From a virus, in IMG/VR virus record IMGVR_UViG_3300036846_000743, positions 1-64,000 of that record: a stretch of 64,000 bases of DNA. One strand, given 5' to 3'. This document shows, piece by piece, positions 1 to 64,000 of this stretch. The notes under the pieces are model-generated. The model was given only the letters and a program-made list of their open reading frames with translations. It ran no database searches and was not told the origin of the DNA. Position 1 is the first letter of the stretch. Every line of letters begins with the position of its first letter. A program made the position numbers and the translations under genes.

Positions 1-363
1 ATCAGCCGCCAGTGCACATGGCAGACAGTCGTCGTCGAGCGTGATGACGACATCGGCCCCATGCTCGAGCACCGCGGCCAGAAAGCCCCAGGTCTTGATG
101 CCCGAGTCGCAGCGGGCCAACCAGCCCGGCAGATCGTGAGAGTCACACGACCGGCTGATCGTACCCCAGTCGTAGCAGGTCAACCCATCCCAGCTGCCTT
201 CGACCCGCGGATCGTCGGGCGTGAACTGCGGACCGCCGCCATCCTGGACCAAGATCGTGACGTCCCAGGGGAACCCCTTCTTGCCATACCAGGCGTCGAT
301 GAACTCGCGGAACTGTTCCTCGCGGTTAGACGCGACGACCACGCCGACCTTACGCTCTTCCAC
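1..363 (-). CDS. Glycosyltransferase fragment, reversibly-glycosylated-polypeptide (GT75)-like
   Basis: The reading frame opens with GTG at position 363, preceded by an AGGAGA ribosome site, and runs off the left edge, giving 121 visible residues. Seen: an N-terminal strand VVVASNRE, then VQDGGG, CDSGIKTWGF near residue 90 and a TLDDDC acidic motif near residue 112. This order (strand, QDG, R/C-x-GIx-x-G, DDDC) matches the plant-type reversibly glycosylated polypeptide / UDP-arabinopyranose mutase family (GT75), where the acidic triplet binds metal and nucleotide sugar. The 3-prime half is outside the window. It follows the next glycosyltransferase-like gene by 10 bases, so the two probably form one operon. 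Family assignment is from motif recognition, not a search; a generic GT2-like enzyme is the alternative. Confidence 0.7.
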   Translation of the reverse strand, partial: MEERKVGVVVASNREEQFREFIDAWYGKKGFPWDVTILVQDGGGPQFTPDDPRVEGSWDGLTCYDWGTISRSCDSHDLPGWLARCDSGIKTWGFLAAVLEHGADVVITLDDDCLPCALAAD

Positions 364-373
364 GATGGTTCTC

Positions 374-1237
374 CTAGACGATGTCTTTGAACTCACGCGG
401 CATCGGAGCCAGATCAGCTGCCCTCGCTGGCGGGTTATCAATGTTGCGGTACCACCATTCCCTGAGCTGCTCCTCATCGTGGAACCGGTTCTGGGCGCCG
501 GCCGTGGGGTGATACCGGTCTGCCTCGTTCCAGTTCCGCGCAGAAGTCCGCTTCCACCTAGCCACAGCGATACGCCAGTCGACCTTGTGCAGGTGCAGGA
601 GCAACAGCTCAGGGTCCGCAGCCACATCGACAGGCATGAACTGGTCCGTGGTGCCCTCCACGCGGCTGAATGGCTGATGGAACCCGTTGTCCCAGTGCGG
701 CGGTATGCGCCAGATCAGAACCTTGGAGTAGAGCCATGACCAGTAATACCAGCCCCGACGCTCGAGAACATGACCGCCCAGCGGTAATACCTCGGCGGGA
801 TCGAGAGCAGGCTCGTGATCGATGCGGTGGACGACCTCGTAGCCGTTGCAGCGCGCGGCCGGCGCGCCTTTGAGGTACCAGTTATCGAGCCAGCGCATCA
901 GATCGCGTTTAGGAACCCTGCCAGGATGGAGCGTGACGATCTCGTCAACTTCGGTGAACATCACCGTGTCATAGGAACCGAGCAGGAACTCCGCAAACTG
1001 CTGAACTCGCTCACGCAGCCAGGTATGATCGAACGACGCATCATGGTAGACGCGGATCAGGTTGGTATCCTTGAAGACCGGGACCCGCAACCACTCGGGC
1101 CCGATGTCGCCCTCTTCGGGGAGCGGATGATAGAGCACATACATGTTGTTCGGTGAATAGTGGCCGCGGTAATACTTGTGCCAGAGCGGGAAGAAGAACG
1201 GCTCATCCTGAACGATCGTGAAAACAGCGTGTCTCAC
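374..1237 (-). CDS. Putative glycosyltransferase (DxD-like motif)
   Basis: 287 residues if started at GTG 1237, which has AAGGGAG eight bases upstream; the first residues VRHAVFTIVQDEP form a typical first strand. A later TVMFTEVDEIVTLHP segment resembles the metal-binding Asp-x-Asp region of inverting glycosyltransferases, and the C-terminal half is rich in Trp, His and Arg. No signal peptide or membrane segment is seen, so a cytoplasmic enzyme acting on nucleotide sugars is likely. Stop codon and downstream GT75-like start are ten bases apart. Its start region faces a plus-strand sulfotransferase, so the pair is divergently transcribed from almost the same point. Acceptor and sugar cannot be inferred. 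Confidence 0.6.
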   Translation of the reverse strand: MRHAVFTIVQDEPFFFPLWHKYYRGHYSPNNMYVLYHPLPEEGDIGPEWLRVPVFKDTNLIRVYHDASFDHTWLRERVQQFAEFLLGSYDTVMFTEVDEIVTLHPGRVPKRDLMRWLDNWYLKGAPAARCNGYEVVHRIDHEPALDPAEVLPLGGHVLERRGWYYWSWLYSKVLIWRIPPHWDNGFHQPFSRVEGTTDQFMPVDVAADPELLLLHLHKVDWRIAVARWKRTSARNWNEADRYHPTAGAQNRFHDEEQLREWWYRNIDNPPARAADLAPMPREFKDIV

Positions 1238-1250
1238 AGAGGGCACTCCC

Positions 1251-1961
1251 TTGCTATGCGTCATCGTGCTGCCAATACCTCGCAGCGGCTCGAGCATGGT
1301 AGCCGGTATCCTGGAACAGCTTGGCATCGACATGGGGCCGTGCAAGCCTCCCGACCTTGCCAACCCGCTTGGCTACTTTGAGGACATCAGGTTCTGGTGG
1401 ATGCACCGGTCCTGGTCGCGTCGCTACGAGACCGACAGTGCGCGGCTCCGGCTGAGACTGCCGTCCTGGAATCCCGCGCTGAGTGCGGTCGACCTGCGAC
1501 GTTATGACCGGTTGATCCGCACCTGCGAACAGCGGCCATGCTGGGGCGTCAAAGACCCGGAACTCTGTTACTACGCCTCGACTTTCGCGGCCACGCTGCG
1601 CCAGCCTTTCCGGGTGATCGCGACGACGCGCAATCTGAACGACGTAATCCAGAGCCTGGACTATGTGCGCCGTTCCTCGTCGGCCAACAATACGATGATC
1701 GCGCATGACTACGTCCGCCGGCAGACCTCGGCGATCGAGGAGCTGGAAGCGCACGGCATCGCCCCGACGATGCGGATCGACTATGACGCAGCCCTCGACG
1801 ATCCTGATGCCATGGTGCAACGGATCGCCGAGCACGTAGGGCTGCCCGTGACGGAGGCCGCGGCGTCGTTCATCTCGCCTGAGCTTCGCCGTCACGGGCA
1901 GGAACAGCCTGGGAATACGCTGCGTAACGACGATCAAGGGGTCACCACCTCGACGACGTAG
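1251..1961 (+). CDS. Sulfotransferase family protein
   Basis: About 236 residues from TTG 1251, which has GAGGG at a good distance; an ATG at 1218 is in frame but lacks a ribosome site. The N-terminus PIPRSGSSMVAGIL is a classical PAPS-binding loop of sulfotransferases, and RVIATTRNLNDVIQSLDY fits the second (3-phosphate) binding region. The family transfers sulfate from PAPS to sugars, lipids or proteins. It is one of few plus-strand genes, lies back to back with a glycosyltransferase-like gene, and its 3-prime end overlaps the converging neighbour by 28 bases. A role in sulfating a host or virion glycan is inference from this context. Confidence 0.75.
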   Translation: MLCVIVLPIPRSGSSMVAGILEQLGIDMGPCKPPDLANPLGYFEDIRFWWMHRSWSRRYETDSARLRLRLPSWNPALSAVDLRRYDRLIRTCEQRPCWGVKDPELCYYASTFAATLRQPFRVIATTRNLNDVIQSLDYVRRSSSANNTMIAHDYVRRQTSAIEELEAHGIAPTMRIDYDAALDDPDAMVQRIAEHVGLPVTEAAASFISPELRRHGQEQPGNTLRNDDQGVTTSTT

Positions 1962-2686
1962 TCCTTTTTGCGCACGCGAAAACAATGCTTCCCCAAGAAC
2001 CGGGTCGTAGGCTTCTGATCGTCCTCGAAGTTGTTCTCTGGCAGCTGCACGAACCGGTCCACGTAGGGCCGCTTCCCGTTCACGATCGCGATGACGATCC
2101 GGTCGGGGATCTTGGGGAACTCGATGGTGAAGTTGCGCAGCACATCACCATCGGCCTGATCCGGCGACGGATTGCCGGCCAGCCAGCTGGTGATCTCCTT
2201 GACCTCACGCTTCGGGACATGAATCTCATAGTAGTTGGCGGGATCGATCGGGAAGACGTGCTCCCGCTTGATGTTGGTCCAGGGCTCGCCGGCCACGTCG
2301 GTGAACGCGACGGTCCCGTTGGAGTCTCGCGTGATACCGTTCTCGTCAGTCAGGATGCTCTGTCCTGGAAACCGGTAAACGGCCTGCATGCCGACCATGT
2401 TGGCCGGGCGGGTCACAGGCTCGTCCGTAGCGACATCGCCGTTATCGCTGGGCTCCGCCGGGCCCTCTTCGGCTTCAGCCTCGGGCTCTGGCTCAGGGTC
2501 GCCAGCGCCGGTAGCAAAGTAGGCGTCGATGTACCCGCTCAGGGTCATCCCCTCGAGTTCATCCTTCAGGTCGGTGTATTCGCACAGGAGTGCGAGCTGC
2601 ACTTCGGCGTCGAGTCCTTTCGCGATGTGGTGACCCTGGATCGTATCCCAGGTCGTGACCTTCTGTGTGACCTTCTGCGTGGCCAT
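1934..2686 (-). CDS. Hypothetical protein with acidic linker
   Basis: 250 residues from ATG 2686 (GGAGA upstream). Not recognised. The first 60 residues look helical; then comes a linker rich in Glu, Pro and Ala (about residues 60-90), followed by a mixed domain with many Val/Ile strands and Lys/Arg near the end. The first residues contain a short tandem repeat, QKVTQKVT. No membrane segment or metal site. The 5-prime end lies inside a smaller overlapping frame (2559-2870). A structural or DNA-associated phage protein is possible but unproven. Confidence 0.6.
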   Translation of the reverse strand: MATQKVTQKVTTWDTIQGHHIAKGLDAEVQLALLCEYTDLKDELEGMTLSGYIDAYFATGAGDPEPEPEAEAEEGPAEPSDNGDVATDEPVTRPANMVGMQAVYRFPGQSILTDENGITRDSNGTVAFTDVAGEPWTNIKREHVFPIDPANYYEIHVPKREVKEITSWLAGNPSPDQADGDVLRNFTIEFPKIPDRIVIAIVNGKRPYVDRFVQLPENNFEDDQKPTTRFLGKHCFRVRKKDYVVEVVTP

Positions 2687-2870
2687 GCATATTCTCCGTT
2701 TTCTCGTCAAGTGGAACGATCAGCAAGAGGCCATCCGAGCTATCGAAATAGCAAGCGACACCATCAGTAGTGACCCGATCGCTCGTGCTGGGCTTCTTCC
2801 TGGTGCGTCCAGTTCGCAGCTTAACGGCAACACTATCATTGCCGCTACTCAGCGTTTCCGTTCTCGACAT
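2559..2870 (-). CDS. Small hypothetical protein, deeply overlapping the next gene
   Basis: 103 residues from ATG 2870 with AGGAGC seven bases upstream. The first 60 residues look like a real protein (Thr/Ser/Lys-rich start, then YFDSSDGLLLIVPLDEK). The last 43 residues are read through the start of the next gene in another frame and are rich in His, Arg and Gly, like a shadow frame. The ribosome site argues that translation begins here; the 128-base overlap is far longer than others in the operon. A frame error or programmed shift near 2690 is an alternative. Confidence 0.4.
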   Translation of the reverse strand: MSRTETLSSGNDSVAVKLRTGRTRKKPSTSDRVTTDGVACYFDSSDGLLLIVPLDEKTENMHGHAEGHTEGHDLGYDPGSPHRERTRRRSAARTPVRIHRPEG

Positions 2871-2894
2871 TTTTGGCTCCTGATACGGGAGACG

Positions 2895-2940
2895 ATCATA
2901 AAAGATCGACTCCAGGCCGGCGAGGGCGCACCTCGCCGGC
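2895..2940 (-). terminator. Hairpin, possible terminator
   Basis: A perfect 10-base-pair stem (GCCGGCGAGG at 2916-2925 pairing with 2931-2940, five-base loop) lies just after the stop of the 2958 gene in transcription direction. The following minus-strand DNA contains TCTTTTATG and a second small hairpin. It could end transcription of the upstream units; the U run is not directly adjacent, so strength is uncertain. Confidence 0.45.
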
Positions 2941-2957
2941 GCAGGTTATAGGCGTGA

Positions 2958-3215
2958 TCACACCCTGAAGCCCTTGCCATGCTTGTCGGTGGCGAACAGC
3001 GCGCCCGGACCGTTGCCCTCGGAGTCGCGCGCCGCGTAGATCCTGGTGCCGTCGCTCAGCACCAGCACGGACGGCGCCCCGTGACGACCCTTCTCCCAGC
3101 TCTCGGCTTCCAGCTCGGTACGGCTCATCTTGCGAAGGCTCACAATCACGCGGCCCGTCACGCCGTCAGGATGGAGTTCCTCGGGTTTCGGACTTGGTTC
3201 GGTCTTCTCGGCCAT
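2958..3215 (-). CDS. Small hypothetical protein
   Basis: 85 residues from ATG 3215, chosen because GAGGAGG sits six bases upstream. Not recognised. The N-terminal 25 residues are Lys/Glu/Pro-rich; the rest has alternating hydrophobic residues (VIVSLRKM, PSVLVLSDGTRIYAARD) suggesting a small beta-rich fold. Its 5-prime end overlaps the zinc-ribbon gene upstream by 50 bases, so the two are co-translated. It is followed by a hairpin. Confidence 0.55.
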   Translation of the reverse strand: MAEKTEPSPKPEELHPDGVTGRVIVSLRKMSRTELEAESWEKGRHGAPSVLVLSDGTRIYAARDSEGNGPGALFATDKHGKGFRV

Positions 3216-3423
3216 CTGGTTCCTCCTCGGAGTCAATGTCAACATCCACAAGGCGATAAACATCATCCCATTCAAGGCCGCAGCCGCCACATGTGACAGA
3301 CTGCCAGGCGTAGCCGGCGTCAGCGTTGAACGAGGCGCCGTTGAGATCATCGCTGCCGCAGCGCGGACACTTCGTGCCCTGGTGATCGATGTAATGCCGC
3401 CAGTCGAGCTGGGGCTCGCTCAT
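3166..3423 (-). CDS. Small zinc-ribbon protein
   Basis: 85 residues from ATG 3423. Two Cys pairs are visible, CPRCGSDD near residue 19 and CGGCGLEWDD near residue 46, separated by about 24 residues: a classical zinc ribbon. The C-terminus is acidic then polar. Such ribbons are common in small phage proteins and may bind nucleic acid or simply stabilise a small fold; no specific function is claimed. It overlaps the next gene by 50 bases. Confidence 0.6.
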   Translation of the reverse strand: MSEPQLDWRHYIDHQGTKCPRCGSDDLNGASFNADAGYAWQSVTCGGCGLEWDDVYRLVDVDIDSEEEPDGREDRTKSETRGTPS

Positions 3424-3438
3424 GTCCAAACATCCTCC

Positions 3439-3621
3439 TCATGTGATATCGCTGCTGTCCACGACCCGGAAGCTCTGACTAGCCGGGGCCTGGATCTCGA
3501 CCTTGATGATCCGCGGATCACTGCTCAGCCGATAGGAACGATAAACGGTGCAGATCTCGTTGGTCTCCTTGAGGATCACCTCATCGCCGTTGTGTAGCTT
3601 CAGCGCGTCACGTCTCCGCAT
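3439..3621 (-). CDS. Small beta-rich hypothetical protein
   Basis: 60 residues from ATG 3621. The pattern (LHNGDEVILKE, ICTVYRSYRL, IIKVEIQAP, FRVVDSSDI) suggests four or five short strands, like an SH3-type or KOW-like barrel. A longer frame exists from 3651, but ATG 3621 is the first residue of the compact domain. It overlaps the end of the upstream gene by 14 bases. Function unknown. Confidence 0.5.
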   Translation of the reverse strand: MRRRDALKLHNGDEVILKETNEICTVYRSYRLSSDPRIIKVEIQAPASQSFRVVDSSDIT

Positions 3622-3892
3622 CAGCTTCCTCCTCGTCCTCATCCCAGCCACTTTGGAACGTCACGCGGTAAGGCTGGCCCGGCACAGCGCACAGCGACGT
3701 CAGCTTGGCGCCGTTACCCATGGCCGCGTCGAACTCCTCGAGCGTACGGCCCCCTCGCCTCCAGGCAAACTGAAGCGCCCCCAGGTGCTCCTGGGTAGCA
3801 ATGCCGAAGTCGGCGATCGCCGCCGGCCGTGGCCAGACATCAAGCGCCAGGCATTCGAGCAGGTGTACGGTCAGATCACGGATCGCTGACAT
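3608..3892 (-). CDS. Hypothetical protein with acidic tail
   Basis: 94 residues from ATG 3892. The middle is helical (LLECLALDV, ATQEHLGALQFAWRR, LEEFDAAMG); the C-terminus, WDEDEEEADAET, is strongly acidic. Not recognised. Overlaps the upstream gene end by 17 bases and the downstream start by 14, which fits tight translational coupling in this run of small genes. Confidence 0.55.
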   Translation of the reverse strand: MSAIRDLTVHLLECLALDVWPRPAAIADFGIATQEHLGALQFAWRRGGRTLEEFDAAMGNGAKLTSLCAVPGQPYRVTFQSGWDEDEEEADAET

Positions 3893-4193
3893 GTTCGTCC
3901 TCCTTGGTTGGAGCCGGTACGGCGGCCGGCTCTCGCTTGTAGCCATAGATGCGAAGAGTCTTACCGTCGGCCATCTTGCATAGGATATCGTCGATGCCAG
4001 GTTCCATCGCCTCGTCGATCGAAGCGTACTGGGTTTGATCATCACGGACCAGCTGGCCCAGAACGGTCTCACCGTTATCGAGCCACTCGTTGATCCACTC
4101 GGCCCGCATCGCCATCTCGGTCTGCTGGAGGGTAAAATACATCCTCCCGGAAAACCGCCGGCGCTGCGGCCGAGCTTTGTTGGCCTCATTCAT
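3876..4193 (-). CDS. Hypothetical protein
   Basis: 105 residues. Start ATG 4193 overlaps the upstream stop as ATGA and has GAGGAAG nearby. The N-terminal 17 residues are basic (Arg/Lys), the rest mostly helical with LQQTEMAMRAEWINEWL. Not recognised; no metal site or membrane segment. Confidence 0.55.
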   Translation of the reverse strand: MNEANKARPQRRRFSGRMYFTLQQTEMAMRAEWINEWLDNGETVLGQLVRDDQTQYASIDEAMEPGIDDILCKMADGKTLRIYGYKREPAAVPAPTKEDEHVSDP

Positions 4194-4639
4194 GTGGCTT
4201 CCTCTTCCTTGTCGTCTTTCTCCGCGTCATGAGGCTTGGGCGCATCCACCCCCGGGAACTCGATCCCGAACGACTCGAGCAAGATGCCGACATCCTGCCA
4301 GCGATCGGCGTTCCATTCCTTCTCTTCGTCCCAGTGGTTCTCCCGGTAGTCGAACCAGAGGATATTCACGAGCTGCTGCTCGAAGGTCTGCGTCTCCATT
4401 GCAGCAAACGGGGTATGACGTTCGTTGATGCGAACTTCGCTGTAACCCTCGGGCACGGCATCGGCAAAGCCTTCGATCTTGTCTTCGGGCCTGGACCAGG
4501 TAAGTCCCAGGAACAGGCCCTTGAGCCGTTCCAGGGTACATATCGGCCCGAGCGCCCGTAGCTGGGTGGCACCAAATAGGCGCACCAGGATCCAGACCGG
4601 CCTGGGCAACAGGCCGGCCGTCTTCGGTTCTTGTGTCAT
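4190..4639 (-). CDS. Hypothetical protein
   Basis: 149 residues from ATG 4639. The first 50 residues are hydrophobic and basic (VWILVRLFGATQLRAL), the middle contains ERHTPFAAMETQTFEQQLVNILWF, and the end is acidic (EKDDKEEEAT). One internal segment is hydrophobic enough to associate with a membrane, but no clear transmembrane helix is seen. Coupled by ATGA overlap to the next gene. Not recognised. Confidence 0.5.
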   Translation of the reverse strand: MTQEPKTAGLLPRPVWILVRLFGATQLRALGPICTLERLKGLFLGLTWSRPEDKIEGFADAVPEGYSEVRINERHTPFAAMETQTFEQQLVNILWFDYRENHWDEEKEWNADRWQDVGILLESFGIEFPGVDAPKPHDAEKDDKEEEAT

Positions 4640-4647
4640 TGATAGTC

Positions 4648-4749
4648 TCACGCAGTCGGTTCAGGGATGTCGTAATGCGACGTGTCCAGCCGCTCGCATT
4701 TCGGGCATCCTACGCTGAGAGTCCGGCGCGGAACGCAGCATTTCGACAT
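4648..4749 (-). CDS. 33-residue Cys-rich microprotein
   Basis: A short frame from ATG 4749 to TGA 4648-4650. GGGGA lies eight bases upstream, at the end of the preceding gene. The peptide contains CC near residue 4 and CPKC near residue 20, i.e. four cysteines spaced like a tiny zinc knuckle, then an HYDIPEP tail. It fills a gap of otherwise unexplained length between two genes. Because it is so short, coding is inferred from the ribosome site, the Cys pairs and the tight packing. Confidence 0.45.
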   Translation of the reverse strand: MSKCCVPRRTLSVGCPKCERLDTSHYDIPEPTA

Positions 4750-4753
4750 CAGT

Positions 4754-5071
4754 TCAGTCCCCTTCCAGGATCCGGATATTGTTCTCGCCCCACGGGCTGC
4801 TCTCATCATTGCCTTGTCGCTGCGCGCCCGTACGGTTGATGCCGCGCGGGATCACGCTGCCAGGGTTCAACTTGATGACTAGCTCATGCAGACACTTCTT
4901 GCAGAACCGGCCATCGCGAGTGATGGCCTCCGCACTCTCGCAGCTAATGCAGCGCCCGTCTGGACGAGGGTCAGGCAGATCCGGCGCGCTTGGCCAGTCT
5001 CCCCTGGCCGGCCTGGCCGGCTCACCAGCTGGTATCGGCTGCGGCTCAAGTATCCGACGTCTTCTCCCCAC
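4754..5071 (-). CDS. Small zinc-finger protein
   Basis: 105 residues from GTG 5071, two bases after the upstream TAA, with GGGAG seven bases upstream. The N-terminal half is Pro/Arg-rich (ILEPQPIPAGEPARPARG); the C-terminal half has CISCESAEAITRDGRFCKKC, a four-cysteine zinc finger resembling the C4 type of DksA/TraR-like proteins. A role in binding RNA polymerase or nucleic acid is possible by analogy only. Confidence 0.55.
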   Translation of the reverse strand: MGRRRRILEPQPIPAGEPARPARGDWPSAPDLPDPRPDGRCISCESAEAITRDGRFCKKCLHELVIKLNPGSVIPRGINRTGAQRQGNDESSPWGENNIRILEGD

Positions 5072-5072
5072 G

Positions 5073-5345
5073 TTACTTCTCCCACCAAGGCTTGACGACC
5101 GGATCACGCGGACGGTCGTCAGCTTCCGGATCGACGTAATAATGACCCCGCCCGGTGCGGGAGTCAGTCTCTGAGCAGTTCTCCTTGAGCTGCATCAGGC
5201 AACGCATACGGCTTTTCGGACCGGTGCCGAACGCCTCTTCGGCCTCGCCACATTCCGGACAGGTTGCGCGCACCCCACGCTGGGACAGTCCAGACTTCTC
5301 ATCACGCAGGTTGACTTCCTCGAATTCCAGTTCGATCTTGGCCAT
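5073..5345 (-). CDS. Small Cys-rich hypothetical protein
   Basis: 90 residues from ATG 5345. Contains CPECGEAEEAFG near residue 29 and two further cysteines (RCLMQLKENC) about 20 residues later, a probable zinc ribbon. Acidic start, Asp/Pro-rich end. Stop TAA is directly followed by the GTG of the next gene. Function unknown. Confidence 0.55.
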   Translation of the reverse strand: MAKIELEFEEVNLRDEKSGLSQRGVRATCPECGEAEEAFGTGPKSRMRCLMQLKENCSETDSRTGRGHYYVDPEADDRPRDPVVKPWWEK

Positions 5346-5383
5346 GATTCGTCGCCTTTACTCGGTAAGCCATATCGTCCGGA

Positions 5384-5950
5384 TCACGGTTTGGCCCTCG
5401 CAGCGACGGGCTCGATAAATTCCCACCCGAGTATGTTGATGGTCGGGGCGAAGTCCGGCTGCTCCAGGTAGTAGATGTTCTGCTGGGTGTACATCGCTGC
5501 GATCCTGGCGTAGGCGTCCCGCGTCTGGGTCGGGTTCCCGATCGTCGTGCCCCAGTCCAGGGCCATCATGATCCCGTCGTAGGGCGGGCCGAAGCTCTTG
5601 ATCTTGGCGCCGTTATCGGCCTTGATGTCATCGCGAATGGCGTCCTTCTGGGCGCTGGAGAGCAACGCTATGTCCGCGTAGATGTCCCAGAGCCTCCGGA
5701 CGCGTTTGGGGGAGATGTCCAGGGTCATGACGGTCTGGTCGCCCTCGACGATCTGCTCCGGCGTGGCCTCGGGAAGATAGCTGATATCCACCACGAGCCC
5801 GTCGTCGCGAACAACGACATGCTTTTCGGGCGGGTATTCCTCCGCGGGATCCAGCGTGGCCACGCCGTTGATCGGTATGCCGTCATTGGTCAGCGCCATG
5901 TGGAACATCTGGACCGGCTCTTCGAGCGTCAAGTTGGGTACGTTTGTCAT
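5384..5950 (-). CDS. Hypothetical protein
   Basis: 188 residues from ATG 5950. Seen: LEEPVQMFHMALTNDG start, a central helical part (RRLWDIYADIALLSSAQKDAI) and a C-terminal part YYLEQPDFAPTINILGWEFI. No recognised motif, no signal or membrane segment. Lies in the small-gene operon. Confidence 0.55.
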   Translation of the reverse strand: MTNVPNLTLEEPVQMFHMALTNDGIPINGVATLDPAEEYPPEKHVVVRDDGLVVDISYLPEATPEQIVEGDQTVMTLDISPKRVRRLWDIYADIALLSSAQKDAIRDDIKADNGAKIKSFGPPYDGIMMALDWGTTIGNPTQTRDAYARIAAMYTQQNIYYLEQPDFAPTINILGWEFIEPVAARAKP

Positions 5951-6024
5951 CGGTCATCCCTCCGAAAGACTCGACTATGCTAGGTCTTGCGACCACAATC
6001 ATGGTTTCATCGGTTTGCCTTTTT

Positions 6025-6264
6025 TCACTCGGTGAGCCGGACCGTCCGGACGACTTTCCTGGCCCGATCTGCGATCTCTCTGGGACACTCGGAATGATCG
6101 ACATCCACGACGACCAGGAAGTACGGCCGGTTGTTCACGACTTTTTCCAGCCTGGGATAACGAACGTCCCAAGCTGCAATCTCTTCAGGAGTCGCGTCGC
6201 GGATGTATGGCGCGCTCTCCAGTTCCGAGCAGCCTTCGGCGCCCAGTAGAATCGTACAAGCCAT
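6025..6264 (-). CDS. Small hypothetical protein
   Basis: 79 residues from ATG 6264, overlapping the upstream stop (TGATG) and with GGGAGG upstream. Contains ATPEEIAAWDVRYPRLEKVV and a strand YFLVVVDVDH, then a basic helix. Not recognised. Confidence 0.5.
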   Translation of the reverse strand: MACTILLGAEGCSELESAPYIRDATPEEIAAWDVRYPRLEKVVNNRPYFLVVVDVDHSECPREIADRARKVVRTVRLTE

Positions 6265-6479
6265 CACACCTCCCCATCGATCATGGCCTGCGCGTCCTTG
6301 CGCTCATCGGCGTTGTGAATCTCGGCCCGCGTCCGCCAGTGGGCCATACCCAGCCAGCGGCCATAGGTACCCCGTCTGCCCCAGCGGCCGCCGAGCCGAG
6401 CCCAGTTGTCCTCCGGCCAGCCGAAGAACTTAGTGTTGCGGGACTTGATCTTGCGGATCTTCAGCCTGGTTGTCTTCAC
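6264..6479 (-). CDS. Small basic hypothetical protein
   Basis: 71 residues from GTG 6479 (AGGGAG eight bases upstream). The N-terminal 16 residues are very basic (KTTRLKIRKIKSRNTK), followed by Trp/Gly/Arg-rich sequence. High net positive charge suggests nucleic acid binding, but no family is recognised. Its start lies inside the last 50 bases of the upstream gene. Confidence 0.5.
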   Translation of the reverse strand: MKTTRLKIRKIKSRNTKFFGWPEDNWARLGGRWGRRGTYGRWLGMAHWRTRAEIHNADERKDAQAMIDGEV

Positions 6480-6912
6480 GCGTTGTCTCCCTGGTTTGGC
6501 TAGACGATGCCGTAGCGGCGCCAGCTCGAGCCCATTCGATACGGTAGTTGCCGATTGCTGCCTCGGCTTCATCGGTTGTGCAATTGAGCGTGTCACAAGC
6601 CGCCCAAACAGCTTTCGCGAACTCCTCGGGCGTGCCGTGTCTTTCTCGTAGCTCCGCTTGACCCGGCGATAGCACAGGTTTCCATGAAGGCCAGAGTATC
6701 TTGAAGCCTTCCTCCATCTCATCGATCAGGGCCCGGACCATATCCGGCTTATCGATCGAGATGCTGCGCTCGCCAATGCCCACCACGAACCGGTTCTTGC
6801 GTCCGCAGCCACAATCGCAAGCGGTCATGGCGCGAATGCTCGTCATGCCCTGGCCTGGGCCTGGTTTCCCCAGCACGCATAGTATGCGCTGCTCTCCATG
6901 TTTTGGTATCAA
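6430..6912 (-). CDS. Hypothetical protein with HGTPEEF repeat domain
   Basis: 160 residues. Start TTG 6912 is chosen because GAGGAGG is six bases upstream; an ATG at 6916 is out of frame and too close. The N-terminal third has CDCGCG; residues 92-135 carry HGTPEEFAKAVWAAC and a following EAEAAIGNYRIEWARAG. A near-identical module occurs in the next upstream gene (6925-7596), so the pair shares a duplicated domain of unknown role. Confidence 0.55.
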   Translation of the reverse strand: MIPKHGEQRILCVLGKPGPGQGMTSIRAMTACDCGCGRKNRFVVGIGERSISIDKPDMVRALIDEMEEGFKILWPSWKPVLSPGQAELRERHGTPEEFAKAVWAACDTLNCTTDEAEAAIGNYRIEWARAGAATASSSQTRETTREDNQAEDPQDQVPQH

Positions 6913-6924
6913 TCATGCCTCCTC

Positions 6925-7596
6925 TCAGCCGTTAAAACGCTTGATGTTGAGCCCAATGATCCTGGCCAGTAGCAAGCCCTGATCGAGTATCTTGTCGCTC
7001 ACCGCCCTGGCCGCTTCCAGGGTGGGAAACTTGAAGCTCGTCTGGCTGATATGCCTGCCACCGTCCACGTGAATGAGCACGGCAAACTTACCGTTCTCTT
7101 CGAGAATGCTGGCACAGATGACATCCGGAGCGGGTTCATCTGTCCGGTTCTCCTGGAGTGATCGATCGCCAGCGGCGACCCATTCCTTGCGATACCGGGT
7201 GATCGCTTCCATGGCCTCGCTGGCATCGATCATCTTGTCGTAGAACGCAGCCCACGTGGCCTTCTCGAACTCCTCGGGCGTGCCATGCGCGGCCTGGAGC
7301 TTGTCCTGGGTCGTCACCGTGCCTTCCTGTGGCGTCTGGCCCAGCCAGAACCGCGGATCACGTTGCGCCCTCTGGGTCCGATCCTTATGCTCATTGACGA
7401 CGTCCTGGGAATAGGCCATCTTCTTCTGGCCATCGTGGGAAACCTCCATGGGCCCGCCACAGTACAGGCAGCGAACCCGCGCCGCCCGGGTCATCTCGTG
7501 GCGTTTTGCAAAGCGGAACTTGCCGCAATCGCGACATTTCATCCTCAGTGCGTGTCGGGTGGCCCTCCCTATCCTGCGCATTTCTTCTTCGTTCAT
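6925..7596 (-). CDS. Zinc-finger protein with HGTPEEF domain
   Basis: 223 residues from ATG 7596. N-terminus has CRDCGKFRFAKRHEM and CLYCGG, a four-cysteine finger; residues 105-145 contain HGTPEEFEKATWAAF and AMEAITRYRKEWVAAGD, paralogous to the neighbour at 6430; the C-terminal 70 residues form a mixed domain (ICASILEENGKFAVLIHVDGG). A modular phage protein; function unknown. Lies directly downstream of the BRO antirepressor. Confidence 0.6.
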   Translation of the reverse strand: MNEEEMRRIGRATRHALRMKCRDCGKFRFAKRHEMTRAARVRCLYCGGPMEVSHDGQKKMAYSQDVVNEHKDRTQRAQRDPRFWLGQTPQEGTVTTQDKLQAAHGTPEEFEKATWAAFYDKMIDASEAMEAITRYRKEWVAAGDRSLQENRTDEPAPDVICASILEENGKFAVLIHVDGGRHISQTSFKFPTLEAARAVSDKILDQGLLLARIIGLNIKRFNG

Positions 7597-7605
7597 CACG
7601 CATCC

Positions 7606-9387
7606 TCAACCTTGTTTGATCTTGGGAACCGGGAATAGCAAAGTCGGGGTATCAGGCGGCAGGAATGTCCGCTTGAGCAGCACCCAACACGCCGGGTTGA
7701 ACATGAGCACCTTCACGTGCTCGCGTTCGAGTCGTTTCATGCGGAACACGGGGATATACAGGGGCGGCACCTCGATCCCTTTCTCCTCGGCCTCGAGCCG
7801 CGCGACTGTGTTCTTAACGACCTTGACGTTTTCCGCGCGGCAAAGCCGCTTCATCCATAAGGATGCCTTGCCGTAGTCTGGACAGTGATCGAGGCCGAAC
7901 GACTTATCGGTCAGCTTGGGTGCCCGCTTGAGGGCATCGGCCACGCCGTCCATCTCGACGTATTCCTTGGCCGTGGCGAACATCTGATGGCTCGGCAGGA
8001 TCAGCTGAATCGTCTGCCGGGACAGCTCCAGCTGCTCACGGTTGCTGACGGCAATGTCGGCCAGCCGGGCCACGGCCCCGGTCATGGTCGCAATCAGCTC
8101 GGCCAGCTCGCCGGGAGGAGCGCCATGGGCCTTGACGGCCTTCAGGACGATCGGTTCGAGCGTCGCCGGCAATTCCTCCAGGATGATCGCGCGGAACGCA
8201 GCACGCAGCTCCTCGTCCGTCAGGCCGGTCTTGGCACCAGGCGCTTTGTAATGGCCGTACTTGCGAATCGACGGCAAAACGTCGTGGTACACCCACCGTC
8301 TGAACCCCTCTGCATCCTTCTTGCGACTGGTCGAGATCAGTCTGTACAAGCCCGGTTCTTTGAGCGTGACGTGAGATTGGGGGCCGCCAGGGGTATCTAC
8401 TACGCGGAGCCCCTTTTCATCGGCAGGAACTCGCGACAGAGCCTGATGAGGTTGGGCGATACCGAGCGCATCGGTGACATAAAGCCCTACCCACTCAGGA
8501 TCTTCGTACGTCCCGAAGGTCGGACACGGATACTTGTCCATGAAGATATCCGGGACGCCTACCAGAGGCTGCTCGACCGGCAATTCGGGCTCGGGTGGTG
8601 GTGCTGAAGCCTCGACTGGCTTCTGGCCAGCCGCGATCGGTATGCCGTCGGCCAGCTGAAGCTCGCCGTCGGGGGCCATCATCGCCAGGCGCGGCAACAG
8701 TCGCGGCTCGGCTGGATGCCGACCCGCCCGCCACTCCGCCCGGTCCTGCGCCGTGGACAGCTGCGCGACGTGGAACGTCATCACGCGGGCTGCATCGTCG
8801 ACGGGGATGTCGAGGAGCGTAGGCTTGGCCCAGCTGGACAGCACCTTCGTGACGGCCGCCGTACCCAGGATCAGGACCGGCGTGACGTCACGCTCCAGCC
8901 TGGCGTCTCTCGCCTTGACCGCCGCCAGGAAGGTGGACTCGGGCATCCTTCTGCGCGTGGCGGTCCAGTGATCGATGGCCTCGTCCCAGGCCATGATCAG
9001 CTCGGCGTGATGCGCCGCGAAGGGGATGTATCTGGGCAGAACGTAGCGGATGAGATTGCGGCAGAACTCGATGTAGCCGCCGACGCGCATGTGGAACGCC
9101 TTCTGGATCAGTCCCTCCACAGCGAAAAGTGTTGTGCTCCGCATTCGCGTCTTGGTGTAGATCTTGTGCGGGTCCGGCACGCGCCGCACGTACTTCTCGG
9201 AGATCCCGCCGGCGATGTCGCTGGTGCTGTACTCGCCGGTAGCCCGGCGGCCGAAGCCGCTCAACCTCGCAACCTGCTGGGCCGGGGCCCAGAGAGTATG
9301 GTCCTGGCCGGGTTCGTGGAGAATGTCGACCTCCACGTCGCCATAGAACAAGATCGTCTGCGTCTCGTAGCCTTGGAGCGCTGGCAT
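7606..9387 (-). CDS. BRO-family phage antirepressor with two Bro-N-like regions
   Basis: 593 residues from ATG 9387. Residues about 285-380 match the Bro-N pattern: GLYVTDALGI, ADEKG, DTPGGPQSHVTLKEPGLYRL and WVYHDVLPSIRKYGHY. The first 120 residues also look Bro-N- or antirepressor-like (LWAPAQQVARLSG, TTLFAVEGLIQKAFH, YVLPRY), so the protein may carry two copies joined by a Pro/Glu linker (260-280). The C-terminal 200 residues resemble DNA-binding antirepressor tails. This family binds DNA or repressors to control phage lifestyle. The gene heads an operon and has a promoter-like element and palindrome upstream. Confidence 0.75.
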   Translation of the reverse strand: MPALQGYETQTILFYGDVEVDILHEPGQDHTLWAPAQQVARLSGFGRRATGEYSTSDIAGGISEKYVRRVPDPHKIYTKTRMRSTTLFAVEGLIQKAFHMRVGGYIEFCRNLIRYVLPRYIPFAAHHAELIMAWDEAIDHWTATRRRMPESTFLAAVKARDARLERDVTPVLILGTAAVTKVLSSWAKPTLLDIPVDDAARVMTFHVAQLSTAQDRAEWRAGRHPAEPRLLPRLAMMAPDGELQLADGIPIAAGQKPVEASAPPPEPELPVEQPLVGVPDIFMDKYPCPTFGTYEDPEWVGLYVTDALGIAQPHQALSRVPADEKGLRVVDTPGGPQSHVTLKEPGLYRLISTSRKKDAEGFRRWVYHDVLPSIRKYGHYKAPGAKTGLTDEELRAAFRAIILEELPATLEPIVLKAVKAHGAPPGELAELIATMTGAVARLADIAVSNREQLELSRQTIQLILPSHQMFATAKEYVEMDGVADALKRAPKLTDKSFGLDHCPDYGKASLWMKRLCRAENVKVVKNTVARLEAEEKGIEVPPLYIPVFRMKRLEREHVKVLMFNPACWVLLKRTFLPPDTPTLLFPVPKIKQG

Positions 9388-9428
9388 AAGAAACCTCCTC
9401 CTGGATAGGATCTAGCCCGTTCCACTGA

Positions 9429-9457
9429 TATATGACAGGTTTTTTCCGTGTGGTAAG
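9429..9457 (-). promoter_or_regulatory. Promoter-like element upstream of the antirepressor
   Basis: Minus-strand CTTAC, 15 bases, then TGTCATATA, ending 42 bases before the antirepressor start. The same TGTCATA box with a CTAAA box at the identical 15-base spacing occurs at 52283, 53181 and 55962, each upstream of a minus-strand gene. Here the left box matches only three of five bases, so this copy is the weakest. Confidence 0.45.
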
Positions 9458-9589
9458 TTCCCGGAAAGTCAAGGTGAGTTCTCGGTGAAGTTCCAGAAGT
9501 TCTCCCCCGTAGATCTTTATGCTAGTGACTCTGTGAGAGAGAACTTATAGGAAAGTCCCGCTCTGACACGCTTTTCTGGCACAGTCTCA

Positions 9590-9614
9590 TACCGTGACAT
9601 ATCGCGTCACGGTA
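9590..9614. repeat. Inverted repeat at the end of the 9607 gene
   Basis: TACCGTGAC (9590-9598), seven bases, GTCACGGTA (9606-9614): perfect nine-base arms overlapping the stop codon of the 9607 gene. There is no adjacent T run, so a protein-binding site (for example for the antirepressor or a repressor) or a weak terminator are both possible. Confidence 0.5.
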
Positions 9615-10311
9615 GGTTAGCTGCCAGCGGCTGGCCCATGGCCGCGCGCCAGTAGTCGGTCGGGATCTTGGCCTTGTGACCGGCCTTGTGCAGCGCCGCG
9701 TAGATCGCGGGCGCATCGTCTCCCCACCATGCCAGCGGCAGGTTGGCCAACCAGAACAGCTGGTAGATGTTGAAGTCACGGTCCTGGCCGCCGGTTAGCT
9801 CTACCAGCCGCTCCAGGGCACCGCCGGTCACTTCGAGCTGGGTGAGCTGGCGTCTTTCCGCTCGCTGTGACTCGGTCAGGCGTGGCGAGTCCTGGGACTC
9901 GTCGTGCGGACCGGCTGGATAGGGGCCGCGCCGCTCGAATGAAGCTCGCTGGCCACCGACATCATAGTCTCGTCCAATGCCGAAATACAGATACGGCTCG
10001 CGCATCTGGAAGCACCAGCGCGTAGGGTCAATCACCTGCTTGTCCGGGGTCTCGATCCAGCCGTGTCGCTGGAACGGCCAGCCATGTCTGGGATGCTTCT
10101 TGGAGACCGGACCATAGTAATGCCCGTAGCGATCGACACCCACTACGAGCTTGGCCTTGAGCATCTTGCATGAGATCTCGTGGCATCGGTTCACCCAGCG
10201 ATTGGCCTTGAGTCCGATCGCTTTCTCGACTTCCGCGATCGACGGCAGATCGAGTGCTGTGGTGTTCGAAGCCCCGGCCTTGGGCATGACAACTCTACGG
10301 CGCTTCTTCAT
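9607..10311 (-). CDS. Hypothetical protein with transglutaminase-like Cys-His-Asp pattern
   Basis: 234 residues. N-terminus is basic (MKKRRRVVMPK). Seen: NRCHEISCKML near residue 42, then RHGWIETPDKQVIDPTRW near residue 82 and YLYFGIGRDYDVGG. A Cys in a helix followed by HxW and a DPT segment is the usual catalytic order of transglutaminase-like (papain-fold) proteins, so a peptidase or amide-modifying activity is conceivable. The C-terminal 100 residues are helical. Lies between the proline-rich protein and the antirepressor. The fold call is inference from a short pattern. Confidence 0.5.
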   Translation of the reverse strand: MKKRRRVVMPKAGASNTTALDLPSIAEVEKAIGLKANRWVNRCHEISCKMLKAKLVVGVDRYGHYYGPVSKKHPRHGWPFQRHGWIETPDKQVIDPTRWCFQMREPYLYFGIGRDYDVGGQRASFERRGPYPAGPHDESQDSPRLTESQRAERRQLTQLEVTGGALERLVELTGGQDRDFNIYQLFWLANLPLAWWGDDAPAIYAALHKAGHKAKIPTDYWRAAMGQPLAANLP

Positions 10312-10699
10312 GCTTCAACTCCTGCTTGGTGAAATAACCGGATTGCACGCGGCAGCCGCGACGCCTGAGCCAGGCCATCTGCGCCGCGCGTGATGCCATG
10401 GGGTCGTACCTGGCCCACATCGCGATGTGCTGCCGGAGCTGAGGCGTCAGCCTGGTGCCGTGCTTCTCGTAGATGACGCGGAACCGCTCGCTGTTGACGT
10501 AAGTATCGTCGGCCCATCGCAGCACGCGATCCCAGCACCGACTACGGCTGTTCGACAGGGTCCTCGGCGCGTAGACCAGCGAAGCATTATTGCCCATGAC
10601 CATCGGCACGATAGCCATGAACATGCTGGGCGGCTGCGGCGGTGGGGGTGGTGGAGGTGGTGGCGGGGGCGGAGCCCAGCGCGCGGCAAGTGCGACCAT
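10295..10699 (-). CDS. Hypothetical protein with polyproline run
   Basis: 134 residues from ATG 10699. After MVALAARWA comes a run of twelve consecutive prolines, QPP, then a short hydrophobic stretch and a basic helical C-terminal domain (RFRVIYEKHGTRLTP, MASRAAQMAWLRRRGC). Twelve prolines would normally stall ribosomes without EF-P. Function unknown. Overlaps the 9607 gene start by 17 bases. Confidence 0.5.
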   Translation of the reverse strand: MVALAARWAPPPPPPPPPPPPQPPSMFMAIVPMVMGNNASLVYAPRTLSNSRSRCWDRVLRWADDTYVNSERFRVIYEKHGTRLTPQLRQHIAMWARYDPMASRAAQMAWLRRRGCRVQSGYFTKQELKHEEAP

Positions 10700-10714
10700 C
10701 AGAGGGATCCTCCT

Positions 10715-11818
10715 TCAGGTTCGTTTATCGCGGAAACAGCCGTAGCGGGCAACAAGCCGCCGGCCTTCGCGGATACTCAAATAGGCGAGAGCATCCTCGA
10801 CCGGCACCCGCGGGTTGATGAGCCCATCGGGATAACGCAGCGCCCTGGCCACGGCAGACACCACCACGCGACGTTTGGGCCTGGGTATGACGACATGGAG
10901 CAAGGGCTTATTGCTCCGTGCCAGCTCGTGCACCTTCTTGGGCACGTTGGCACCGTCGACGGCCAAGATCACCTGATGGACCTGGACCTCCCAGGGATAA
11001 GCATGATCATCGACGCAGCGGAAGTGAATCACTTCGAGCATGCCGCCGCCTGGCCCGGCAGCCTTCAAGAGCGCCTTGGACTCGCTCAGCCGATGAAGCC
11101 GGGCATCGGGCGCGCCACGGACGCGGCTATCCAGGAACGTGCTCAGGCCACAGCGCTGGATCGTGCCGCTGATCAACTGCCCGCTCTTGTCTCCCGTGAT
11201 CCGGACATTCCTCACAGGCTTTGGCACAGATCGCGGCAACCGGAAGGTGAAGATCCGCCGGACCAGGTCGTAAGGACTCTTGCTGCCGACTTCGACGTCC
11301 TTTATACTCCGTATAAAGGACGCCGACTTCTCAGGTTTCGGGCCAGTATCGACCGGCCGGACCCGCCGTTTTACCCCTGGTGGTGACGGAAAGAAGCGCG
11401 AGTCGATCTTCAACCAGTATTGCCTGACGTCGCGCGCCCAGCAGAACGGACAGATCTGCCTGAGCTTGCAAGGTCTACGACCTTCCTTCTTGTCGAAGGT
11501 CATGACAAAAGCCACCGGACAGGACATGGCGTTGGGCAATCGCGACTTCTTGCCAGGCAGGTTGAATGGCTTCCAGCCCGCCTCAGCCAGCTGGACGACC
11601 CTGCGACGCCACAGATGCAGTATCCAGGCCGTGGCATCTGAGATATCAGCGTCGCTCCTGAGCCGGCCGAAGGTGGGCCGCAGAACCGCGGAGAGCTGAA
11701 CCTGGTCTTGGTACCGCAACGGTACCGCCGAGACCCTGTAACCGGGATTGGGCGGCCTCTTGCGAAACCTGGAACCGTCCGATGGAGACGCCTCGACGTC
11801 TAGGAGCTTGTCTGACAT
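10715..11818 (-). CDS. Possible replication initiator protein
   Basis: 367 residues from ATG 11818, the first start after a gene-free, palindrome-rich region. Seen: a Cys motif CKLRQICPFCWARDVRQYW (about residues 118-136), a strand PWEVQVHQVILAV that resembles a degenerate HUH metal-binding strand, and a C-terminal RRLVARYGCFRDKR. This order (CPFC-x2-R, His strand, RR-x3-(F/Y)G-x-FR) recalls rolling-circle Rep and related initiators of plasmids. Evidence is motif resemblance plus position next to an origin-like block. Alternatives: a DNA-binding phage protein of another kind. Confidence 0.4.
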   Translation of the reverse strand: MSDKLLDVEASPSDGSRFRKRPPNPGYRVSAVPLRYQDQVQLSAVLRPTFGRLRSDADISDATAWILHLWRRRVVQLAEAGWKPFNLPGKKSRLPNAMSCPVAFVMTFDKKEGRRPCKLRQICPFCWARDVRQYWLKIDSRFFPSPPGVKRRVRPVDTGPKPEKSASFIRSIKDVEVGSKSPYDLVRRIFTFRLPRSVPKPVRNVRITGDKSGQLISGTIQRCGLSTFLDSRVRGAPDARLHRLSESKALLKAAGPGGGMLEVIHFRCVDDHAYPWEVQVHQVILAVDGANVPKKVHELARSNKPLLHVVIPRPKRRVVVSAVARALRYPDGLINPRVPVEDALAYLSIREGRRLVARYGCFRDKRT

Positions 11819-12055
11819 GGGACCTCCGTGGGGCCATTTGGGGCAGTTTGCGACAGTTTTCGCCAGATGCATTTGACCACGGAATGAGTGACATACGCTT
11901 GTCGCAATCATTCCAGGCTGCGCAAGTCTTGAAGGGTTCGAGACTTCTGGAGAATTAAACAAGTTGCACCAAGTGTTGCAACTATTGAAGCCTCGGACGC
12001 AAGTACTTGCTGGTATTGGTTTTAGTTAGCCTAAATATGGGAAGAAGACTTGTCA

Positions 12056-12087
12056 AGTCACTAGCCTATTGTTTTTTGCTAGTGACT
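12056..12087. repeat. Inverted repeat with 10-base arms
   Basis: AGTCACTAGC (12056-12065), 12 bases, GCTAGTGACT (12078-12087), perfect. One arm, GCTAGTGACT, recurs exactly at 9521-9530 upstream of the antirepressor, suggesting a shared binding site. Confidence 0.6.
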
Positions 12088-12101
12088 ACTACGTAGATAA
12101 C

Positions 12102-12145
12102 TTTTTGTGAGAGGTCGCCGCTTCGCGACCTCCCTCTCACAAAAA
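12102..12145. repeat. Long imperfect hairpin
   Basis: TTTTTGTGA + GAGGTCGC (12102-12118) pairs with GCGACCTC (12125-12132) and TCACAAAAA (12137-12145), with a four-base bulge: 17 base pairs in all. The flanks are T run on the left and A run on the right, so it is not a standard rightward terminator. Confidence 0.6.
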
Positions 12146-12251
12146 CGGAAAACTTTTTTGTTCGCTTTTTCGATCCGGTACCCAAGTCCTAGCGCCACCA
12201 TCTCGCGCGCCGATCCGGCGAAGCCCTTGAGTCGCCGTCACGGCACCGAGA

Positions 12252-12291
12252 TGCTACTTCCGAGGTAGCATTGCTACTTCCGAAGTAGCAA
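12252..12291. repeat. Tandem palindrome pair
   Basis: Two adjacent 20-base units, each TGCTACTTCCGA(G/A)GTAGCA, each itself palindromic. Directly repeated palindromes of this size resemble iterons or dimeric operator sites. Confidence 0.6.
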
Positions 12292-12426
12292 ACCTGCGGG
12301 ATCTAGCGCTATGTTAAGTCCCACAGGTTTTCGTCCTGAATTCCCGGGAAGGGGGAAATTCTTTCATCCGGCTTTCCCTATAGGGCCCTGTTTTTGGTTT
12401 TTTGAGACCCTACTCTCTTGTTTAGT

Positions 12427-12473
12427 GTTCACAGTGAACGCTCGCGTTCACTGACGTGAACGTTCACGTTCAT
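12427..12473. repeat. Cluster of GTTCAC/GTGAAC half-sites
   Basis: Five alternating half-sites (12427, 12434, 12446, 12456, 12462) plus a partial one in 47 bases, including GTGAACGC-TC-GCGTTCAC and a perfect GTGAACGTTCAC. The arrangement fits cooperative binding by a dimeric regulator or initiator. Confidence 0.6.
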
Positions 12474-12485
12474 ACCAGCCAGCTA

Positions 12486-12502
12486 ACTGTTCGAGGAACA
12501 GT
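12486..12502. repeat. Inverted repeat with 7-base arms
   Basis: ACTGTTC GAG GAACAGT, perfect arms, only a dozen bases after the half-site cluster. Confidence 0.5.
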
Positions 12503-12778
12503 GCGCACATGCCTAAGAGGATCCCCAACTGCTGATCGAGGCTGGTCTTTCATTTGCACCCGTCAGTCTTCCACTTCAGGGCTCGAGCTTTTCACAAAGA
12601 CCGGTTTTTCCCTCGAACTTTTTCATTTCGAAGTCAAAGTCTTTCGTGCGGCTTTCCCAGGAGGTCTGTTATCTAGCTCTAATGTTTAGATCCCCAGCCA
12701 GCCAGCGCTGGTTGGCCGCCAACCAGCGACAACCAGCGACAGCCAGAGCTGGCAGGCCCCTGAAGCGCGCAATCCATT

Positions 12779-12802
12779 GCCGCGCCAACAGCTTGGCGCG
12801 GC
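12779..12802. repeat. GC-rich hairpin with 10-base arms
   Basis: GCCGCGCCAA (12779-12788), CAGC loop, TTGGCGCGGC (12793-12802): a very stable perfect hairpin. Just to its left lie direct repeats AACCAGCGAC/AACCAGCGAC (12720-12740). Confidence 0.55.
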
Positions 12803-12850
12803 TCCAGTTGCGCCGCCAGCATTGGCGTCTGGCTTCGCTGATCACTTGGA

Positions 12851-12875
12851 GTAGTGAATGTTGGTTTTTCACTAC
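12851..12875. repeat. Inverted repeat with 8-base arms
   Basis: GTAGTGAA (12851-12858), nine bases, TTCACTAC (12868-12875), perfect. Confidence 0.5.
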
Positions 12876-12900
12876 CTTGACTTTCCGAAAGGGACTTTCC

Positions 12901-12966
12901 GTTCAGCAAAGTTCCGCTGGTTCATGAACCGGCGATGAACCAGCGAACCAAGAAACTTCGCTGAAC
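12901..12966. repeat. Nested cruciform-type repeat
   Basis: Outer arms GTTCAGC (12901-12907) and GCTGAAC (12960-12966), middle AAGTT/AACTT, inner arms CGCTGGTTCAT (12915-12925) and ATGAACCAGCG (12935-12945) with a nine-base loop. The nesting makes a branched or cruciform structure possible. Confidence 0.6.
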
Positions 12967-12970
12967 TCGA

Positions 12971-13011
12971 GGGTTGGTTTTCCAACCCTGGGAGGGTTGG
13001 TTTTCCAACCC
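12971..13011. repeat. Two identical 18-base palindromes
   Basis: GGGTTGGTTTTCCAACCC at 12971-12988 and again at 12994-13011, a 23-base period. Identical sequence in both copies argues for a functional binding site or recent duplication. Confidence 0.6.
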
Positions 13012-13174
13012 ATCTGGCGCAAGTCCGATGCAGATCCTATTTTCGCTCCGATGAAGATCCGATGATCGAGCGGTTGCTAGCCTTAATATTTAGGCACTAC
13101 TAGGCATGTGCGCACCGAAGCGTCCCGATGCGACTGGAGACGTCGCCAGCCGCTCAAATGTAACCAGAATGTGG

Positions 13175-13513
13175 CTATTCCTGGACTCTGCTGGACTTTG
13201 CTGGACCGACAACAGGGCCTTTGCTCATCAGTTCGAGAATGGTGGCCGAGACCTTGGTCTCGTCGAGATAGTCGGCGGGATCACTCCCGGAGAGAGCGCG
13301 CCGGACCTTGGTCTCGATGTCTACCACATCGAGCACGCCGATCGCCACCTCGGCGTGGTACATATCGAGCGCCAGCTCGGCAGCGTCGCTGCGAGAGCCG
13401 GCCTTGACCTTGTAGGTATGAGTGCCCAGGCCGGCCTCCGAGTCCATCTCAGCATCATCGATTGTGCAGCCTTCAGCCAGGGTCACAGTCACTTTCACGT
13501 CATAGGCAGTCAT
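13175..13513 (-). CDS. Small hypothetical protein
   Basis: 112 residues from ATG 13513. N-terminal strands (YDVKVTVTLAEGC) then SRSDAAELALDMYHAEVAIGVLDVVDIET, which parallels the neighbouring 66-residue protein (SPADAFVEVALNIHGETSVETLVDLET). The two are probably paralogs. The C-terminus has LMSKGPVVGPAKS. Function unknown. Confidence 0.55.
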   Translation of the reverse strand: MTAYDVKVTVTLAEGCTIDDAEMDSEAGLGTHTYKVKAGSRSDAAELALDMYHAEVAIGVLDVVDIETKVRRALSGSDPADYLDETKVSATILELMSKGPVVGPAKSSRVQE

Positions 13514-13543
13514 CAGGACCTCCTTGAATACGCAGCGTAACGG

Positions 13544-13744
13544 TTAAAGAACAGGATCGTTGGGGTCGATGTCATCGAGCACGTCTTGGCCGGTCTCCAG
13601 GTCGACCAGGGTCTCGACCGACGTCTCTCCATGGATGTTCAGTGCCACCTCGACGAAGGCATCCGCCGGGCTCTCAGCCTCGACCTCGATGTCGAACGGG
13701 CCCTTGCCGCCAGTTCCGGTAGCTCGATATTTGCGCACAGCCAT
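13544..13744 (-). CDS. Small hypothetical protein, paralog of neighbour
   Basis: 66 residues from ATG 13744. Acidic, strand-helix pattern: KYRATGTGGKGPFDIEVEAE, SPADAFVEVALNIHG. Shares its helix and following acidic strand with the 13175 gene. No known family. Confidence 0.5.
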   Translation of the reverse strand: MAVRKYRATGTGGKGPFDIEVEAESPADAFVEVALNIHGETSVETLVDLETGQDVLDDIDPNDPVL

Positions 13745-13797
13745 TTCGGGTTACTCCCTTCGTTGTTGATGTAGTGGGTTAGACCCCTTGAGTGAGT

Positions 13798-13846
13798 AAA
13801 AAGAATGGGCCGGCCCAAAGGCAGCGTCCTGCCCTTCGACCGGCCC
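13798..13846 (-). terminator. Rho-independent terminator
   Basis: Read on the minus strand: GGGCCGG, an inner GGCAG-GACG-CTGCC hairpin, CCGGCCC, then ATTCTTTTT. A stable stem followed by a T run, downstream of the 13908 gene. It separates that gene from 13544. Confidence 0.75.
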
Positions 13847-13907
13847 TCCGGGATCAGCGAGGCCGAAGCCCCGAATCACGGGCTGCCAGACCCGGCGCCG
13901 GGCCCAG

Positions 13908-14339
13908 CTAGTGCACAGGTGTGTCAGTAGGTGCGGGCGCTGGCGGATCAACCAGCTCGGCGATGGGCTCAGCGCCCGGCTTCGGCTTGATATTGAGCCG
14001 CAGCGCCACATTGATGCCGGACTCATCCCAGCCGATATCGAAAAAACCCCCAGCCTGGCTGAAATGGAAGTAGGTCAGGTCTATCTCCTCGAGCAGGTCC
14101 AAGAAGTCGAACTCGGCCAGCTCGTAGATCTCGTTGCCCTTCTGGCCGTTGCCTTCAGACTTCTCTTCTTCAACGACGATGTTGGGCCAGGCTTCCAGGG
14201 TATAGCACTCCAGGTTCCCGTCGTAGTAGCACTCGGTCTGTGCCCCGGCTATGAACCAGCAGCCCATAGCCTCGTCGAAGATCATTTGCAGGGCCTGTTC
14301 GAGCCGCTGGTAGATCCGAGCTTCTTCTTCCTCGGTCAT
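13908..14339 (-). CDS. Hypothetical acidic protein
   Basis: 143 residues from ATG 14339 (GGAGGATCC upstream). Starts MTEEEEARIYQRLEQAL, helical; middle KGNEIYELAEFDFLDLLEEIDL; C-terminus Pro-rich (PPAPAPTDTPVH). Net acidic. Not recognised. Followed by a strong terminator, so a single-gene or last-gene unit. The 150 bases upstream hold no gene. Confidence 0.55.
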   Translation of the reverse strand: MTEEEEARIYQRLEQALQMIFDEAMGCWFIAGAQTECYYDGNLECYTLEAWPNIVVEEEKSEGNGQKGNEIYELAEFDFLDLLEEIDLTYFHFSQAGGFFDIGWDESGINVALRLNIKPKPGAEPIAELVDPPAPAPTDTPVH

Positions 14340-14492
14340 CGGATCCTCCTACTATGCGTTGAGCTGACCAATACGAAACAGGGTAGGGATCACTTGCGTG
14401 GAACGGACCCCTTGGGAGTACCCTAAACAAAGCCAGGGAGTTCACCCAGCCCTCGCATTATCCGTTCTTTTTGATCCCAGTAACGTGCGACC

Positions 14493-15080
14493 TTACCGTA
14501 GATTCAAGGTCCAATAGGCGCCGAGGCCGGCGATACCCATCCAGCGCGCTGTTGGGTCTAACAGCGCTGCTCGATGACCAGCTGAGTTTAGCCACATCGA
14601 GCCGATGTTCGCGAACGAACCATAGGCCGCGTTCTGACGGCGAGCTGGGCCCATCACGAAGTGGCCCATGCCCCGGGCTGCCTGGTGGTTGTTGTTCTCG
14701 GCAGCCCAACTCGAGAGATTCGGGTCGTGACCGACCGCCGACAGGCCATAAGCAGCCCGGGTGGCGTTCAGCCAGCTCAAGAACCCGTAGGGATCAGTCG
14801 ATACCTCCGTGACCGGCTGTGTCGTGGCGACAGGCATGGTCGTGGTGGTAGCAACGGTCGTTGCGGCAAGAACGGCTTGCCCAGCGGCTGGATCAATTGC
14901 CGGCGGCACTTCAACAGTGCGATTGTCGATCCGCCGGAACTTCGTAGTGATCACCCAGCCATTCCCGTTGAGCTTACCGTAGCCTTCCCAGCCAGGTTGG
15001 TTAGTCAGCCGGAACCACTGAGGTTGATCTGACTGCGAACCTTGACCGAGAGCGACCAGAAGAAACAGCGTTGCTAGCAT
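14493..15080 (-). CDS. Secreted CAP/SCP-domain protein
   Basis: 195 residues from ATG 15080 (GGAGAATGAG upstream). A short signal peptide MLATLFLLVALGQGSQS, a Trp/Tyr/Gly region (residues 20-50), a Thr/Ala/Val-rich linker (residues 60-100), then a CAP-like domain: FLSWLNATRAAYGL, DPNLSSWAAENN, GMGHF, and MWLNSAGHRAALLDP. These match the N-x2-R...GL...L...A...GH order of CAP/SCP superfamily proteins, which are extracytoplasmic. Role in a phage is unclear; cell-wall or host-surface interaction is possible. Confidence 0.7.
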   Translation of the reverse strand: MLATLFLLVALGQGSQSDQPQWFRLTNQPGWEGYGKLNGNGWVITTKFRRIDNRTVEVPPAIDPAAGQAVLAATTVATTTTMPVATTQPVTEVSTDPYGFLSWLNATRAAYGLSAVGHDPNLSSWAAENNNHQAARGMGHFVMGPARRQNAAYGSFANIGSMWLNSAGHRAALLDPTARWMGIAGLGAYWTLNLR

Positions 15081-15106
15081 CTCATTCTCCGTACAAAAGT
15101 GTCGAA

Positions 15107-15148
15107 AGTCCTCAGAAAACGACGGACGGCCGACTATAGCGGCCGCCC
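15107..15148 (-). terminator. Terminator-like hairpin
   Basis: Minus strand GGGCGGCCG-CTATAGT-CGGCCGTCC (one mismatch) followed by GTCGTTTTCTG, positioned between the 15196 gene and the CAP-domain gene. Confidence 0.5.
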
Positions 15149-15195
15149 GCTGCGATGGGGAGTCCAATCTGCCCATCAGCATCCACGCATGGTGG

Positions 15196-15720
15196 TCACT
15201 CGAAGTCGCACGCGACATCGCTGGGGAACGCGCAGTCCTTGTCGCAATGCCTGCACCCCAGTCGTTCGTTGTGGCTGCCCTCATCGGCGACGTCATAGCG
15301 GCTCCTGATCATCAACGTGTCCTCCTTCAGGCTGATCAGGTCGCGCATGCTCGAGACATCCTCCACGTAGAAGAAGTTGTCGAGCCCGGTCGTGTGACAG
15401 TACGGACATTCCAGGTCATCTTCCTCGCCGGCTGCACCAGCCAGCGTGATAACCTCAAGCATCTTGTTCTGGCTTTGTTTGGGCTCTAGCCGCAGCAATG
15501 TGTAGTCCAGATCGAACAGCTCCCCGTCGAACTCGAGGGTGTATCGCGGCTTGCCGTGAGCGATATAGACCTGGACGATCTCGCCGGTCTTGCCCTGGCA
15601 TAACTTGAGACAAGCCCTGGGCACAGGTTCCAGGATCATTTCGAGATCCTTGCCGGCGTAGAGTTGCACCTTTCGGCCCAGCAACCTGGTATGCAGCTGG
15701 GCTCCTGTATCACTCGCCAT
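15196..15720 (-). CDS. Hypothetical protein with C-terminal zinc ribbon
   Basis: 174 residues from ATG 15720. The N-terminal half is strand-rich (GEIVQVYIAHGKPRYTLEF) and resembles a small barrel; the C-terminal half carries CPYCHTTGLDN and CRHCDKDCAFPSD, a zinc ribbon. Overlaps the upstream gene end by 11 bases. Function unknown. Confidence 0.55.
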   Translation of the reverse strand: MASDTGAQLHTRLLGRKVQLYAGKDLEMILEPVPRACLKLCQGKTGEIVQVYIAHGKPRYTLEFDGELFDLDYTLLRLEPKQSQNKMLEVITLAGAAGEEDDLECPYCHTTGLDNFFYVEDVSSMRDLISLKEDTLMIRSRYDVADEGSHNERLGCRHCDKDCAFPSDVACDFE

Positions 15721-16060
15721 GTGGTACCTCCGTAATTCCATCGGGACCTAGCCCGATCGACTCGAGAATGGCAGGCAGACAAGCTGCCGCCTTTTCATGG
15801 ATAACTTTGGACCCTCGTTCGGCAAACTGGACCTGATCGGGGTCGATCAGGTCCAGCGTGTAGTCGGGCGGATCGAATGAATGGTTGATACTGTAGTTGT
15901 CATGGTCAGTGATGTCCCGCCCAGTTCGTTCCCGGTAGATCGTGGCCGCTTTGGGGTGGGCCAGGATCGCGCAGGAGCTGCCGCTCCTGGTCTGGGCGTT
16001 GATCTTACTCAGGATTCTTTGCAGGGCCTTCCAGTCGGTCCTCGTCAGAACAATGACCAT
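15710..16060 (-). CDS. Hypothetical protein
   Basis: 116 residues from ATG 16060. Starts MVIVLTRTDWKALQRIL; middle contains SINHSFDPPDYTLDLIDPDQ; the end is helical. No family recognised. Start lies 56 bases inside the upstream gene. Confidence 0.5.
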   Translation of the reverse strand: MVIVLTRTDWKALQRILSKINAQTRSGSSCAILAHPKAATIYRERTGRDITDHDNYSINHSFDPPDYTLDLIDPDQVQFAERGSKVIHEKAAACLPAILESIGLGPDGITEVPHGE

Positions 16061-16283
16061 CGTCTTCTCCGATCTTGATCAGGTATAGCTCGGTCAGGAT
16101 CTCGTGATCCAGCACGATCCGCGGCCTGTCGCCGCTACGCGTGGCCCAAAAGGTCAGGATCCTGACGACTTCTTCCGGGCCATCCTGGAGCCACTCGGCG
16201 ACCGCCAGCTCGAAGTAGGCTCGTACGGCGGCCTCGTAGTCCTGCGTGAGCAGAGCGCGGAAGTCTCGTTCATGGTGCGTCAT
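16005..16283 (-). CDS. Hypothetical helical protein
   Basis: 92 residues from ATG 16283. Mostly helical (DFRALLTQDYEAAVRAYFEL), then EILTELYLIKIGEDDG. No known domain. Part of the overlapping small-gene string. Confidence 0.5.
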   Translation of the reverse strand: MTHHERDFRALLTQDYEAAVRAYFELAVAEWLQDGPEEVVRILTFWATRSGDRPRIVLDHEILTELYLIKIGEDDGHCSDEDRLEGPAKNPE

Positions 16284-16309
16284 CGGGATCCTCCTGGTTC
16301 ACCGGGGCT

Positions 16310-16819
16310 TCAGTTGTGGGCCGCCAGGCCGTCCGGATCCATCGGGGGGATGAGTTCAGCATCGACCAGAGACCGGAGCGTGGTGTGGCCAAGGTTGCGG
16401 GCCCCGAAGAAGAGGTCATCGTAGGTCACACCGGCCAGATCGCCGACCAGGAGGACCCGGCCCGGCGCCCGCGATTCGTCGGGCTTGAGGTACGCGAGGA
16501 TCGAGTCCAGCCGGGTTGCCATCCCATACATGCGAATGCCGCGCGCCCGGAGCACATCGGCGACGGGGGTCTGTGAGGTAGCGATCACACCGGCGAACGC
16601 CCACGCCTTGCCGGTGTGATCGCAGTCGCCGCAGCGCATCATCGAATTGTCGTCCCATTCCTGGTCCGACGTGTCGATATCGGTCTCGATGTTCGTAGGG
16701 TCATGCTGGTCGAGCCGGGCCCAGCACAGGACGGTCACGGCCAGCTGGTCCGTGCCACGGCAGCGCGGGCAGCAGTAGCGGGCATTGATGTCAGGCTTGC
16801 GTTTTGACTTAGTGGGCAC
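16310..16819 (-). CDS. Zinc-ribbon protein
   Basis: 169 residues from ATG 16819. CPRCRGTDQLAVTVLCWARL begins at residue 17, and CGDCDHTGKAWAF follows about 45 residues later after an Asp-rich segment: a zinc ribbon with a long insert, of a type often seen in phage and actinobacterial small proteins. The C-terminal 90 residues are mixed (GIRMYGMATRLDSIL, GRVLLVGDLAGVTYDD). Function unknown. Confidence 0.6.
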   Translation of the reverse strand: MPTKSKRKPDINARYCCPRCRGTDQLAVTVLCWARLDQHDPTNIETDIDTSDQEWDDNSMMRCGDCDHTGKAWAFAGVIATSQTPVADVLRARGIRMYGMATRLDSILAYLKPDESRAPGRVLLVGDLAGVTYDDLFFGARNLGHTTLRSLVDAELIPPMDPDGLAAHN

Positions 16820-16839
16820 TGGATCCTCCCCGTGCGAGT

Positions 16840-17184
16840 TCAGATCAGCATGTAGCCCGGCGGCTCGCCGGGCCTGGTACTGGGACCGTGGTCGTCGTCA
16901 TCAGCAGGATCAGCATCGCCCCGGCCATGATCAGCATCATCGTCGTCCTTGAATTCGGGATGGGGATTGCCCAGGTAGCGGCCACGAACGTATCCGCACC
17001 TGGGGCACTTCTGGAGCTGGACTGGCGTGCCGGTATCAATAGCCTCGTCGATCTCGGGAGTCGTGGGGGGACCAAAGTCCTTCCACACACATGTCTCGTC
17101 AGAACATTGCACCGGTGGCTTACCGATCCCGACGGCCATCGGGGTCGTGACCCAGGTGCCGTCTGGCAGCTTTATGTCTTGCAT
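16840..17184 (-). CDS. Zinc-ribbon protein with Asp-rich tail
   Basis: 114 residues from ATG 17184. CSDETC near residue 27 and CPRCGYVRGRYLG near residue 60 form two Cys pairs; a DDDDADHGRGDADPADDDDH tail follows. The acidic repeat tail contrasts with basic neighbours. Function unknown. Confidence 0.55.
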   Translation of the reverse strand: MQDIKLPDGTWVTTPMAVGIGKPPVQCSDETCVWKDFGPPTTPEIDEAIDTGTPVQLQKCPRCGYVRGRYLGNPHPEFKDDDDADHGRGDADPADDDDHGPSTRPGEPPGYMLI

Positions 17185-17192
17185 GGGTTCTC

Positions 17193-17372
17193 CTAGTCTT
17201 CGGTCTTACGTTTGTTGGGACAGCCATGCTCATGGCAGGCTACACCGTTGATGACGAGTGCCTCGCACTGCGAACACCCGACGCGATAGTGCCCGGTCTC
17301 ACGGTCATAGCTGGTCCGGTCGAAGCCCTGCTTGCGCAGACGATCGCCGGCCCGGTAATTCTTGTTGGACAT
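17193..17372 (-). CDS. 59-residue zinc microprotein (CHEHGCPN type)
   Basis: From ATG 17372 to TAG 17193. Contains CSQCEALVINGVACHEHGCP: four Cys and two His. The C-x2-C...G-x2-CHE-x-GCPN arrangement is, as far as I recall, a recurring pattern in small viral and metagenomic proteins without known function. The start lies inside the last 68 bases of the upstream gene. Metal binding is likely; function is not known. Confidence 0.6.
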   Translation of the reverse strand: MSNKNYRAGDRLRKQGFDRTSYDRETGHYRVGCSQCEALVINGVACHEHGCPNKRKTED

Positions 17373-17838
17373 CAGTCCCCTCGTCTTGGTGAAAGTCCTC
17401 GAAAGGGCATCTGCCTGACGGCGCAGGGGTCATCGATGTGATGTTCGAGTCATCCCAGCTCAACCCACAGACACCGCACGTACTTTTGGCTTCGGCTATC
17501 GCACCTGGTCCCAGCGGCTGGACCGGCCAATCAGCCGGAATTCTGTCCACGATGGTATCCTCACCGGCTTCGGCAGTGACCAATGCGTCATGATCCAGCT
17601 CAGACTCGAAGCCGGCCTGGTCGTGAGCACAGAGCTGCTCGTTCTCGGTCCAGAAGATCAGCGCCGAGACTTCGATATCCGGTTTGTCGGCATTCTCGTC
17701 GAAAGTCGCTCGAACTTCGTCGATAGTCATCTCGTCGCTGCCATGGCCGTCCATGCCTGCGAACGTGTAAGTTCGATTGGCCCAGTCGATCACCAGCGTG
17801 CCCAAGCAAGCCGTGTAGCTGTACAGGTCGATCGCCAT
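17305..17838 (-). CDS. Hypothetical protein with SGRCPFE motif
   Basis: 177 residues from ATG 17838. The N-terminal 115 residues are mixed alpha/beta and acidic. Then CGVCGLSWDDSNITSMTPAP followed by SGRCPFEDFH: a Cys-rich module that recurs, from memory, in many phage and actinobacterial proteins as CGxSWDD...PAPSGRCPFExxH. The C-terminal 25 residues extend past this. Probable metal-binding module; function unknown. Confidence 0.6.
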   Translation of the reverse strand: MAIDLYSYTACLGTLVIDWANRTYTFAGMDGHGSDEMTIDEVRATFDENADKPDIEVSALIFWTENEQLCAHDQAGFESELDHDALVTAEAGEDTIVDRIPADWPVQPLGPGAIAEAKSTCGVCGLSWDDSNITSMTPAPSGRCPFEDFHQDEGTDVQQELPGRRSSAQAGLRPDQL

Positions 17839-17839
17839 T

Positions 17840-18310
17840 TCAGTCGTTCTCCCGTTCGGCCGCCTCGTCGTCCCGCCGCATCTGCTCGAGATAGGCTGGG
17901 TTGGCCGGCCCGATCACGAACTCGACGGTGCCCACGTAATAGCAGTTGTCGCTGCCCTCGAAGACGATCTCACCGCAGATGTCCCAGGTACAGCCCCGAT
18001 CCAGGTTGGCCGCGGCTTGTTCCGTGACCTCGTCGAAGGTCAGGCCCGGCACTAGCTCCAGCTCGCCGGTCGAGATCACTGTCTTGACGGTCGTCGGCGG
18101 CCGGTCCATCTCCAGCTCGTCGCGGAGAAAGCTGATCGCGGTCTTGACGTTGATCAGGCTGGACGGGACCCGCGTGTCGATGTAGCTCGCGTCCGTGCTG
18201 CGGTCGATGCCGCCGAAGATGTTCCAGGCCATGTCGTAGATGATCTCGGCCTTGATATGATCAGGCAGATCGGCGATCCGCTGCTTCAGCTCTTCAGGTG
18301 TCCAGCGCAT
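17840..18310 (-). CDS. Hypothetical protein
   Basis: 156 residues from ATG 18310 (GAGGATGAC upstream; another ATG at 18316 is too close to the ribosome site). Starts MRWTPEELKQRIADL; later DRGCTWDICGEIVFEGSDNC; acidic-charged end. Not recognised. Confidence 0.5.
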   Translation of the reverse strand: MRWTPEELKQRIADLPDHIKAEIIYDMAWNIFGGIDRSTDASYIDTRVPSSLINVKTAISFLRDELEMDRPPTTVKTVISTGELELVPGLTFDEVTEQAAANLDRGCTWDICGEIVFEGSDNCYYVGTVEFVIGPANPAYLEQMRRDDEAAEREND

Positions 18311-18617
18311 CGTCATCCTCTTCTGCCATCTTTTTAGCAAGTCTGGCACGATAGTCGGCTGCCACGTCGGAACGCAGCGCGTACAGGTATGGCCTTGCAG
18401 TTTTATCGACGCAGAACAGCGAGTCCGGCCGCTGTACGTCTTTGTGCAGCAGGGACCCAATGGTCGCGGCCGGATCGGGTTCGAGCCGGACCGTCCCGTA
18501 CGGTTGTTTCAACCCAAGTTCATTGACGACCATGTACGCGAGTTCTTTCGTCGTACACCAGCCGCCAACTATGCTGAGGGCGTATGCTATTGCCGTCTTG
18601 TATGTGTATCTATGCAT
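18294..18617 (-). CDS. Small hypothetical protein, possible winged helix
   Basis: 107 residues from ATG 18617. The order helix-helix (TTKELAYMVVNELGL) followed by IGSLLHKDVQR and a strand pair (SLFCVDKTARPYLYAL) resembles a winged helix-turn-helix. No family recognised; DNA binding is inference. Overlaps the next start by 17 bases. Confidence 0.45.
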   Translation of the reverse strand: MHRYTYKTAIAYALSIVGGWCTTKELAYMVVNELGLKQPYGTVRLEPDPAATIGSLLHKDVQRPDSLFCVDKTARPYLYALRSDVAADYRARLAKKMAEEDDDALDT

Positions 18618-18652
18618 GATGCTCCTGGCATAGAAAAATGGGACCATCTCAT

Positions 18653-18955
18653 CTAAATGTCCACCGCATCGCTGTCACTCTCTTCGATGATGAATTCCAC
18701 AGGCCCACCTGGCGGATAGATGCGCAGGCTCATCTCCAGAGGCTCGATCCGGATCTTGTAGACTTCCGCGGCCCAGCCGGGACGACTGGCCTTGACCCGC
18801 AAGATGGCCAGTTCGCCGGCGGCGTCGACCATGGTGGTCTGGGCTTCGTGCAAACCTCGCAGGAGCGTCGCGACGATCTTGCGACGGCCATGCTCGACAC
18901 GGATGATCCGGTAGAGAATGCCGATGTAGTCAGCAGGTAGCGGATCGTCGTCAAT
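18653..18955 (-). CDS. Hypothetical protein, start uncertain
   Basis: The frame is open for 151 residues from 19108, but the first half lies inside the upstream gene. A tempting start is ATT 18955, which overlaps the upstream stop as ATTGA with GGGAG about 11 bases upstream; this gives 100 residues. Contents: YIGILYRIIRVEHGRRKIVATLLRGLHE, then VEFIIEESDSDAVDI. Not recognised. Confidence 0.4.
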   Translation of the reverse strand: MDDDPLPADYIGILYRIIRVEHGRRKIVATLLRGLHEAQTTMVDAAGELAILRVKASRPGWAAEVYKIRIEPLEMSLRIYPPGGPVEFIIEESDSDAVDI

Positions 18956-19460
18956 CGTAGGGGTCTCCCGTATGCTCCGCGCCGAGAACCGACTTGATCG
19001 GCTGAGCCGGCGGCTCCCCAGAAGGCGGATCCGCCGGTGCAGGTCCTGGCTCAAAGTTTTGCGGATTGCGCCCGTACCACTGCTCGCGATGCCGGACGGT
19101 CTTGTCAAACACGCCCAGACAGTCGTCGAGATACTGCGCCAGGATGAAGTCGGGCGTGTTCGACCCGTTCTCCTTGCTGTGCCGGTTGATCAGGCTTTCC
19201 AGCTCCTTGCGGAAGCTATCTGTGCTCTCGCCTCCCATGTACGTTCCTCCCATGCTCTCGATGAGCAGACATATCGTGGCAGAGATTGATGGTTTGTGGT
19301 TGCCGTTGAGCAGCGCGGAGCTGACTGCCGCGAACCAGCCGGTCTTGGCCGCTTCGCCGATCTTACCAGCCTGATCCAGGAACCTGCTGGCCATGTCGAG
19401 CTGGGCCATGATCCCTGTCTGCACGGCGACGAGCCCCCTGATGATCTCACGGGTGGTCAT
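18951..19460 (-). CDS. Hypothetical helical protein
   Basis: 169 residues from ATG 19460, overlapping the upstream stop as ATGA. Helical N-terminal half (IIRGLVAVQTGIMAQLDMAS, GWFAAVSSALLNG), a Gly-rich loop MGGTYMGGES, and a Pro-rich end. Not recognised. Confidence 0.5.
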   Translation of the reverse strand: MTTREIIRGLVAVQTGIMAQLDMASRFLDQAGKIGEAAKTGWFAAVSSALLNGNHKPSISATICLLIESMGGTYMGGESTDSFRKELESLINRHSKENGSNTPDFILAQYLDDCLGVFDKTVRHREQWYGRNPQNFEPGPAPADPPSGEPPAQPIKSVLGAEHTGDPYD

Positions 19461-19987
19461 TCTGGCTCCTGTAAAGAGTCCTGGAGTTCCGCGGCTCCCG
19501 CTTCGTTTTCATCGGCGTAGAGAAATTCCATGGCGTCATCCTTAACCTCGATATCAAACGGACCGGGATGAGTCAGCCGATCGTACAGGTTTTCGGCCAG
19601 ATCGTCCGTAGGGTAGCTCCGATCGCGGAGATTGTCGACATAGTCGGGCCCCCGTCGCAGCAGCTGCTCAGTGACGTCAAACCGGACCGGCTGCCCGTCA
19701 GCTATCACAGCGTCGTTCTTCCATCGCTGAGGAATGAACAAGGCCGTGATAGCGAACCGTGCCTCGACCAGCCGGATCAGGCAGCCCATGGCCACTTCCC
19801 TCATGCTCTCGGGCAGGCGCCAGATCTCTTTCCAGACCTTGCACAGATCTCCCCTGGTCGTAGCGGGATCGGCCAGATGATCCCAGTTGAACAGAACGAC
19901 CTTGACCTCGCTGACCTCATCGTCTTGATCGACTTCGTAGTTGGTCACGCCTTCCTGGGTATGGATCAGCACAGTCGGTGTTTTCAT
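19457..19987 (-). CDS. Hypothetical protein
   Basis: 176 residues from ATG 19987. Starts MKTPTVLIHTQEGVTNYEVD; central helical part (GDLCKVWKEIWRLPESMREV); then a segment FDVTEQLLRRGPDYVDNL; acidic end. No family recognised. Confidence 0.5.
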   Translation of the reverse strand: MKTPTVLIHTQEGVTNYEVDQDDEVSEVKVVLFNWDHLADPATTRGDLCKVWKEIWRLPESMREVAMGCLIRLVEARFAITALFIPQRWKNDAVIADGQPVRFDVTEQLLRRGPDYVDNLRDRSYPTDDLAENLYDRLTHPGPFDIEVKDDAMEFLYADENEAGAAELQDSLQEPE

Positions 19988-19988
19988 G

Positions 19989-20153
19989 TCATCTCCCTAC
20001 GCGGTTCAAGTAAGTTGCGATGCAGTACCAGTACCAGGCCCCTTGCTCTTCTGCGCGGGGCAGGCACCACCAGCAAAACCAGAAGCCGCAGATCTGCTGC
20101 TCGAGGTTATCGCGGCGTTCGCAGTAGTAGCATTCGTCGGTTCTCATGGTCAT
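19989..20153 (-). CDS. 54-residue Cys/Trp-rich microprotein
   Basis: From ATG 20153, overlapping the sigma-factor stop as ATGA, to TGA 19989. Contains CYYCERRD and CGFWFCWWCL, i.e. four or more cysteines with many aromatic residues. Probably a zinc-stabilised mini-domain translated together with the sigma factor. Not long enough for family assignment. Confidence 0.5.
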   Translation of the reverse strand: MTMRTDECYYCERRDNLEQQICGFWFCWWCLPRAEEQGAWYWYCIATYLNRVGR

Positions 20154-21019
20154 GGCTCGAAATACTTGGCCAGTTTGTGCAGGTCACGGGCAAGCCGATA
20201 GAAGCCGTAACGCTCGAAGTCACGGGCCCGCTGGCCACTACGACCGAGCACCTCACCAATCTGGTGAAAGGTCATCGGCGGATCGTCGCCCAGACCGTAG
20301 CGCAGCACAAGAGTCGCCGCCCACAGCGGCTTGAGATATTCCAGCGTGTTGTACAGCTTGTTCCCCAGCCACCTGCGCTCGGCGTAGTCCTCGACGGGAG
20401 GAAGATCGGCGACCAGGTTATCGAGCGCGTCCTGGTTCTCATCAGGATCACGCGCGCGTACCTGGAACGCCCGGCGCCCATGTTCCAGGATCTTGATCTG
20501 CCGTTTCTTGAGCCTGAGCGCCGCCGCCACTGTCGTCCAGTGCGGGATATCGCCGAGCGTGATCATGAGCAGCTGCTCAGCTTTATCCCACCTTTTCAGG
20601 GCTTTGCGAACGGCATCAGGCACGGAGACCAGCTGATCATCGAGATGGATGGCCTTGATGACCCGGTTCACGATGTGATAGCGAGCGTAGGTGATAAAGC
20701 GGGCATTGCCGCCGACTATATAGTCAGGTATGGCTTCGAGAAGGCCGAGGTTACCAGCCTGGATCAGGTCCATGACGCGAACCCGGGAATGTCTGCCTTC
20801 CTCACGGCAGCCGCGCGTGTAAGCCCGGTGGAACCAACCGGCGCACCAGATGACATAGCGGAGATGCCGATGAATCAACTCCTGTCTTGCCTCTTCGCAT
20901 CCTTGCTTGGTCCGTATGATCAGTTCCAGTTCTTGGGCAGGTGTCGGCGGATCTAGCCCCAGTTCTCTGATCTGGCGTAGGTAGGTGGAGCGGCCGCGAC
21001 CCGGTATGCGGGCCTTCAT
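20150..21019 (-). CDS. RNA polymerase sigma-70 family factor
   Basis: 289 residues from ATG 21019 (AAGGGGAGAAC upstream). Seen in order: a region 1.2-like helix STYLRQIRELGL; region 2 with DLIQAGNLGLLEAIPDY and ARFITYARYHIVNRVIKAIH (core binding and -10 recognition); a region 3-like middle; region 4 with LRYGLGDDPPMTFHQIGEVLG followed by an RDFER recognition helix. This is a group 1-3 type sigma factor shorter than RpoD. It would redirect host RNA polymerase to phage promoters. The motif CTAAA-N15-TGTCATA found elsewhere in the window is a candidate target (inference). Confidence 0.85.
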   Translation of the reverse strand: MKARIPGRGRSTYLRQIRELGLDPPTPAQELELIIRTKQGCEEARQELIHRHLRYVIWCAGWFHRAYTRGCREEGRHSRVRVMDLIQAGNLGLLEAIPDYIVGGNARFITYARYHIVNRVIKAIHLDDQLVSVPDAVRKALKRWDKAEQLLMITLGDIPHWTTVAAALRLKKRQIKILEHGRRAFQVRARDPDENQDALDNLVADLPPVEDYAERRWLGNKLYNTLEYLKPLWAATLVLRYGLGDDPPMTFHQIGEVLGRSGQRARDFERYGFYRLARDLHKLAKYFEP

Positions 21020-21055
21020 GTTCTCCCCTTCACGGCGGCCAGGCGCGCGGTCGAA

Positions 21056-23908
21056 CTAACCGCACGGCCCTGGATTGCCGCAGTTGTCGCAACGATAGCA
21101 GCGGGCCCCGTTGGGGACCATGACCGTGCCGCAGATGCGGCATGGCGGTCCCGTGAGCCGGGCCGTGGCCAGCCGTGAAGCCGTCATGGTAGCAACGCCA
21201 TTGCTTATGCTGTTGCCAGCGACGATAGTCGTCGATACAGGCTTCACATCGAAGTGATCTTCCGAGTGCCGCACGGGCACATTCTGCTCACGGTAGCCGG
21301 GGATGAACCGCATGCCCATCCATCTGAAGATGTAGTCAACGACACTCCGGGCAATAGGGATGTCCGGGTTCTTGGTGAATCCTGATGGATCGAACCGGGT
21401 GTACGTGAATTTGTCGACGTAGACACCGATGGGCACGCCGTATTGGAGGCCCATCGAGATCAGGGTGCCGATGGTGTCCATCAGCCCGCCGACGGTTGAT
21501 CCCTCCTTGGCCATCGTGATGAATAGCTCGCCAGGAGTGCCGTCGTCGTAGAGGCCGACGATCAGGTAGCCTTCGCAGTTACCGTCGATCGTAAACTTAT
21601 GGGTTACCGACCCGCGGGTATCTGGTAACCGGCGTCGGTAGGGCGCCGTCTGGATGGCCGCGGCCACCGTCGCCGCCATTGTTTCGATCTCCTGCTTCAT
21701 GACCACCGGCTGGCTCCCCTTGGAGCCATCCCGGAATATGGCCAGAGCTTTCAGGCCCAGCTTCCAGCCCAGCAGGTAGGCATCCCTGATCTGGTCGACC
21801 GTCGCGTCGGCCGGCAGGTTACAGGTCTTTGAGATCGCCCCCGAGACGAATGGCTGGGCCGCCCCCATCATCTTGACGTGGCCCGCGAACGGTATCGATC
21901 GCTCACCACTGGCCGGCACGAAAGCACAGTCGAAGACCGGCAGATCATGAGTCTTCATGTAAGGCGCGCCCTCGATCGTGCCGGTCTCCTCCATGTGGGC
22001 CAGGATCGCGGTGATGTGCTCAGGCTTGTAGCGCAGAGCTTCGAGCGCAATCGGCACCGTGTGATTGACGATCTTGAGCTGTCCGCCGCCGGCCAGGTTC
22101 TTGTACTTCACCAGGCCGATCTCGGGCTCGATGCCGGTGGTATCAGCTCCCATCATGAAAGCGATCGTGCCGGTGGGCGCGATCACCGAGATCTGACTGT
22201 TGCGATAGCCATGGGCCTGGCCGGCGCTGATGACCTCGTTCCATACCTTCCAGGCAATATCCGTCAGCTCATGATCGACCGACCCGGGATCGATCGCGAG
22301 CAGCGCACTACGATGCAGCTCCATGACCTTGAGCATCGGCTCACGGTTCTCGGCAAAGCCCTCGAACGGCCCTGCGACGCTGGCCAGCTCGGCTGAAGTC
22401 AGGTATCCCTGACCAGTCAGGATAGCTGTCAGGGCAGCGCAGGTAGCACGGCCCTCGGGGCTGTCGTAGGGCTTGCCCATGGCCATGATCAGGGCGCCCA
22501 GGTTGCAGTAGCCCAGGCCCAGCGGCCGGAAGCGATGACTGTTCTCGGCGATCTTGGGCGTCGGATAGCTGCCGTGATCGACCAGGATCTCCTGGGCCGT
22601 GATCATGATCCGGCAGGCTGCGCGGTAACGGTTCACATCGAATGAACCGTCTTCTCGCCGGAACTTCATCAAGTTGAGCGAGGCCAGATTGCAGGACGTA
22701 TCGTCCAGGAACATGAACTCACTGCACGGATTCGATGCGTTAATAGGACCGGTGTTGGGACACGTATGCCACTGCTGGATCGTGTCTTCGTACTGGAGCC
22801 CGGGGTCGCCGCAGGCCCAGGTACCCGTAGCGATCTTGTCCATGAGATCGACCGCGCTATAGACCGGCATCTCGCCGACGGGCGTGCCGGGCACGACCGG
22901 TACTGTCTGCCACTGAGCCCCATTATCAGCGGCCCGGAGGAATTCGCCGGTAGCCCGGACGCTCATGTTGCAGTTCTGGTAACGAACCGAAGCATAAGCC
23001 TCGCCATTGAAGTCGGGATCGTAGCCGGCGGCAATCAGGGCCTGGGCCTTGCGTTCTTCTTTGGCCTTGGCCTCGATGAACTCCAGGATATCTGGATGAG
23101 TGCACTTGAGTGACTGCATCTTGGCCGCGCGCCGGGTCTTGCCGCCGCTCTTGACCGTCGAGGCCACGCCGTCGTAGATCTGCATGAAGGACACTGGACC
23201 TGACGCCATGCCACCGCCTGAAACTTTCTCGCGGCTCGACCGGAGCGTCGACAGGTCGGTACCCGTGCCTGAGCCATACTTGAAGAGCATGGCCTCAGAG
23301 GTCGCCAGAGTCATGATGCCTTCCATGTCGTCGGTGACCGACTGGATGAAGCAGGCCGAGCCCTGGGGGTGCTTGTAGGCGTCCCCGGGCTGGACCTTGA
23401 CCGTGCTCTCCGTCTTCCGGTCCCAGTGCCACGACCGGCTGGTGCCCTGGATGCCGTACTGGTGATACAGCCCCACGTTGAACCAGACAGGCGAGTTGAA
23501 GGCCGCATACTGCTGGAGCAGCAGCACCACCAGTTCGTCGAAGAAGATGTCGGCGCTGGCCTGGTCGCAGAAGATCCCGTAGCTGATGCCCTGCTGGGTG
23601 ATCGTGCGCGCCACCCGGTGCACCAGCTGGCGGACGCTGCTCTCGCGCTCGGGCCGGCCATCTTCCAGCTGTCTTTGCGAATCACCGTAGAAGTACTTGG
23701 ATACCACCACGTTGGTGGAAACATCAGTGTAGCTGGCCGGAACTTCGGCATCGTCCTGCCGGAATATCTCCTGGCCCTTGTCATCGCGGATGACAGCCAT
23801 CCGTTTGGTCCAGCGAACCGACTCGAATGGATCTTGGCCCTCTTTGCTGAAGATGCGCTCGAAACCCAGCCCCGCACTGGGGGCTGCCGTGACCGCTACG
23901 GTATTCAT
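21056..23908 (-). CDS. nrdJ: Adenosylcobalamin-dependent (class II) ribonucleotide reductase
   Basis: 950 residues from ATG 23908 (AAGGAA upstream). Converts ribonucleotides to deoxyribonucleotides using coenzyme B12. Seen: redox Cys pair at C186 (GSACFIQ) and C406 (DTSCNLASLNL), the catalytic triad N393-C395-E397 in NPCSE, the SGGG and SGGKTRRAAKM segments, the APTGTIAFMMGADTTGIEPE phosphate-binding region, and a C-terminal CRICGTVMVPNGARCYRCDN zinc motif typical of NrdJ. No intein is evident. It sits downstream of a structured leader and a good promoter, and upstream of the sigma factor. Supplies dNTPs independently of oxygen. Confidence 0.93.
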   Translation of the reverse strand: MNTVAVTAAPSAGLGFERIFSKEGQDPFESVRWTKRMAVIRDDKGQEIFRQDDAEVPASYTDVSTNVVVSKYFYGDSQRQLEDGRPERESSVRQLVHRVARTITQQGISYGIFCDQASADIFFDELVVLLLQQYAAFNSPVWFNVGLYHQYGIQGTSRSWHWDRKTESTVKVQPGDAYKHPQGSACFIQSVTDDMEGIMTLATSEAMLFKYGSGTGTDLSTLRSSREKVSGGGMASGPVSFMQIYDGVASTVKSGGKTRRAAKMQSLKCTHPDILEFIEAKAKEERKAQALIAAGYDPDFNGEAYASVRYQNCNMSVRATGEFLRAADNGAQWQTVPVVPGTPVGEMPVYSAVDLMDKIATGTWACGDPGLQYEDTIQQWHTCPNTGPINASNPCSEFMFLDDTSCNLASLNLMKFRREDGSFDVNRYRAACRIMITAQEILVDHGSYPTPKIAENSHRFRPLGLGYCNLGALIMAMGKPYDSPEGRATCAALTAILTGQGYLTSAELASVAGPFEGFAENREPMLKVMELHRSALLAIDPGSVDHELTDIAWKVWNEVISAGQAHGYRNSQISVIAPTGTIAFMMGADTTGIEPEIGLVKYKNLAGGGQLKIVNHTVPIALEALRYKPEHITAILAHMEETGTIEGAPYMKTHDLPVFDCAFVPASGERSIPFAGHVKMMGAAQPFVSGAISKTCNLPADATVDQIRDAYLLGWKLGLKALAIFRDGSKGSQPVVMKQEIETMAATVAAAIQTAPYRRRLPDTRGSVTHKFTIDGNCEGYLIVGLYDDGTPGELFITMAKEGSTVGGLMDTIGTLISMGLQYGVPIGVYVDKFTYTRFDPSGFTKNPDIPIARSVVDYIFRWMGMRFIPGYREQNVPVRHSEDHFDVKPVSTTIVAGNSISNGVATMTASRLATARLTGPPCRICGTVMVPNGARCYRCDNCGNPGPCG

Positions 23909-23990
23909 GTCTGGTTCCTTGGGATCAGCAGGGAATACGGAGTCTCCTCGGGGCCGGCCTCGCGGTGAGGCGGCTGATGAAGTGCATCGC

Positions 23991-24043
23991 TCAGGCGGCT
24001 CTTGCCAGTCCCGAAGGACCGTTGGCATGCGAGGGCCGCCTGA
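23991..24043 (-). ncRNA. Structured leader hairpin upstream of nrdJ
   Basis: Outer stem TCAGGCGGC (23991-23999) with GCCGCCTGA (24035-24043), inner TGCCA/TGGCA, and an apical GTCC-TTCG-GGAC (minus-strand) with a very stable UUCG tetraloop. A second small hairpin (23957-23971) and repeated AGCCGCCT follow toward the start codon. The whole lies within the roughly 230-base leader predicted from the promoter at 24147. It may be a regulatory RNA element; it does not match the cobalamin riboswitch boxes that I know. Confidence 0.45.
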
Positions 24044-24146
24044 TCATATCGCACCTCCGTGTAAAGCCCGGTGCTCCATCAGTGAACAACAGTCGGCGTG
24101 GCCCGCTGGGTGTCATGCCCTGCCGCCGACCGTCTACCGGGGGTTT

Positions 24147-24175
24147 ATCCTACACGGCGCAGGCCACCTGGCCAA
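24147..24175 (-). promoter_or_regulatory. Sigma-70-type promoter of nrdJ
   Basis: Minus strand TTGGCC, exactly 17 bases, TAGGAT. The same architecture (TTGATC, 17 bases, TAGGAT, followed by a shared surrounding TGTAGGATA) occurs at 47077-47105. Predicted start near 24140, giving a leader of about 230 bases. Confidence 0.5.
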
Positions 24176-24222
24176 CCCAGGCCCTGTCGCGATCTAGCAG
24201 TTATGCCGCAACTGTAGGTATA

Positions 24223-24906
24223 TTACGTGTTTGCGTTGATATTATAGATCTCGGCGTCGAGAACACGCGCGCCATTGCCCTTGGGTTTCAGCCGGACCGC
24301 AGCAATCGCGTCGCGCGCGACGCCCGCTACCTCGTCGGCGAGCTTGTTGAGTCCGACCGTGCAGCGCGCGATCCAGTGAAAGTGGAAGATGTAGCCAGCT
24401 CGTTCGAGTTGAAGCAGAACGTTCCAGAGCGGCCGCTTCTTGCGGAGCTTGATCGCGGGCTGACCGCCCTGGGCCAAGAGGTTCCAGTGCTTGACAGTCG
24501 TATCATTATCCGTGAGCACGTGCACGTTGAGTATAGGTCGACCCGTCCGGATCGTAGCCGTGTGCCTGTGGAACTCGTCATACCACAGGATCGCGTGCAC
24601 GGCCGGCATCAGCTCGGCGATGGTGATCGAGCCCGTCGACATGCCGCCGTAGAAAGCACGTCTGCGGGCCAGATGCCGGTCAATCAGCGTGCAGCCCCAG
24701 CCGCACGGCTTGTCCCACCAGCAGCCAGCACCGTCGCCAATGATCAGGATGTCCCATGTATCGGGAATGCCGGCTTCCGTGATGATCTTATCGAGGCTCT
24801 TCTGAGCATACTCCGGTACCAGCGGAGCTGATGTCCTGTTTTGTTTCAACCCCTGGCGGAGATGGTACCCGTTGCGGTTGTGCTGCTTCTGCCTCTGCTT
24901 TGGCAT
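24223..24906 (-). CDS. RNase H-like protein
   Basis: 227 residues from ATG 24906. The N-terminus is basic. Then the RNase H fold order is visible: D58 in LIIGDGAGCWW, E98 in TIAELMPAVHAIL, D133/D135 in HVLTDND, and D191 in GLNKLADEVA. These four acidic positions coordinate two metal ions in RNase HI. Likely removes RNA primers during replication or processes RNA-DNA hybrids. The 119-base overlap with the upstream gene suggests the true start may be further downstream. Confidence 0.65.
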   Translation of the reverse strand: MPKQRQKQHNRNGYHLRQGLKQNRTSAPLVPEYAQKSLDKIITEAGIPDTWDILIIGDGAGCWWDKPCGWGCTLIDRHLARRRAFYGGMSTGSITIAELMPAVHAILWYDEFHRHTATIRTGRPILNVHVLTDNDTTVKHWNLLAQGGQPAIKLRKKRPLWNVLLQLERAGYIFHFHWIARCTVGLNKLADEVAGVARDAIAAVRLKPKGNGARVLDAEIYNINANT

Positions 24907-25198
24907 CAGTGAGTTTCCTCGCATACCGGCCAAGCATCTGATCGAGGATCTGGACATCACGCTGACTATTGGTTATCAGCTGCGTGCCGACCCGCACCCA
25001 GACATCAAACAGTCGCACGTTCTGATCAGGGCGGAGCTGTGGCCCCTCCGCGCCGATGATCATTGCCGACATGACACCCATCAGCTGTTTGGAGAGGAAC
25101 ATGACCCCGATAGCCTCGACCTCGGGGTGGTCAGCCATGATTGACCGACATTCTCTCTCGAGCCGCTCGCGGATATCCACGTCAAGCGTTTTCTTCAC
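24788..25198 (-). CDS. Hypothetical protein
   Basis: 136 residues from GTG 25198 (GGGAG eight bases upstream). Helical charged start VKKTLDVDIRERLERECRSI, a strand EAIGVMFLSKQ, and a Glu/Ala/Gln-rich C-terminal part. Not recognised. Its end overlaps the RNase H-like gene start by 119 bases. Confidence 0.45.
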   Translation of the reverse strand: MKKTLDVDIRERLERECRSIMADHPEVEAIGVMFLSKQLMGVMSAMIIGAEGPQLRPDQNVRLFDVWVRVGTQLITNSQRDVQILDQMLGRYARKLTDAKAEAEAAQPQRVPSPPGVETKQDISSAGTGVCSEEPR

Positions 25199-25538
25199 GG
25201 TTCTGACTCCCGCGATCGTAGCCATGTTCGTGGCCGAGCCACGCATTCAGGAGCCACGCCATTCGGCCCACGGCCAGCGCAACGAGCAAGATACGTAGAA
25301 TGAGCCCGGCCCACCTGGGAACGCCCATGGGTAAGGCCCAGAGCCCCAGGGTGAGCCAGATCGGAACTTGATAGTTCAGACACAGGCTGCACCCCATCAG
25401 CTCGGAGAACGTGTTCTCCCAGGTCTCGATCCGGGCGCGCCAGCCGGCGAAGATCGAGCCGTTGAGCCAGACGTCCACGACCGCTCCTGTCGCCAGGGCT
25501 AGCAGGATGACATCGATCAGAAGGTCGAATCCGTTCAT
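25182..25538 (-). CDS. Small integral membrane protein, DUF1360-like
   Basis: 118 residues from ATG 25538. Three probable membrane helices: residues 3-22 (LLIDVILLALATGAVVDVWL), around 55-70 (IWLTLGLWALPMG) and 75-95 (LILRILLVALAVGRM). Between them FSELMGCSLCLNYQVPIW has a CxxC that recalls DUF1360-type phage and Bacillus spore-associated membrane proteins. Could be a holin-like or envelope-modifying protein; not proven. Confidence 0.5.
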   Translation of the reverse strand: MNGFDLLIDVILLALATGAVVDVWLNGSIFAGWRARIETWENTFSELMGCSLCLNYQVPIWLTLGLWALPMGVPRWAGLILRILLVALAVGRMAWLLNAWLGHEHGYDRGSQNREENA

Positions 25539-25771
25539 GCTGGTAATTCGCCGGCTTCTCCCCATGGCCAGATATCGCTCTGGCCTCGATCAGGCGGCGG
25601 ACACCCGTTTTCATACCCGATCAAGCACGGATCAGGATGGGGTGGCACGAGCGGGTAGACGTGTACGGGATTGTTGCTTGGCGCGACCGACGGCAGGGGA
25701 TGACGCTGGGTGGGAAATATCCCTACGCGCTCCAGAAAATAGGCCGCCGATCGCGTCGTAGGATAGGACAT
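25535..25771 (-). CDS. Small Pro-rich hypothetical protein
   Basis: 78 residues from ATG 25771, overlapping the upstream stop (TGATG) and the downstream start (ATGA). Rich in Pro, Gly and aromatic residues; two Cys. No recognised domain. Confidence 0.45.
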   Translation of the reverse strand: MSYPTTRSAAYFLERVGIFPTQRHPLPSVAPSNNPVHVYPLVPPHPDPCLIGYENGCPPPDRGQSDIWPWGEAGELPA

Positions 25772-26103
25772 CAGTCTGCTCCGTGACTATCGTGTTCTGG
25801 CGTCATTGTGGGATCGTCATGCCGGTGAGTCAACGGCTTCTCCAGATCCCGTTTCAGAACCTCCAGGAGCGATAGGACCCGTTCCGGCGGCGGATGGTAG
25901 CGGCGCCGGCCCCAGGCGTAGTGGACCGACCAGTGCAGGCAGAGCAGGCTCACGTCGACGACGATGACGTGTTCCCGCCGCCCCGAGCCGTCGGTCAGTC
26001 GGGGCCGAACATAGACACGCATCGGCAGCGCCCACTCCCAGGTGGCGATCTCGATGGACCACCACAAGGGATAGGCATACCGGCGATGCAGCCTCCAGAT
26101 CAT
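25771..26103 (-). CDS. Hypothetical basic protein
   Basis: 110 residues from ATG 26103. Trp/Tyr/Arg-rich start MIWRLHRRYAYPLWWSIEI, then strands (HVIVVDVSLLCLHW), charged end. Not recognised. Confidence 0.45.
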   Translation of the reverse strand: MIWRLHRRYAYPLWWSIEIATWEWALPMRVYVRPRLTDGSGRREHVIVVDVSLLCLHWSVHYAWGRRRYHPPPERVLSLLEVLKRDLEKPLTHRHDDPTMTPEHDSHGAD

Positions 26104-26105
26104 GA

Positions 26106-26483
26106 TCAATCCCTGCCCACGAGCCCACGCCCGTGAATGTAGTCGGTCATGAACGCCGCGCGGACTTCCTTGGCGTTGGTACAGACCGCGTAAGCCATGA
26201 TCTCGCACGTGGCACCGTCGAAGACAGCGACGATCCGGCCAGCATCGAGATCACGCCGGAGTTCGGCGGTATCCTCACGGTCGAGCAGACGAATGCCGGG
26301 TTCGTCCGCTTCGGCCTTGATGATCGTCATGTCCAGGTCAGGGTTCCTGGGCTGATCAGCGTCGACGACCGCTTCGAAGGCGCGGGCGGCAACGGCCGAC
26401 CAGTTGACGGGCGGATCTTGGACGTCCATCCACGCTTTGAGCTGCGCTGGAATGCTGATTGTCATCCGTACATTCTTGGGCAT
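26106..26483 (-). CDS. Ribbon-helix-helix DNA-binding protein
   Basis: 125 residues from ATG 26483. The first 40 residues (MTISIPAQLKAWMD, NWSAVAARAFEAVV) show the strand-helix-helix spacing of CopG/Arc-type repressors. The C-terminal 80 residues (DTAELRRDLDAGRIVAVFDG) could be an effector or partner domain. A likely transcription regulator of this region. Confidence 0.55.
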   Translation of the reverse strand: MPKNVRMTISIPAQLKAWMDVQDPPVNWSAVAARAFEAVVDADQPRNPDLDMTIIKAEADEPGIRLLDREDTAELRRDLDAGRIVAVFDGATCEIMAYAVCTNAKEVRAAFMTDYIHGRGLVGRD

Positions 26484-26490
26484 AGTGTCC

Positions 26491-26700
26491 TCACAAGCAA
26501 AGGTTCAGTGTTGATCGGTTGCTGGAAATGATCTCGGCCTTCCAGCCTTCGATCCGTGCGTCGGACAGGGCCTCGATCGCCTGGTGCTTGGCATCGGCCG
26601 GATTGGCAGCGACGCCTTCCCAGGTGCCATGGGGGTGCCAGATGCCGTCATCATCCCGCCAGTAAACGGCGACCTTGTAAGCCCTCGGTGATCTATTCAT
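26491..26700 (-). CDS. Small hypothetical protein
   Basis: 69 residues from ATG 26700. Pattern YKVAVYWRDDDGIWHPHG, then a helix (PADAKHQAIEALSDA), then strand WKAEII: a small beta-beta-alpha-beta fold. Overlaps the methyltransferase end by eight bases. Confidence 0.45.
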   Translation of the reverse strand: MNRSPRAYKVAVYWRDDDGIWHPHGTWEGVAANPADAKHQAIEALSDARIEGWKAEIISSNRSTLNLCL

Positions 26701-27457
26701 TGCGATATCCGTCTCCTTGAAAAAACGCGGCTAATTCCTCGGGGTCGGGGCCCCAGTCAAACCGTGGGTAACGGCAACGACGAGGATCATAGGGTGGCAA
26801 CGATCCGCAATACTTGGCCCCGTAGACGCCGACGAAGAGCCCATTCCACCACCACTTGTCGGCTTCATAGTAGACCTCGACGTCGCTTCTGAGATTCGCG
26901 GTGAACAGCTTCCAGTGTGCCAGGGGATGCCATGAGCGAGCGGGCCGTGCAATCCGCATGCCTTCGCGGACCTGGAACGTATTCCAGTCGTCAACGACCA
27001 CGATACACGTGTCGGCCAGAGCGGGGGCAAGATATTCGATGGCGCGCTGTGTACCGGCCGTGCTGTGATCGGCGTCATAGAAAAGCACGTCGATCGGTGG
27101 CAGCCGATCGAGTTGAACTTCCCAGAGCGTGCTAGCGATCAGTTCGACCGGTGCCATTTCTCGATGTGCCGCCAGGTTAGCCTCGCAAATATCCTGCCCG
27201 CCGAACAGCTGGAAGTTATCGATCGTGATGAACCGGCCGTGATTGCCGTAGCTGGCTGAGAGCGCGGTGGCTCCATAGAATGTGCCTACTTCAAGGAAGT
27301 GGCAGTCATCGAAGCTGCACAGGTTATTCAGGAGCCGGCGATTCATCGCCGAGCTGAGCCCGTGGATGGCCAGCACGGACTCCGGGACCTTGGATACCCC
27401 GCGATAGGCATCAGCGATGGCACAGGTCGCATGCATGACGAGATCGACTGGCTCCAT
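26693..27457 (-). CDS. Class I SAM-dependent methyltransferase
   Basis: 254 residues from ATG 27457 (the frame is open further upstream but crosses the divergent gene). Motif I is FLEVGTFYGATALSAS, motif II GRFITIDNFQLFGG, a later IDVLFYDADHSTAGT, and VVVDDWNTFQV: the Rossmann-type order of the class I fold, of the Methyltransf_24 kind. Substrates of such enzymes include sugars and small molecules; here a glycan methylation is suggested by relatives in this window. Divergent from the terminase gene. Confidence 0.65.
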   Translation of the reverse strand: MEPVDLVMHATCAIADAYRGVSKVPESVLAIHGLSSAMNRRLLNNLCSFDDCHFLEVGTFYGATALSASYGNHGRFITIDNFQLFGGQDICEANLAAHREMAPVELIASTLWEVQLDRLPPIDVLFYDADHSTAGTQRAIEYLAPALADTCIVVVDDWNTFQVREGMRIARPARSWHPLAHWKLFTANLRSDVEVYYEADKWWWNGLFVGVYGAKYCGSLPPYDPRRCRYPRFDWGPDPEELAAFFQGDGYRNE

Positions 27458-27518
27458 TGTGCGGGGCTCCTCTCGCGTTGTAGCATCGGGCGGGGCCTGA
27501 AGTTCAAGGGAAGATAGC
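27458..27518. promoter_or_regulatory. Divergent promoter region
   Basis: 61 bases between the methyltransferase start and the terminase start. AAGGGAAG just before ATG 27519 is the terminase ribosome site. No clear promoter boxes were identified. Confidence 0.3.
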
Positions 27519-29459
27519 ATGTCGGTTGGGATCAAGACACCAGGCAAAGATGAACGAGTTGCGGAGCGACGTCTCAGAGAGACAGCCGCGGCACTGGCCG
27601 ATCTCAAGAAAGTCGAGCAAGACGGCCGCGCAATCAGCGACGTCGATCGGATCATCGCGATCCGGAAGCTGTGCGAAGCTGGCTCGATCCACACTCTGGA
27701 ACCGCTTCTGCCGCTCCTGTTCAACCTGAACGGCCGGCCATACAGTCTCTACGACTACTTCCCGTTCAGCCCGGTCTTCCGGACCCGGATGCCAACCAAC
27801 CTGGTCTTGATGACCGGCCGGCAGGTCTCAAAGTCCACATCGATGGCCAGCCATGGCGTGGCCCTGTCCAATTCGATCCCTCACTTCTCGACCCTGTTCG
27901 TCACGCCCCGCTACGAGCAGATTCGCCGGTTCTCGACCGAATATGTCGGCGCCTTCATCAAGCAGTCGCCGGTACGGGACCTGTGGGTCTCGACCGAGAC
28001 CACCGGCAACGTGCTCTTGCGCACGTTTAACAACGGCTCCCGGATGTTCTTCTCGTTCGCGCTGCTCGATGTCGACCGGGTCCGCGGCATCCCCGCCCAG
28101 AAGGTCGGCATCGACGAGGCCCAGGACATGGACCCCGATCACGTCCCCATCATCCGGGAGACCATGTCGGCATCCAAAGAATATGGGATCACCCAGGTTA
28201 CGGGCACGCCCAAGACGCTCGACAACCTCATGCACGGCGAGTGGATGCGGTCGAGTCAGGCTGAATGGTTCACGCCCTGCTTTCGCTGCGGCGCCTGGAA
28301 CATCGCCAGCCTCGAATATCATCTCGAAGCGATGCTGGGCCCGTTTCACGACGATATCTCCGAGGCCAACCCAGGAACGATCTGTCACAAGTGCCGGCGG
28401 CCTATCAACCCACGCTATGGCCGGTGGGTACATCGGCACCCTGATCGCCGCTGGAGCCGGTTAGGGCTGCATGTGCCCCAGCCGATCATGCCCCTGCACT
28501 ATGCGATCCCCAAGAAATGGTCCGAGCTACTCCAGAAACGGGAAGGGGCTGCGAATACGGCCCCACACGTCTTCATCAATGAGTCACTGGGCGAGTCGTC
28601 GGCCACGGGCAATCAGCTGGTCACCTTGCCTGACCTCCAGGAGGCGGCCGAGCTGGACTGGGAGAACAATCCCCTGGAACCGCACCCGGACGTGATCGCA
28701 CGGCTGTCTCGCTACCGGATGATCGTCATGGGGGTCGACTGGGGCGGTGGCGGCGAAGACGGGGTGTCCTTCACCGTCCTGGCCCTGCTCGGGTTTCGCC
28801 ATGACGGCAATATCGACGTGATCTGGGGCCGGCGGCTCCTGAACCCTCACGAGCACATCAAGGAAGCCGAAGAGATCTACAAGTACTACCAGCTGTTCAA
28901 ACCGACTTACATCGCGCATGACTACACCGGGGCCGGAATTCTCCGGGAGACCTTCCTGATCCAGGCTGGAATTCACATCGACCGGATCTTACCGATCCAG
29001 TACGTCCGGTCGGCAACGCACTCGCTCATGACATTTCACCAGGCCACGCCCCAGCACCAGCGATCACGGTATTCGCTGGACAAGACCCGCAGCCTGATCT
29101 ACGTGACCTCGGCGATCAAGCTCAAGATGATCCGGTTCTTCAAGTACGACTACAAGTCCGACGATATACCGGGATTGCTCCACGACTTCCTGGCCCTGAT
29201 CGACGAGAAACGGCCGGGAACCCACGCAGGCGACATTTACCTGATCAAGCGAGCCACCGGCTTCACCGATGACTTTGCCCAGGCAGTTAATATCGGCTGT
29301 GCCACGCTCTGGCATGCCAACGATGCCTGGCCCAACTTCGCCGCCGGCGCCAATTACCGGCTTACTCCGGATCAGGTGCGCCAGGCCGGGAATGTCGATG
29401 TTGGCTGGACTGACGACGATGTCCGTGCTGATGCCGGCGGATATTTCGCGAATCCATGA
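27519..29459 (+). CDS. terL: Phage terminase large subunit (GpA-like)
   Basis: 646 residues, ATG 27519. Packages DNA into the prohead: N-terminal ATPase plus C-terminal nuclease. Seen: Walker-type loop TGRQVSKST at 99-107, IDEAQD at 198-203, coupling motif TGTPKT at 228-233, a four-cysteine zinc knuckle (C254, C257, C289, C292), and nuclease acids D407 in GVDWGGGG, D468 in IAHDYTGAG and D584/D585 in TDDFAQAV. No small terminase subunit is recognised beside it. On the plus strand, with the methyltransferase divergent. Confidence 0.9.
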   Translation: MSVGIKTPGKDERVAERRLRETAAALADLKKVEQDGRAISDVDRIIAIRKLCEAGSIHTLEPLLPLLFNLNGRPYSLYDYFPFSPVFRTRMPTNLVLMTGRQVSKSTSMASHGVALSNSIPHFSTLFVTPRYEQIRRFSTEYVGAFIKQSPVRDLWVSTETTGNVLLRTFNNGSRMFFSFALLDVDRVRGIPAQKVGIDEAQDMDPDHVPIIRETMSASKEYGITQVTGTPKTLDNLMHGEWMRSSQAEWFTPCFRCGAWNIASLEYHLEAMLGPFHDDISEANPGTICHKCRRPINPRYGRWVHRHPDRRWSRLGLHVPQPIMPLHYAIPKKWSELLQKREGAANTAPHVFINESLGESSATGNQLVTLPDLQEAAELDWENNPLEPHPDVIARLSRYRMIVMGVDWGGGGEDGVSFTVLALLGFRHDGNIDVIWGRRLLNPHEHIKEAEEIYKYYQLFKPTYIAHDYTGAGILRETFLIQAGIHIDRILPIQYVRSATHSLMTFHQATPQHQRSRYSLDKTRSLIYVTSAIKLKMIRFFKYDYKSDDIPGLLHDFLALIDEKRPGTHAGDIYLIKRATGFTDDFAQAVNIGCATLWHANDAWPNFAAGANYRLTPDQVRQAGNVDVGWTDDDVRADAGGYFANP

Positions 29460-29604
29460 CCTGGCCGCGCCAACAGCGAGCGCGCGGAATAGACGAAGGG
29501 GGCACCCGGGGCAGGCTACGACCTGTAGACCGCACCCGGGTAACCCACCACACCAGAGCCACGAGCAATGTCGCGGAGGTACTGACGAGCAAAGCCGTGA
29601 CCAT
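29362..29604 (-). CDS. Possible small membrane protein
   Basis: 80 residues from ATG 29604 with GGAGG and AAGGAT upstream. One N-terminal hydrophobic segment ALLVSTSATLLVALVWWV, then a basic tail. Its last 98 bases overlap the terminase end, so the tail could be a shadow. The ribosome site is good; the coding call is weak. Confidence 0.35.
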   Translation of the reverse strand: MVTALLVSTSATLLVALVWWVTRVRSTGRSLPRVPPSSIPRARCWRGQVMDSRNIRRHQHGHRRQSSQHRHSRPGAPDPE

Positions 29605-29770
29605 GGATCCTTCCCTCCGTGGTTATAAGTTACGTTATCCGGGACGACCTGTGATCAGCAGGCCGGGGCCCGGATAACTACCATGCCGCAAGGTCCGGTG
29701 CCAAGGTGCTCAACACCGGGGGTCGGCAGCGACATGGGTCTGCCTCTAATTCGGTTACGCCGCGTAAGAC
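29460..29770. other. 311 bases between terminase and the acidic protein
   Basis: Apart from the small frame at 29362-29604 and the hairpin at 29634-29678, nothing recognisable. Terminase and the minus-strand gene converge here. Confidence 0.5.
29634..29678. terminator. Convergent hairpin, possible terminator
   Basis: GTTATCCGGG (29634-29643) pairs perfectly with CCCGGATAAC (29669-29678); inside is CCTG...CAGG. No T run, but it lies between converging units. Confidence 0.4.
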
Positions 29771-30115
29771 TCAAACGACTTCTTCCAGCGCGTCCTCCAG
29801 ATCGGCGTCTTCCTCATCGTCGTCATCATCCTCCTCGTCGAAGTCGTCCTCATCATCGTCATCGTCGAGACTATCGAGTTCGTCGTCGAGGTCCTCGTCG
29901 TCATCCTCCTCGAACTCTTCCGGGCTCATGTCGGCATCCTCGTCGATGTGCTCGACCTCTTCGCTTTCATCGACGATGCCGACGTCATCGTCATCATCGT
30001 CGCCTGCAAGGTAGCGCGCTTCACTGGCACTGACGTCATCACCTGCGAGATAGCCCGCTTCGCTGTCAGCGATATCCTCGGCCACATCACACTGATCATC
30101 CGGGGAAAAAGCCAT
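29771..30115 (-). CDS. Extremely acidic protein
   Basis: 114 residues from ATG 30115. More than half of the residues are Asp or Glu, with long D/E runs in the second half. The N-terminal part has a tandem repeat with YLAGDD twice. No Cys-rich motif beyond one Cys; no membrane segment. Strongly acidic phage proteins include DNA mimics that block restriction enzymes or nucleoid proteins, but composition alone does not establish that. Confidence 0.6.
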   Translation of the reverse strand: MAFSPDDQCDVAEDIADSEAGYLAGDDVSASEARYLAGDDDDDDVGIVDESEEVEHIDEDADMSPEEFEEDDDEDLDDELDSLDDDDDEDDFDEEDDDDDEEDADLEDALEEVV

Positions 30116-30125
30116 GTTGAAACTC

Positions 30126-32864
30126 CTATTTGGCGACACTGAGATCGAACCTGTCGTCATGCCGGCGATCGTCCATGTGCTGGCGCAACCAGCTTTCCGG
30201 TACGACCCACCCAGCAACGTAGTCCTGGTCCCGCTCCTCGAGCAGGACACCTGATGAGCGTAGACTCAGGGAGATCGCATCGACATCCAGCGCGATCGCC
30301 AGCCGTTTTGCGAGACTCTCGTTGACTCCCCATTTCGGTATATGAACCAGGTCTCCACCGAGTACAATGATGGCGCGCTGCGCATTGGCGCCTGGCGGCG
30401 ACAGTCGCAGCTCACCACTGTCAATCAATCGACACACTAGCCGGCCGAACCTGGCACTGCGCGCAGTGGGATCGTCGGCGTAGATGTATTGCCTGGCCCG
30501 GTCGACCACCCGCGACGAGGCAACCCGCCCGTACCAGGCGGCCAGGTCCCGATGAACCGCGTCGAGCAGACTTCCCCCGACATCCAGATCGAGCCTGCGT
30601 TCGCAGAGATCCTTGAGGTAGTTCACGAGCACCGTGGCGCCATGCTCCCGGACCCGATCTGTAGTCACACTGTTTGAACACATAAGCACGTGCCAGCCAC
30701 CTGTCACGGAGAGCACCTCGGCGGGCCATGAGCCCGCCGCGGCAACAACTCCAGGCTGGATCGTGCCCAGGGTTTCGGCATGGACGACGCCAGCAGGATC
30801 ATCGCTGAGTCCATTGTGCCGGATCATGAGCAATGGCCAGCGGTGACCCTGGTCCAGCAATCGCTGCGCCGCTACAGCCAACCCGCGCTTGTGGTAGCCG
30901 CCCGATGCATAGGCTTCGAGACAGCCAAAAGCCCGCGCCACCGCCTGGCCCGCGCCAACAGCTCCCGCGCCGACCAAAGCGGTCGAGCTTCTCGGCATGC
31001 CCAGGGCCGGCGACAGGATATCGGTCAGCAGACAGACGGTTGCCGCCCAGAACAGCTCGTTGGCCTCGTCGCTCCAGGCCAGAGCGACCCTGGCTCCGGG
31101 TGTCATACCATCGGGCATAGTCAGCCCGGAGCCAGGCATGATCGTCTCGGCAGGCACCACATAGTCAGGGGCCACGACCTCGCCGTTGCCACGCAGGATG
31201 AACTGGGGCAAAGCAAAAGCATTACGATCATCGTCCCAGCCGACCATGTCGAGGCCGTGAATTGATTGTGGCGGCTCGAGCTGCTGGGCGATGTTCAGTA
31301 TGAACCGTGACCAGTACGTACCGCCGATAATAACTTCACCCAGACCAGCCTGGCCCACCTTGGTCTTGAGCCAGCGCAGTGTATTCTTCTCGATCTCAGA
31401 GTCGGGCGCCCAGAATGGCAGCGACTGGCCCTTGTACTCGATGCGGCCCCGATAGGAGACGGCCCCACCGGCCGACCGGATCACCTGGTCGATCCGCAGG
31501 ATGGCGTCGCAGACCAGCTCACCGGTCGAAGAGACCCGCCAGGCCCCGCAGGACTCGATGACCGTCTTGCCGGAGATGGTTACACCTCTGGGCTTGCCCA
31601 CGTCCGTGAACAGGGCGGCCAGGCGTGCCCTGGTGTCGTCGGCACAGGCCCGCAGAAAGCCAGCGGTCTCGTCGGGCTTGAGCTTCAGCCCCAGGACCAG
31701 CTCTTCAGCCTTGGCAGGCGCCAGCTGGCTCAGGAGGGCCTCCAGGGCTGCATCCCAGGGCCTGGCGGCTGCCACCATGCCCTGAACAGCCAGGATCGGC
31801 CGTGATCGCTCCAGGTGCCCGGCAACGGCCTGCCCGGCAGGCGCCAGGGCGACCTGTCCGTCCGCCAGCCTGGCTCTGGTAAGCAATTGTCCATTAGGTT
31901 CGGGTGACCAATGAACCAGGTTCCGCCGCGGCAGTATCGGCCAGATGGACTTGAACTCCCGCCGGCCCCAGGCCCCGACCACGGGCAGGAACGTGTCGGT
32001 ATTGACCAGATGCCGGAGCTGGATCCGCAATGCCATCACCGGATCTTCGACCACCACGACTGTGGAACCGAACTCGCGGTGCATGGTAAGCGCAGCGTCC
32101 AGCATGCTCACGCCAATAGCATAGGGCACCCCGGCCTTGAAGGTGAGAATGGGGGCGAAGACAAAGTCCTCCGGCCAGTGCGCCTCGCGGCCGATGAACA
32201 TGAGGCCCGAGATGCGGCCCGGGACGTCGCGATAGGCGACGACCAGGAGATCACGCCAGCCGCGGCCCGGGAACAAAGGCGCCCATCCCACGCCGCCCAC
32301 TCCTGTCATGCCGTGCTTGAGCCGGTAGGCCAGAACGCCGGGCCGCAGGAGCTTCTCGGCCTCGATGACGGGACAATGGCCCACGAACCGACCGCCACGC
32401 CGTGGCCATTCGGGAGCATGCATCATGCCGGGAGCGATACCCAGCTTGCGCTGCGCCGGGCCGGTGCCGCCGATATCGCTGGTCGATGCACGGGCGGTAT
32501 CCCAGAACGCCAGCACCTGCTTACGGAAAGCGGCTTTCTTCTCTTGCAGATCGAGCTTCTCAGGCTCCAACAAGTTGGGTGGAATGGGCAATCCCCGGGC
32601 AACCAGCTTGAGGATGGCGCTGCCGACCGAGATCTGGCCGGCGGCCGCCGTCAGGTCGACGGGATCACCCGCGAAGCCGCATCCGGTACAATGATACCAG
32701 TGGCCTGGCTTCGCCGGCTCCTTGTAGACTGTGAGCGACTGTCGCTGGCACAATGGGCAGCGAACCAGGGCCGGTAATACCGAGCCCTGCACCGACACGC
32801 CGAGCACCGGCAGTACACTCGTCCAGGGCAAGTACGCGTTGAGGGAGGGACCCCGTGATGCCAC
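30126..32864 (-). CDS. DNA primase-like protein with CHC2-type zinc finger
   Basis: 912 residues from GTG 32864 (GAGGA upstream). Zinc finger CPLC at 36-39 and HCTGC at 58-62 with a His at 55, the CHC2/primase type. The middle contains strands and GVSMLDAALTMHREFGSTVV. The C-terminal half has STALVGAGAVGAGQA, a loop that resembles a P-loop but lacks the usual Lys. Overall a primase/helicase-like replication protein of large phages; which of the two activities is retained is not clear. Its start overlaps that of the divergent plus-strand gene by seven bases. Confidence 0.7.
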   Translation of the reverse strand: MASRGPSLNAYLPWTSVLPVLGVSVQGSVLPALVRCPLCQRQSLTVYKEPAKPGHWYHCTGCGFAGDPVDLTAAAGQISVGSAILKLVARGLPIPPNLLEPEKLDLQEKKAAFRKQVLAFWDTARASTSDIGGTGPAQRKLGIAPGMMHAPEWPRRGGRFVGHCPVIEAEKLLRPGVLAYRLKHGMTGVGGVGWAPLFPGRGWRDLLVVAYRDVPGRISGLMFIGREAHWPEDFVFAPILTFKAGVPYAIGVSMLDAALTMHREFGSTVVVVEDPVMALRIQLRHLVNTDTFLPVVGAWGRREFKSIWPILPRRNLVHWSPEPNGQLLTRARLADGQVALAPAGQAVAGHLERSRPILAVQGMVAAARPWDAALEALLSQLAPAKAEELVLGLKLKPDETAGFLRACADDTRARLAALFTDVGKPRGVTISGKTVIESCGAWRVSSTGELVCDAILRIDQVIRSAGGAVSYRGRIEYKGQSLPFWAPDSEIEKNTLRWLKTKVGQAGLGEVIIGGTYWSRFILNIAQQLEPPQSIHGLDMVGWDDDRNAFALPQFILRGNGEVVAPDYVVPAETIMPGSGLTMPDGMTPGARVALAWSDEANELFWAATVCLLTDILSPALGMPRSSTALVGAGAVGAGQAVARAFGCLEAYASGGYHKRGLAVAAQRLLDQGHRWPLLMIRHNGLSDDPAGVVHAETLGTIQPGVVAAAGSWPAEVLSVTGGWHVLMCSNSVTTDRVREHGATVLVNYLKDLCERRLDLDVGGSLLDAVHRDLAAWYGRVASSRVVDRARQYIYADDPTARSARFGRLVCRLIDSGELRLSPPGANAQRAIIVLGGDLVHIPKWGVNESLAKRLAIALDVDAISLSLRSSGVLLEERDQDYVAGWVVPESWLRQHMDDRRHDDRFDLSVAK

Positions 32865-34024
32865 AGCAGATCCTCGACCAGACGACCGATCTCAACGGTC
32901 AGGAACAATTCCGCCTGTGCCAGCTCTATGAGGCACCGGACTTCGTCAAGCAAGCCAGCGTCGAGCAACTGTGCGGAATGGAGACCACACCGCCGCACCT
33001 GTTCGCTGACCAATTGCACCGACGCTACCCAATGGGCACCAAAGCTGCAACCTGGTTGTCATCAGTCTTCTTCGTCGAGAAACGAGCCGAGCTGGCTCCC
33101 CGCGAAGCCGCAATGATCGACGCCAGGCTGATGGAGGCGGCCGACTACTGGGGGCTCGCGAACCAATTCGCTGCGCTCAAGGAGAAAGCCGCCGAGATGG
33201 CCCAGGACGACCTATCCAGGCTACCCAACGAAGACTTCGCATGGGTAGCCGGAACCGAGCGGCAGCTGCCGCTGCGCAATGCCCTGGAGGTCAAGGCCGC
33301 TGCGGAGTACCTGCACAAGTGGCGAGACGAGTTCGCCTTCCCCGATCGCCAGAAGATGGCTCGAGCAATTCTTCAGAAGGCTGCGCGCTACGGGGCTGGT
33401 CTCAGCGATCACGATGAGTTCCTCGAACGGGTGGCTGGCTTTGGCGGTTGCAGCGCGACCGAGGCCGCGCAGCTGGTCTACGATCGGGCCAAGCTGGCCC
33501 GCGCCAAGGATCAGGAAGTCGCGACCGAGCTGGAGAAGATGGCCCAGATGATCCTGGCCAATCCAGTCAAGTCACGCTCGCCCCACCGGCTGGCCAAGGT
33601 CGCCGAGACCATCGATCAGCTCGACAGGTTCCTGCATCTGCGTGACTATTCGGAGGCGATACCGAGGGCCGAAGACGTGCTCTTCAGGATCACCAAGAAG
33701 ACAGCCTCCGCTTTCGCCGAGCAGCACCTGGCGACCCAGAGCGGCAGCGTTTATGATCGCGACGACCTGGCCCGGCTGCGGACCAAGGACGTGCGGCGTT
33801 TCCTGGGCGACGAGCTGGCTGACGCCACCACCGGCGACGGTATTCATGTCGACGGTACCAAACTAGCTGAGATCGTACCCACGCTACCGCTGGGTGACGC
33901 CCGGATCTTCGATCAATTGTGCAGTGATGTTGGTGTTCGCCGGTTCGCCAAGGAGGCCGCAGCCAGGCAGGGACTCACCAGGCAGGACCTGCTTGGAATG
34001 GCGGCTGCTCATCGTCCCAAGTGA
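32858..34024 (+). CDS. Hypothetical helical protein
   Basis: 388 residues from ATG 32858 (AGGGAGGGA upstream). Mostly charged helices (LFADQLHRRYPMGTKAATWL, KAAAEYLHKWRDEF), no motif. A large internal region from 120 to 330 looks coiled. The 5-prime end overlaps the divergent primase start. First gene of a plus-strand cassette. Confidence 0.6.
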   Translation: MPQQILDQTTDLNGQEQFRLCQLYEAPDFVKQASVEQLCGMETTPPHLFADQLHRRYPMGTKAATWLSSVFFVEKRAELAPREAAMIDARLMEAADYWGLANQFAALKEKAAEMAQDDLSRLPNEDFAWVAGTERQLPLRNALEVKAAAEYLHKWRDEFAFPDRQKMARAILQKAARYGAGLSDHDEFLERVAGFGGCSATEAAQLVYDRAKLARAKDQEVATELEKMAQMILANPVKSRSPHRLAKVAETIDQLDRFLHLRDYSEAIPRAEDVLFRITKKTASAFAEQHLATQSGSVYDRDDLARLRTKDVRRFLGDELADATTGDGIHVDGTKLAEIVPTLPLGDARIFDQLCSDVGVRRFAKEAAARQGLTRQDLLGMAAAHRPK

Positions 34025-34042
34025 CAATCACGGAGGTCTTCA

Positions 34043-34318
34043 ATGAACATGCTGTACTCGGCGATCACGATCCTGATCGCCGTCACTTCGCTGCCGATCG
34101 TGTTCGCGGACGTCAGCTTGCTGACCGTCGTCATAGTTGTAGCCGCATTCCTGATCGCCGGTGCCCTGATTGCCCTGCTCGACAAGTTTCTGGGCGAGAA
34201 GATCGGTTACCCACGATGGTTTGTGCACATGGCTTACGGACTGCTGGCCCTGATCGTGGTCCTGTACTTGTGCAAGGAATTCGGGGTCTTCCAGTTGCTC
34301 AATTCAGTGCGAGTATAA
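34043..34318 (+). CDS. Small polytopic membrane protein
   Basis: 91 residues from ATG 34043 (GGAGGTCTTCA upstream). Three hydrophobic stretches: residues 5-22 (YSAITILIAVTSLPIVF), 26-45 (LLTVVIVVAAFLIAGALIAL) and 64-82 (AYGLLALIVVLYLC). Size and topology fit a holin-like protein, but nothing specific is seen. Stop TAA overlaps the next ATG. Confidence 0.55.
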   Translation: MNMLYSAITILIAVTSLPIVFADVSLLTVVIVVAAFLIAGALIALLDKFLGEKIGYPRWFVHMAYGLLALIVVLYLCKEFGVFQLLNSVRV

Positions 34319-34980
34319 TGGATCAAATGCTACTGGAATATTTATTCGAGGGTGATCCTTACGCCGGCTTTCCGGCGGACGACTATCCCCTGAATTATGA
34401 CAGCCCTGGCTTCAGCTTGCCCTGGAGATTGCTCAGCCATGTCGCAGAGATCAAGCCCAGCCGGATCATCGAGGTCGGTACCTGGAAAGGCAACTCGGCC
34501 TTCTTCATGGCCGACAAGATGACCGAGGCCGGCGCGCCATTCGAGATGGTCTGCGTGGACACCTGGCTGGGCTCGCGCGAGATGTGGGTAGCCGGGGAGC
34601 GCAAAGGGCGATGGGAGACGCTCAAGCTCAAGCACGGATACCCAACGCTCTTCTACCAGTTCCTGAGCAACGTTATTCACAAGGGATACCAGAAGTCGAT
34701 CATCCCGTTCCCGAACACGAGCTACGTCGCCTACGAGGTGCTCAAGCAACTGAACTATACGGCACAGTTCATTTACATCGACGCCAACCATGACTACGCG
34801 GACGTGTACAACGATATCACACACTACTGGGACCTGGTCGAGCCCGGCGGTATGCTGTGCGGAGACGACTACGGCTGGACCGGCGTGCACAGGGCGGTCA
34901 CCCAGTTCGCGGCCGAGAAAGGCTGCGACGTGAAGGTCGACACCAGCGAACAGTCCTGGCGGGGACTCAAGTGCAAGTAA
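34318..34980 (+). CDS. Class I SAM-dependent methyltransferase
   Basis: 220 residues, ATG 34318 overlapping the upstream stop. Motif I IIEVGTWKGNSAFFMAD, then FEMVCVDTWLG, FIYIDANHDYADVYND and GGMLCGDDYGWTG: the Methyltransf_24-type order, similar to the enzyme at 26693. The next gene is a glycosyltransferase-like protein, so sugar methylation is plausible. Confidence 0.65.
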   Translation: MDQMLLEYLFEGDPYAGFPADDYPLNYDSPGFSLPWRLLSHVAEIKPSRIIEVGTWKGNSAFFMADKMTEAGAPFEMVCVDTWLGSREMWVAGERKGRWETLKLKHGYPTLFYQFLSNVIHKGYQKSIIPFPNTSYVAYEVLKQLNYTAQFIYIDANHDYADVYNDITHYWDLVEPGGMLCGDDYGWTGVHRAVTQFAAEKGCDVKVDTSEQSWRGLKCK

Positions 34981-35819
34981 GAACAGTCACGCCAGCTGGT
35001 CGCGCCCGCTACGTGGCGATCCTGCATCAGTACCTGCTGCGTAACCGGCACATCATCGATAAGCACATCTGGTGGCGGAATACCGACCACGAGCCCGACG
35101 TTCGCTACCTGCGACAGCTGGTGGACGAGTTCCCTGACTTCTACGAGATCCAGGAGCAAAAAGAGCCCTGGTACAAGGACACGTTCAATATTCACCGGTT
35201 CTATCCAGACTGCGCTTGCGATCCGGACACGGTCTACATCAGGTTCGATGACGACATCTGCTGGATGGCCGACGACGCGATCGAGAAGCTCGTCGCCTGC
35301 CGGCTTGCCCACCCCAAGCCGTTCCTTGTCTTCGGGAACATCGTCAACAATGCAATCTGTAATTGCATTCATCAACAGATCGGAGCAATCCCGGCGGATC
35401 TGCCCCTGACCTGGAAAGCCACGTGCCCCTTCTCGTGGGAAAATGGCTGGGCCGGCTTTCTTTTCCATGAATTCTTCTTCAAGCACTGCATGGACAAGAC
35501 GCTGGATAGATACAAGTTCGGCATTCCCAACACACTCATTAGTTACGAACGGTTCTCGATCAGCGTCGCCTCCTGGCTGGGGAAAGACTTCGCCAAGTTC
35601 GGCGGCGAAGTGGGAGGCGATGAAGAATGGTGGCTCAGCGAGGTCAAGCCCGCCGAACTGAAACGGCCCTGCATGATCTGCGGCGATGCCCTTTTCGTTC
35701 ATTTTGCGTTTCATACCCAACGACCGTACCTGGAGCAGCGCTCGACCTGTCTGGCTGCATACGAGGTCCTTGCGAGATCGCACGACATCCAGGAAATACC
35801 CAGCTTGCTATGTGAATAA
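34971..35819 (+). CDS. Glycosyltransferase-like protein
   Basis: 282 residues from GTG 34971 (GGGGA upstream), overlapping the methyltransferase end. Contains YIRFDDDICWM, an acidic DDD motif typical of metal-dependent glycosyltransferases, followed by a conserved-looking CPFSWENGWAGF. No membrane segment. Ends just before a strong terminator. Donor and acceptor unknown. Confidence 0.6.
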   Translation: MQVRTVTPAGRARYVAILHQYLLRNRHIIDKHIWWRNTDHEPDVRYLRQLVDEFPDFYEIQEQKEPWYKDTFNIHRFYPDCACDPDTVYIRFDDDICWMADDAIEKLVACRLAHPKPFLVFGNIVNNAICNCIHQQIGAIPADLPLTWKATCPFSWENGWAGFLFHEFFFKHCMDKTLDRYKFGIPNTLISYERFSISVASWLGKDFAKFGGEVGGDEEWWLSEVKPAELKRPCMICGDALFVHFAFHTQRPYLEQRSTCLAAYEVLARSHDIQEIPSLLCE

Positions 35820-35848
35820 GGGCGTGGCCTGAAGGCCACGCCCTCTCT
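35820..35848 (+). terminator. Terminator-type hairpin
   Basis: GGGCGTGGCC (35820-35829), TGAA loop, GGCCACGCCC (35834-35843), perfect ten-base stem, followed by TCTCTC. Ends the plus-strand cassette. Confidence 0.6.
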
Positions 35849-35901
35849 CAGCTGGGCTCGCAGTCGCGCATAGCCCACGCCTGATCGCCGCCCCCGTCAT
35901 A

Positions 35902-36255
35902 TCAGGAAAGCGACGTTCGCCAGCAGTAGCCTTTGAGCCACTCTTTGATTGGATGGATAGACCCCGTAGGCACTTTCCGGATTGCCGTGATCGCTGCGTC
36001 GGCAGCATCGTTCAGCGCCTGGGCTGCGGGCTCGCTCTTGGGATCGCTGCTGTAGAGTTCCCAGCCGGCAGCATCTCCGGGTAGATCCGGCTTGCGACCG
36101 AGAACGGCATCGCGCAGCAAGCCCTGCCAGATCCCGTCCGGCTCCGTGTCGTACGCGCCCTGCTTCCGCCACTTCTTCTGCACTTCCTCGAAAGCATGGA
36201 CCGCGTCCCTAACTTGATCCAGGTGGCTCTTGGTTGGCTGCTTGGTCTGGCTCAT
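35902..36255 (-). CDS. Hypothetical protein
   Basis: 117 residues from ATG 36255. Charged helices (QVRDAVHAFEEVQKKWRKQG), then mixed. Overlaps the upstream gene by 47 bases. Not recognised. Confidence 0.5.
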   Translation of the reverse strand: MSQTKQPTKSHLDQVRDAVHAFEEVQKKWRKQGAYDTEPDGIWQGLLRDAVLGRKPDLPGDAAGWELYSSDPKSEPAAQALNDAADAAITAIRKVPTGSIHPIKEWLKGYCWRTSLS

Positions 36256-36799
36256 GACTTTCCTTTGCTGGAAATGAGACATAAACGGTCAGCGCCCCGT
36301 CCGTTGACTGCTTCGACTTGTTAGCGGCAGCCTTCCGGACCAAGGTGAGCAGACTTACATGATTGATCTCGAGCTGTGCCTGGACTGGCACATACTTGTA
36401 GCCGTCGCCATCCTTGATGCGAACCTGTGCATTGACGATCGTAAACGCCGTTGCCTCGCCGTCATTAGGACCGACGCCGATGGACTGGGCGCTCTGTCGC
36501 TTCATTGGTTCCTCCTTCTGTTCCTCCTGTGGTGCTTCGATAAAGCCAGCGTACGCAGTCATCGCCCACTGCACGGCACGTTCGCCAGATACTGTCATGA
36601 TCTCCTTGAGTGGCACGTGCTGGCCCTCCAGTGACTCCCAGAAGTACTCTGCGCACTGGAGCGCCAGCGCGTCGGCAACCTTGGCGACGGTATCATCGTG
36701 GCGAAGCATATCCTGAATGGCCCGAGCCCATTCTCCGATCTTTTCCTCCCGGGATACCGGCCTGATCTCGGGCCCATGACGTTCCGTGGGCCTGGTCAA
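36209..36799 (-). CDS. Hypothetical protein with an internal in-frame start
   Basis: 196 residues from TTG 36799 (GGAGG seven bases upstream, overlapping the upstream TGA). The N-terminal half is helical; from residue 99 (ATG 36505) a separate-looking domain begins, MKRQSAQSIGVGPNDGEATA, then strands (YVPVQAQLEINHVSLLTLV). A textbook AAGGAGG precedes ATG 36505, so a shorter 98-residue product may also be made from the same frame. Function unknown. Confidence 0.5.
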   Translation of the reverse strand: MTRPTERHGPEIRPVSREEKIGEWARAIQDMLRHDDTVAKVADALALQCAEYFWESLEGQHVPLKEIMTVSGERAVQWAMTAYAGFIEAPQEEQKEEPMKRQSAQSIGVGPNDGEATAFTIVNAQVRIKDGDGYKYVPVQAQLEINHVSLLTLVRKAAANKSKQSTDGALTVYVSFPAKESHEPDQAANQEPPGSS

Positions 36800-37014
36800 G
36801 ATATTCCTCCCAGGGCCCTGAGCAGCGACCGTAAAAGCAGAAAGAGCCCGACCACGCTGGCGATCCCTAATACGACCGCGACGATACAGCCAATCAGGCA
36901 GCCATAGTCGGCAATCTTGTCCACAGTCTTGGCGTGAAACGTCCACGTATTATCGGCCCGATCGTCAATTGGCCACGGGCTATCATGCGCACTCGGTGTC
37001 GGTGGCAGGGACAT
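36796..37014 (-). CDS. Small single-span membrane protein
   Basis: 72 residues from ATG 37014 (GGGAGG upstream). One hydrophobic helix (CLIGCIVAVVLGIASVVGLF), then LLLRSLLRAL. The N-terminal 35 residues are polar. Not recognised. Confidence 0.5.
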   Translation of the reverse strand: MSLPPTPSAHDSPWPIDDRADNTWTFHAKTVDKIADYGCLIGCIVAVVLGIASVVGLFLLLRSLLRALGGIS

Positions 37015-38197
37015 CGAACTTGACCTCCCAGCAGTCGGAACAGAGCTTGGCTCCGGCAGCATACTTGTTCCCACCATCAGACGGAGGAGCATAGAGATCA
37101 TGCAAGCTCTGCATGACCGTGCCGCAGGAGGCGCAGGTCAAGGACTGCTTCTTCTTGGCTTCAGCTTCCGCCGCGGCGGCGAGCATCGTCGCGGTAGGCT
37201 TGAGCTTCCTGAGCCGGCATTCCGCTTCGAGCCACTGCTTGACGTCCTGGTAATTGCCCCAGTCATTGTCGCCGAGATCCTTGGGACGATCACGGACCAG
37301 CTGGAGATACTCCTGCCAGTCATCGTTGTAACGATAAGCATGCTTGCCCAGGAAGGCCGCATGAATTGGCAGCAGGGCGCGGATGTACTGCACGATCTGG
37401 GTGGTCGACGAGTCACGATCGTCGCCGTTGGAATGGCGACTGCCGTATGTGCGGTTGGCATCGGCCTTGACCAGGACCTGGTCCAGCCCGAACTTGACCA
37501 GCTCGGCGCGCAAGACGGTATAGGCATCGGACGCGGCCACCCGCAGCTTGCGGGCGTACTCGACCAGATTGCTGGCGTGCTGCTCCTTCTTGGTGATGGT
37601 GGTCTTGGTCTTGCGGCGGGCCGCCGCCTTGGCGGGACGGTACTTGACGATCGAGTACCAGGTATCACGCTTGCCGATCACCAGGTCGGAGCCCCAGAAG
37701 TCAGCGTCTTCGCGCAGCCGCTCCTCGACCTCGGTGCTGATCAGCATATCCTCGCCGCCCAGGCAGAACTTCGTGAGCGTCGCGACCGGGTCCGGCAGCC
37801 AGTGCTTGATATACTTTTCGCCCCAGCTGTATTGGGGATGGTTCTTCGTGACCCGATAAAGCACCGAGTCCGCGAAGGGCATCGTGTGCAGCTTCAGGTC
37901 GCCCTCCTCGCAGATCTCGACCATGCTCACGCCGGGAACCGGCGAGATGCTTCGCTCCTCGAGCGCTTCCTTGATCTCCCGGCGCGAACCGCCAGCGATG
38001 AACTGGTCGTCGGGGAACAGTAGACAGTCGAGATTGTCGGTGAGCCGCCACCGCTCCGAGGGATGGCCGAGCGCGATGATGCCTTCCTCGTGATAAGGCA
38101 CACCAAGCCGCACGGCCCCGACGACTTCGCCCTTGAGCGGCTCTCTCTTGGGTAGCTCAGGATCATTACGGCCCCAGTGTCGTCTCCTTCTCCGCAT
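36983..38197 (-). CDS. Hypothetical protein with C-terminal zinc motif
   Basis: 404 residues from ATG 38197. Very basic start (MRRRRRHWGRNDPELPKREP). Mixed alpha/beta middle; a Lys-rich segment around residue 200 (KTKTTITKKEQH); C-terminal CASCGTVMQS and CSDCWEVKFD make a zinc ribbon. Large unknown protein, possibly nucleic-acid binding. Confidence 0.55.
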   Translation of the reverse strand: MRRRRRHWGRNDPELPKREPLKGEVVGAVRLGVPYHEEGIIALGHPSERWRLTDNLDCLLFPDDQFIAGGSRREIKEALEERSISPVPGVSMVEICEEGDLKLHTMPFADSVLYRVTKNHPQYSWGEKYIKHWLPDPVATLTKFCLGGEDMLISTEVEERLREDADFWGSDLVIGKRDTWYSIVKYRPAKAAARRKTKTTITKKEQHASNLVEYARKLRVAASDAYTVLRAELVKFGLDQVLVKADANRTYGSRHSNGDDRDSSTTQIVQYIRALLPIHAAFLGKHAYRYNDDWQEYLQLVRDRPKDLGDNDWGNYQDVKQWLEAECRLRKLKPTATMLAAAAEAEAKKKQSLTCASCGTVMQSLHDLYAPPSDGGNKYAAGAKLCSDCWEVKFDVPATDTECA

Positions 38198-38987
38198 GCG
38201 CTACCTCCTTCTCGTTGGATGTTCCCAGTGCCGCCTTCCGGTAGTGGGCAAGCACAGTCTGGCCCTGCGGGCTTAGCAGCCACTGCTTGAAAGACTCGGC
38301 GACGTCACGCCAGTCACCGTGCACCTCGTACCGCATGTGGTGTTCGAGGAACCGGACGCAGGCGGCCGGGTCCCGGAACCACTCGTCGTAGAAACCGCCC
38401 ATGTTGTAGTGGGCGATGTGCCCCAGATGCAGGTGCAGCCCCTCGTAGATCCGCCGGGTGAACCGGTCCCGGTCACAATGATTGCAGAGGAAGAAGATCA
38501 AGGCCCTGCGGAACAGGACCTTGTCTTCGGCCGAGTTGAACTTGGTCGGCGCGAAGTCGGCAGCCTGGTAGTTCAGCTTGGGCCGGATGATCGGCTGGGG
38601 CTTGGCCACCAGGACTTTGCACTGTGCACCGGCATGATTGTTGATAAACGTCCTGAACTGGGTCGAGTTCATGACGCAGATCCTCGCATACTCATGTTGC
38701 TGGCTCTCGCCGGCCTGTGCACGCGGATGATCACGATAATGATCCATGAGGACGACCTTGCCCTTGTTCTCCCAGCACACGGCGATGCCGTTGTACTCAG
38801 TGCCAATCAGGCCGTTCACGTTCAAGGCCCCGTAGAGGATGACGAAGAACGAGTCATCTCCGAAGACCAGACGGTGAATGCTCTGGACCCGGTCCAGTGA
38901 TGTGCTGCTGGTCAATGGGAACCTGGTACCACCATCCAGATCGACTGGTCCGGCCTTACGCTGCGTAACGACATTCTTGGCGGGCAA
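38166..38987 (-). CDS. Hypothetical protein
   Basis: 273 residues from ATG 38987. Starts with Lys/Arg-rich MPAKNVVTQRKAGPVDLDGG; then strands (FFVILYGALNVNGLI, GIAVCWENKGKVVLMD), a middle with FLCNHCDRDRF, and a helical C-terminus. Not recognised. The 180 bases on its 5-prime side hold a terminator. Confidence 0.5.
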   Translation of the reverse strand: MPAKNVVTQRKAGPVDLDGGTRFPLTSSTSLDRVQSIHRLVFGDDSFFVILYGALNVNGLIGTEYNGIAVCWENKGKVVLMDHYRDHPRAQAGESQQHEYARICVMNSTQFRTFINNHAGAQCKVLVAKPQPIIRPKLNYQAADFAPTKFNSAEDKVLFRRALIFFLCNHCDRDRFTRRIYEGLHLHLGHIAHYNMGGFYDEWFRDPAACVRFLEHHMRYEVHGDWRDVAESFKQWLLSPQGQTVLAHYRKAALGTSNEKEVAHAEKETTLGP

Positions 38988-39120
38988 GATAGCCTCCTGT
39001 TCGGGTCAGTTGGAATTGATCAGACAACATCCTTGAGCTGCTGTTCCTTATCCTGCGGCTTGGGAGCCAGCCGGCGGTTCGTCTTGTTCAACCGGCCTTC
39101 CGAATAACACGCAGAAACTG

Positions 39121-39149
39121 GGTCCGGCCAACACGGTGTTGGCCGGACC
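39121..39149 (-). terminator. Perfect hairpin terminator
   Basis: GGTCCGGCCAACAC (39121-39134) pairs with GTGTTGGCCGGACC (39136-39149), 14 bases each side; CAGTTTCTG follows on the minus strand. Downstream of the 39167 gene. Confidence 0.65.
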
Positions 39150-39166
39150 TTCCGAACCACTAATAC

Positions 39167-39892
39167 TCAGTCCATGCCGATCTGACGCAGGGTCGTACCA
39201 TCGACGGCCTTGTCGATGTAGGTAAGCCACGCGTCGAGCGTCTGCTTGCCCTCCTCGGTCCCGCGCATGGCATTCTCGGCGATACCAGCCCGCATGAGCT
39301 TCTCGAGTCGATGCGGGTTGAGCCGGTCCTTGGTGATGCGGGCCTCCCTGGCCTGAGTGGCTTGCTGTTCGCGCAGCTCAGCGATCTCATCACGCAGGTC
39401 TTCAGCATGCGCATCGGCGAGATTGTAGGTCTTGACCAGCCGGAGATCACCCTGGAACTGGAAGCCGACTTCGTACTTCAGGGTATCCGGATTCATGACC
39501 CCCTTGGTGGGCGTGAACGTGAGCCGGAAGCCCAGATCCGCTGCCAGTTCGACCAGGGCCTGGCATCGCTTCACGAAGTCGGGATCAGGAAGCTCTGCCT
39601 TGTAGATCTCTTCCAGCTCATGGAGCTTGACCATGATCTCGGCGGCCAGTCGCTGGGCCTCGCCGACCTGACGCTCCAGCCGCTCGGTCAGCCGGCTCTC
39701 GGCGTGGACCACGCCGACGGCGACCAGATTGTCGATACCGAGATCGAGTGCGATCTTGGTATTGGGGGGCCCCGCCGAGGCGGCGAGCACGATATCCGTG
39801 CCGTTAGGTTCGGCGCGCCTGGCCTCCACGACGGGCGCGGCGTGAGCCGGGCGCTTGGCAGTGCTTCTTTTCTTTGTCGTCGACTTGGACAT
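39167..39892 (-). CDS. Hypothetical protein with coiled coil
   Basis: 241 residues from ATG 39892. N-terminal 20 residues are Lys/Ser/Thr-rich. A long heptad-like segment (about residues 70-100, RLTERLERQVGEAQRLAAEI) and a second near 170-190 (EDLRDEIAELREQQATQA) suggest a coiled coil. Its 5-prime end overlaps the GP88-like gene. Confidence 0.5.
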   Translation of the reverse strand: MSKSTTKKRSTAKRPAHAAPVVEARRAEPNGTDIVLAASAGPPNTKIALDLGIDNLVAVGVVHAESRLTERLERQVGEAQRLAAEIMVKLHELEEIYKAELPDPDFVKRCQALVELAADLGFRLTFTPTKGVMNPDTLKYEVGFQFQGDLRLVKTYNLADAHAEDLRDEIAELREQQATQAREARITKDRLNPHRLEKLMRAGIAENAMRGTEEGKQTLDAWLTYIDKAVDGTTLRQIGMD

Positions 39893-40595
39893 GACGTTTC
39901 CTCTCCGGGGTCCAACAGATCCTACAGTTTGAGCACGTGATCTTAACCTGCCGTTTGATACCCTGCTCGTACGGACAGACAAGCACTCCGTTGGCTCGCT
40001 TGAGCGGCTGATGCTCGTTGTCGCGAAAGACCAGGTGCTGGTAGCCAGGGACCCGCGCGGGGTCTTCGCCACGATCCAGCAAGTAGGCAATCCGCACTCC
40101 GGGAATGACCGGGGCGCGCGGCATCTCGTGGTCCGTCGAGAACCAGAGATACATGTTCTTCATGGTTGCCAGCTCCGCCAAGACAGGCATGATATCATCC
40201 TGTGTCCAGCTCCGCGTGTAGCAGAGAAACGTGGTACGGTGGCACTGGCGCACGATCGACACCCACTTCCAGCCGTAGGCGGCTGAGTAGAAGTCACCGG
40301 CCACATGTATGCGGGCGACGGTGATACAGCGAGACTTGATCTCGGACACGGCATCATCGACGAAGCTGCGCTCACGAGTACGCTTCAGGTTCTCGATGTG
40401 CTTGCGCCGGACGTTCTCCATCATGAAGAAGCCCGTGTCGGCGTAGCAGATCGAGGCACAGAAGCGGCTCTTGCCAGGGCATGTCCGCTTGGCCGGGATC
40501 GAGAACGGGTAGATCAGCGGTCCCAGCTTGGCGATGTGCGGCTCACCGAAGAGCCTCGGCCTCCGTCTGCATGCAGCCATCATCGTGGCAGCCAT
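39804..40595 (-). CDS. GP88-like phage protein
   Basis: About 263 residues; ATG 40595 is the first reasonable start but no strong ribosome site is seen. Recognised by the order TCPGKSRFCASICYADTG, VARIHVAGDFYSAAYGWKWV, FLCYTRSWTQDD, LWFSTDHEM and a C-terminal CPY...CSNCRICW, which matches the phage GP88 family (Cys/Trp-rich, DUF-type, function unknown). Common in mycobacteriophages and other tailed phages. Confidence 0.7.
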   Translation of the reverse strand: MAATMMAACRRRPRLFGEPHIAKLGPLIYPFSIPAKRTCPGKSRFCASICYADTGFFMMENVRRKHIENLKRTRERSFVDDAVSEIKSRCITVARIHVAGDFYSAAYGWKWVSIVRQCHRTTFLCYTRSWTQDDIMPVLAELATMKNMYLWFSTDHEMPRAPVIPGVRIAYLLDRGEDPARVPGYQHLVFRDNEHQPLKRANGVLVCPYEQGIKRQVKITCSNCRICWTPERKRHVQVDDKEKKHCQAPGSRRARRGGQARRT

Positions 40596-40806
40596 ATCCA
40601 GCTGCCCCCAGAAGGGAATGGCCACGGGAGAGGGCCGCAGCCTCCTCCATGTTGACGTCGGCCGTGCCAAGGTCCACGAGGATCTCCACCTCGGTGTGCT
40701 TCATCGTGACGTGATCTTCAGCTTCGGACAGCGCATCCTCGAACTCGGTCCTGCCCTCGCAGAGAATGAGCTTGCCGAAGAAGTCGCGGTACTTAACGTG
40801 AAACAT
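40543..40806 (-). CDS. Small hypothetical protein
   Basis: 87 residues from ATG 40806. Acidic helical (EFEDALSEAEDHVTMKHTEV) with a Gly/Cys/Asp C-terminus. Not recognised. Overlaps the GP88-like gene start. Confidence 0.4.
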   Translation of the reverse strand: MFHVKYRDFFGKLILCEGRTEFEDALSEAEDHVTMKHTEVEILVDLGTADVNMEEAAALSRGHSLLGAAGYGCHDDGCMQTEAEALR

Positions 40807-40807
40807 C

Positions 40808-41134
40808 TCAGGTATCCACGATCCGGGAGCGCTGCTTGGGCTTGCTGATCCCCAGCCGGGGCTCTTCCACAGCAGCAGATGTAGATCGGACCGGTTGCGT
40901 ACCGGTCTCATCGACGTCAGCAGTGAGATGCACAGCCCGCTTGACATGCTTGCAGGTGCGCACACCATCTTTCTCGAAACGCCACGCCGGGCAGTCGCAT
41001 GAAGTGTCGCCGTCGGCCCACAGGATCGTGGTATAGATGGTGCGTCCGTTGCTGCTACGGGAAGTGAGGTAGTGCTTGGGCTGAATCACCTTGCCGCCAG
41101 TGATCTTTTTGCCTTCATGAAAATGGGACTTCAC
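40808..41134 (-). CDS. SWIM-like zinc protein
   Basis: 108 residues from ATG 41134. TSCDCPAWRFEKDGVRTCKH fits the C-x-C-x(n)-C-x-H SWIM zinc-finger pattern, which mediates protein or DNA contacts. Preceded by a region (GKKITGGKVIQPKHYLTSR) shared with the next upstream gene. Ends in RSRIVDT, as does that gene. Confidence 0.55.
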   Translation of the reverse strand: MKSHFHEGKKITGGKVIQPKHYLTSRSSNGRTIYTTILWADGDTSCDCPAWRFEKDGVRTCKHVKRAVHLTADVDETGTQPVRSTSAAVEEPRLGISKPKQRSRIVDT

Positions 41135-41155
41135 ACTGGACTCTCCTTTTGCCGC

Positions 41156-41803
41156 TCATGTATCGACAATCCGGGAGCGCCGTGAGACTGTGCGTGCTCC
41201 CGGCGCGCTGGCCGGCCTGGGTTTTGCCTGTGCGCCGGTCTCATCGAGGTTGTCGGTGAGTTCCAGAACCCGCCTGGAATGCGCGCACGAACGTGTTCCA
41301 TCGCGCTGCTTCGGGCCCCACCTGGGACAGTTGCATGAACTGGTCCCATCCTCCCACAAGGTTGCGGTATGGACAGTGAATCCATCGTCGCCGTGAAACG
41401 TGTAGCGATACCTGGCCTCGATCACCTTGCCGCCCATGAACTTTTTGCCAGATCGATAACTGGGCTCCATGTTCTCTTTCTCCCCGGACGCCGAGGCACT
41501 GTCTTCCCTGTACTGGACGACGGTCACCGGCAGTTCGACGATGGGCCGGCCTTTCTGGTCGGCGCGGTAGACACGAACGATGTAGACCTTGCCCAGTTCG
41601 ACATCGTCGAACTGGGCGTGCATAGCGTGACCATTGGGGTGATTGACTAGCGGCCTCGTGATTGCATACGCCGGGATCTTCTCGCGCGGTCTGAATGTAT
41701 TCAACACGAAGTCGAAGAATTCACCATCTGCGCGCCTCTCGATCGAATAGATCAAGGGGGTACCGGCCGCAGCCGGCTCCAGATAGCGGATCGTGATGCC
41801 CAC
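41156..41803 (-). CDS. SWIM-like protein with extra N-terminal domain
   Basis: 215 residues from ATG 41803. Residues 1-105 form a separate strand-rich domain; residues 112-215 are a paralog of the 40808 protein (GKKFMGGKVIEARYRY, SSCNCPRWGPKQRDG, RSRIVDT end). ATG 41470 (residue 112) has GGGGAG nine bases upstream, so the C-terminal part may also be made alone. This looks like a duplication in which one copy is fused to another domain. Confidence 0.55.
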   Translation of the reverse strand: MGITIRYLEPAAAGTPLIYSIERRADGEFFDFVLNTFRPREKIPAYAITRPLVNHPNGHAMHAQFDDVELGKVYIVRVYRADQKGRPIVELPVTVVQYREDSASASGEKENMEPSYRSGKKFMGGKVIEARYRYTFHGDDGFTVHTATLWEDGTSSCNCPRWGPKQRDGTRSCAHSRRVLELTDNLDETGAQAKPRPASAPGARTVSRRSRIVDT

Positions 41804-41823
41804 GAATGGGCTCCATCATCACC

Positions 41824-42855
41824 TCACACGTCGACCAGGCGGACCCGTTCGTTCAGGCGTCGACGGACCTGCTCCACCGCGGCGGAGTCCTTGGCGGCCT
41901 CGGCCACCGGTGCGATGGCCGCAGTCAGGTCGCCCTTGTGGGCCGAGAGCAGATCGGACCAGGTCATGGACCAGGTCTTGTTGGCCTCGGCGTCGACCAG
42001 CGCCAGGTCAATCGCTTTCTCCAGCGCCTGGGACGTAGCCAGGAGCTTGGTGTCGGTGATGGTACCCGCGAAGGCGCGGTTGAGCGCGATTGCGTCCAGG
42101 ACCGCGTTGAACGACTTCGGCTGGAGGATCTTGCCTTCCTGGAGCTGATGGATCAGAGCATCCAGTGCTTCGGCCAGGACCTTGCGGGGACCGGCCACCA
42201 GCTCGTCCATGGCCGCTTCGTAGTCATCGCGCTTGTTTGCCCTGACCTCGGCGAGTAGCTCCTTGTCGAGCCTGATAAACTCCTTGTACTCCTCGCTGGG
42301 AGCTTCGAGCCGCCGGATGTTGCGCACGCTGTAGCGAAACCGTTCGCCGACATTATCGACAGCTGGGATCAGCTTGCCGATGACCACGCCGTAGTCATCG
42401 CCCAGTGTCGGGCCCCACTCTGCCTGGTTATAGTCGATGACCTCGGCCTGGTAGCGGCCGACGAATTCCTCGACGCATTCGGCCAGAAAGGCCCTGGCCT
42501 GCTTCAGCTCGGCGAAGAACTGGTTCCTGGACGGCCCGGCAACAGCGCGGGCGCCGGAGAAGTTGATGGTAAACCGGTCAAGCACGTGATCCACCCGCGA
42601 GTAGCCGGGTGTCAGGACGCCATTCAACGTCTTGGGGATCAGACAGGCGATCGACTTCTTGACCAGTTTGTCCTTGACTTCCTGACCCTTGACCTCGACC
42701 TTGGCCTTGGCCTTGGGATCAAGGACGTGCTCGCCAGACCAGCGGTGCTTGACGATGTCCACCAGGTAGATATCTGCTTCCAGCTTGACGTCCTCGACGG
42801 CAACGCCATCGGTCAAGGCCGTATCATTCTGGGGTTCCATGGTCGCCGTGCTCAT
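41824..42855 (-). CDS. Hypothetical protein
   Basis: 343 residues from ATG 42855. Long helical protein with AKVEVKGQEVKDKLVKKS, FFAELKQARAFLAECVEEF, LIHQLQEGKIL. No motif recognised; might be a replication or virion assembly protein. ATGA-type overlap with the 42852 gene. Confidence 0.5.
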   Translation of the reverse strand: MSTATMEPQNDTALTDGVAVEDVKLEADIYLVDIVKHRWSGEHVLDPKAKAKVEVKGQEVKDKLVKKSIACLIPKTLNGVLTPGYSRVDHVLDRFTINFSGARAVAGPSRNQFFAELKQARAFLAECVEEFVGRYQAEVIDYNQAEWGPTLGDDYGVVIGKLIPAVDNVGERFRYSVRNIRRLEAPSEEYKEFIRLDKELLAEVRANKRDDYEAAMDELVAGPRKVLAEALDALIHQLQEGKILQPKSFNAVLDAIALNRAFAGTITDTKLLATSQALEKAIDLALVDAEANKTWSMTWSDLLSAHKGDLTAAIAPVAEAAKDSAAVEQVRRRLNERVRLVDV

Positions 42856-43196
42856 GTTGAATCTCGCGGTGAAAGATCGTCCGGCCTGCCGGCCGGCGCC
42901 GCGGCGTAGTCAATATCACGGCACTGCTCACACAGCAGCGCCGGCATGTGTTCGATGAGCCAGGTATGCTCACGCGCGAGGGCTTCATCCCTCGTGTCAA
43001 ACGGCCCGAGAACAACGGGCGAACCGAGCGGAGACATATCGGCTAACCAGCCGCCCCGCTCATTGTCGTACTCGACATGACTGGCCCGATTGATGACGGG
43101 GCGACCAAGGCCCGCCGCCAGGCGGATTGCTTCGTCGCTGTGGATGTAGCGCACAACCCCGTCCGGACCGATATCAAAGACCACTTCTTGCGCCAT
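42852..43196 (-). CDS. Small hypothetical protein
   Basis: 114 residues from ATG 43196. Starts MAQEVVFDIGPDGVVRYIHS, Gly/Pro-rich middle (MSPLGSPVVLGPFDTRDEAL), two Cys (CEQC) near the end. Not recognised. Lies next to the DUF2997 gene. Confidence 0.5.
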   Translation of the reverse strand: MAQEVVFDIGPDGVVRYIHSDEAIRLAAGLGRPVINRASHVEYDNERGGWLADMSPLGSPVVLGPFDTRDEALAREHTWLIEHMPALLCEQCRDIDYAAAPAGRPDDLSPRDST

Positions 43197-43202
43197 GGTC
43201 TT

Positions 43203-43397
43203 TCACCCCTGCGACTGCTGAACGTGCGTAGCAGCCTTGACGTCCATCTCCTTGGTAGGCGTGTCGGACGCCGGGGTGCCGAAGAGCTTCTCGTAGGGGG
43301 CCGTGGCGGCCTTGCATGCAGGGCCCTTGTAGCCCTTGGCCTCGATCATGACAGCCCCGGTGTCTTTATCGATCGTGAAGATGATCTCTTTGGCCAT
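43203..43397 (-). CDS. DUF2997-like small protein
   Basis: 64 residues from ATG 43397. The segment EIIFTIDKDTGAVMIEAKGY followed by KGPACKAATAPYEKLFG closely matches DUF2997 as found in cyanobacteria and other bacteria. DUF2997 genes often sit beside a Ycf46-type AAA ATPase, exactly as here. Function of the module is not known. Directly downstream of the AAA gene. Confidence 0.65.
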   Translation of the reverse strand: MAKEIIFTIDKDTGAVMIEAKGYKGPACKAATAPYEKLFGTPASDTPTKEMDVKAATHVQQSQG

Positions 43398-43398
43398 G

Positions 43399-45108
43399 TC
43401 AGTCTCCGGTGTTGACCTGTCGTGCTCGCTTCAAGGCCGCAACTGCGGGGGCCTTTTGGATGTAGACCGGCCGGGCCGACGTCTTGCAGTATTCGCGGAC
43501 CTGCTCGATGTCGTTGCGGTGTGTCTTGAACACGATATTCTGCGCCCGGTTGACGATCGTCTCGTCGATCTCCTCGAAGATCGGGATCGTCGTGCTGCGG
43601 CGGTAGGCTGCCAGCGCCCGGGACTGGGTAACCACGTCCTCCAGCTCGGAGCCTATGAAGTTATCGGTTCCGAGGATCAGGGTGTCCCAGTCTGCCGGTG
43701 TGAGCTTCACGCCGTTCTTGCCGGTGAGCTTGTCGATGTCAACGCCGCGCCGCTTGAAGTGACTGGCGATGATCTCCTTGCGGACATCGGAAGTCGGCAG
43801 GTCGGTCGCGAAGACGGCGTCGAACCGGCGAAAGAACTCCGGCTGGATGCCCTGGATCGTATTCAGGGTGCCGATGATGTAGCCCTTGTCGAGCGGGTTC
43901 TGGACCCGCTCCGACAGCCATGCCAGGATCTGGCCGACGGCCCGGAGCGATACCCCGGAGTCACCGTTGTAGCCGCCCGTCGCGAGCATCTTCTCCAGCT
44001 CGTCGATCACGAGCAGGTAGTGCCCCTGGGCCGACAGGGTCTCGGTGACCCAGCGCACATTGCTCTCGGTCTGGCCCACGATGCCGCCGAACAGGGCGGG
44101 CACGTTCAGGAGATAGACCGGGAACCGCTTGCCAGTCTGGTTGTAGAAGATCCGGGCTGCCAGCTTGCCCATCATGCTCTTGCCGGTGCCGGCCACGCCC
44201 ATCAGGAGCATGCCCTTGGGCCTATCAAGGCCCTTATCTTCTTGCTTGTAGCACTGGGCTTGCATGCCCAGGAACTCATGCACCTCGTCGAACCCGCGGA
44301 TATCGCCGTCCTGGGGCAGCCTGTTGAAGGGGATGTAGGTGAGGAAGCCCTGCTGCGAGATCAGCTCGGCCTTCTTCTGCTCGACCGTGTCAAGCACCTC
44401 CAGATCGAAGCCCTTGTGCGCATTGGCGGCCTCAGCCACGGCGTTCTCGAACTGGATCCAGGTCAGGCCGACGCCGATGGCGGCGAGGGCCTGGCGGATC
44501 TCATCGGTGCACTTCTTGCCGTCGGTGCCGGTCTCGACGCTGATCACGGTATCGACGTGCTCCTGCTCGGTAGGACGGGGATACTCGAGCGGCACGACGT
44601 ACTCATGCAGCTCGCGGTGGATCGGCTGCGGAGACACGAAGATGATCTGCCGCCGGTGCCCGGGGACCCCGTTCTTCTTGTCCTCGGCCTTGCAGAGGAC
44701 CAGGTCGTTGATCATCGTCTTGACGATCCGCCGGCAGGCCGGGCCGTCGGTCGGGTCCTCGAAGACGTCGTGGGGATCCAGGAAGACGAACACGCCCCGC
44801 TTCAGCCGTAGCGACTCCAGGGTGGAGATCATCTCCATGGCCGCGAGCATGTTGGTATAGTCGCTCCCCTTCTTGCTGGGAAAAGGGAACTCCTTGGAAA
44901 GGCCGGTCCGGTCGTCGATGCGGTTCCAGGTAAAACCGCGGACACGATCCCAGACGATGAATGCGCAATCGGGGTCAATCTCGTGCATGATCGCTTCGAT
45001 GTCCCGGAGGAACCGGCCATCCTCAGCAGTCCGCACGGATACGGTACCCTGGCTCGAACCCCAGAGGTTCTGAACCTTTCGCTTGACGTTCGGGTTGGTC
45101 ATCGGCAT
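43399..45108 (-). CDS. Ycf46-type AAA+ ATPase
   Basis: 569 residues from ATG 45108 (GAGGA upstream). Residues 1-200: an N-terminal domain with IVWDRVRGFTWN and QIIFVSPQPIHRELHEYVVP as in Ycf46. AAA domain: Walker A GVAGTGKS at 304-311, GGIVGQTESN, Walker B LLVIDE at 365-370, Arg residues 427-428. The GIVGxSE and LF segments are typical of Ycf46 rather than of FtsH or Cdc48. An energy-dependent remodelling enzyme of unknown substrate. Adjacent to the DUF2997-like gene. Confidence 0.75.
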   Translation of the reverse strand: MPMTNPNVKRKVQNLWGSSQGTVSVRTAEDGRFLRDIEAIMHEIDPDCAFIVWDRVRGFTWNRIDDRTGLSKEFPFPSKKGSDYTNMLAAMEMISTLESLRLKRGVFVFLDPHDVFEDPTDGPACRRIVKTMINDLVLCKAEDKKNGVPGHRRQIIFVSPQPIHRELHEYVVPLEYPRPTEQEHVDTVISVETGTDGKKCTDEIRQALAAIGVGLTWIQFENAVAEAANAHKGFDLEVLDTVEQKKAELISQQGFLTYIPFNRLPQDGDIRGFDEVHEFLGMQAQCYKQEDKGLDRPKGMLLMGVAGTGKSMMGKLAARIFYNQTGKRFPVYLLNVPALFGGIVGQTESNVRWVTETLSAQGHYLLVIDELEKMLATGGYNGDSGVSLRAVGQILAWLSERVQNPLDKGYIIGTLNTIQGIQPEFFRRFDAVFATDLPTSDVRKEIIASHFKRRGVDIDKLTGKNGVKLTPADWDTLILGTDNFIGSELEDVVTQSRALAAYRRSTTIPIFEEIDETIVNRAQNIVFKTHRNDIEQVREYCKTSARPVYIQKAPAVAALKRARQVNTGD

Positions 45109-45151
45109 TGGTTAGTCCTCGCTTGATCTATCAGAATAGCTGCGCAAGGAA

Positions 45152-45185
45152 ACGCCCGCTACGGGGCGTGCCGCGCAACGGGCGT
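45152..45185 (-). terminator. Hairpin, possible terminator
   Basis: ACGCCCG (45152-45158) pairs with CGGGCGT (45179-45185), and TTTCCTTG follows on the minus strand. Downstream of the 45203 gene. Confidence 0.45.
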
Positions 45186-45202
45186 AGGACTGAACATTGA
45201 AT

Positions 45203-45562
45203 TCACCGGCCAGCCTTGGGCGCAACGGGCTTGGGTTGCGGCTTGCCCTTGGGCTTGATCGCCGGCTTGGTCGTGGCACCTGTAGCAGAAACAAGACCAT
45301 CAGCAGCTCGCCTTGGTTTGGCCGGAGCACCAGCTACCTTGGCCGGATCGGTCGTGGCAAAACCGGGGGTCTTGACCACTTCCTGACCAGTATAAGGCTT
45401 GATGACTCCACCACGAAGCCCGCGGTGGTTATCGATGTCGTACTGGGCCGCTCGCATGGTGTTGAATACCTTGGGCCTGCCGCCGAACGTATGGTTCACG
45501 TTGGCATACAGATCTCCCTTTGCGACGACCCATCTCTTCTTCTGCTTGACGGTGGTAGGCAT
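45203..45562 (-). CDS. Basic protein with Ala/Pro/Lys tail
   Basis: 119 residues from ATG 45562. N-terminal 70 residues Lys/Arg-rich with NHTFGGRPKVFNTMRAAQYD; C-terminal tail Pro/Lys/Ala-rich. May bind nucleic acid; no family recognised. Followed by a hairpin. Confidence 0.45.
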   Translation of the reverse strand: MPTTVKQKKRWVVAKGDLYANVNHTFGGRPKVFNTMRAAQYDIDNHRGLRGGVIKPYTGQEVVKTPGFATTDPAKVAGAPAKPRRAADGLVSATGATTKPAIKPKGKPQPKPVAPKAGR

Positions 45563-45568
45563 CGTCAA

Positions 45569-46297
45569 TCACTCCTTGCCCAGAGCCTGGGCGAGTCTGC
45601 TTGCCAGCGCCCTGACGTCACCGTGCGCCAGGTGGAGCGCTTCAAGCTGTCCGATCAGCATTCGCAGGTTCGATCTGACGTGGTCATTGATCTCCTTGAC
45701 CTTGGCGGCCTCCGTCTGGGTGATGGCCGCGTGGGTCGCAGGATCGTCGAACTGCGAGTGGACCCGGGCAGCCTGGTTATGCCCACCGTTCCGGATCGCG
45801 ATCCGGAGCACGTCGGGCGGGTCGAGTATACCTTCCTGGTCCAGTGCCGCGCCGATATAGGCACGGACCTCCCTGGAAAACGGCTCCTCATCATCGTCGT
45901 CGGGGGGCGCCAGGAGCATCGCCTCGGTGATCCCCCAGGCGCATTCCGCTGCGTCGGCCGGGTCCCAGGTGGCCGGATCATAGAGCCCACCAGACAGGAC
46001 GTTGCAGATCTCGATGAAGCTGGGCGTGCTCTTGAAGAAGGCGTCCGAGGTGATGACGTGGATGCCAGCCATGAGCCGGTCGAAGTTGGCCCGAGGCAGC
46101 TCGACGCCGAAGTCATCCTGGATCTCGAGCAGGATCGTGCCCGGATGCCAGGCGTAACAGTTTTCGCCAGCCGCGTCCTTGGCGTCGTAGTATTCGTCAT
46201 GGAACAAGGTCACCAGCGTTGTCGCGAAAGACTTGGGATCCGTCCAGGTCACTGCTTGTTGCTGATGTCTCGCCGTGTGGGGCTTGAGCAGCGGCAT
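45569..46297 (-). CDS. Hypothetical protein
   Basis: 242 residues from ATG 46297. Helical; PSFIEICNVLSGGLYDPATW and ECAWGITEAMLLAPPDDDDEE are distinctive, the latter acidic. C-terminal helix VRSNLRMLIGQLEALHLAHG. Not recognised; might be virion-associated. Start overlaps the upstream gene by 101 bases. Confidence 0.5.
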   Translation of the reverse strand: MPLLKPHTARHQQQAVTWTDPKSFATTLVTLFHDEYYDAKDAAGENCYAWHPGTILLEIQDDFGVELPRANFDRLMAGIHVITSDAFFKSTPSFIEICNVLSGGLYDPATWDPADAAECAWGITEAMLLAPPDDDDEEPFSREVRAYIGAALDQEGILDPPDVLRIAIRNGGHNQAARVHSQFDDPATHAAITQTEAAKVKEINDHVRSNLRMLIGQLEALHLAHGDVRALASRLAQALGKE

Positions 46298-46757
46298 CCT
46301 TTCGCTCCCAGAGAGACACCCGCTCACCGCGGGTTATTGCTGTCAGTCGTTCGAGCAGCTCGTAGAGATTGTACGCGATGTATTCCGCCACGCAGGATAG
46401 CGCTTTGTCCCGGGAAATATCCTCACCCGTATTCATGTCCACCATGGCTTCGCCGGCCGAACTATGCCAGCCGACATAGCGGCGATCGACCACATGGAAC
46501 GTCATTCCGTGCGTTTCGTCGTCAGCTTCGAGCCAGCCCCAGAGTCGGGCCATGACCATCAACACTGATGGCTGATCGAAGCCGTGGCTCTTGAGAGTGC
46601 CGGCTGCCAGAATGAGAACGCCTTCCGTCGTGGCGATGATCTCGTTCATGGCCGGTACCGGTCGCTTGACAACAAGCTGGAAGAGTGCCTGTAGCTCAGT
46701 CTGGGTGAGTCCGGCCGCTTTGCCGGTACCGATGATTGGTGGCTGCTGTTCCGTCAC
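46197..46757 (-). CDS. Hypothetical protein
   Basis: 186 residues from ATG 46757, overlapping the 46754 gene as ATGA. Helical N-terminus (LTQTELQALFQLVVKRPVPA), then FDQPSVLMVMARLWGWL, and a polar C-terminal segment. Not recognised. Confidence 0.5.
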   Translation of the reverse strand: MTEQQPPIIGTGKAAGLTQTELQALFQLVVKRPVPAMNEIIATTEGVLILAAGTLKSHGFDQPSVLMVMARLWGWLEADDETHGMTFHVVDRRYVGWHSSAGEAMVDMNTGEDISRDKALSCVAEYIAYNLYELLERLTAITRGERVSLWERKDAAAQAPHGETSATSSDLDGSQVFRDNAGDLVP

Positions 46758-47035
46758 ATGCCCTCCTGGAACGTGAAGTCCTGCCGGAAACGAGAACCGT
46801 CGGGCAGGGGCTGCAAGGCCGCAAGCGGAGTGCCATCCGGATCCACCGGATAATGCCCGCTCTGGCTCGAGAAGCCGGGCTTGCTGATGAACTGGCGCGC
46901 CATACTCAGCGCGGTGTTCCTGGCTTCCAGTGAATTCACGTCGAGCGGCGTGGCCCCTTCGACGGTCACAGTGGCCTTCGGCCCGTTGACGCTAACCTTG
47001 CCGCCTTCTGGCTGATCAACGATCGTAACGCCCAT
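46754..47035 (-). CDS. Small hypothetical protein
   Basis: 93 residues from ATG 47035. Starts MGVTIVDQPEGGKVSVNGPK; then an ALSMARQFISKPGF helix and a YPVDPDGTPLAAL loop. Leads the operon with a promoter at 47077-47105. Not recognised. Confidence 0.5.
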   Translation of the reverse strand: MGVTIVDQPEGGKVSVNGPKATVTVEGATPLDVNSLEARNTALSMARQFISKPGFSSQSGHYPVDPDGTPLAALQPLPDGSRFRQDFTFQEGM

Positions 47036-47076
47036 GTTTGTCTCCCTGCTGGGTCCCGAGTCTTCAATCCTGGGCT

Positions 47077-47105
47077 ATCCTACAGGGCGACTGCGTGCTG
47101 ATCAA
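47077..47105 (-). promoter_or_regulatory. Sigma-70-type promoter
   Basis: Minus strand TTGATC, 17 bases, TAGGAT, about 40 bases before ATG 47035. Shares TGTAGGATA with the nrdJ promoter. Confidence 0.5.
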
Positions 47106-47172
47106 CCACGCGCGGTGACTTGCAATAGTTAAAACGAAAGCCAGAAGACCTAGCCGGCACGAGCGGGAAAGG

Positions 47173-47235
47173 CCCTCAAGGGTACGTCGAGGTGGGTGCT
47201 TGGGAAGCACACCCTTCGATCGTAACCCTTGAGGG
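47173..47235 (-). terminator. Long hairpin between 46754 and 47269 genes
   Basis: CCCTCAAGGGTAC (47173-47185) pairs with GTAACCCTTGAGGG (47222-47235) with one bulge; inside is GGGTGCTT-GGG-AAGCACACCC. The minus-strand flank is CCTTTCCC. A terminator for the 47269 gene or a structured RNA. Confidence 0.5.
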
Positions 47236-47268
47236 ATTCCCCCTGAATTCAACCTCGACGCATCGAGG

Positions 47269-48315
47269 CTATGGTCGCGGATCAAGCTGCGACAGTAGTA
47301 AAGCCAACTCGGGATCATCGTTGACACGAAAACGGTTGGTCAAGAATGCCCCGGGAGCATGGGGCGTTGGAACCGAATGCAATGACTCGGGTTCCTTGGC
47401 GCCCCTGCGGACGGGCTCGCACGTGGTGCCGCAGCCACCGCCGAATGCCGTCCAGTTGCCTAGCTGGGCCTCGGCGAGTGGCATATTCACCCGTTGTTCG
47501 TAGGGGATCTCCAGGTGAATGTCGACGGTGCGATCCGGCCCCTGCTCAGACCACATGTTGAGACCGCTATCGATCTTGGGAAGTCTGAGACGAAGTACGG
47601 TGAGAGCCCTGCTCATTCGCGTGAGGTTCCCGCCGCCAACCCGGTAGACGATCTCGTAGGTCCGGTTGTCACGCCAGTAATTTGGCTCTTCGTTGTCCGC
47701 TTGCAGCTGGGGAACCGGATCGGGTATCCGCGCGACCGGCCTCTCGACTTCCTGAGCTGCCGGTATCGGCGGCTCAAGCGTTTCGAGACTGGGCATGCGG
47801 GTGATCACGTTGGCCACTGCGGGCGGACTGGTTACCGGAGGTGCCTCGCGGCTGACCGTGCTGGTCGCGGGCGGGCTGGCTATCACAGGTGTCTCGCTGC
47901 GGGCTGTGTCGACCGCAGCAGGTGGGCTGGTTGCCGCAGGCGCCACGCTGCCAGCCGGGCTGGCCGCAGCAGGCGCACTGGCGATACTCCTCGGGTACAT
48001 CCAGTTCGTGGCGAGCACCACAACAGCGGCACCTGTCAGGATGCCAACGCCATAGGTCCGCAAGACACTGGCGAATGTCGCCCGACGTGGTGCCGGCTGG
48101 ATCACGATCGCAGGGGCAGGATCCAGGATGACCGGATCCGGAACTCCAACAGCCCTGGTATCTTGACCGGATGCAGCTGGCACGTGCTTCTGAAGTCTGC
48201 GCGGCCTTGCCGGCTGCGCAGCTTGCTGTTCGACTGACGCGGCGATCTCTTCGACCGCCCGTGTGAACGAGTCTGAGTCCGGTCCTCCGACCGGTCCTGT
48301 GTTCGAGGCTTTCAT
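47269..48315 (-). CDS. Bitopic membrane protein with Pro/Ala/Thr-rich region
   Basis: 348 residues from ATG 48315. Cytoplasmic N-terminal 85 residues, a membrane helix (YGVGILTGAAVVVLATNWMY), then a long Ala/Pro/Ser/Thr-rich stretch with repeated SPPA, and a C-terminal domain with IVYRVGGGNLTRMSRALTVL. The topology suggests a periplasm-spanning protein (as in TonB- or spanin-like proteins), but no family is recognised. First of the envelope-protein block, with two CCCCAAC motifs in its leader. Confidence 0.55.
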   Translation of the reverse strand: MKASNTGPVGGPDSDSFTRAVEEIAASVEQQAAQPARPRRLQKHVPAASGQDTRAVGVPDPVILDPAPAIVIQPAPRRATFASVLRTYGVGILTGAAVVVLATNWMYPRSIASAPAAASPAGSVAPAATSPPAAVDTARSETPVIASPPATSTVSREAPPVTSPPAVANVITRMPSLETLEPPIPAAQEVERPVARIPDPVPQLQADNEEPNYWRDNRTYEIVYRVGGGNLTRMSRALTVLRLRLPKIDSGLNMWSEQGPDRTVDIHLEIPYEQRVNMPLAEAQLGNWTAFGGGCGTTCEPVRRGAKEPESLHSVPTPHAPGAFLTNRFRVNDDPELALLLSQLDPRP

Positions 48316-48451
48316 GCTTATCTTTCTGTTGGGGTGGGAGACTTGGGTATTGGCAATCTCGTTGTTGGGGATTGGCTTGGTGGCGAACTCAGCGCCGGGT
48401 ATTTCTGCTAAGCGAGTTCTGCGACGTGGAACTTCCAGTAAACAACCGTAT

Positions 48452-48667
48452 TTACTGGTCAACCTTTTCCAGCAGAACCGCGAGCCAACCAGCGGTGACT
48501 TCAATCGACCTCGAATGGGAGTTAGTAGAATGAGCAACACCAGTGGATCCAACGGATGTCATGGACCTAACGATCCAACCTTGTTTGAGTAACTCGGTGA
48601 GATGTTCCTTAACATCTAGCTCGTTGGGTTTCTGCGTAGTAAGCCCGATCGTGATCAGTTTCTGCAC
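48452..48667 (-). CDS. Small hypothetical protein (DUF4177-like)
   Basis: 71 residues from ATG 48667. Pattern KEHLTELLKQGWIVRSMTSV and a C-terminal GWLAVLLEK resembles the fold of small DUF4177-type proteins. No signal peptide. Function unknown. Confidence 0.5.
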   Translation of the reverse strand: MQKLITIGLTTQKPNELDVKEHLTELLKQGWIVRSMTSVGSTGVAHSTNSHSRSIEVTAGWLAVLLEKVDQ

Positions 48668-48699
48668 TTCAACATTTCTCCAATGGCCGAACGATAAAG

Positions 48700-48730
48700 C
48701 TCACTTGTTCGGCCGGCACAAGTGAGCTGT
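48700..48730 (-). terminator. Hairpin terminator
   Basis: AGCTCACTTGT (48700-48710) pairs with ACAAGTGAGCT (48720-48730), perfect; the minus-strand flank is TTATCGTT. Confidence 0.55.
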
Positions 48731-48768
48731 CTAGGACATAGGGTGAGATATAAGAAAAAGGGTAAAGA

Positions 48769-48797
48769 CGGCGGCCGTAGTACGCGGCCGCCGTCGT
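48769..48797 (-). terminator. Strong Rho-independent terminator
   Basis: GACGGCGGCCG (48769-48779) pairs with CGGCCGCCGTC (48787-48797); TTTACCCTTTTTC follows on the minus strand. It ends the lipoprotein gene at 48812. Confidence 0.75.
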
Positions 48798-48811
48798 GCA
48801 AACAAGTTAGA

Positions 48812-49141
48812 TCACTTCTTAACGGGTGGTGCCGGAGCAGTCTTGGTTGTCGCTTCAGCCGGAGCCGGAGTGGCAGCCGGAGCAGCGGGCGGAGCAGGAG
48901 CAGCCGGAGCGGCAGTCAACGCAGGAGCGGCCACCTCGTCCACGATGGCGCGGACGATCACAGGCTTGTCATTGGTCGTGATCCTCACGACCTTCCTGCT
49001 GGTATTGGCCGGCACCTTGACCTCCGTCACTGTCGTATTTGTGCCTTCCGGAAAAAGATCCGGATCTCCGGTGCAGCCAACGGCGCCGAGGGTGGCAAAG
49101 ATCAGGGAAACGCACGCAAACCGACTCATGAACTTACGCAT
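48812..49141 (-). CDS. Small lipoprotein with Pro/Ala-rich tail
   Basis: 109 residues from ATG 49141 (GGAGTTTCG upstream). Signal peptide with lipobox FATLGAVGC near residue 23: lipid anchor on the Cys. Mature part: NTTVTEVKVPANTSRKVVRI then a tail of repeated Ala/Pro. Possible outer-membrane spanin-like or host-surface protein; strong terminator follows. Confidence 0.65.
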   Translation of the reverse strand: MRKFMSRFACVSLIFATLGAVGCTGDPDLFPEGTNTTVTEVKVPANTSRKVVRITTNDKPVIVRAIVDEVAAPALTAAPAAPAPPAAPAATPAPAEATTKTAPAPPVKK

Positions 49142-49257
49142 CGAAACTCCTAACGTAGTTGTGGTGGTGAAGCTGCTAACAAGCAGAAGAACCGAAGTTG
49201 GGGAAGTAGGAACGGCGGCTGCAACATGCAGTCGCCAACACTGAGATACACGACGGG

Positions 49258-49587
49258 TCAGCCTCCGGAGTCCGGCGCTGCTTTGTACGCGAGTGCAACT
49301 ATCACCAGGATGATCAACCAACCGAGCCCGTACAGGGCACCGATGAGGATCAGCCCGGAAACCATCAACAGGATGGTGTTTATCAACTTGCTGCGGAGTA
49401 CCCACCGGACCAGTACCATGACTGTCCTGCGCCAGAGCCATGTGGCGCACAGCCAGCGGAAAAAGATCCAGATACTCGCGATGGACGGTGAGAGGGTTAC
49501 GCTTTTACCCCCGACGACGACCACAGGATTGGCTAGAACAGCTGAGACATGAGCGTTGAAGCTGTTTACCTTCCTGTCTTCTTCCAT
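49258..49587 (-). CDS. Membrane protein
   Basis: 109 residues from ATG 49587. Hydrophobic segments IASIWIFFRWLCATWLW and INTILLMVSGLILIGALYGL / WLIILVIVALAY. No motif. Sits between the two lipoprotein genes. Confidence 0.55.
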   Translation of the reverse strand: MEEDRKVNSFNAHVSAVLANPVVVVGGKSVTLSPSIASIWIFFRWLCATWLWRRTVMVLVRWVLRSKLINTILLMVSGLILIGALYGLGWLIILVIVALAYKAAPDSGG

Positions 49588-49617
49588 GGCTTCTTTCGTA
49601 TCGCTGGAAATGAAAGA

Positions 49618-49642
49618 CGGCGACCACAACGAGCGATCGCCG
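49618..49642 (-). terminator. Hairpin, repeated at 50232
   Basis: CGGCGA (49618-49623) pairs with TCGCCG (49637-49642); minus-strand TCTTTCATTTCC follows. Nearly the same sequence recurs at 50232-50260. Confidence 0.5.
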
Positions 49643-49675
49643 ACATGATGGTTAGCTGAAGTCCGCACGGTCGGA

Positions 49676-50194
49676 TCAACTCGACCGTGATACGGTAACT
49701 CCATTGATCGTCGCCTCACTGGCAGTCAGCTTCGTGATCGGCGCATTATCGAACACGGTCACGGAATGGGACTTCCAGCAGACAATTGCCCAGACACGCG
49801 TTACATGGGCTGTCAGCTTACCGTCACGGACGCTCCACACGCCCTTGGCGTTACGCGTCGTGAACGTGCCGTCGCGTTTGAGGTCGACGTCGACCATCTT
49901 CCCGTTGACGCACAAGGCGTAGTGACCGGCGCAGTTTTCACTCGTGACCGGCAGCGGGCTGCTCGGAACAACCGTGACTGACAGCTGGCCGCCCGGAACA
50001 ACTTGCATGTTCGCGGAGGAATACGTGCCGCCGATGCGCACGTTGCCGCCTCCAGACGGGAGAGGCCAAGGTTGTTTGATCTCTCCCCCGGCACCGCTAT
50101 CAATCGTGAATTTGCAGCCTGTGGTGGTAGTGAGACCGGCAATCACGCAAGCCAACAAGACGAAGCGCATGAACCGGCCAGTGATCTTTCTCAT
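49676..50194 (-). CDS. Lipoprotein
   Basis: 172 residues from ATG 50194. Signal peptide MRKITGRFMRFVLLACVIAG then TTTTGC lipobox, lipid anchor on Cys 27. The mature domain is strand-rich with a GGGNVRIGGTYSS segment and two possible disulfide Cys (NCAGHYALC). No known family. Second lipoprotein of the envelope block. Confidence 0.65.
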   Translation of the reverse strand: MRKITGRFMRFVLLACVIAGLTTTTGCKFTIDSGAGGEIKQPWPLPSGGGNVRIGGTYSSANMQVVPGGQLSVTVVPSSPLPVTSENCAGHYALCVNGKMVDVDLKRDGTFTTRNAKGVWSVRDGKLTAHVTRVWAIVCWKSHSVTVFDNAPITKLTASEATINGVTVSRSS

Positions 50195-50231
50195 CGAAAC
50201 TTTTTCCTTCTACTACGTGTACGAGCTGAAA

Positions 50232-50260
50232 GACGGCGACCGCAACGAGCGATCACCGTC
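50232..50260 (-). terminator. Hairpin, repeat of 49618
   Basis: GACGGCGA (50232-50239) pairs with TCACCGTC (50253-50260) with one mismatch; T-rich flank. Shares long identity with the hairpin at 49618. Confidence 0.5.
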
Positions 50261-50275
50261 ACTGGAACTTAGTGA

Positions 50276-51190
50276 TCACCAGCTGCGCAGTCCGGGCATG
50301 GCATAGGTCCAGACCAGCCCGCACATGCAGAAGGTGAGGACGGTCAGCCCGAGCAGCCAGCCGACAGATGCCAGCTGCCGCTTCCATGTGACCGTCCTGA
50401 AGTGGCAGGCATTGGTGATGACGTCCATGATGCTGGCGACCAGCAGGGTGACGACCACCAAGGCGACGGCACACACGACCAGGCTCAAAGCATGGGTATA
50501 TACCCACCAGAAAGCAGCTATGACCGCTCGCCAGTAGAGCATGCCGGCACAAACGACGACGGCAGCCGCCACAAAGGCGGCAGCACCGAGCATGAATTGC
50601 TTAAACCATGAAGGGACCTTGCCCAACCCCAACCATACCTTGAAACCATCGATCTTGGTCCAGAACTTGCCGGCCAAGTTCGGCAGATACAATGGCGGTG
50701 GTGGACCCGGTGGACCCGGTGGAGCCGGTGGAGTCGGTGGAGCCGGTGGGATTGGCGGACCCGGCGACGGACTCGGCGATAGGCCCGGGAAAGCCGCCAC
50801 GGCTGCCGCCATGGCTGCCGCCATAGGATCGACAGCTGGCGGACCCGGAGGGGCTGGAGACGGAGCTGAAGCCGGAGCTGGCGGAGCCGCAGCAGCCGCC
50901 AACGCTAACATAGCCGTCTGGACAATCGCCTTGAGATCGCTGACTTCCTTGGCGAGTGCCTCGATGTCCTCGATCTTGACGGTCCTTTGGTTTGAAGCCG
51001 TCGGCGTTGAGTTCGCTGTCTTAGCTCCTCCTGCCTTCGCCGACGGCTTTGCTCCCGACCCTGCCACAGGTACCTGAACTGGTGCCTGCGCTGGTGCCTG
51101 AGCTGGTATCGGAGCCGGTATTGGAGCAGAATTAGCAGGTTGCCCATTAACGGGCACTGGGGGTGAAGCGGTCTGGGCCGCTGTACTCAT
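50276..51190 (-). CDS. Polytopic membrane protein with Pro/Ala-rich N-terminus
   Basis: 304 residues from ATG 51190. The first 180 residues are Pro/Ala-rich, with a helical segment IEDIEALAKEVSDLKAIVQT and a PPGPPGPPPP run; the C-terminal 110 residues hold about four membrane helices (MLGAAAFVAAAVVVCAGMLY, VVCAVALVVVTLLVASIMDV, WLLGLTVLTFCMCGLVWTY). Its leader has three CCCCAACA motifs at 11-base spacing. Function unknown. Confidence 0.55.
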   Translation of the reverse strand: MSTAAQTASPPVPVNGQPANSAPIPAPIPAQAPAQAPVQVPVAGSGAKPSAKAGGAKTANSTPTASNQRTVKIEDIEALAKEVSDLKAIVQTAMLALAAAAAPPAPASAPSPAPPGPPAVDPMAAAMAAAVAAFPGLSPSPSPGPPIPPAPPTPPAPPGPPGPPPPLYLPNLAGKFWTKIDGFKVWLGLGKVPSWFKQFMLGAAAFVAAAVVVCAGMLYWRAVIAAFWWVYTHALSLVVCAVALVVVTLLVASIMDVITNACHFRTVTWKRQLASVGWLLGLTVLTFCMCGLVWTYAMPGLRSW

Positions 51191-51261
51191 GGAAAGAACC
51201 TCCTGATATTTGTTGGGGATCTGTTGGGGTTTTGTTGGGGATCAAACAAGGCAATGCACAA

Positions 51262-51336
51262 GGCCGCCGCCTACTTCAACTCATTCCTCCGCTCCCCCCA
51301 ACAACAAGAGTAGAGAAGGAGGAGCCGGCGGCGGCC
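51262..51336 (-). terminator. Large nested hairpin
   Basis: GGCCGCCGCC (51262-51271) pairs with GGCGGCGGCC (51327-51336); inner TCCTCC/GGAGGA. Lies downstream of the 51389 gene. Terminator or structured leader of the next gene. Confidence 0.45.
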
Positions 51337-51388
51337 CCTGTACGGGGCGTATGTGGGTGGTGATCGGGTTGACTCGAACCGGAGCAGG

Positions 51389-51754
51389 TTACTTCGCTAT
51401 GCCGCCGCCAGGACCTTTCGGTTCCTGCGTATTGACATGAGCGAGCCTGTCCCGCATGTCCTCGAACAGACCTGCGAGCTTATCCACCTGGGAGGTGACA
51501 GCTTCCTTCGAGGTGTGGATGATCTCCGCAGACTTGCGAGCGTCTCCAGCGTTGTCAGCAGCCCGGCTCGCTTCATCCTGGGCTTCCTGAACCAACTTCA
51601 CGATCTTCTCCATGGCCTTCTCGGCCGCATGAGCCTGGCTCTGGGCCGCCCTCGCGGCATCCCAGGCTTCCTGGTTGTAATGCCACTGAACACAGCTGAT
51701 GACCACCATGAGAACGATCATGGCGGCGACGGAATGCTTCTTGACGAAATTCAT
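51389..51754 (-). CDS. N-anchored coiled-coil protein, spanin-like
   Basis: 121 residues from ATG 51754 (GGAGTATGCGCAG upstream). One N-terminal membrane anchor, VAAMIVLMVVISCVQWHY, then a long helical part with Ala/Glu/Lys heptads (EKAMEKIVKLVQEAQDEASR). This is the topology of an inner-membrane spanin subunit; the nearby lipoproteins could be partners. Assignment by topology only. Confidence 0.5.
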   Translation of the reverse strand: MNFVKKHSVAAMIVLMVVISCVQWHYNQEAWDAARAAQSQAHAAEKAMEKIVKLVQEAQDEASRAADNAGDARKSAEIIHTSKEAVTSQVDKLAGLFEDMRDRLAHVNTQEPKGPGGGIAK

Positions 51755-51904
51755 CTGCGCATACTCCTAGCTTGGTAGTTGGGGAACGAACACTGACTGG
51801 GGACGTGGACCGACCGAGCGATTGACATTCCCTCCGTCATGCGACGGAAGAAAGGGAACCGGCCGGCCCACGCTTACGGTTGGGGAACTAACAATCGAAC
51901 CTGG

Positions 51905-52207
51905 TCAGGAGCGATACTCTACCAGCCGATGAGCAGGAAGCTGCTCGAGAATATCGGACGGTAGGTATTCGCATTCGGGCAACAGCCCATCCCCGACATC
52001 CGGCGTAGCATCGAGGTCTTGTCCAGTGACCTCGCCGGCACACAGAGAGCAGAGCCACACGGTGAACTCCTCACCCGCGACTACCAGCAACACGACATGA
52101 GTCGCGTCGAGGTCTCCGCACTGCGTACAGGAACAACAGGAACACTCTGGCACACAGTCAACGATCCAGGCGTCGCTGTCGACATCTGGTTGAAGACGTC
52201 CTTTCAT
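51905..52207 (-). CDS. Cys-rich hypothetical protein
   Basis: 100 residues from ATG 52207. A cluster CVPECSCCSCTQCG near residues 18-30 and a later CSLCAG make eight Cys, pointing to metal binding. No signal peptide. Preceded by a CTAAA-N15-TGTCATATA promoter. Confidence 0.5.
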   Translation of the reverse strand: MKGRLQPDVDSDAWIVDCVPECSCCSCTQCGDLDATHVVLLVVAGEEFTVWLCSLCAGEVTGQDLDATPDVGDGLLPECEYLPSDILEQLPAHRLVEYRS

Positions 52208-52282
52208 TTGCTGGACTCCCTGCTACGATCACCATGCTTCCGGGCACGATGCCAGCGATCCACAACCTATGTAGATCAACGC

Positions 52283-52311
52283 TATATGACAGGAATCTGG
52301 GCGAAATTTAG
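52283..52311 (-). promoter_or_regulatory. Phage promoter candidate, copy 1
   Basis: Minus strand CTAAA (52307-52311), 15 bases, TGTCATATA (52283-52291), 76 bases before the ATG of the 51905 gene. Identical to copy 2 in both boxes and at five positions between them. Confidence 0.55.
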
Positions 52312-52327
52312 CGCCCAGAAACGAAAC

Positions 52328-52361
52328 GGCCCGGCTTGGAGGCAAACCTCCGGGCCGGGCC
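52328..52361 (-). terminator. GC-rich terminator
   Basis: GGCCCGG (52328-52334), GGAGG, CAAA loop, CCTCC, CCGGGCC (52355-52361); T-rich GTTTCGTTTC on the minus-strand flank. Ends the PEP-CTERM gene. Confidence 0.65.
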
Positions 52362-52393
52362 ATTTTCAGCAGGATAACGTGGTAGCGCGTTGC

Positions 52394-53092
52394 TTACGCC
52401 TTGCGGACGGACCTGCGGAAGTACCGTCTGTAGGCGAGCACACCAGTGAGCCCGATGCCCATCAGGGACATCGAGGCAGGCTCAGGCACGGCCTGCTGCG
52501 AGAAACTACCGTTAGCGACGATCGTCGAACCTGGCGTCGCGAACAACCCGGCAAAGCTATTGATCCCCCCACCGAAGGTAGTTCCGGTAAAGGTGAAGTT
52601 GATATCGCCGCCCTTGGCAAACAGCGAGTAGTCAAACCGTGGGTTGTCGTTCTCGATCAGACTGACGATCTTGCCGCTCATATTGAAAAAGTTGGGCAAA
52701 ACGGTCGGGGCAACACCAGTCGTGGCGGTGAACGTCAGCATCGCTTCAGCGCCCGGCACGTCGCCAACGGTCTTGGTATAGGTTGATGGCGACAGCGCCA
52801 ACGAGTAGGTCTCCGAGCCAGTAGGCGTCACCAACAAGGTGATCGGCCCGTTGACCGAGATCGGCTCAGGTGTCAGCAGTGACACGCCGTTGACCGTGTT
52901 CACCTGACTGAACAGATTGGGTATCCGCGCGATCTCGATCGTCGCGGTACCTCCCGAGATCCCCATGTTCGTCAGCTCGACACCGCCGATCGAACCGGAG
53001 TCGCTGAACACCACGGTACCGGCTTGCGCCGATCCCAGGCCGGCGATCGCAGCGACCAAAGCCATGGCAAAACAGAGAGAACGCATCTTCAT
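52394..53092 (-). CDS. PEP-CTERM domain surface protein
   Basis: 232 residues from ATG 53092 (GGAAGT and GGAG upstream). N-terminal signal peptide (RSLCFAMALVAAIAGLG, AQA cleavage). A Thr/Gly/Ser-rich middle with beta repeats. C-terminal VPEPASMSLMGIGLTGVLAY followed by RRYFRR is a classical PEP-CTERM sorting tag (PEP motif, membrane helix, basic end), cut by an exosortase. The protein would be exported and anchored or processed at the cell surface. Unusual on a phage-like replicon. Confidence 0.85.
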   Translation of the reverse strand: MKMRSLCFAMALVAAIAGLGSAQAGTVVFSDSGSIGGVELTNMGISGGTATIEIARIPNLFSQVNTVNGVSLLTPEPISVNGPITLLVTPTGSETYSLALSPSTYTKTVGDVPGAEAMLTFTATTGVAPTVLPNFFNMSGKIVSLIENDNPRFDYSLFAKGGDINFTFTGTTFGGGINSFAGLFATPGSTIVANGSFSQQAVPEPASMSLMGIGLTGVLAYRRYFRRSVRKA

Positions 53093-53119
53093 ACTTCCGA
53101 TACTCCATACTAGAGACAC

Positions 53120-53133
53120 GAACAGCGCTGTTC
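53120..53133. promoter_or_regulatory. 14-base perfect palindrome
   Basis: GAACAGCGCTGTTC about 30 bases before the PEP-CTERM start codon; a possible operator or translational element. Confidence 0.4.
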
Positions 53134-53180
53134 CGTACTCCACGCACGGAACCTGAAGCCCGGGCTATAGGGCTCCATAG

Positions 53181-53209
53181 TATATGACAGGCAGACGGCC
53201 GAAGTTTAG
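53181..53209 (-). promoter_or_regulatory. Phage promoter candidate, copy 2
   Basis: Minus strand CTAAA (53205-53209), 15 bases, TGTCATATA (53181-53189), about 90 bases before the PEP-CTERM start. Confidence 0.55.
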
Positions 53210-53275
53210 CCCCTTGTCCGCCTATCTGGACGGCCGGCCAGGCTGTTGCTTCTTTCCGACACGTGTGACCGCCGC

Positions 53276-53590
53276 CTAGAAAGTCCGGTCAGTAACTTTG
53301 TTGGCTGCGTTGACGTGCACAACGCGGACCTGCCTGGCCCGCAGGAATTGCTTGAAGCGGATCTTGTCCTGGGGCTGAAGCGCCGCCAGCTCGTTCTTGA
53401 ACGTCCGATATTCGGCCAGAACAGTCCGTTGTTTCTTGGGGCAGCGACCGCAGCCCCGGCCCTGCTTGACCTGAACCAGCCGGGCCAGATGGGGAAACTC
53501 ACTGCGAAAGTCTTCCCGCGCCACCAGCGAGTCGATCAGGCTGTTCTCGATCACGACAACGCCGCGCATGGTCTCTGTACCGGTCGACAT
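53276..53590 (-). CDS. Hypothetical protein
   Basis: 104 residues from ATG 53590. A CxxC in GRGCGRCPKKQRT plus basic helices (LAEYRTFKNELAALQPQDKI). First gene of the probable virion block. Not recognised. Confidence 0.5.
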   Translation of the reverse strand: MSTGTETMRGVVVIENSLIDSLVAREDFRSEFPHLARLVQVKQGRGCGRCPKKQRTVLAEYRTFKNELAALQPQDKIRFKQFLRARQVRVVHVNAANKVTDRTF

Positions 53591-53592
53591 GT

Positions 53593-54081
53593 TCAGCTCT
53601 CCGAGCCAATGGTGATCGGGGGTGCCGTGTTCTGCTGATCCATCACGTTGAGGGTCTCGACCAGCTGATTCACCTCGTACAGGATCGCATTGTACGCATC
53701 GTTGGCGATTGACCGGCTGCGCACGATCAGGTCGACGTAGTCGAGCCGGTACCAGGGCGGGCGCGCGTTCTGGACCGGCCAGTCCTCGGGAAAGTCCTCG
53801 AGATCGGCCGGACTGCAAACACCATCGAACGCCCCCATGTACTCGATGGCTACCGGCGGCTGATCAACGGTACCGGCCTGTACCCTGGTGGGCACAAGCC
53901 GGTAGCGAAAGATCTTGGTCGGCATCTGGACCGCCCCCGTGACGACAAGGGTGAACCGAAAGCCGTCGATCACGTTGGGCACGTACCCTTGCTGGAACGT
54001 GGGAACCAGCGTGATCTGCCGGATCCCGGTGCCGACAATCAGGGTATCCGCGGACTGATCGAGCGACTGCGTGGTGGCCAT
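53593..54081 (-). CDS. Hypothetical protein, possible virion component
   Basis: 162 residues from ATG 54081. Strand-rich (ADTLIVGTGIRQITLVPTFQ, FRFTLVVTGAVQM) with a long helical end (SIANDAYNAILYEVNQLVET). Neighbours are fibre-like proteins. No family recognised. Confidence 0.5.
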   Translation of the reverse strand: MATTQSLDQSADTLIVGTGIRQITLVPTFQQGYVPNVIDGFRFTLVVTGAVQMPTKIFRYRLVPTRVQAGTVDQPPVAIEYMGAFDGVCSPADLEDFPEDWPVQNARPPWYRLDYVDLIVRSRSIANDAYNAILYEVNQLVETLNVMDQQNTAPPITIGSES

Positions 54082-54126
54082 TTCACATCCTCCCTGCGTG
54101 ACACGTCGGCTGTCAGTCCGGCGAAC

Positions 54127-54582
54127 CTATCTCGGGGTGCGGTTGAAGTCCATGCTATCCGTTGCCCCGCACTCAGGACAGGTATTGTCCGGAAAGCCAA
54201 CCCTGGCCCTGTACGAGCAGTTGCGGCAGCGGATACGAAATTCCCGCGCGTCACCCTCCTCCTTCTGAAACGGCTCGATGTAAGTGACGCCCTGGCGGAC
54301 GAGCTTGTTCAGATAAACCAGCTCATCCAGGCAAACCTCGATGCGATCCATGAGGTCAGGCCCCGCGTGCTTAGGATCGTCCTTGAGCACAGCGTGGATG
54401 TCAACGGCAGACGCCGCGTACAGCTTGTGTACCTGGCGGCGCACGGCAGAACGAAAACTTATATACTCCTGTGTATGCTTTGCATTCTGGGTTGGCATCT
54501 GTACGGCCCTCGTAGTATGGCGATGCCGGGCGCAAAGAGAACGTATGTACTCCTGCATGCCCTCTGTGATCTTCTTTGGCAT
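54127..54582 (-). CDS. Hypothetical protein with C-terminal zinc ribbon
   Basis: 151 residues from ATG 54582. Basic helical first 110 residues, then CRNCSYRARVGFPDNTCPEC, a zinc ribbon. Might bind nucleic acid. Not recognised. Confidence 0.55.
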   Translation of the reverse strand: MPKKITEGMQEYIRSLCARHRHTTRAVQMPTQNAKHTQEYISFRSAVRRQVHKLYAASAVDIHAVLKDDPKHAGPDLMDRIEVCLDELVYLNKLVRQGVTYIEPFQKEEGDAREFRIRCRNCSYRARVGFPDNTCPECGATDSMDFNRTPR

Positions 54583-54616
54583 TCGTACCCCCTTCGTAGA
54601 AACGAACGAGCCTGGT

Positions 54617-55006
54617 TCAGTGTTTCAGCTCGAAAGACTCTTCTTCCTCGACGGTCACCGCACGCTTGGTGATCACCTCGTCGTTGCGAATGATGTAGAT
54701 GACAAACTCGTCGCCCTTCTTGCCGGCGATAAAAGCGTCGGGCACCAGGAAGCCCTTCGCCCAGACCAACTTCTTGGTGGCGGATTCCGTCGGAATGTCT
54801 GTGAGCGGTCGGAACGCACCCATCGCGAAGTCAAAGAACATGACGGGCCTGCATCCCTCGTCGGCATCATCCGCCTGGTCGTTCCTCTTTTTCTTCTTCT
54901 TGGGTTTCAGTTCGACTGCGTAAGCATAGATAGCTTTCCTGTCGCTCTTCGGCGCCAGGTAGCTGATCGTGAGCGGTTTGATCACAGCACTCTTCACCCA
55001 TCGCAT
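54617..55006 (-). CDS. Hypothetical protein
   Basis: 129 residues from ATG 55006. A basic run KPKKKKKRND and then strands (EFVIYIIRNDEVITKRAVTV). Not recognised. Confidence 0.45.
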   Translation of the reverse strand: MRWVKSAVIKPLTISYLAPKSDRKAIYAYAVELKPKKKKKRNDQADDADEGCRPVMFFDFAMGAFRPLTDIPTESATKKLVWAKGFLVPDAFIAGKKGDEFVIYIIRNDEVITKRAVTVEEEESFELKH

Positions 55007-55272
55007 GCCGACTGCCTCCCGGCTGACCACGCCATGAAGTAACGGTTGCCACCGTGACCGCCACGGCGATCTGCCAGCTTTTCCTGCTCGAACCGATCCA
55101 GCATCAGCTGGACCTGTTCGAGAACTTGCCTGTGAGGATATGCACGGTATGTCGGACGATCGTGCAGCAAACCGGTAGCTTCTTCAGCGCTCAGCCCGCC
55201 GGCTATGGTCTCGACCAGCAACTCTAACAGGTCAACCTTGAGCAGCTTGAGATCGATCGAAGATGGTTCCAT
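54994..55272 (-). CDS. Small hypothetical protein
   Basis: 92 residues from ATG 55272 (GGAGGTACGA upstream). Helical start (IDLKLLKVDLLELLVETIAG), basic Gly-rich end (RRGGHGGNRYF). Overlaps the next start by 13 bases. Confidence 0.5.
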   Translation of the reverse strand: MEPSSIDLKLLKVDLLELLVETIAGGLSAEEATGLLHDRPTYRAYPHRQVLEQVQLMLDRFEQEKLADRRGGHGGNRYFMAWSAGRQSACDG

Positions 55273-55289
55273 TCGTACCTCCGATAGTG

Positions 55290-55318
55290 AAAAAAATAGG
55301 CCGCCCCGAGGGGCGGCC
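55290..55318 (-). terminator. Strong Rho-independent terminator
   Basis: GGCCGCCCC (55299-55307) pairs with GGGGCGGCC (55310-55318); TATTTTTTTC follows on the minus strand. It ends the 55353 gene. Confidence 0.8.
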
Positions 55319-55352
55319 GGTTGCCGGTGCTGGTGGTGGTGAGTCGGTCCGG

Positions 55353-55895
55353 TCACTTCAGCGGCAGCTTCGAGCCCCTGAGCATCTCCGACACGAAGCG
55401 CAGCGAGTTCTGCCGGAACTTCTCCTGGGCTTCCTCGCCGCGAATGTCGGCGCGATCCATCAACGCCACGAGGCGACGCTGGGAATCCCGCTTGACCTCG
55501 ACGCTGGGCCAGCGATCGAGCGTGTCCGCGCTGTAGATTGCCGTGAGCACGGTCATCAGCTGCAACTTGTCGACGTCCGGCTTGGCTTCCAGCGCGGCAA
55601 GCTGCCGCAAGGCCACGTCGACCACGCTCGGCTTGGGCTTGGGCGTCGACCGGTACTGCGTGCGATCCATCAGCACCCCGAGCCGCTCCATGCAGGTCAT
55701 GCCAACATCCTTGTCGGGCCAATGGTTGCCGTGGTGCACGGTGAGGCCCAGCCCGGCAACCACGTCCAGGTCGAGCATGAACGTGGCGTCGAGGGGCCGC
55801 TGCTGTGCCCGTCGCTCCAGGTCTTCAAGGCCATCCATCAGCAGCTTGAACAGATCCGGTTCAGGACCGGCTGTCGCCAGCGAATCCGGTGACAT
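55353..55895 (-). CDS. Hypothetical helical protein
   Basis: 180 residues from ATG 55895. Helices (LFKLLMDGLEDLERRAQQRP), a HHGNHWPD loop, basic C-terminal helices (DSQRRLVALMDRADI). Not recognised. Preceded by promoter copy 3. Confidence 0.5.
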   Translation of the reverse strand: MSPDSLATAGPEPDLFKLLMDGLEDLERRAQQRPLDATFMLDLDVVAGLGLTVHHGNHWPDKDVGMTCMERLGVLMDRTQYRSTPKPKPSVVDVALRQLAALEAKPDVDKLQLMTVLTAIYSADTLDRWPSVEVKRDSQRRLVALMDRADIRGEEAQEKFRQNSLRFVSEMLRGSKLPLK

Positions 55896-55961
55896 TGGTG
55901 ATCTACCTTTCGTAGAAAAAGTTGGGTAGGACCACTCCACAACTAGGAAGTGGCCTTACTG

Positions 55962-55990
55962 TTTATGACATTTTTCCGGCTGATCTTTAG
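55962..55990 (-). promoter_or_regulatory. Phage promoter candidate, copy 3
   Basis: Minus strand CTAAA (55986-55990), 15 bases, TGTCATAAA (55962-55970), 67 bases before the start of the 55353 gene. The CTAAA box lies in a small hairpin CTGATC...GATCAG (overlapping region 55979-55995). Confidence 0.5.
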
Positions 55991-56003
55991 ATCAGTCAGC
56001 GCA

Positions 56004-56924
56004 TCAGGCTTCGTAAGCCTTCGACCAGAATTCCCGGTTCTTCCTGGCGACGTCGGCGGTGAACATCGGGAACCGGGTATCCTGTTTGCCCTCGCGGATG
56101 CCCGAGATGGTCACGACAAAGCGCGTGGGAATGCCGTGCGAAGTGTCGCCAACGTCCAGGAAGATTCGGCCGTTGTCGATCATGACGCCGACGGCACAGG
56201 GCAGATTGGGCGCCACGGCGATTGGCAGAAGTGAGCCCGACACGCAGACATCGAGGAACCGCTGGTCCAGCTGGACCATTACACGTTTCAGCTTCTTGCT
56301 GTTGGGAATATCATAGACATCGAAGAACCTGGCCTCGGGCATCTCGGCACAGAACAGGCCAACGTAGTCATCGTCGGCGTTATTGAGCGGCATGATGGCA
56401 TACTTGTCACCCTGTGCGCCGGTTTTCCCTTGGGTTCCCTGCGGGCCTTGCGCGCCATCAGAACCGTCCTTGCCGTCTGTACCGGCTTTTCCGGGGTATC
56501 CCTGCGGGCCAGGGTAGCCAATCCCGTCGTCGCCTGGAGGGCCTTGAGTGCCTGTGCCAGCGGGACCAGGATCGCCTTTGGGCCCCGCCGGGCCCGGCAC
56601 CGTACTGGCCGGGCCAATCGGGCCAGTCGGGCCGGGGGGACCATGCGGACCGATCGGACCTGGAACACCGACACCACCGATACCTTGGAGACCTTGGGGA
56701 CCCTGGGGACCTTGGGGACCCTGGGGGCCTTGGATACCCTGGATGCCCTGAATTCCGGACGGACCAGTGACCGGGATCGAAAGCCAGGCGTCGCAGTTCA
56801 TGATCGCCTGGGGCGCGTCGGGCACCGTGCAGTCGTTGATGAACGGCTCAATACCGATCGGGTGCAGATCCGGAGGGACCGGGCACTTCGTTGCATCGAA
56901 AATGGGGTCTGGAAAGTTAGGCAT
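56004..56924 (-). CDS. Collagen-like fibre protein
   Basis: About 306 residues from ATG 56924 (GAGGA eight bases upstream; stop of the previous gene overlaps as ATGCCTAA). Central region of about 35-40 Gly-x-y triplets, starting [15 protein letters not shown], then mixed triplets with Pro, Lys and Asp. A C-terminal globular part of about 130 residues ([20 protein letters not shown]) probably mediates trimerisation or binding. Collagen-like stalks are well known in phage tail fibres and bacterial surface proteins. Overlaps the previous fibre-type gene. Confidence 0.8.
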
Positions 56925-57927
56925 CGCCCAGGTCCTCGACAATCACTTCGACTGCATCGCCCAGGTCCTCGATGATCGTGCTGGCAGCTGCACAGACGGT
57001 CATGTCGTGCCGATCGAAGTCAACGATCAGGCTCGTGTTGTCGTCGGACGATGTGATCGTGGTGCCCACATCGGCAACCAGCAGAATGACGCTGGCCGTC
57101 AGCCCGTTAATGCCGTAGATGACCTCATCGCAGGCCGGCCCGCCGCTGAGCAGGCTGCTCCCGGGCGGAGGTTGCTCATCGGGCGTGAGTGGCAGCTCGC
57201 CGAGGGGCGCGTCCTCACCGCAAACCACGCCGGCGCCGCCGGCCAGCACCGCCATGAAGGTGATGGAATTGGTTCTGGTATTCTGGCGGATCGAAACGTT
57301 GAAGCCCTCCTTGAACCGCAGATCCCCCACCAGATTGCGTGCATTGATGATGTATTCGAGCGGCGAAGCAGGCAAGCTGCCGCCAGGACAATCATCCGGT
57401 GGTGTTACATGGGTGCGATCTTGATTGGCCAGATTGATCGTCCGGACATAGCTCCGGCTCAGGTTCTGGATCCGTGCCGGCTCGATCTGTGGGCCTGTGG
57501 TGGCCGCCAGCGTACCGTCTGCGGGCATCAAGGCGGCAAGGTTGTCCATTGGGCCGGTGACCAGGAAGCCCTCCCAGAGCGGCGGCTGGGGCGGCGGAGA
57601 GCTTCCCAGAGCCACAGCCGCAACGTAGTTGGTCGCGAACTCAGCATCAGTCAGATCACGACTGAACTTCAGTGCATATCCAACCAGGCCAGGTGCGCTC
57701 GAACGAAAGTCAAACGTGAACGTATTGCCTGCACGCGTGACCTGATGCAGGTATATAACGTCCTTGGTGTCGTCGAATTCGGAGTCGAGCCCCACCAGGC
57801 AGCCGAAGTCGAGCAGCGTATCCAGGGGCAGGCGGAATTCGGCTGGCTTGTCCGATAGCGCGTTCGAGAACGGGATCAGCGGATAGGCCCGTCCTTCGTT
57901 GTCGTTGCAGAATCCCGGCCGCGCCAT
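56917..57927 (-). CDS. Fibre/appendage-like protein (R-x-YPL family)
   Basis: 336 residues from ATG 57927. Starts with [16 protein letters not shown]; rest strand-rich with Gly/Asp ([14 protein letters not shown]), ends VEDLGDA. Related by the N-terminal motif to the genes at 57931, 58704 and 61813. Probable virion or host-contact protein. Confidence 0.6.
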
Positions 57928-57930
57928 GCG

Positions 57931-58701
57931 TCACCTCAGCTGTACCCCGTGAACTGTGCTGCCCACCAGACCGATGATCAGTGTATCCGGCGGCTTGGGA
58001 ACGATACGCAGGACCGTGTCGGGAGCGGAAGCATTCGCCACGGCGATCTGGAAGTTGCCCTCGGAGTCGGGTGCGATGCCATTGATCGTCTTGACGAACC
58101 GCGGGGGCGAGTATGACTGTGCCGGATAACAGAGCCGGCGCGCAAAGAGCGGGTCACCCACCACGTCGACCCGGATTGAGCCGTCGTCGTCCAGGCTGAC
58201 CTGAATGCCGTTCTCGCCAATGATCCAGGTATCGCCGGTGAGCAGGATGCCCTGCGACGCGAGCAGGCCGCGCACGCCTTCCTCGGGCGTGGAGATCGTG
58301 CAGCTGGCGGCGAACTCGGTGGCCCCGATGTCGAAGACATGCGCGCCCGTCGGCCATGACTGGGCCGACGCCAGTAAGATGGGATCGGCCACGAACAGCC
58401 CGGCAGGCCGGCCGTAGCCATCGGCCAGAGCAATCAAGTTCGGCGGCGCCAGCGGATCGAACGAGCCTGACGCGAGCTGGGGCCTGGTGGCGTCACCGAT
58501 CCAGATCGTGACGACGCGGTTCGAGACTTCGAGTGATGAGATGTAGACCCGCGGGCCGGCGCCGATCGGATAGACGACCGCATCGATGAGCATATCGGGG
58601 GTCAGACTGATCTTGTCCCGCGACAGGAGCGTAGCCGTGTCGGCGAACGGATAGAGCGAGTCCAGGTTCTCGTTGCGAAATTCCGGGTGAACAATTCTCA
58701 C
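57931..58701 (-). CDS. Fibre/appendage-like protein (YPF/ING family)
   Basis: 256 residues from GTG 58701, two bases after the TAG of the previous gene. N-terminus VRIVHPEFRNENLDSLYPFA matches the shared N-x-R...YP(L/F) motif. Near the end KTINGIAPDSEGNFQIAV carries the ING-x-P-x3-GNF motif common in tail-fibre proteins. ATG 58884 would extend it over the previous gene and is less likely. Confidence 0.6.
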   Translation of the reverse strand: MRIVHPEFRNENLDSLYPFADTATLLSRDKISLTPDMLIDAVVYPIGAGPRVYISSLEVSNRVVTIWIGDATRPQLASGSFDPLAPPNLIALADGYGRPAGLFVADPILLASAQSWPTGAHVFDIGATEFAASCTISTPEEGVRGLLASQGILLTGDTWIIGENGIQVSLDDDGSIRVDVVGDPLFARRLCYPAQSYSPPRFVKTINGIAPDSEGNFQIAVANASAPDTVLRIVPKPPDTLIIGLVGSTVHGVQLR

Positions 58702-58703
58702 GG

Positions 58704-60434
58704 CTAGCCCCCGAACGGATTGTCTGAATCCCAGAACGAGATGAAGCTGAACCGGCAGTGCGCGTTGTTGGCCCCGAACCCGATCTTGCCGCCGTGGATC
58801 AGGTTGATCCCCCAGGGCTGCATCACCTCGATCAATGTGAAGCTCGGGTCCTCGAGCGGCTTGAGCACGATGGTGAAGTTCCACAGGTCCTTGTTAGGGC
58901 CAGGATTGGGACTGATCGCGCTGTTGACGCTCAGCTCGTACCAGAGCCCGGGCTTGGGCCTGTTGGTGCCGAACGGGAACCCGACAGCCATGGTGAGCCC
59001 GCCGCGAAAGACATTGAACTCCAGGTAATTGGTGACCAGGTTGGGCCCGATGGAGAAAAAGGTCGGCATCCCGCCCATCGTGGGGTCCTGGGCAATGTAA
59101 TTGAGCACGATGGCGCCGTTCATCTGGGGCCCGGGCATGATCTTGATGTCGGTGCCAACGTTCAGATTCATGTTCAGGAAGTCATAGTCGCAGTCCCAGA
59201 TCGACACGCTCATCTTGGATGGGTTGGTGCAGGCGTAGCTCTGATTGATACTGGTGATCGTCGGGGCGGTTGTCCGGGTGGCCCGGTGCAGAGGTGGAAA
59301 GCCCGTGAACCCCAGAGTACGCCCGGGCGCAGGACCGGGCCCCGGGCCAGTTGCACCAGCAGGCTCCTGCGGCGAGTCGTCCGCTTCGATGGCCCAGTCG
59401 CCCTTCATCGGGACCCACGCCGACGATATGCCGAAGTCAAAGCTGTCGTAATAGGGCATCGGAACACAGCCTGCCGGCAATGGTCCCGGCGGTGTCGGCG
59501 TCGGCCCCGGCTCGGGTGTCGGCGGCAGTGGCGGCGGGCACTCATCCGGATACGTGCCGGGTAGGTTCCCTGCGCTGTCGGGCAGCGTATCTTGACCCAG
59601 ACAGACATCGGCCATGCCCAGCGACAGGTCCAGGGCAAAGCCGCCGCCACCCTCGAACGGCAGGTACTTCAGGATGTCGTAAGCCTTGCTGAAGTCGATG
59701 GTCAGATTGCCGTCACAGTCGGGCTGGACGGTGTTGATCATCTCGAGCACCGGCCTGCCACAGGTGTTGCTTTCAGGCCGACCTCCGCAAGGGCCCGTGT
59801 AGTAGCTGTAAACGTTGCGGTTCAGACTATCGATCAGGCCAATCACGATGGCGTCGACGTCGCCGCTATCGATGTTGCGTATCTCCTGCGTCACCGCGAT
59901 GTCGGTGCTGCCCAGAAGCTGGATCACGCCGGTCAGGGCCTGACTCAGGCCGAGCTTGCCCAGGGAACGGACCGGCAGGGGATCGTAGGCCAGGGCCACG
60001 CGGGGCAAGAGTAGCGACTGGCCCGGCGAGCTGAACCGGCCCGAGTAGGGCTCTTCGATGCCGCGGCCGAAGACCAGCCAGCCTCCGACGCCGCCGGCCA
60101 TGGGCTGGATTGGGTAGTGCCGGTTGGGTGTAACCGGCTTGGGCAGCGAGACCGACCCCAGGGGCTGCATGGCCACACCGTTCCGCAGCACACCACCCGG
60201 CGGCAGGACTGCGGTAGGAGTCGCCATGATCACGGCCGTGACGATACTTGGTCCGACAGTCACGCCGCTGAGGTAGGCGAACTGACCGATGGTCGTGGGG
60301 AACCGGATCCGGCAGTCGACCAGGATCTGGGGCGGTAGCTCCCGCCCGCCGTCGTCGCGCGCCGTCGCCGCGTCATCGAGCGGGTAGGCTCGGGTCGCAT
60401 TGGCTGCATACCAGTCCGGGTTCCTGATGCCCAT
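58704..60434 (-). CDS. Large fibre-like protein with lectin-like domain
   Basis: 576 residues from ATG 60434 (AGGAAGAACTG upstream). N-terminus GIRNPDWYAANATRAYPLDD; INTVQPDCDGNLTIDFSK in the middle (the ING-type motif); a Pro/Thr-rich linker (PPLPPTPEPGPTPTPPGP) and a C-terminal part (WYELSV, WNFTIV, IGFGANN) that resembles a concanavalin/LamG-like beta sandwich. Probable receptor-binding protein. Lectin call is inference. Confidence 0.6.
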   Translation of the reverse strand: MGIRNPDWYAANATRAYPLDDAATARDDGGRELPPQILVDCRIRFPTTIGQFAYLSGVTVGPSIVTAVIMATPTAVLPPGGVLRNGVAMQPLGSVSLPKPVTPNRHYPIQPMAGGVGGWLVFGRGIEEPYSGRFSSPGQSLLLPRVALAYDPLPVRSLGKLGLSQALTGVIQLLGSTDIAVTQEIRNIDSGDVDAIVIGLIDSLNRNVYSYYTGPCGGRPESNTCGRPVLEMINTVQPDCDGNLTIDFSKAYDILKYLPFEGGGGFALDLSLGMADVCLGQDTLPDSAGNLPGTYPDECPPPLPPTPEPGPTPTPPGPLPAGCVPMPYYDSFDFGISSAWVPMKGDWAIEADDSPQEPAGATGPGPGPAPGRTLGFTGFPPLHRATRTTAPTITSINQSYACTNPSKMSVSIWDCDYDFLNMNLNVGTDIKIMPGPQMNGAIVLNYIAQDPTMGGMPTFFSIGPNLVTNYLEFNVFRGGLTMAVGFPFGTNRPKPGLWYELSVNSAISPNPGPNKDLWNFTIVLKPLEDPSFTLIEVMQPWGINLIHGGKIGFGANNAHCRFSFISFWDSDNPFGG

Positions 60435-60463
60435 CAGTTCTTCCTAGCTGAAGGTTGACACGA

Positions 60464-61828
60464 TCAATAGAACCATGGCCCTGTCCACGTGCCTTGCGGG
60501 CTGTAATGGGGAACGTTTTCCTTGGTGATGGTGACGACCTCCCCGGTGATCGTTATCGTCGCTCCCCAGGGCGGCGAGAGCAGCATCTCGAACGTGCCGC
60601 GCCATCCCTGGACCCGCATGGCCGCTACCCCACCGACGTGAGCAGTATAGGAGCCATTGGGATTCTGCTCTGGCTTGTAGGGGGCCATTTGCTTCTTGCC
60701 GAACTGCGTAATGTAAGTCGAACCGGGCACGATCTGCCAGGGAATTGGCGGGTCGCTCACGAGGTTGGCGGTCAGCTGCCCGTCGTAGAGGCAGTCACCC
60801 GTCATGTTGCAAACCCCGAAGCTGAAGTCGATGAACCTGGGGGGCCGGATTCTGGCGTCAATCTGCACCACGATGTTCTCGCGGCATTCCTTCTGCGCGT
60901 TCCATCGTTCCTTGGCCACGATGAATTCGTCGCGGGTGGCCTCGGCCTTGGCGGACGTGGCCCGCAGCTTGGCTTCGAGATCCAGGATGGCGCGCTGGAC
61001 GTTGACGAAGTCATCGCAGTCGCAGCACGGTCCGCAGTTATTGCCCAGCGCGAGGGCGCCCGGGGTCGGCACGGCCGTGTTGCCGGCCCCGATGGAGATC
61101 AGCTGCCGGACGAAGTAGCACTTGTCAGCCGCGAGGGCGAAGTTGCCCTGGTCATCGGGCCCGACGCCGCCAATCCTGCGTATGACAAGATCAGGATCCA
61201 CGCAGCCCGGATAGCGGCCTATGCCATTGCCGGGGTTAGCGTTGTAGGTCAGCGCGGTCGTGTTGCTGAGCGGCTCGGCGTAAGGCTTGGGGATGATGTC
61301 CATGTTGTAGCCGCAGCGGAATACGATCTCATCCGTGACGAGTATGGCTGGGTTGTTCTTCTCGCTCAGATACAGCAAGCGCTCCGGTATCAGGTAAGAA
61401 GTTCGCTCATCGAGCACGCCGTTCACAGGAATGATCTCATCGGGCCAGTCAGGACGATCCTCGGGGACGGCTGTGTGCTGCACGACCCGGCAGACAGCGC
61501 CCTGGGGAAAGAGCCACTCATGGACGCGCAGCCGCGGGCCGAAGGGCTTCCAGTAATAGTGCGCGTCGGGCGAGTCGAACACGGTCGCGCCATTGGCATC
61601 GACGATCGTGATCTGGGCGCTGGAAGATACGTCGTCGAATGCCTCCTGAAAGCCCGACAGGAAAGAAACGCTGAACGGCAGCACGGCATCGTGGTTCTCG
61701 TGCGCCAGCCAGAGATCGGCGAGCAGCCCGACAATGTCATCACTGGGCTGCACGAACGGGAAATTGGATCCCTGAGCTTCGACGCCAGTGCCTTTGCCGC
61801 CAGTCGGTAGAATCAACACTGGATACAT
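60464..61828 (-). CDS. Fibre-like protein with coiled coil
   Basis: 454 residues from ATG 61828. N-terminal domain (MYPVLILPTGGKGTGVEAQG) differs from its relatives, but the middle has RRIGGVGPDDQGNFALAADK (ING-type), a CCDCD cluster and a helical segment (QRAILDLEAKLRATSAKAEA). C-terminal part strand-rich, ending PQGTWTGPWFY. Belongs to the fibre array. Confidence 0.55.
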   Translation of the reverse strand: MYPVLILPTGGKGTGVEAQGSNFPFVQPSDDIVGLLADLWLAHENHDAVLPFSVSFLSGFQEAFDDVSSSAQITIVDANGATVFDSPDAHYYWKPFGPRLRVHEWLFPQGAVCRVVQHTAVPEDRPDWPDEIIPVNGVLDERTSYLIPERLLYLSEKNNPAILVTDEIVFRCGYNMDIIPKPYAEPLSNTTALTYNANPGNGIGRYPGCVDPDLVIRRIGGVGPDDQGNFALAADKCYFVRQLISIGAGNTAVPTPGALALGNNCGPCCDCDDFVNVQRAILDLEAKLRATSAKAEATRDEFIVAKERWNAQKECRENIVVQIDARIRPPRFIDFSFGVCNMTGDCLYDGQLTANLVSDPPIPWQIVPGSTYITQFGKKQMAPYKPEQNPNGSYTAHVGGVAAMRVQGWRGTFEMLLSPPWGATITITGEVVTITKENVPHYSPQGTWTGPWFY

Positions 61829-62778
61829 CCTTGATCGTTCAAACGTGAACCTAAGATGATCTGGCTGAAGGTATTGAGCTGGAGCGCGAGCTGATCAACG
61901 AAGCTCTGAAGAGTCGCCTCACCCGTACCCAGGATCTGGAGTTCCTGGGTGACGTATTCCAGTTCCGCGCACCCGCAGCACGGCGACGAGCAGCTGTCGT
62001 TGAGTTGAAGACCGTTGCTGAGCGGATTGATCGTCAGGCAGCTATCACCGGTCAGGGAGAAGTCGCCATTGGGCAAGGGCGATACGCCGTTGATCCTGCG
62101 GATCGGTGGACCGATAGTTCCCTCGCAGGCGCATTGCTCAGTCAAGCCAGCACCATCGATGGCATCAAAACGAACCTCGGCCGGGACAGCCGGCGAGGTG
62201 TCAGTGGCCTGGGAGCCCGGGGTCACCGAGATCTGCATGTTGCTCCCTGACGACAGGATCACGTGCCCGGTCAGCCTGTCACTCAGTTCGCCGTTATTCA
62301 GGACCCGGAGCGACTGGATGCCGCGGATCATCGGCCGGATGCAATCACTGTCGAGCCCGCCGCCATTGATGTCGAAGGAGAACTGCCCGGTCGGCTGAAG
62401 ATCGATCGAACCGAGCTGGCCGATGACGAGCTTGCCCACCGAGTCATCGAACGGGTAAACCCCTGGCAGGGAATAGGTCGTGTTCGGTACATGCGTGACC
62501 TTGCTGATGATGGCCGAGGCAACAATGGCCACGCCGTCGCTGCTGTTGTACCCGATCGAGATGTTGTAGCCGGTCGCGAAGATCGAGATCGAGGCGAGAA
62601 AGAATTGATCAACGTCAACGTTGACCCCGGCATGCGCGGGGAAATAAAGCTCCAGGATAAAGTCATCGGGCAGCTTGAACGTGCCGGTGAGATCGGTCTT
62701 GGTGGCATCATCGGACAGCGGATAGGACCGCTGCGAGTTATGATTGAGCCACTCCAGGTTCCAGATACCTACTGGCAT
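61813..62778 (-). CDS. Fibre/appendage-like protein (YPL/ING family)
   Basis: 321 residues from ATG 62778. N-terminus GIWNLEWLNHNSQRSYPLSD; later RRINGVSPLPNGDFSLTGDS and a CCGCAE cluster followed by a helical stretch (LEYVTQELQILGTG). Shares N-terminal, ING-type and Cys-cluster motifs with 58704 and 60464. Probable adsorption protein. Confidence 0.6.
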   Translation of the reverse strand: MPVGIWNLEWLNHNSQRSYPLSDDATKTDLTGTFKLPDDFILELYFPAHAGVNVDVDQFFLASISIFATGYNISIGYNSSDGVAIVASAIISKVTHVPNTTYSLPGVYPFDDSVGKLVIGQLGSIDLQPTGQFSFDINGGGLDSDCIRPMIRGIQSLRVLNNGELSDRLTGHVILSSGSNMQISVTPGSQATDTSPAVPAEVRFDAIDGAGLTEQCACEGTIGPPIRRINGVSPLPNGDFSLTGDSCLTINPLSNGLQLNDSCSSPCCGCAELEYVTQELQILGTGEATLQSFVDQLALQLNTFSQIILGSRLNDQGCIQC

Positions 62779-62808
62779 TTATTGGTCTCCTTACCAATAG
62801 GTATCCGG

Positions 62809-64000
62809 TCATGGTCCAGTGACGAGCGGGACGGCCGTCAGGATGCCGGCGGGCCGCATGAGCCCTACCTCGCCGGGATAGCCGTCATTGCTGGTGCGCA
62901 CCAGGTTGACGAGGATCGTATCACCGGCCGTCACAGGGATCGGCACGCTCTCGACCTGGACGTACTGGTCGGAATTGATCAACACGTGAGTGTTGATGGT
63001 CAGCACCTGCTCGTTGACCACCCCCGGCAGATTGATCGGTGTCGTCACCGGCGGTGCCGGCGGCGCTGGCTGCGTTGGCGCCAGCGGTGGCTGGTTCAAG
63101 ATGCGATAGGTCGCCGTCATGATCGGCAGTGTGCCGTTGACCCCGCGGCCGATGAGCTGCATCCGTAGCGCCACCTGCGGGGTGTCCGGTATGCCTTTGG
63201 CCGGGACATTGAACCGCATCCGGATGCTGGTATCGCGGCCGGAGTCGAAGCCGATGTAGGGGATCTCCATGTAGAACCGTTCTTCGGTCTGGGCCAGCCG
63301 GATCAATTCAGCTGGTAGCTCACGCTCGCCGGACACGGTGTCGATTGAGATCTTGACCGTCCCCTGGTGCAGGATGCTGCCGTCGAGCTGTGGCGTCGGA
63401 TTGGTCGAAAGCAGCTCACATCCACTGTTGGCATCGGCTTGCAGGCCCTCGACCACGAGTCCCTGCCGGAAGGTGATCCCATCCAGGCGCTTGAAAGCGA
63501 TGGGGCCGGTGACCAGGTTCTCCGTGTCGACCAAGAACTCCAGGTCGAGATGTGCATACAGATCGCCGGTCGTCGCGTCAGCGTCATTGCAGTCGGTGAA
63601 CCGCAGCTCCGGGCTGTCCGCCGCCGGCTGCAAGCTGGTCACCGTCGTGCGCTCGGTAGTGAAGACCATCATGGTGTAGGACAGGATGATCTGGAAGTTC
63701 TCGGTGCGCGGGCACTCAGGCCCGGTAGCAGGATTGCCGGTCTCGTCTTCGACGGGAGCAGTCCAGTCGCTGGGCCATGGTTGATCGCCGTCGCAATCGC
63801 TCATCCACCAGATGCCGAAGCGATCAACCGAGCACAGGCCGCCAGGGCCCGCTGGTATCAGCGTCCCGCCCAGATAGTTCTCGCCGCGATCGAGAAAGAT
63901 AGCAGCTCCCGAAGGCGGGATCGGCGGGAAGATCTGGGCCAGCTCGGGATGCATGGCCAGGTTATAGCCAAAGGCCGCGCCGGTCGGTATCGGAACGCTA
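62809..64000 (-). CDS. Partial large fibre/virion protein
   Basis: The frame is open to the right edge, so the start is missing; 396 residues visible. Strand-rich, with LYAHLDLEFLVDTENLVTGP and a Pro-rich linker (PPLAPTQPAPPAPPVTTPIN). No ING motif seen in the visible part. Probably another structural or fibre protein of this block. Confidence 0.5.
   Translation of the reverse strand, partial: SVPIPTGAAFGYNLAMHPELAQIFPPIPPSGAAIFLDRGENYLGGTLIPAGPGGLCSVDRFGIWWMSDCDGDQPWPSDWTAPVEDETGNPATGPECPRTENFQIILSYTMMVFTTERTTVTSLQPAADSPELRFTDCNDADATTGDLYAHLDLEFLVDTENLVTGPIAFKRLDGITFRQGLVVEGLQADANSGCELLSTNPTPQLDGSILHQGTVKISIDTVSGERELPAELIRLAQTEERFYMEIPYIGFDSGRDTSIRMRFNVPAKGIPDTPQVALRMQLIGRGVNGTLPIMTATYRILNQPPLAPTQPAPPAPPVTTPINLPGVVNEQVLTINTHVLINSDQYVQVESVPIPVTAGDTILVNLVRTSNDGYPGEVGLMRPAGILTAVPLVTGP

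Follow-up and report, generated by a model that had tools for sequence, protein, structure and literature searches.

Five tandem paralogous genes, probably for tail-tip proteins, in an uncultivated jumbo phage

The array and its surroundings

The stretch analysed here (the window) comprises bases 1-64000 of the viral record IMGVR_UViG_3300036846_000743, which is 226,073 bases in length. It contains an array of five genes on the minus strand, read in the order A-B-C-D-E and then followed by a sixth gene, F (Table 1). A tail sheath gene (phrog_279, bases 82852-85650 of the record) and a gp6-like baseplate wedge gene (phrog_6, bases 67605-69272) lie upstream of the array on the same strand, and the record is, judged by its sequence, that of a contractile-tailed phage. 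A-E form an operon-like run of genes, with the baseplate wedge genes on one side and the fibre gene F on the other. This is the usual place for peripheral baseplate and fibre genes, and the upstream neighbours on the side of the gp6-type wedge gene are the same in relatives. Scanning the array for promoters and terminators revealed no excess of promoter-like sites. For gene D we take as the start the GTG codon at 58701, two bases past the stop of C; the resulting N-terminus (MRIVHPEFRNENLDSLYPF) agrees with those of the orthologues. The start originally listed for D, at 58884, would add about 61 residues that have no counterpart in the orthologues.

Table 1. Positions of the genes, domains and motifs of the array (numbering of the window)
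Feature	Position	Strand	Description
Gene A, 321 aa	61813..62778	-	YP motif near the N-terminus, beta domain, ING element, CCGC cluster and a helix at the C-terminus; ORF, 56 orthologues aligned
Gene B, 454 aa	60464..61828	-	YP motif in degenerate form, ING element, CCDC cluster, C-terminal part little conserved; ORF, 53 orthologues
Gene C, 576 aa	58704..60434	-	Common N-terminal region and C-terminal lectin-fold domain; ORF, 49 orthologues
Gene D, 256 aa	57931..58701	-	Shared region alone; GTG start; 53 orthologues
Gene E, 336 aa	56917..57927	-	Most diverged paralogue apart from B; ORF, 52 orthologues
Gene F, 312 aa	56004..56942	-	Collagen-like fibre protein; Cys/Pro-rich N-terminus conserved, remainder variable in relatives
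A N-terminal motif RSYPL	62716..62730	-	
B degenerate N-terminal motif SNFPFVQPSDDI (SNFPF/NFPF)	61754..61768	-	(Y/F)PF in B orthologues
C N-terminal motif RAYPL	60378..60392	-	
D N-terminal motif SLYPF	58645..58659	-	
E N-terminal motif RAYPL	57877..57891	-	
A ING motif INGVSPLPNGDF	62059..62094	-	
B ING motif IGGVGPDDQGNF	61139..61174	-	
C ING motif INTVQPDCDGNL	59703..59738	-	
D ING motif INGIAPDSEGNF	58051..58086	-	
E ING-type element INGLTASV	57088..57111	-	SINGLxG in E orthologues
A CCGC cluster	61969..61980	-	Near-invariant in orthologues
B CCDC cluster	61016..61027	-	Near-invariant in orthologues
A C-terminal helix, 44 residues	61840..61971	-	Probably coiled coil; model residues 270-313
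C lectin-fold domain	58719..59465	-	Residues ~324-572; VIA-align and Foldseek on model

Gene F, directly downstream of E, matches the Pfam Collagen family (PF01391, 7.2e-13) and PHROG tail fibre families. A sixth gene usually follows the array in relatives and is often collagen-like; repeats of this type were found in five of the ten F proteins of relatives that were scanned. The length of F is highly variable among relatives (up to 1356 residues), and a comparison of N-termini found the Cys/Pro-rich segment to be kept at nearly all loci.

Proteins A-E have no credible match in Pfam. The PHROG matches are weak: phrog_7871 (1.1e-5; unknown function) and phrog_5838 (virion structural protein; 0.0018) for E, and phrog_9992 (baseplate assembly protein; 0.0055) for A. 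Searches of PDB sequences with the profiles of A, C and E gave no significant match, the best for C being to 'Esterase D' entries (a non-significant E of 0.046), located in the lectin region. No match was obtained by tblastn against 50,697 phage records with the window's A and C and two other A orthologues as queries.

An earlier note on this DNA described two motifs recurring in the array, and both are present where it placed them: a YP motif near the N-termini of A, C, D and E, to which B adds a degenerate form, and an ING motif in A-D, to which E adds an ING-type element. The CC-x-C clusters that it reported in A and B are also present. A search of all six-frame ORFs of the whole 226-kb record for the strict form of the ING motif (ING-V-x-P-x3-GN(F/L)) gave four matches, each of them within the array; 300 shuffles gave none. 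Several members of the array have conserved cysteines inside the ING region and beyond it.

Common descent and inheritance of A-E

Family profiles of the five proteins were compared all against all with hhalign. A is related to B, C, D and E with probabilities of 99.4, 99.1, 99.3 and 98.8%, respectively, and most other pairs also score highly (C-D 98.7, B-E 96.1, D-E 95.8, C-E 95.1 and B-D 92.6%), the weakest being B-C at 42.7%. All 25 control comparisons of A-E with five neighbouring families remained below 1%. The similarity spans residues 1 to about 255 (most of this range for C, D and E), and this shared region of some 250 residues is stronger evidence than the two motifs. The match of B lies mostly in the second half of the shared region, and its alignment with A covers mainly residues 133-283 of A. 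The A profile finds B, C and D in its own genome, in which no sixth paralogue was found, and at divergent loci plain HMM searches already cross-detect the paralogues (for example, the A protein of contig L098 against the D model at 2e-25). On these comparisons A-E are diverged paralogues from common descent, and the repeated duplication proposed in the earlier note is borne out by the agreement of A with B-E set against the controls; the tree described below makes the duplications old. It has to be considered whether there was no common descent of whole proteins and short ING and YP elements were instead gathered in adjoining genes, as ING-type elements are known in unrelated fibre proteins. 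The whole-region profile matches, the HMM cross-matches at divergent loci, the agreement between the A and C models in the order of their elements (see below) and the failure of the ING motif to arise by chance in shuffles all argue against this origin, which we regard as extremely improbable.

Relatives were found at 13 loci with A as the query and at one further locus through the wedge gene, and all 14 are among the 78 IMG/VR contigs with an alignment of A that make up the contig set. A-B-C-D-E occur once each and in the same order in 71 of the 78, and no gain, loss or reshuffling of members was seen in these 71 contigs. Six of the remaining seven are cut by the end of the fetched stretch, and in the last (L098) the fifth gene is too diverged for a firm class. 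Distant copies of the array likewise consist of five genes. In four contigs further genes stand between A and B; no PHROG match was found for those in L018 and L022. Four matches came from bacterial genome bins with the labels Phycisphaerales, Planctomycetaceae, Synechococcaceae and Methylococcales; they are probably viral contigs that were binned along with bacterial ones, and the labels provide only a faint hint of the host.

In a tree of 70 proteins the sequences group by gene position and not by phage, with four label changes, the minimum. A single branch separates each of A, C, D and E from the rest, with strong support for C (100/99) and D (96/94) and lower support for A, B and E owing to long branches. 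Pairwise distances among 44 phages show that the shared regions of the paralogues correlate at r values of 0.86-0.94, which alone does not prove physical contact. The grouping by position and the correlated distances together show that the duplications are older than the divergence of the phage group and that the five genes have been passed on together.

This pattern of inheritance bears on the possibility that A-E make up one hetero-oligomeric body, such as a ring, a hub or the core of a branched fibre, in which paralogues took each other's places within a part that was at first homo-oligomeric, and from which F and the lectin of C project. The retention of one copy of each gene in fixed order, the correlated evolution of the members and the conserved cysteines in or after the ING region of several of them would all fit such a body. 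However, vertical inheritance of a linked run of genes would by itself also give correlated distances, and we consider a single body of this kind rather unlikely.

Structural models and the location of variation

AlphaFold models of A (mean pLDDT of 80.5, with residues 20-150 mostly above 90) and C (mean pLDDT of 76.8) were analysed. The pTM values of the two models are low (0.53 and 0.47), and therefore only the single domains are trustworthy. The earlier note anticipated a shared N-terminal fold, and in these two models the N-terminal elements do follow much the same order at corresponding positions (a helix, six strands, a short helix and two strands); the opposite outcome, with no fold in common, was not seen. 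Comparison of the N-terminal domain with solved structures gave no confident fold match. The best was C2-like with a Z-score of 5.3, and as this is a common arrangement a C2-like identity was not adopted. A fold search of A in a viral library gave nothing at an E of 0.001, and Foldseek matches of A to the baseplate and fibre of Haloferax tailed virus 1 (probability of 0.02-0.03, r.m.s.d. of 24) were discarded.

The C-terminal domain of C has, in the model, a concanavalin A-like fold. Its best match is the CBM66 structure 4b1m (VIA-align Z-score of 18.4, r.m.s.d. of 2.2 over 155 residues), many further lectins match with Z-scores above 16, and Foldseek gave a best E of 2.5e-6 and 33 matches at E values of 0.001 or lower. 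The fold is shared with CBM66 and other concanavalin A-like carbohydrate-binding domains at a sequence identity of about 14%. The resemblance of the model to these domains suggests that the tip of C may bind glycans.

The distribution of variation along the proteins was examined in blocks of 40 residues. In A conservation is highest in the first 40 residues, which in B-E are also among the best conserved; it is lowest towards the C-termini of B and C. Between phages, identity has a median of 0.44 in the shared part of A, of 0.21 in the C-terminal part of B and of 0.24 in the lectin. In C, the lectin is doubled in two contigs (L011 and L012), absent from three (L032, L098 and L099) and unrecognised in L092; the C protein of L058 also carries a domain of the FGE-sulfatase type together with a serine-rich repeat, and that of L089 has a beta-propeller. 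The tip of C is thus changed or substituted in L058, L089 and L092. No reverse transcriptase, as in a diversity-generating system, was found on the contig with the FGE-type tip, which is a fragment. Distances between lectin tips correlate at r values of 0.86-0.88, nearly as well as those between the shared regions, and so free exchange of the tip does not appear to occur in most lineages. The last element of A is a conserved helix, and D and E stop soon after the ING element; these three are therefore structural-looking members. From this pattern of variation, the parts likely to face a receptor are F and the tip of C, perhaps along with the end of B.

The earlier note suggested that the array encodes several adhesins with distinct C-terminal parts. 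This part of its account is supported for C, with its lectin fold, and possibly for B, with its poorly conserved end, but not for A, D and E. In its strongest form the idea would make A-E five separate adhesins of one particle and of equivalent function, each joining a common anchor to a receptor-binding C-terminus of its own. The common N-terminal region, the lectin tip on C and the exchange of tips in some relatives agree with this; however, A, D and E have no separate receptor-like C-terminal domain, A is well conserved in its C-terminal part as well (mean pairwise identity of 0.51) and the 71 contigs show neither turnover nor rearrangement of members. The exchange expected of interchangeable adhesins is limited to the tip of C and the downstream gene F. 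Five equivalent adhesins are thus an improbable explanation of the array.

Comparison with known tail systems and proposed role

The closest parallel in gene layout is the array gp131-gp135 of phage phiKZ, which encodes tail tip or structural proteins and has paralogues, gp168-gp170, in the Salmonella phage SPN3US (PMC5694885). The SPN3US family, related to that of phiKZ, is thought to belong to the baseplate or fibres (PMC5694885). As in phiKZ, the genes described here are tandem paralogous and probably structural genes, five in number, of a jumbo phage with a contractile tail. The proteins themselves could not be linked: hhalign gave less than 1% for every pair of A-E with gp131-gp135, and the best E with hmmsearch --max was 0.029, with scores near zero. 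As a control, hhalign starting from gp131 recovered gp132-gp135 at 95-98%, and most of the phiKZ paralogues were recovered from single sequences. Unlike A-E, the phiKZ proteins lack the YP motif and have one loose ING-like match, in gp132. gp131 is absent among the fold matches listed for the models of A and C, although a missing match does not exclude a common fold.

In phage T4, a run of genes encodes gp9-gp12 and wac, trimeric proteins of the tail periphery that belong to the baseplate, the short fibres and the whiskers. The array resembles this region in running on from a gp6-like wedge gene and in having a fibre gene at its end, but A-E differ in being paralogues of one family, and comparison of A-E with gp10, gp11, gp12 and wac gave no match (hhalign of 1.9% or less). 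The jumbo phages RaK2 and phiKp24 carry clusters for branched tail fibres (PMC3622015, PMC9700779), and thus also have several fibre or spike genes grouped together. In RaK2, a conserved segment of about 50 residues at the N-terminus is common to some of the cluster proteins, which differ in the rest (PMC3622015). The common part in RaK2 and phiKp24 is a short N-terminus on mostly podovirus-like spikes, whereas in A-E it covers about 250 residues and each member is present strictly once.

Set beside the computed homology, gene order, co-inheritance, lectin fold and adjoining tail genes, the most likely role of A-E is to build a fixed set of tail parts used in host attachment. We favour, with reasonable though far from complete confidence, the explanation that they are anciently duplicated tail-tip proteins, each at its own site, with receptor contact in the tip of C, in F and possibly in the end of B. 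The shared N-terminal region would consist of a short segment with the YP motif, a beta-sandwich-like domain and a beta region ending in the ING hairpin. Carried in the virion, each paralogue would dock through this region, probably as a trimer, at its own site in a baseplate or fibre assembly, and the assembly may be held together in part by the cysteine clusters in A and B and by the helix at the end of A. If, as proposed, these sites are not interchangeable, each phage would therefore keep one of each gene in the same order. Contact with the host surface would be concentrated in the lectin-fold tip of C, in F and possibly in the C-terminal part of B. The array is thus best read as a putative set of baseplate or short-fibre proteins at fixed positions, of which one position would be exchangeable and glycan-binding. 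A more far-reaching version, in which A-E form one hetero-oligomeric adsorption organelle of widespread uncultivated jumbo phages, every ancient paralogue has a position to itself and only the tip of C is exchangeable (lectin, FGE-type or beta-propeller), is offered tentatively, as a possibility short of an even chance.

Paralogous tail arrays are known in jumbo phages, and in kind the array is ordinary; the family itself is new and unannotated. It can serve as a marker of uncultivated jumbo phages, a diverse group that tblastn with A and C as queries did not match to any of the phage records searched. Further, the division between the probable structural members (A, D and E) and the probable receptor-binding parts (the tip of C and F) can guide experiments on how these phages attach to their hosts.

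Variation among relatives of the tail genes

Large additional genes separate A from B, two of the five paralogous tail genes (A-E), on contig stretches L018, L022, L039 and L065; those of L018 and L022 have no PHROG match. In two E orthologues, those of L011 and L012, a Golvesin_C-like domain is inserted shortly C-terminal to the YP motif, the match in L012 being below the curated cut-off. Besides an FGE-sulfatase-type domain, the C orthologue of L058 (1228 aa) contains a serine-rich repeat of considerable length; no reverse transcriptase was found on this contig, which is a fragment. The C-terminal half of the L089 C orthologue matches a seven-bladed beta-propeller (Lactonase, 2.5e-42).

Neighbouring genes and host

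Within this phage record, a 249 aa protein ends in a PEP-CTERM signal (PF07589, 5.6e-6), which serves bacterial surface sorting. An RNA polymerase sigma factor-like gene (phrog_351, 9.5e-7) lies amid the baseplate genes of L002, a stretch of the same record. Members of the A family also occur on contigs L103, L104, L105 and L106, whose bins are labelled Phycisphaerales, Synechococcaceae, Methylococcales and Planctomycetaceae; these labels may give a weak hint at the host.

Coordinates of the additional features
Feature	Location	Strand
A-B insert	L018:2921-6249	
A-B insert	L022:11289-15238	
E orthologue	L011:15519-16979	
E orthologue	L012:16595-18052	
C orthologue	L058:10479-14165	
C orthologue	L089:10267-13053	
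PEP-CTERM protein	window 52394-53143	-
Sigma factor-like	L002:10213-11004 (record 70212-71003)	-
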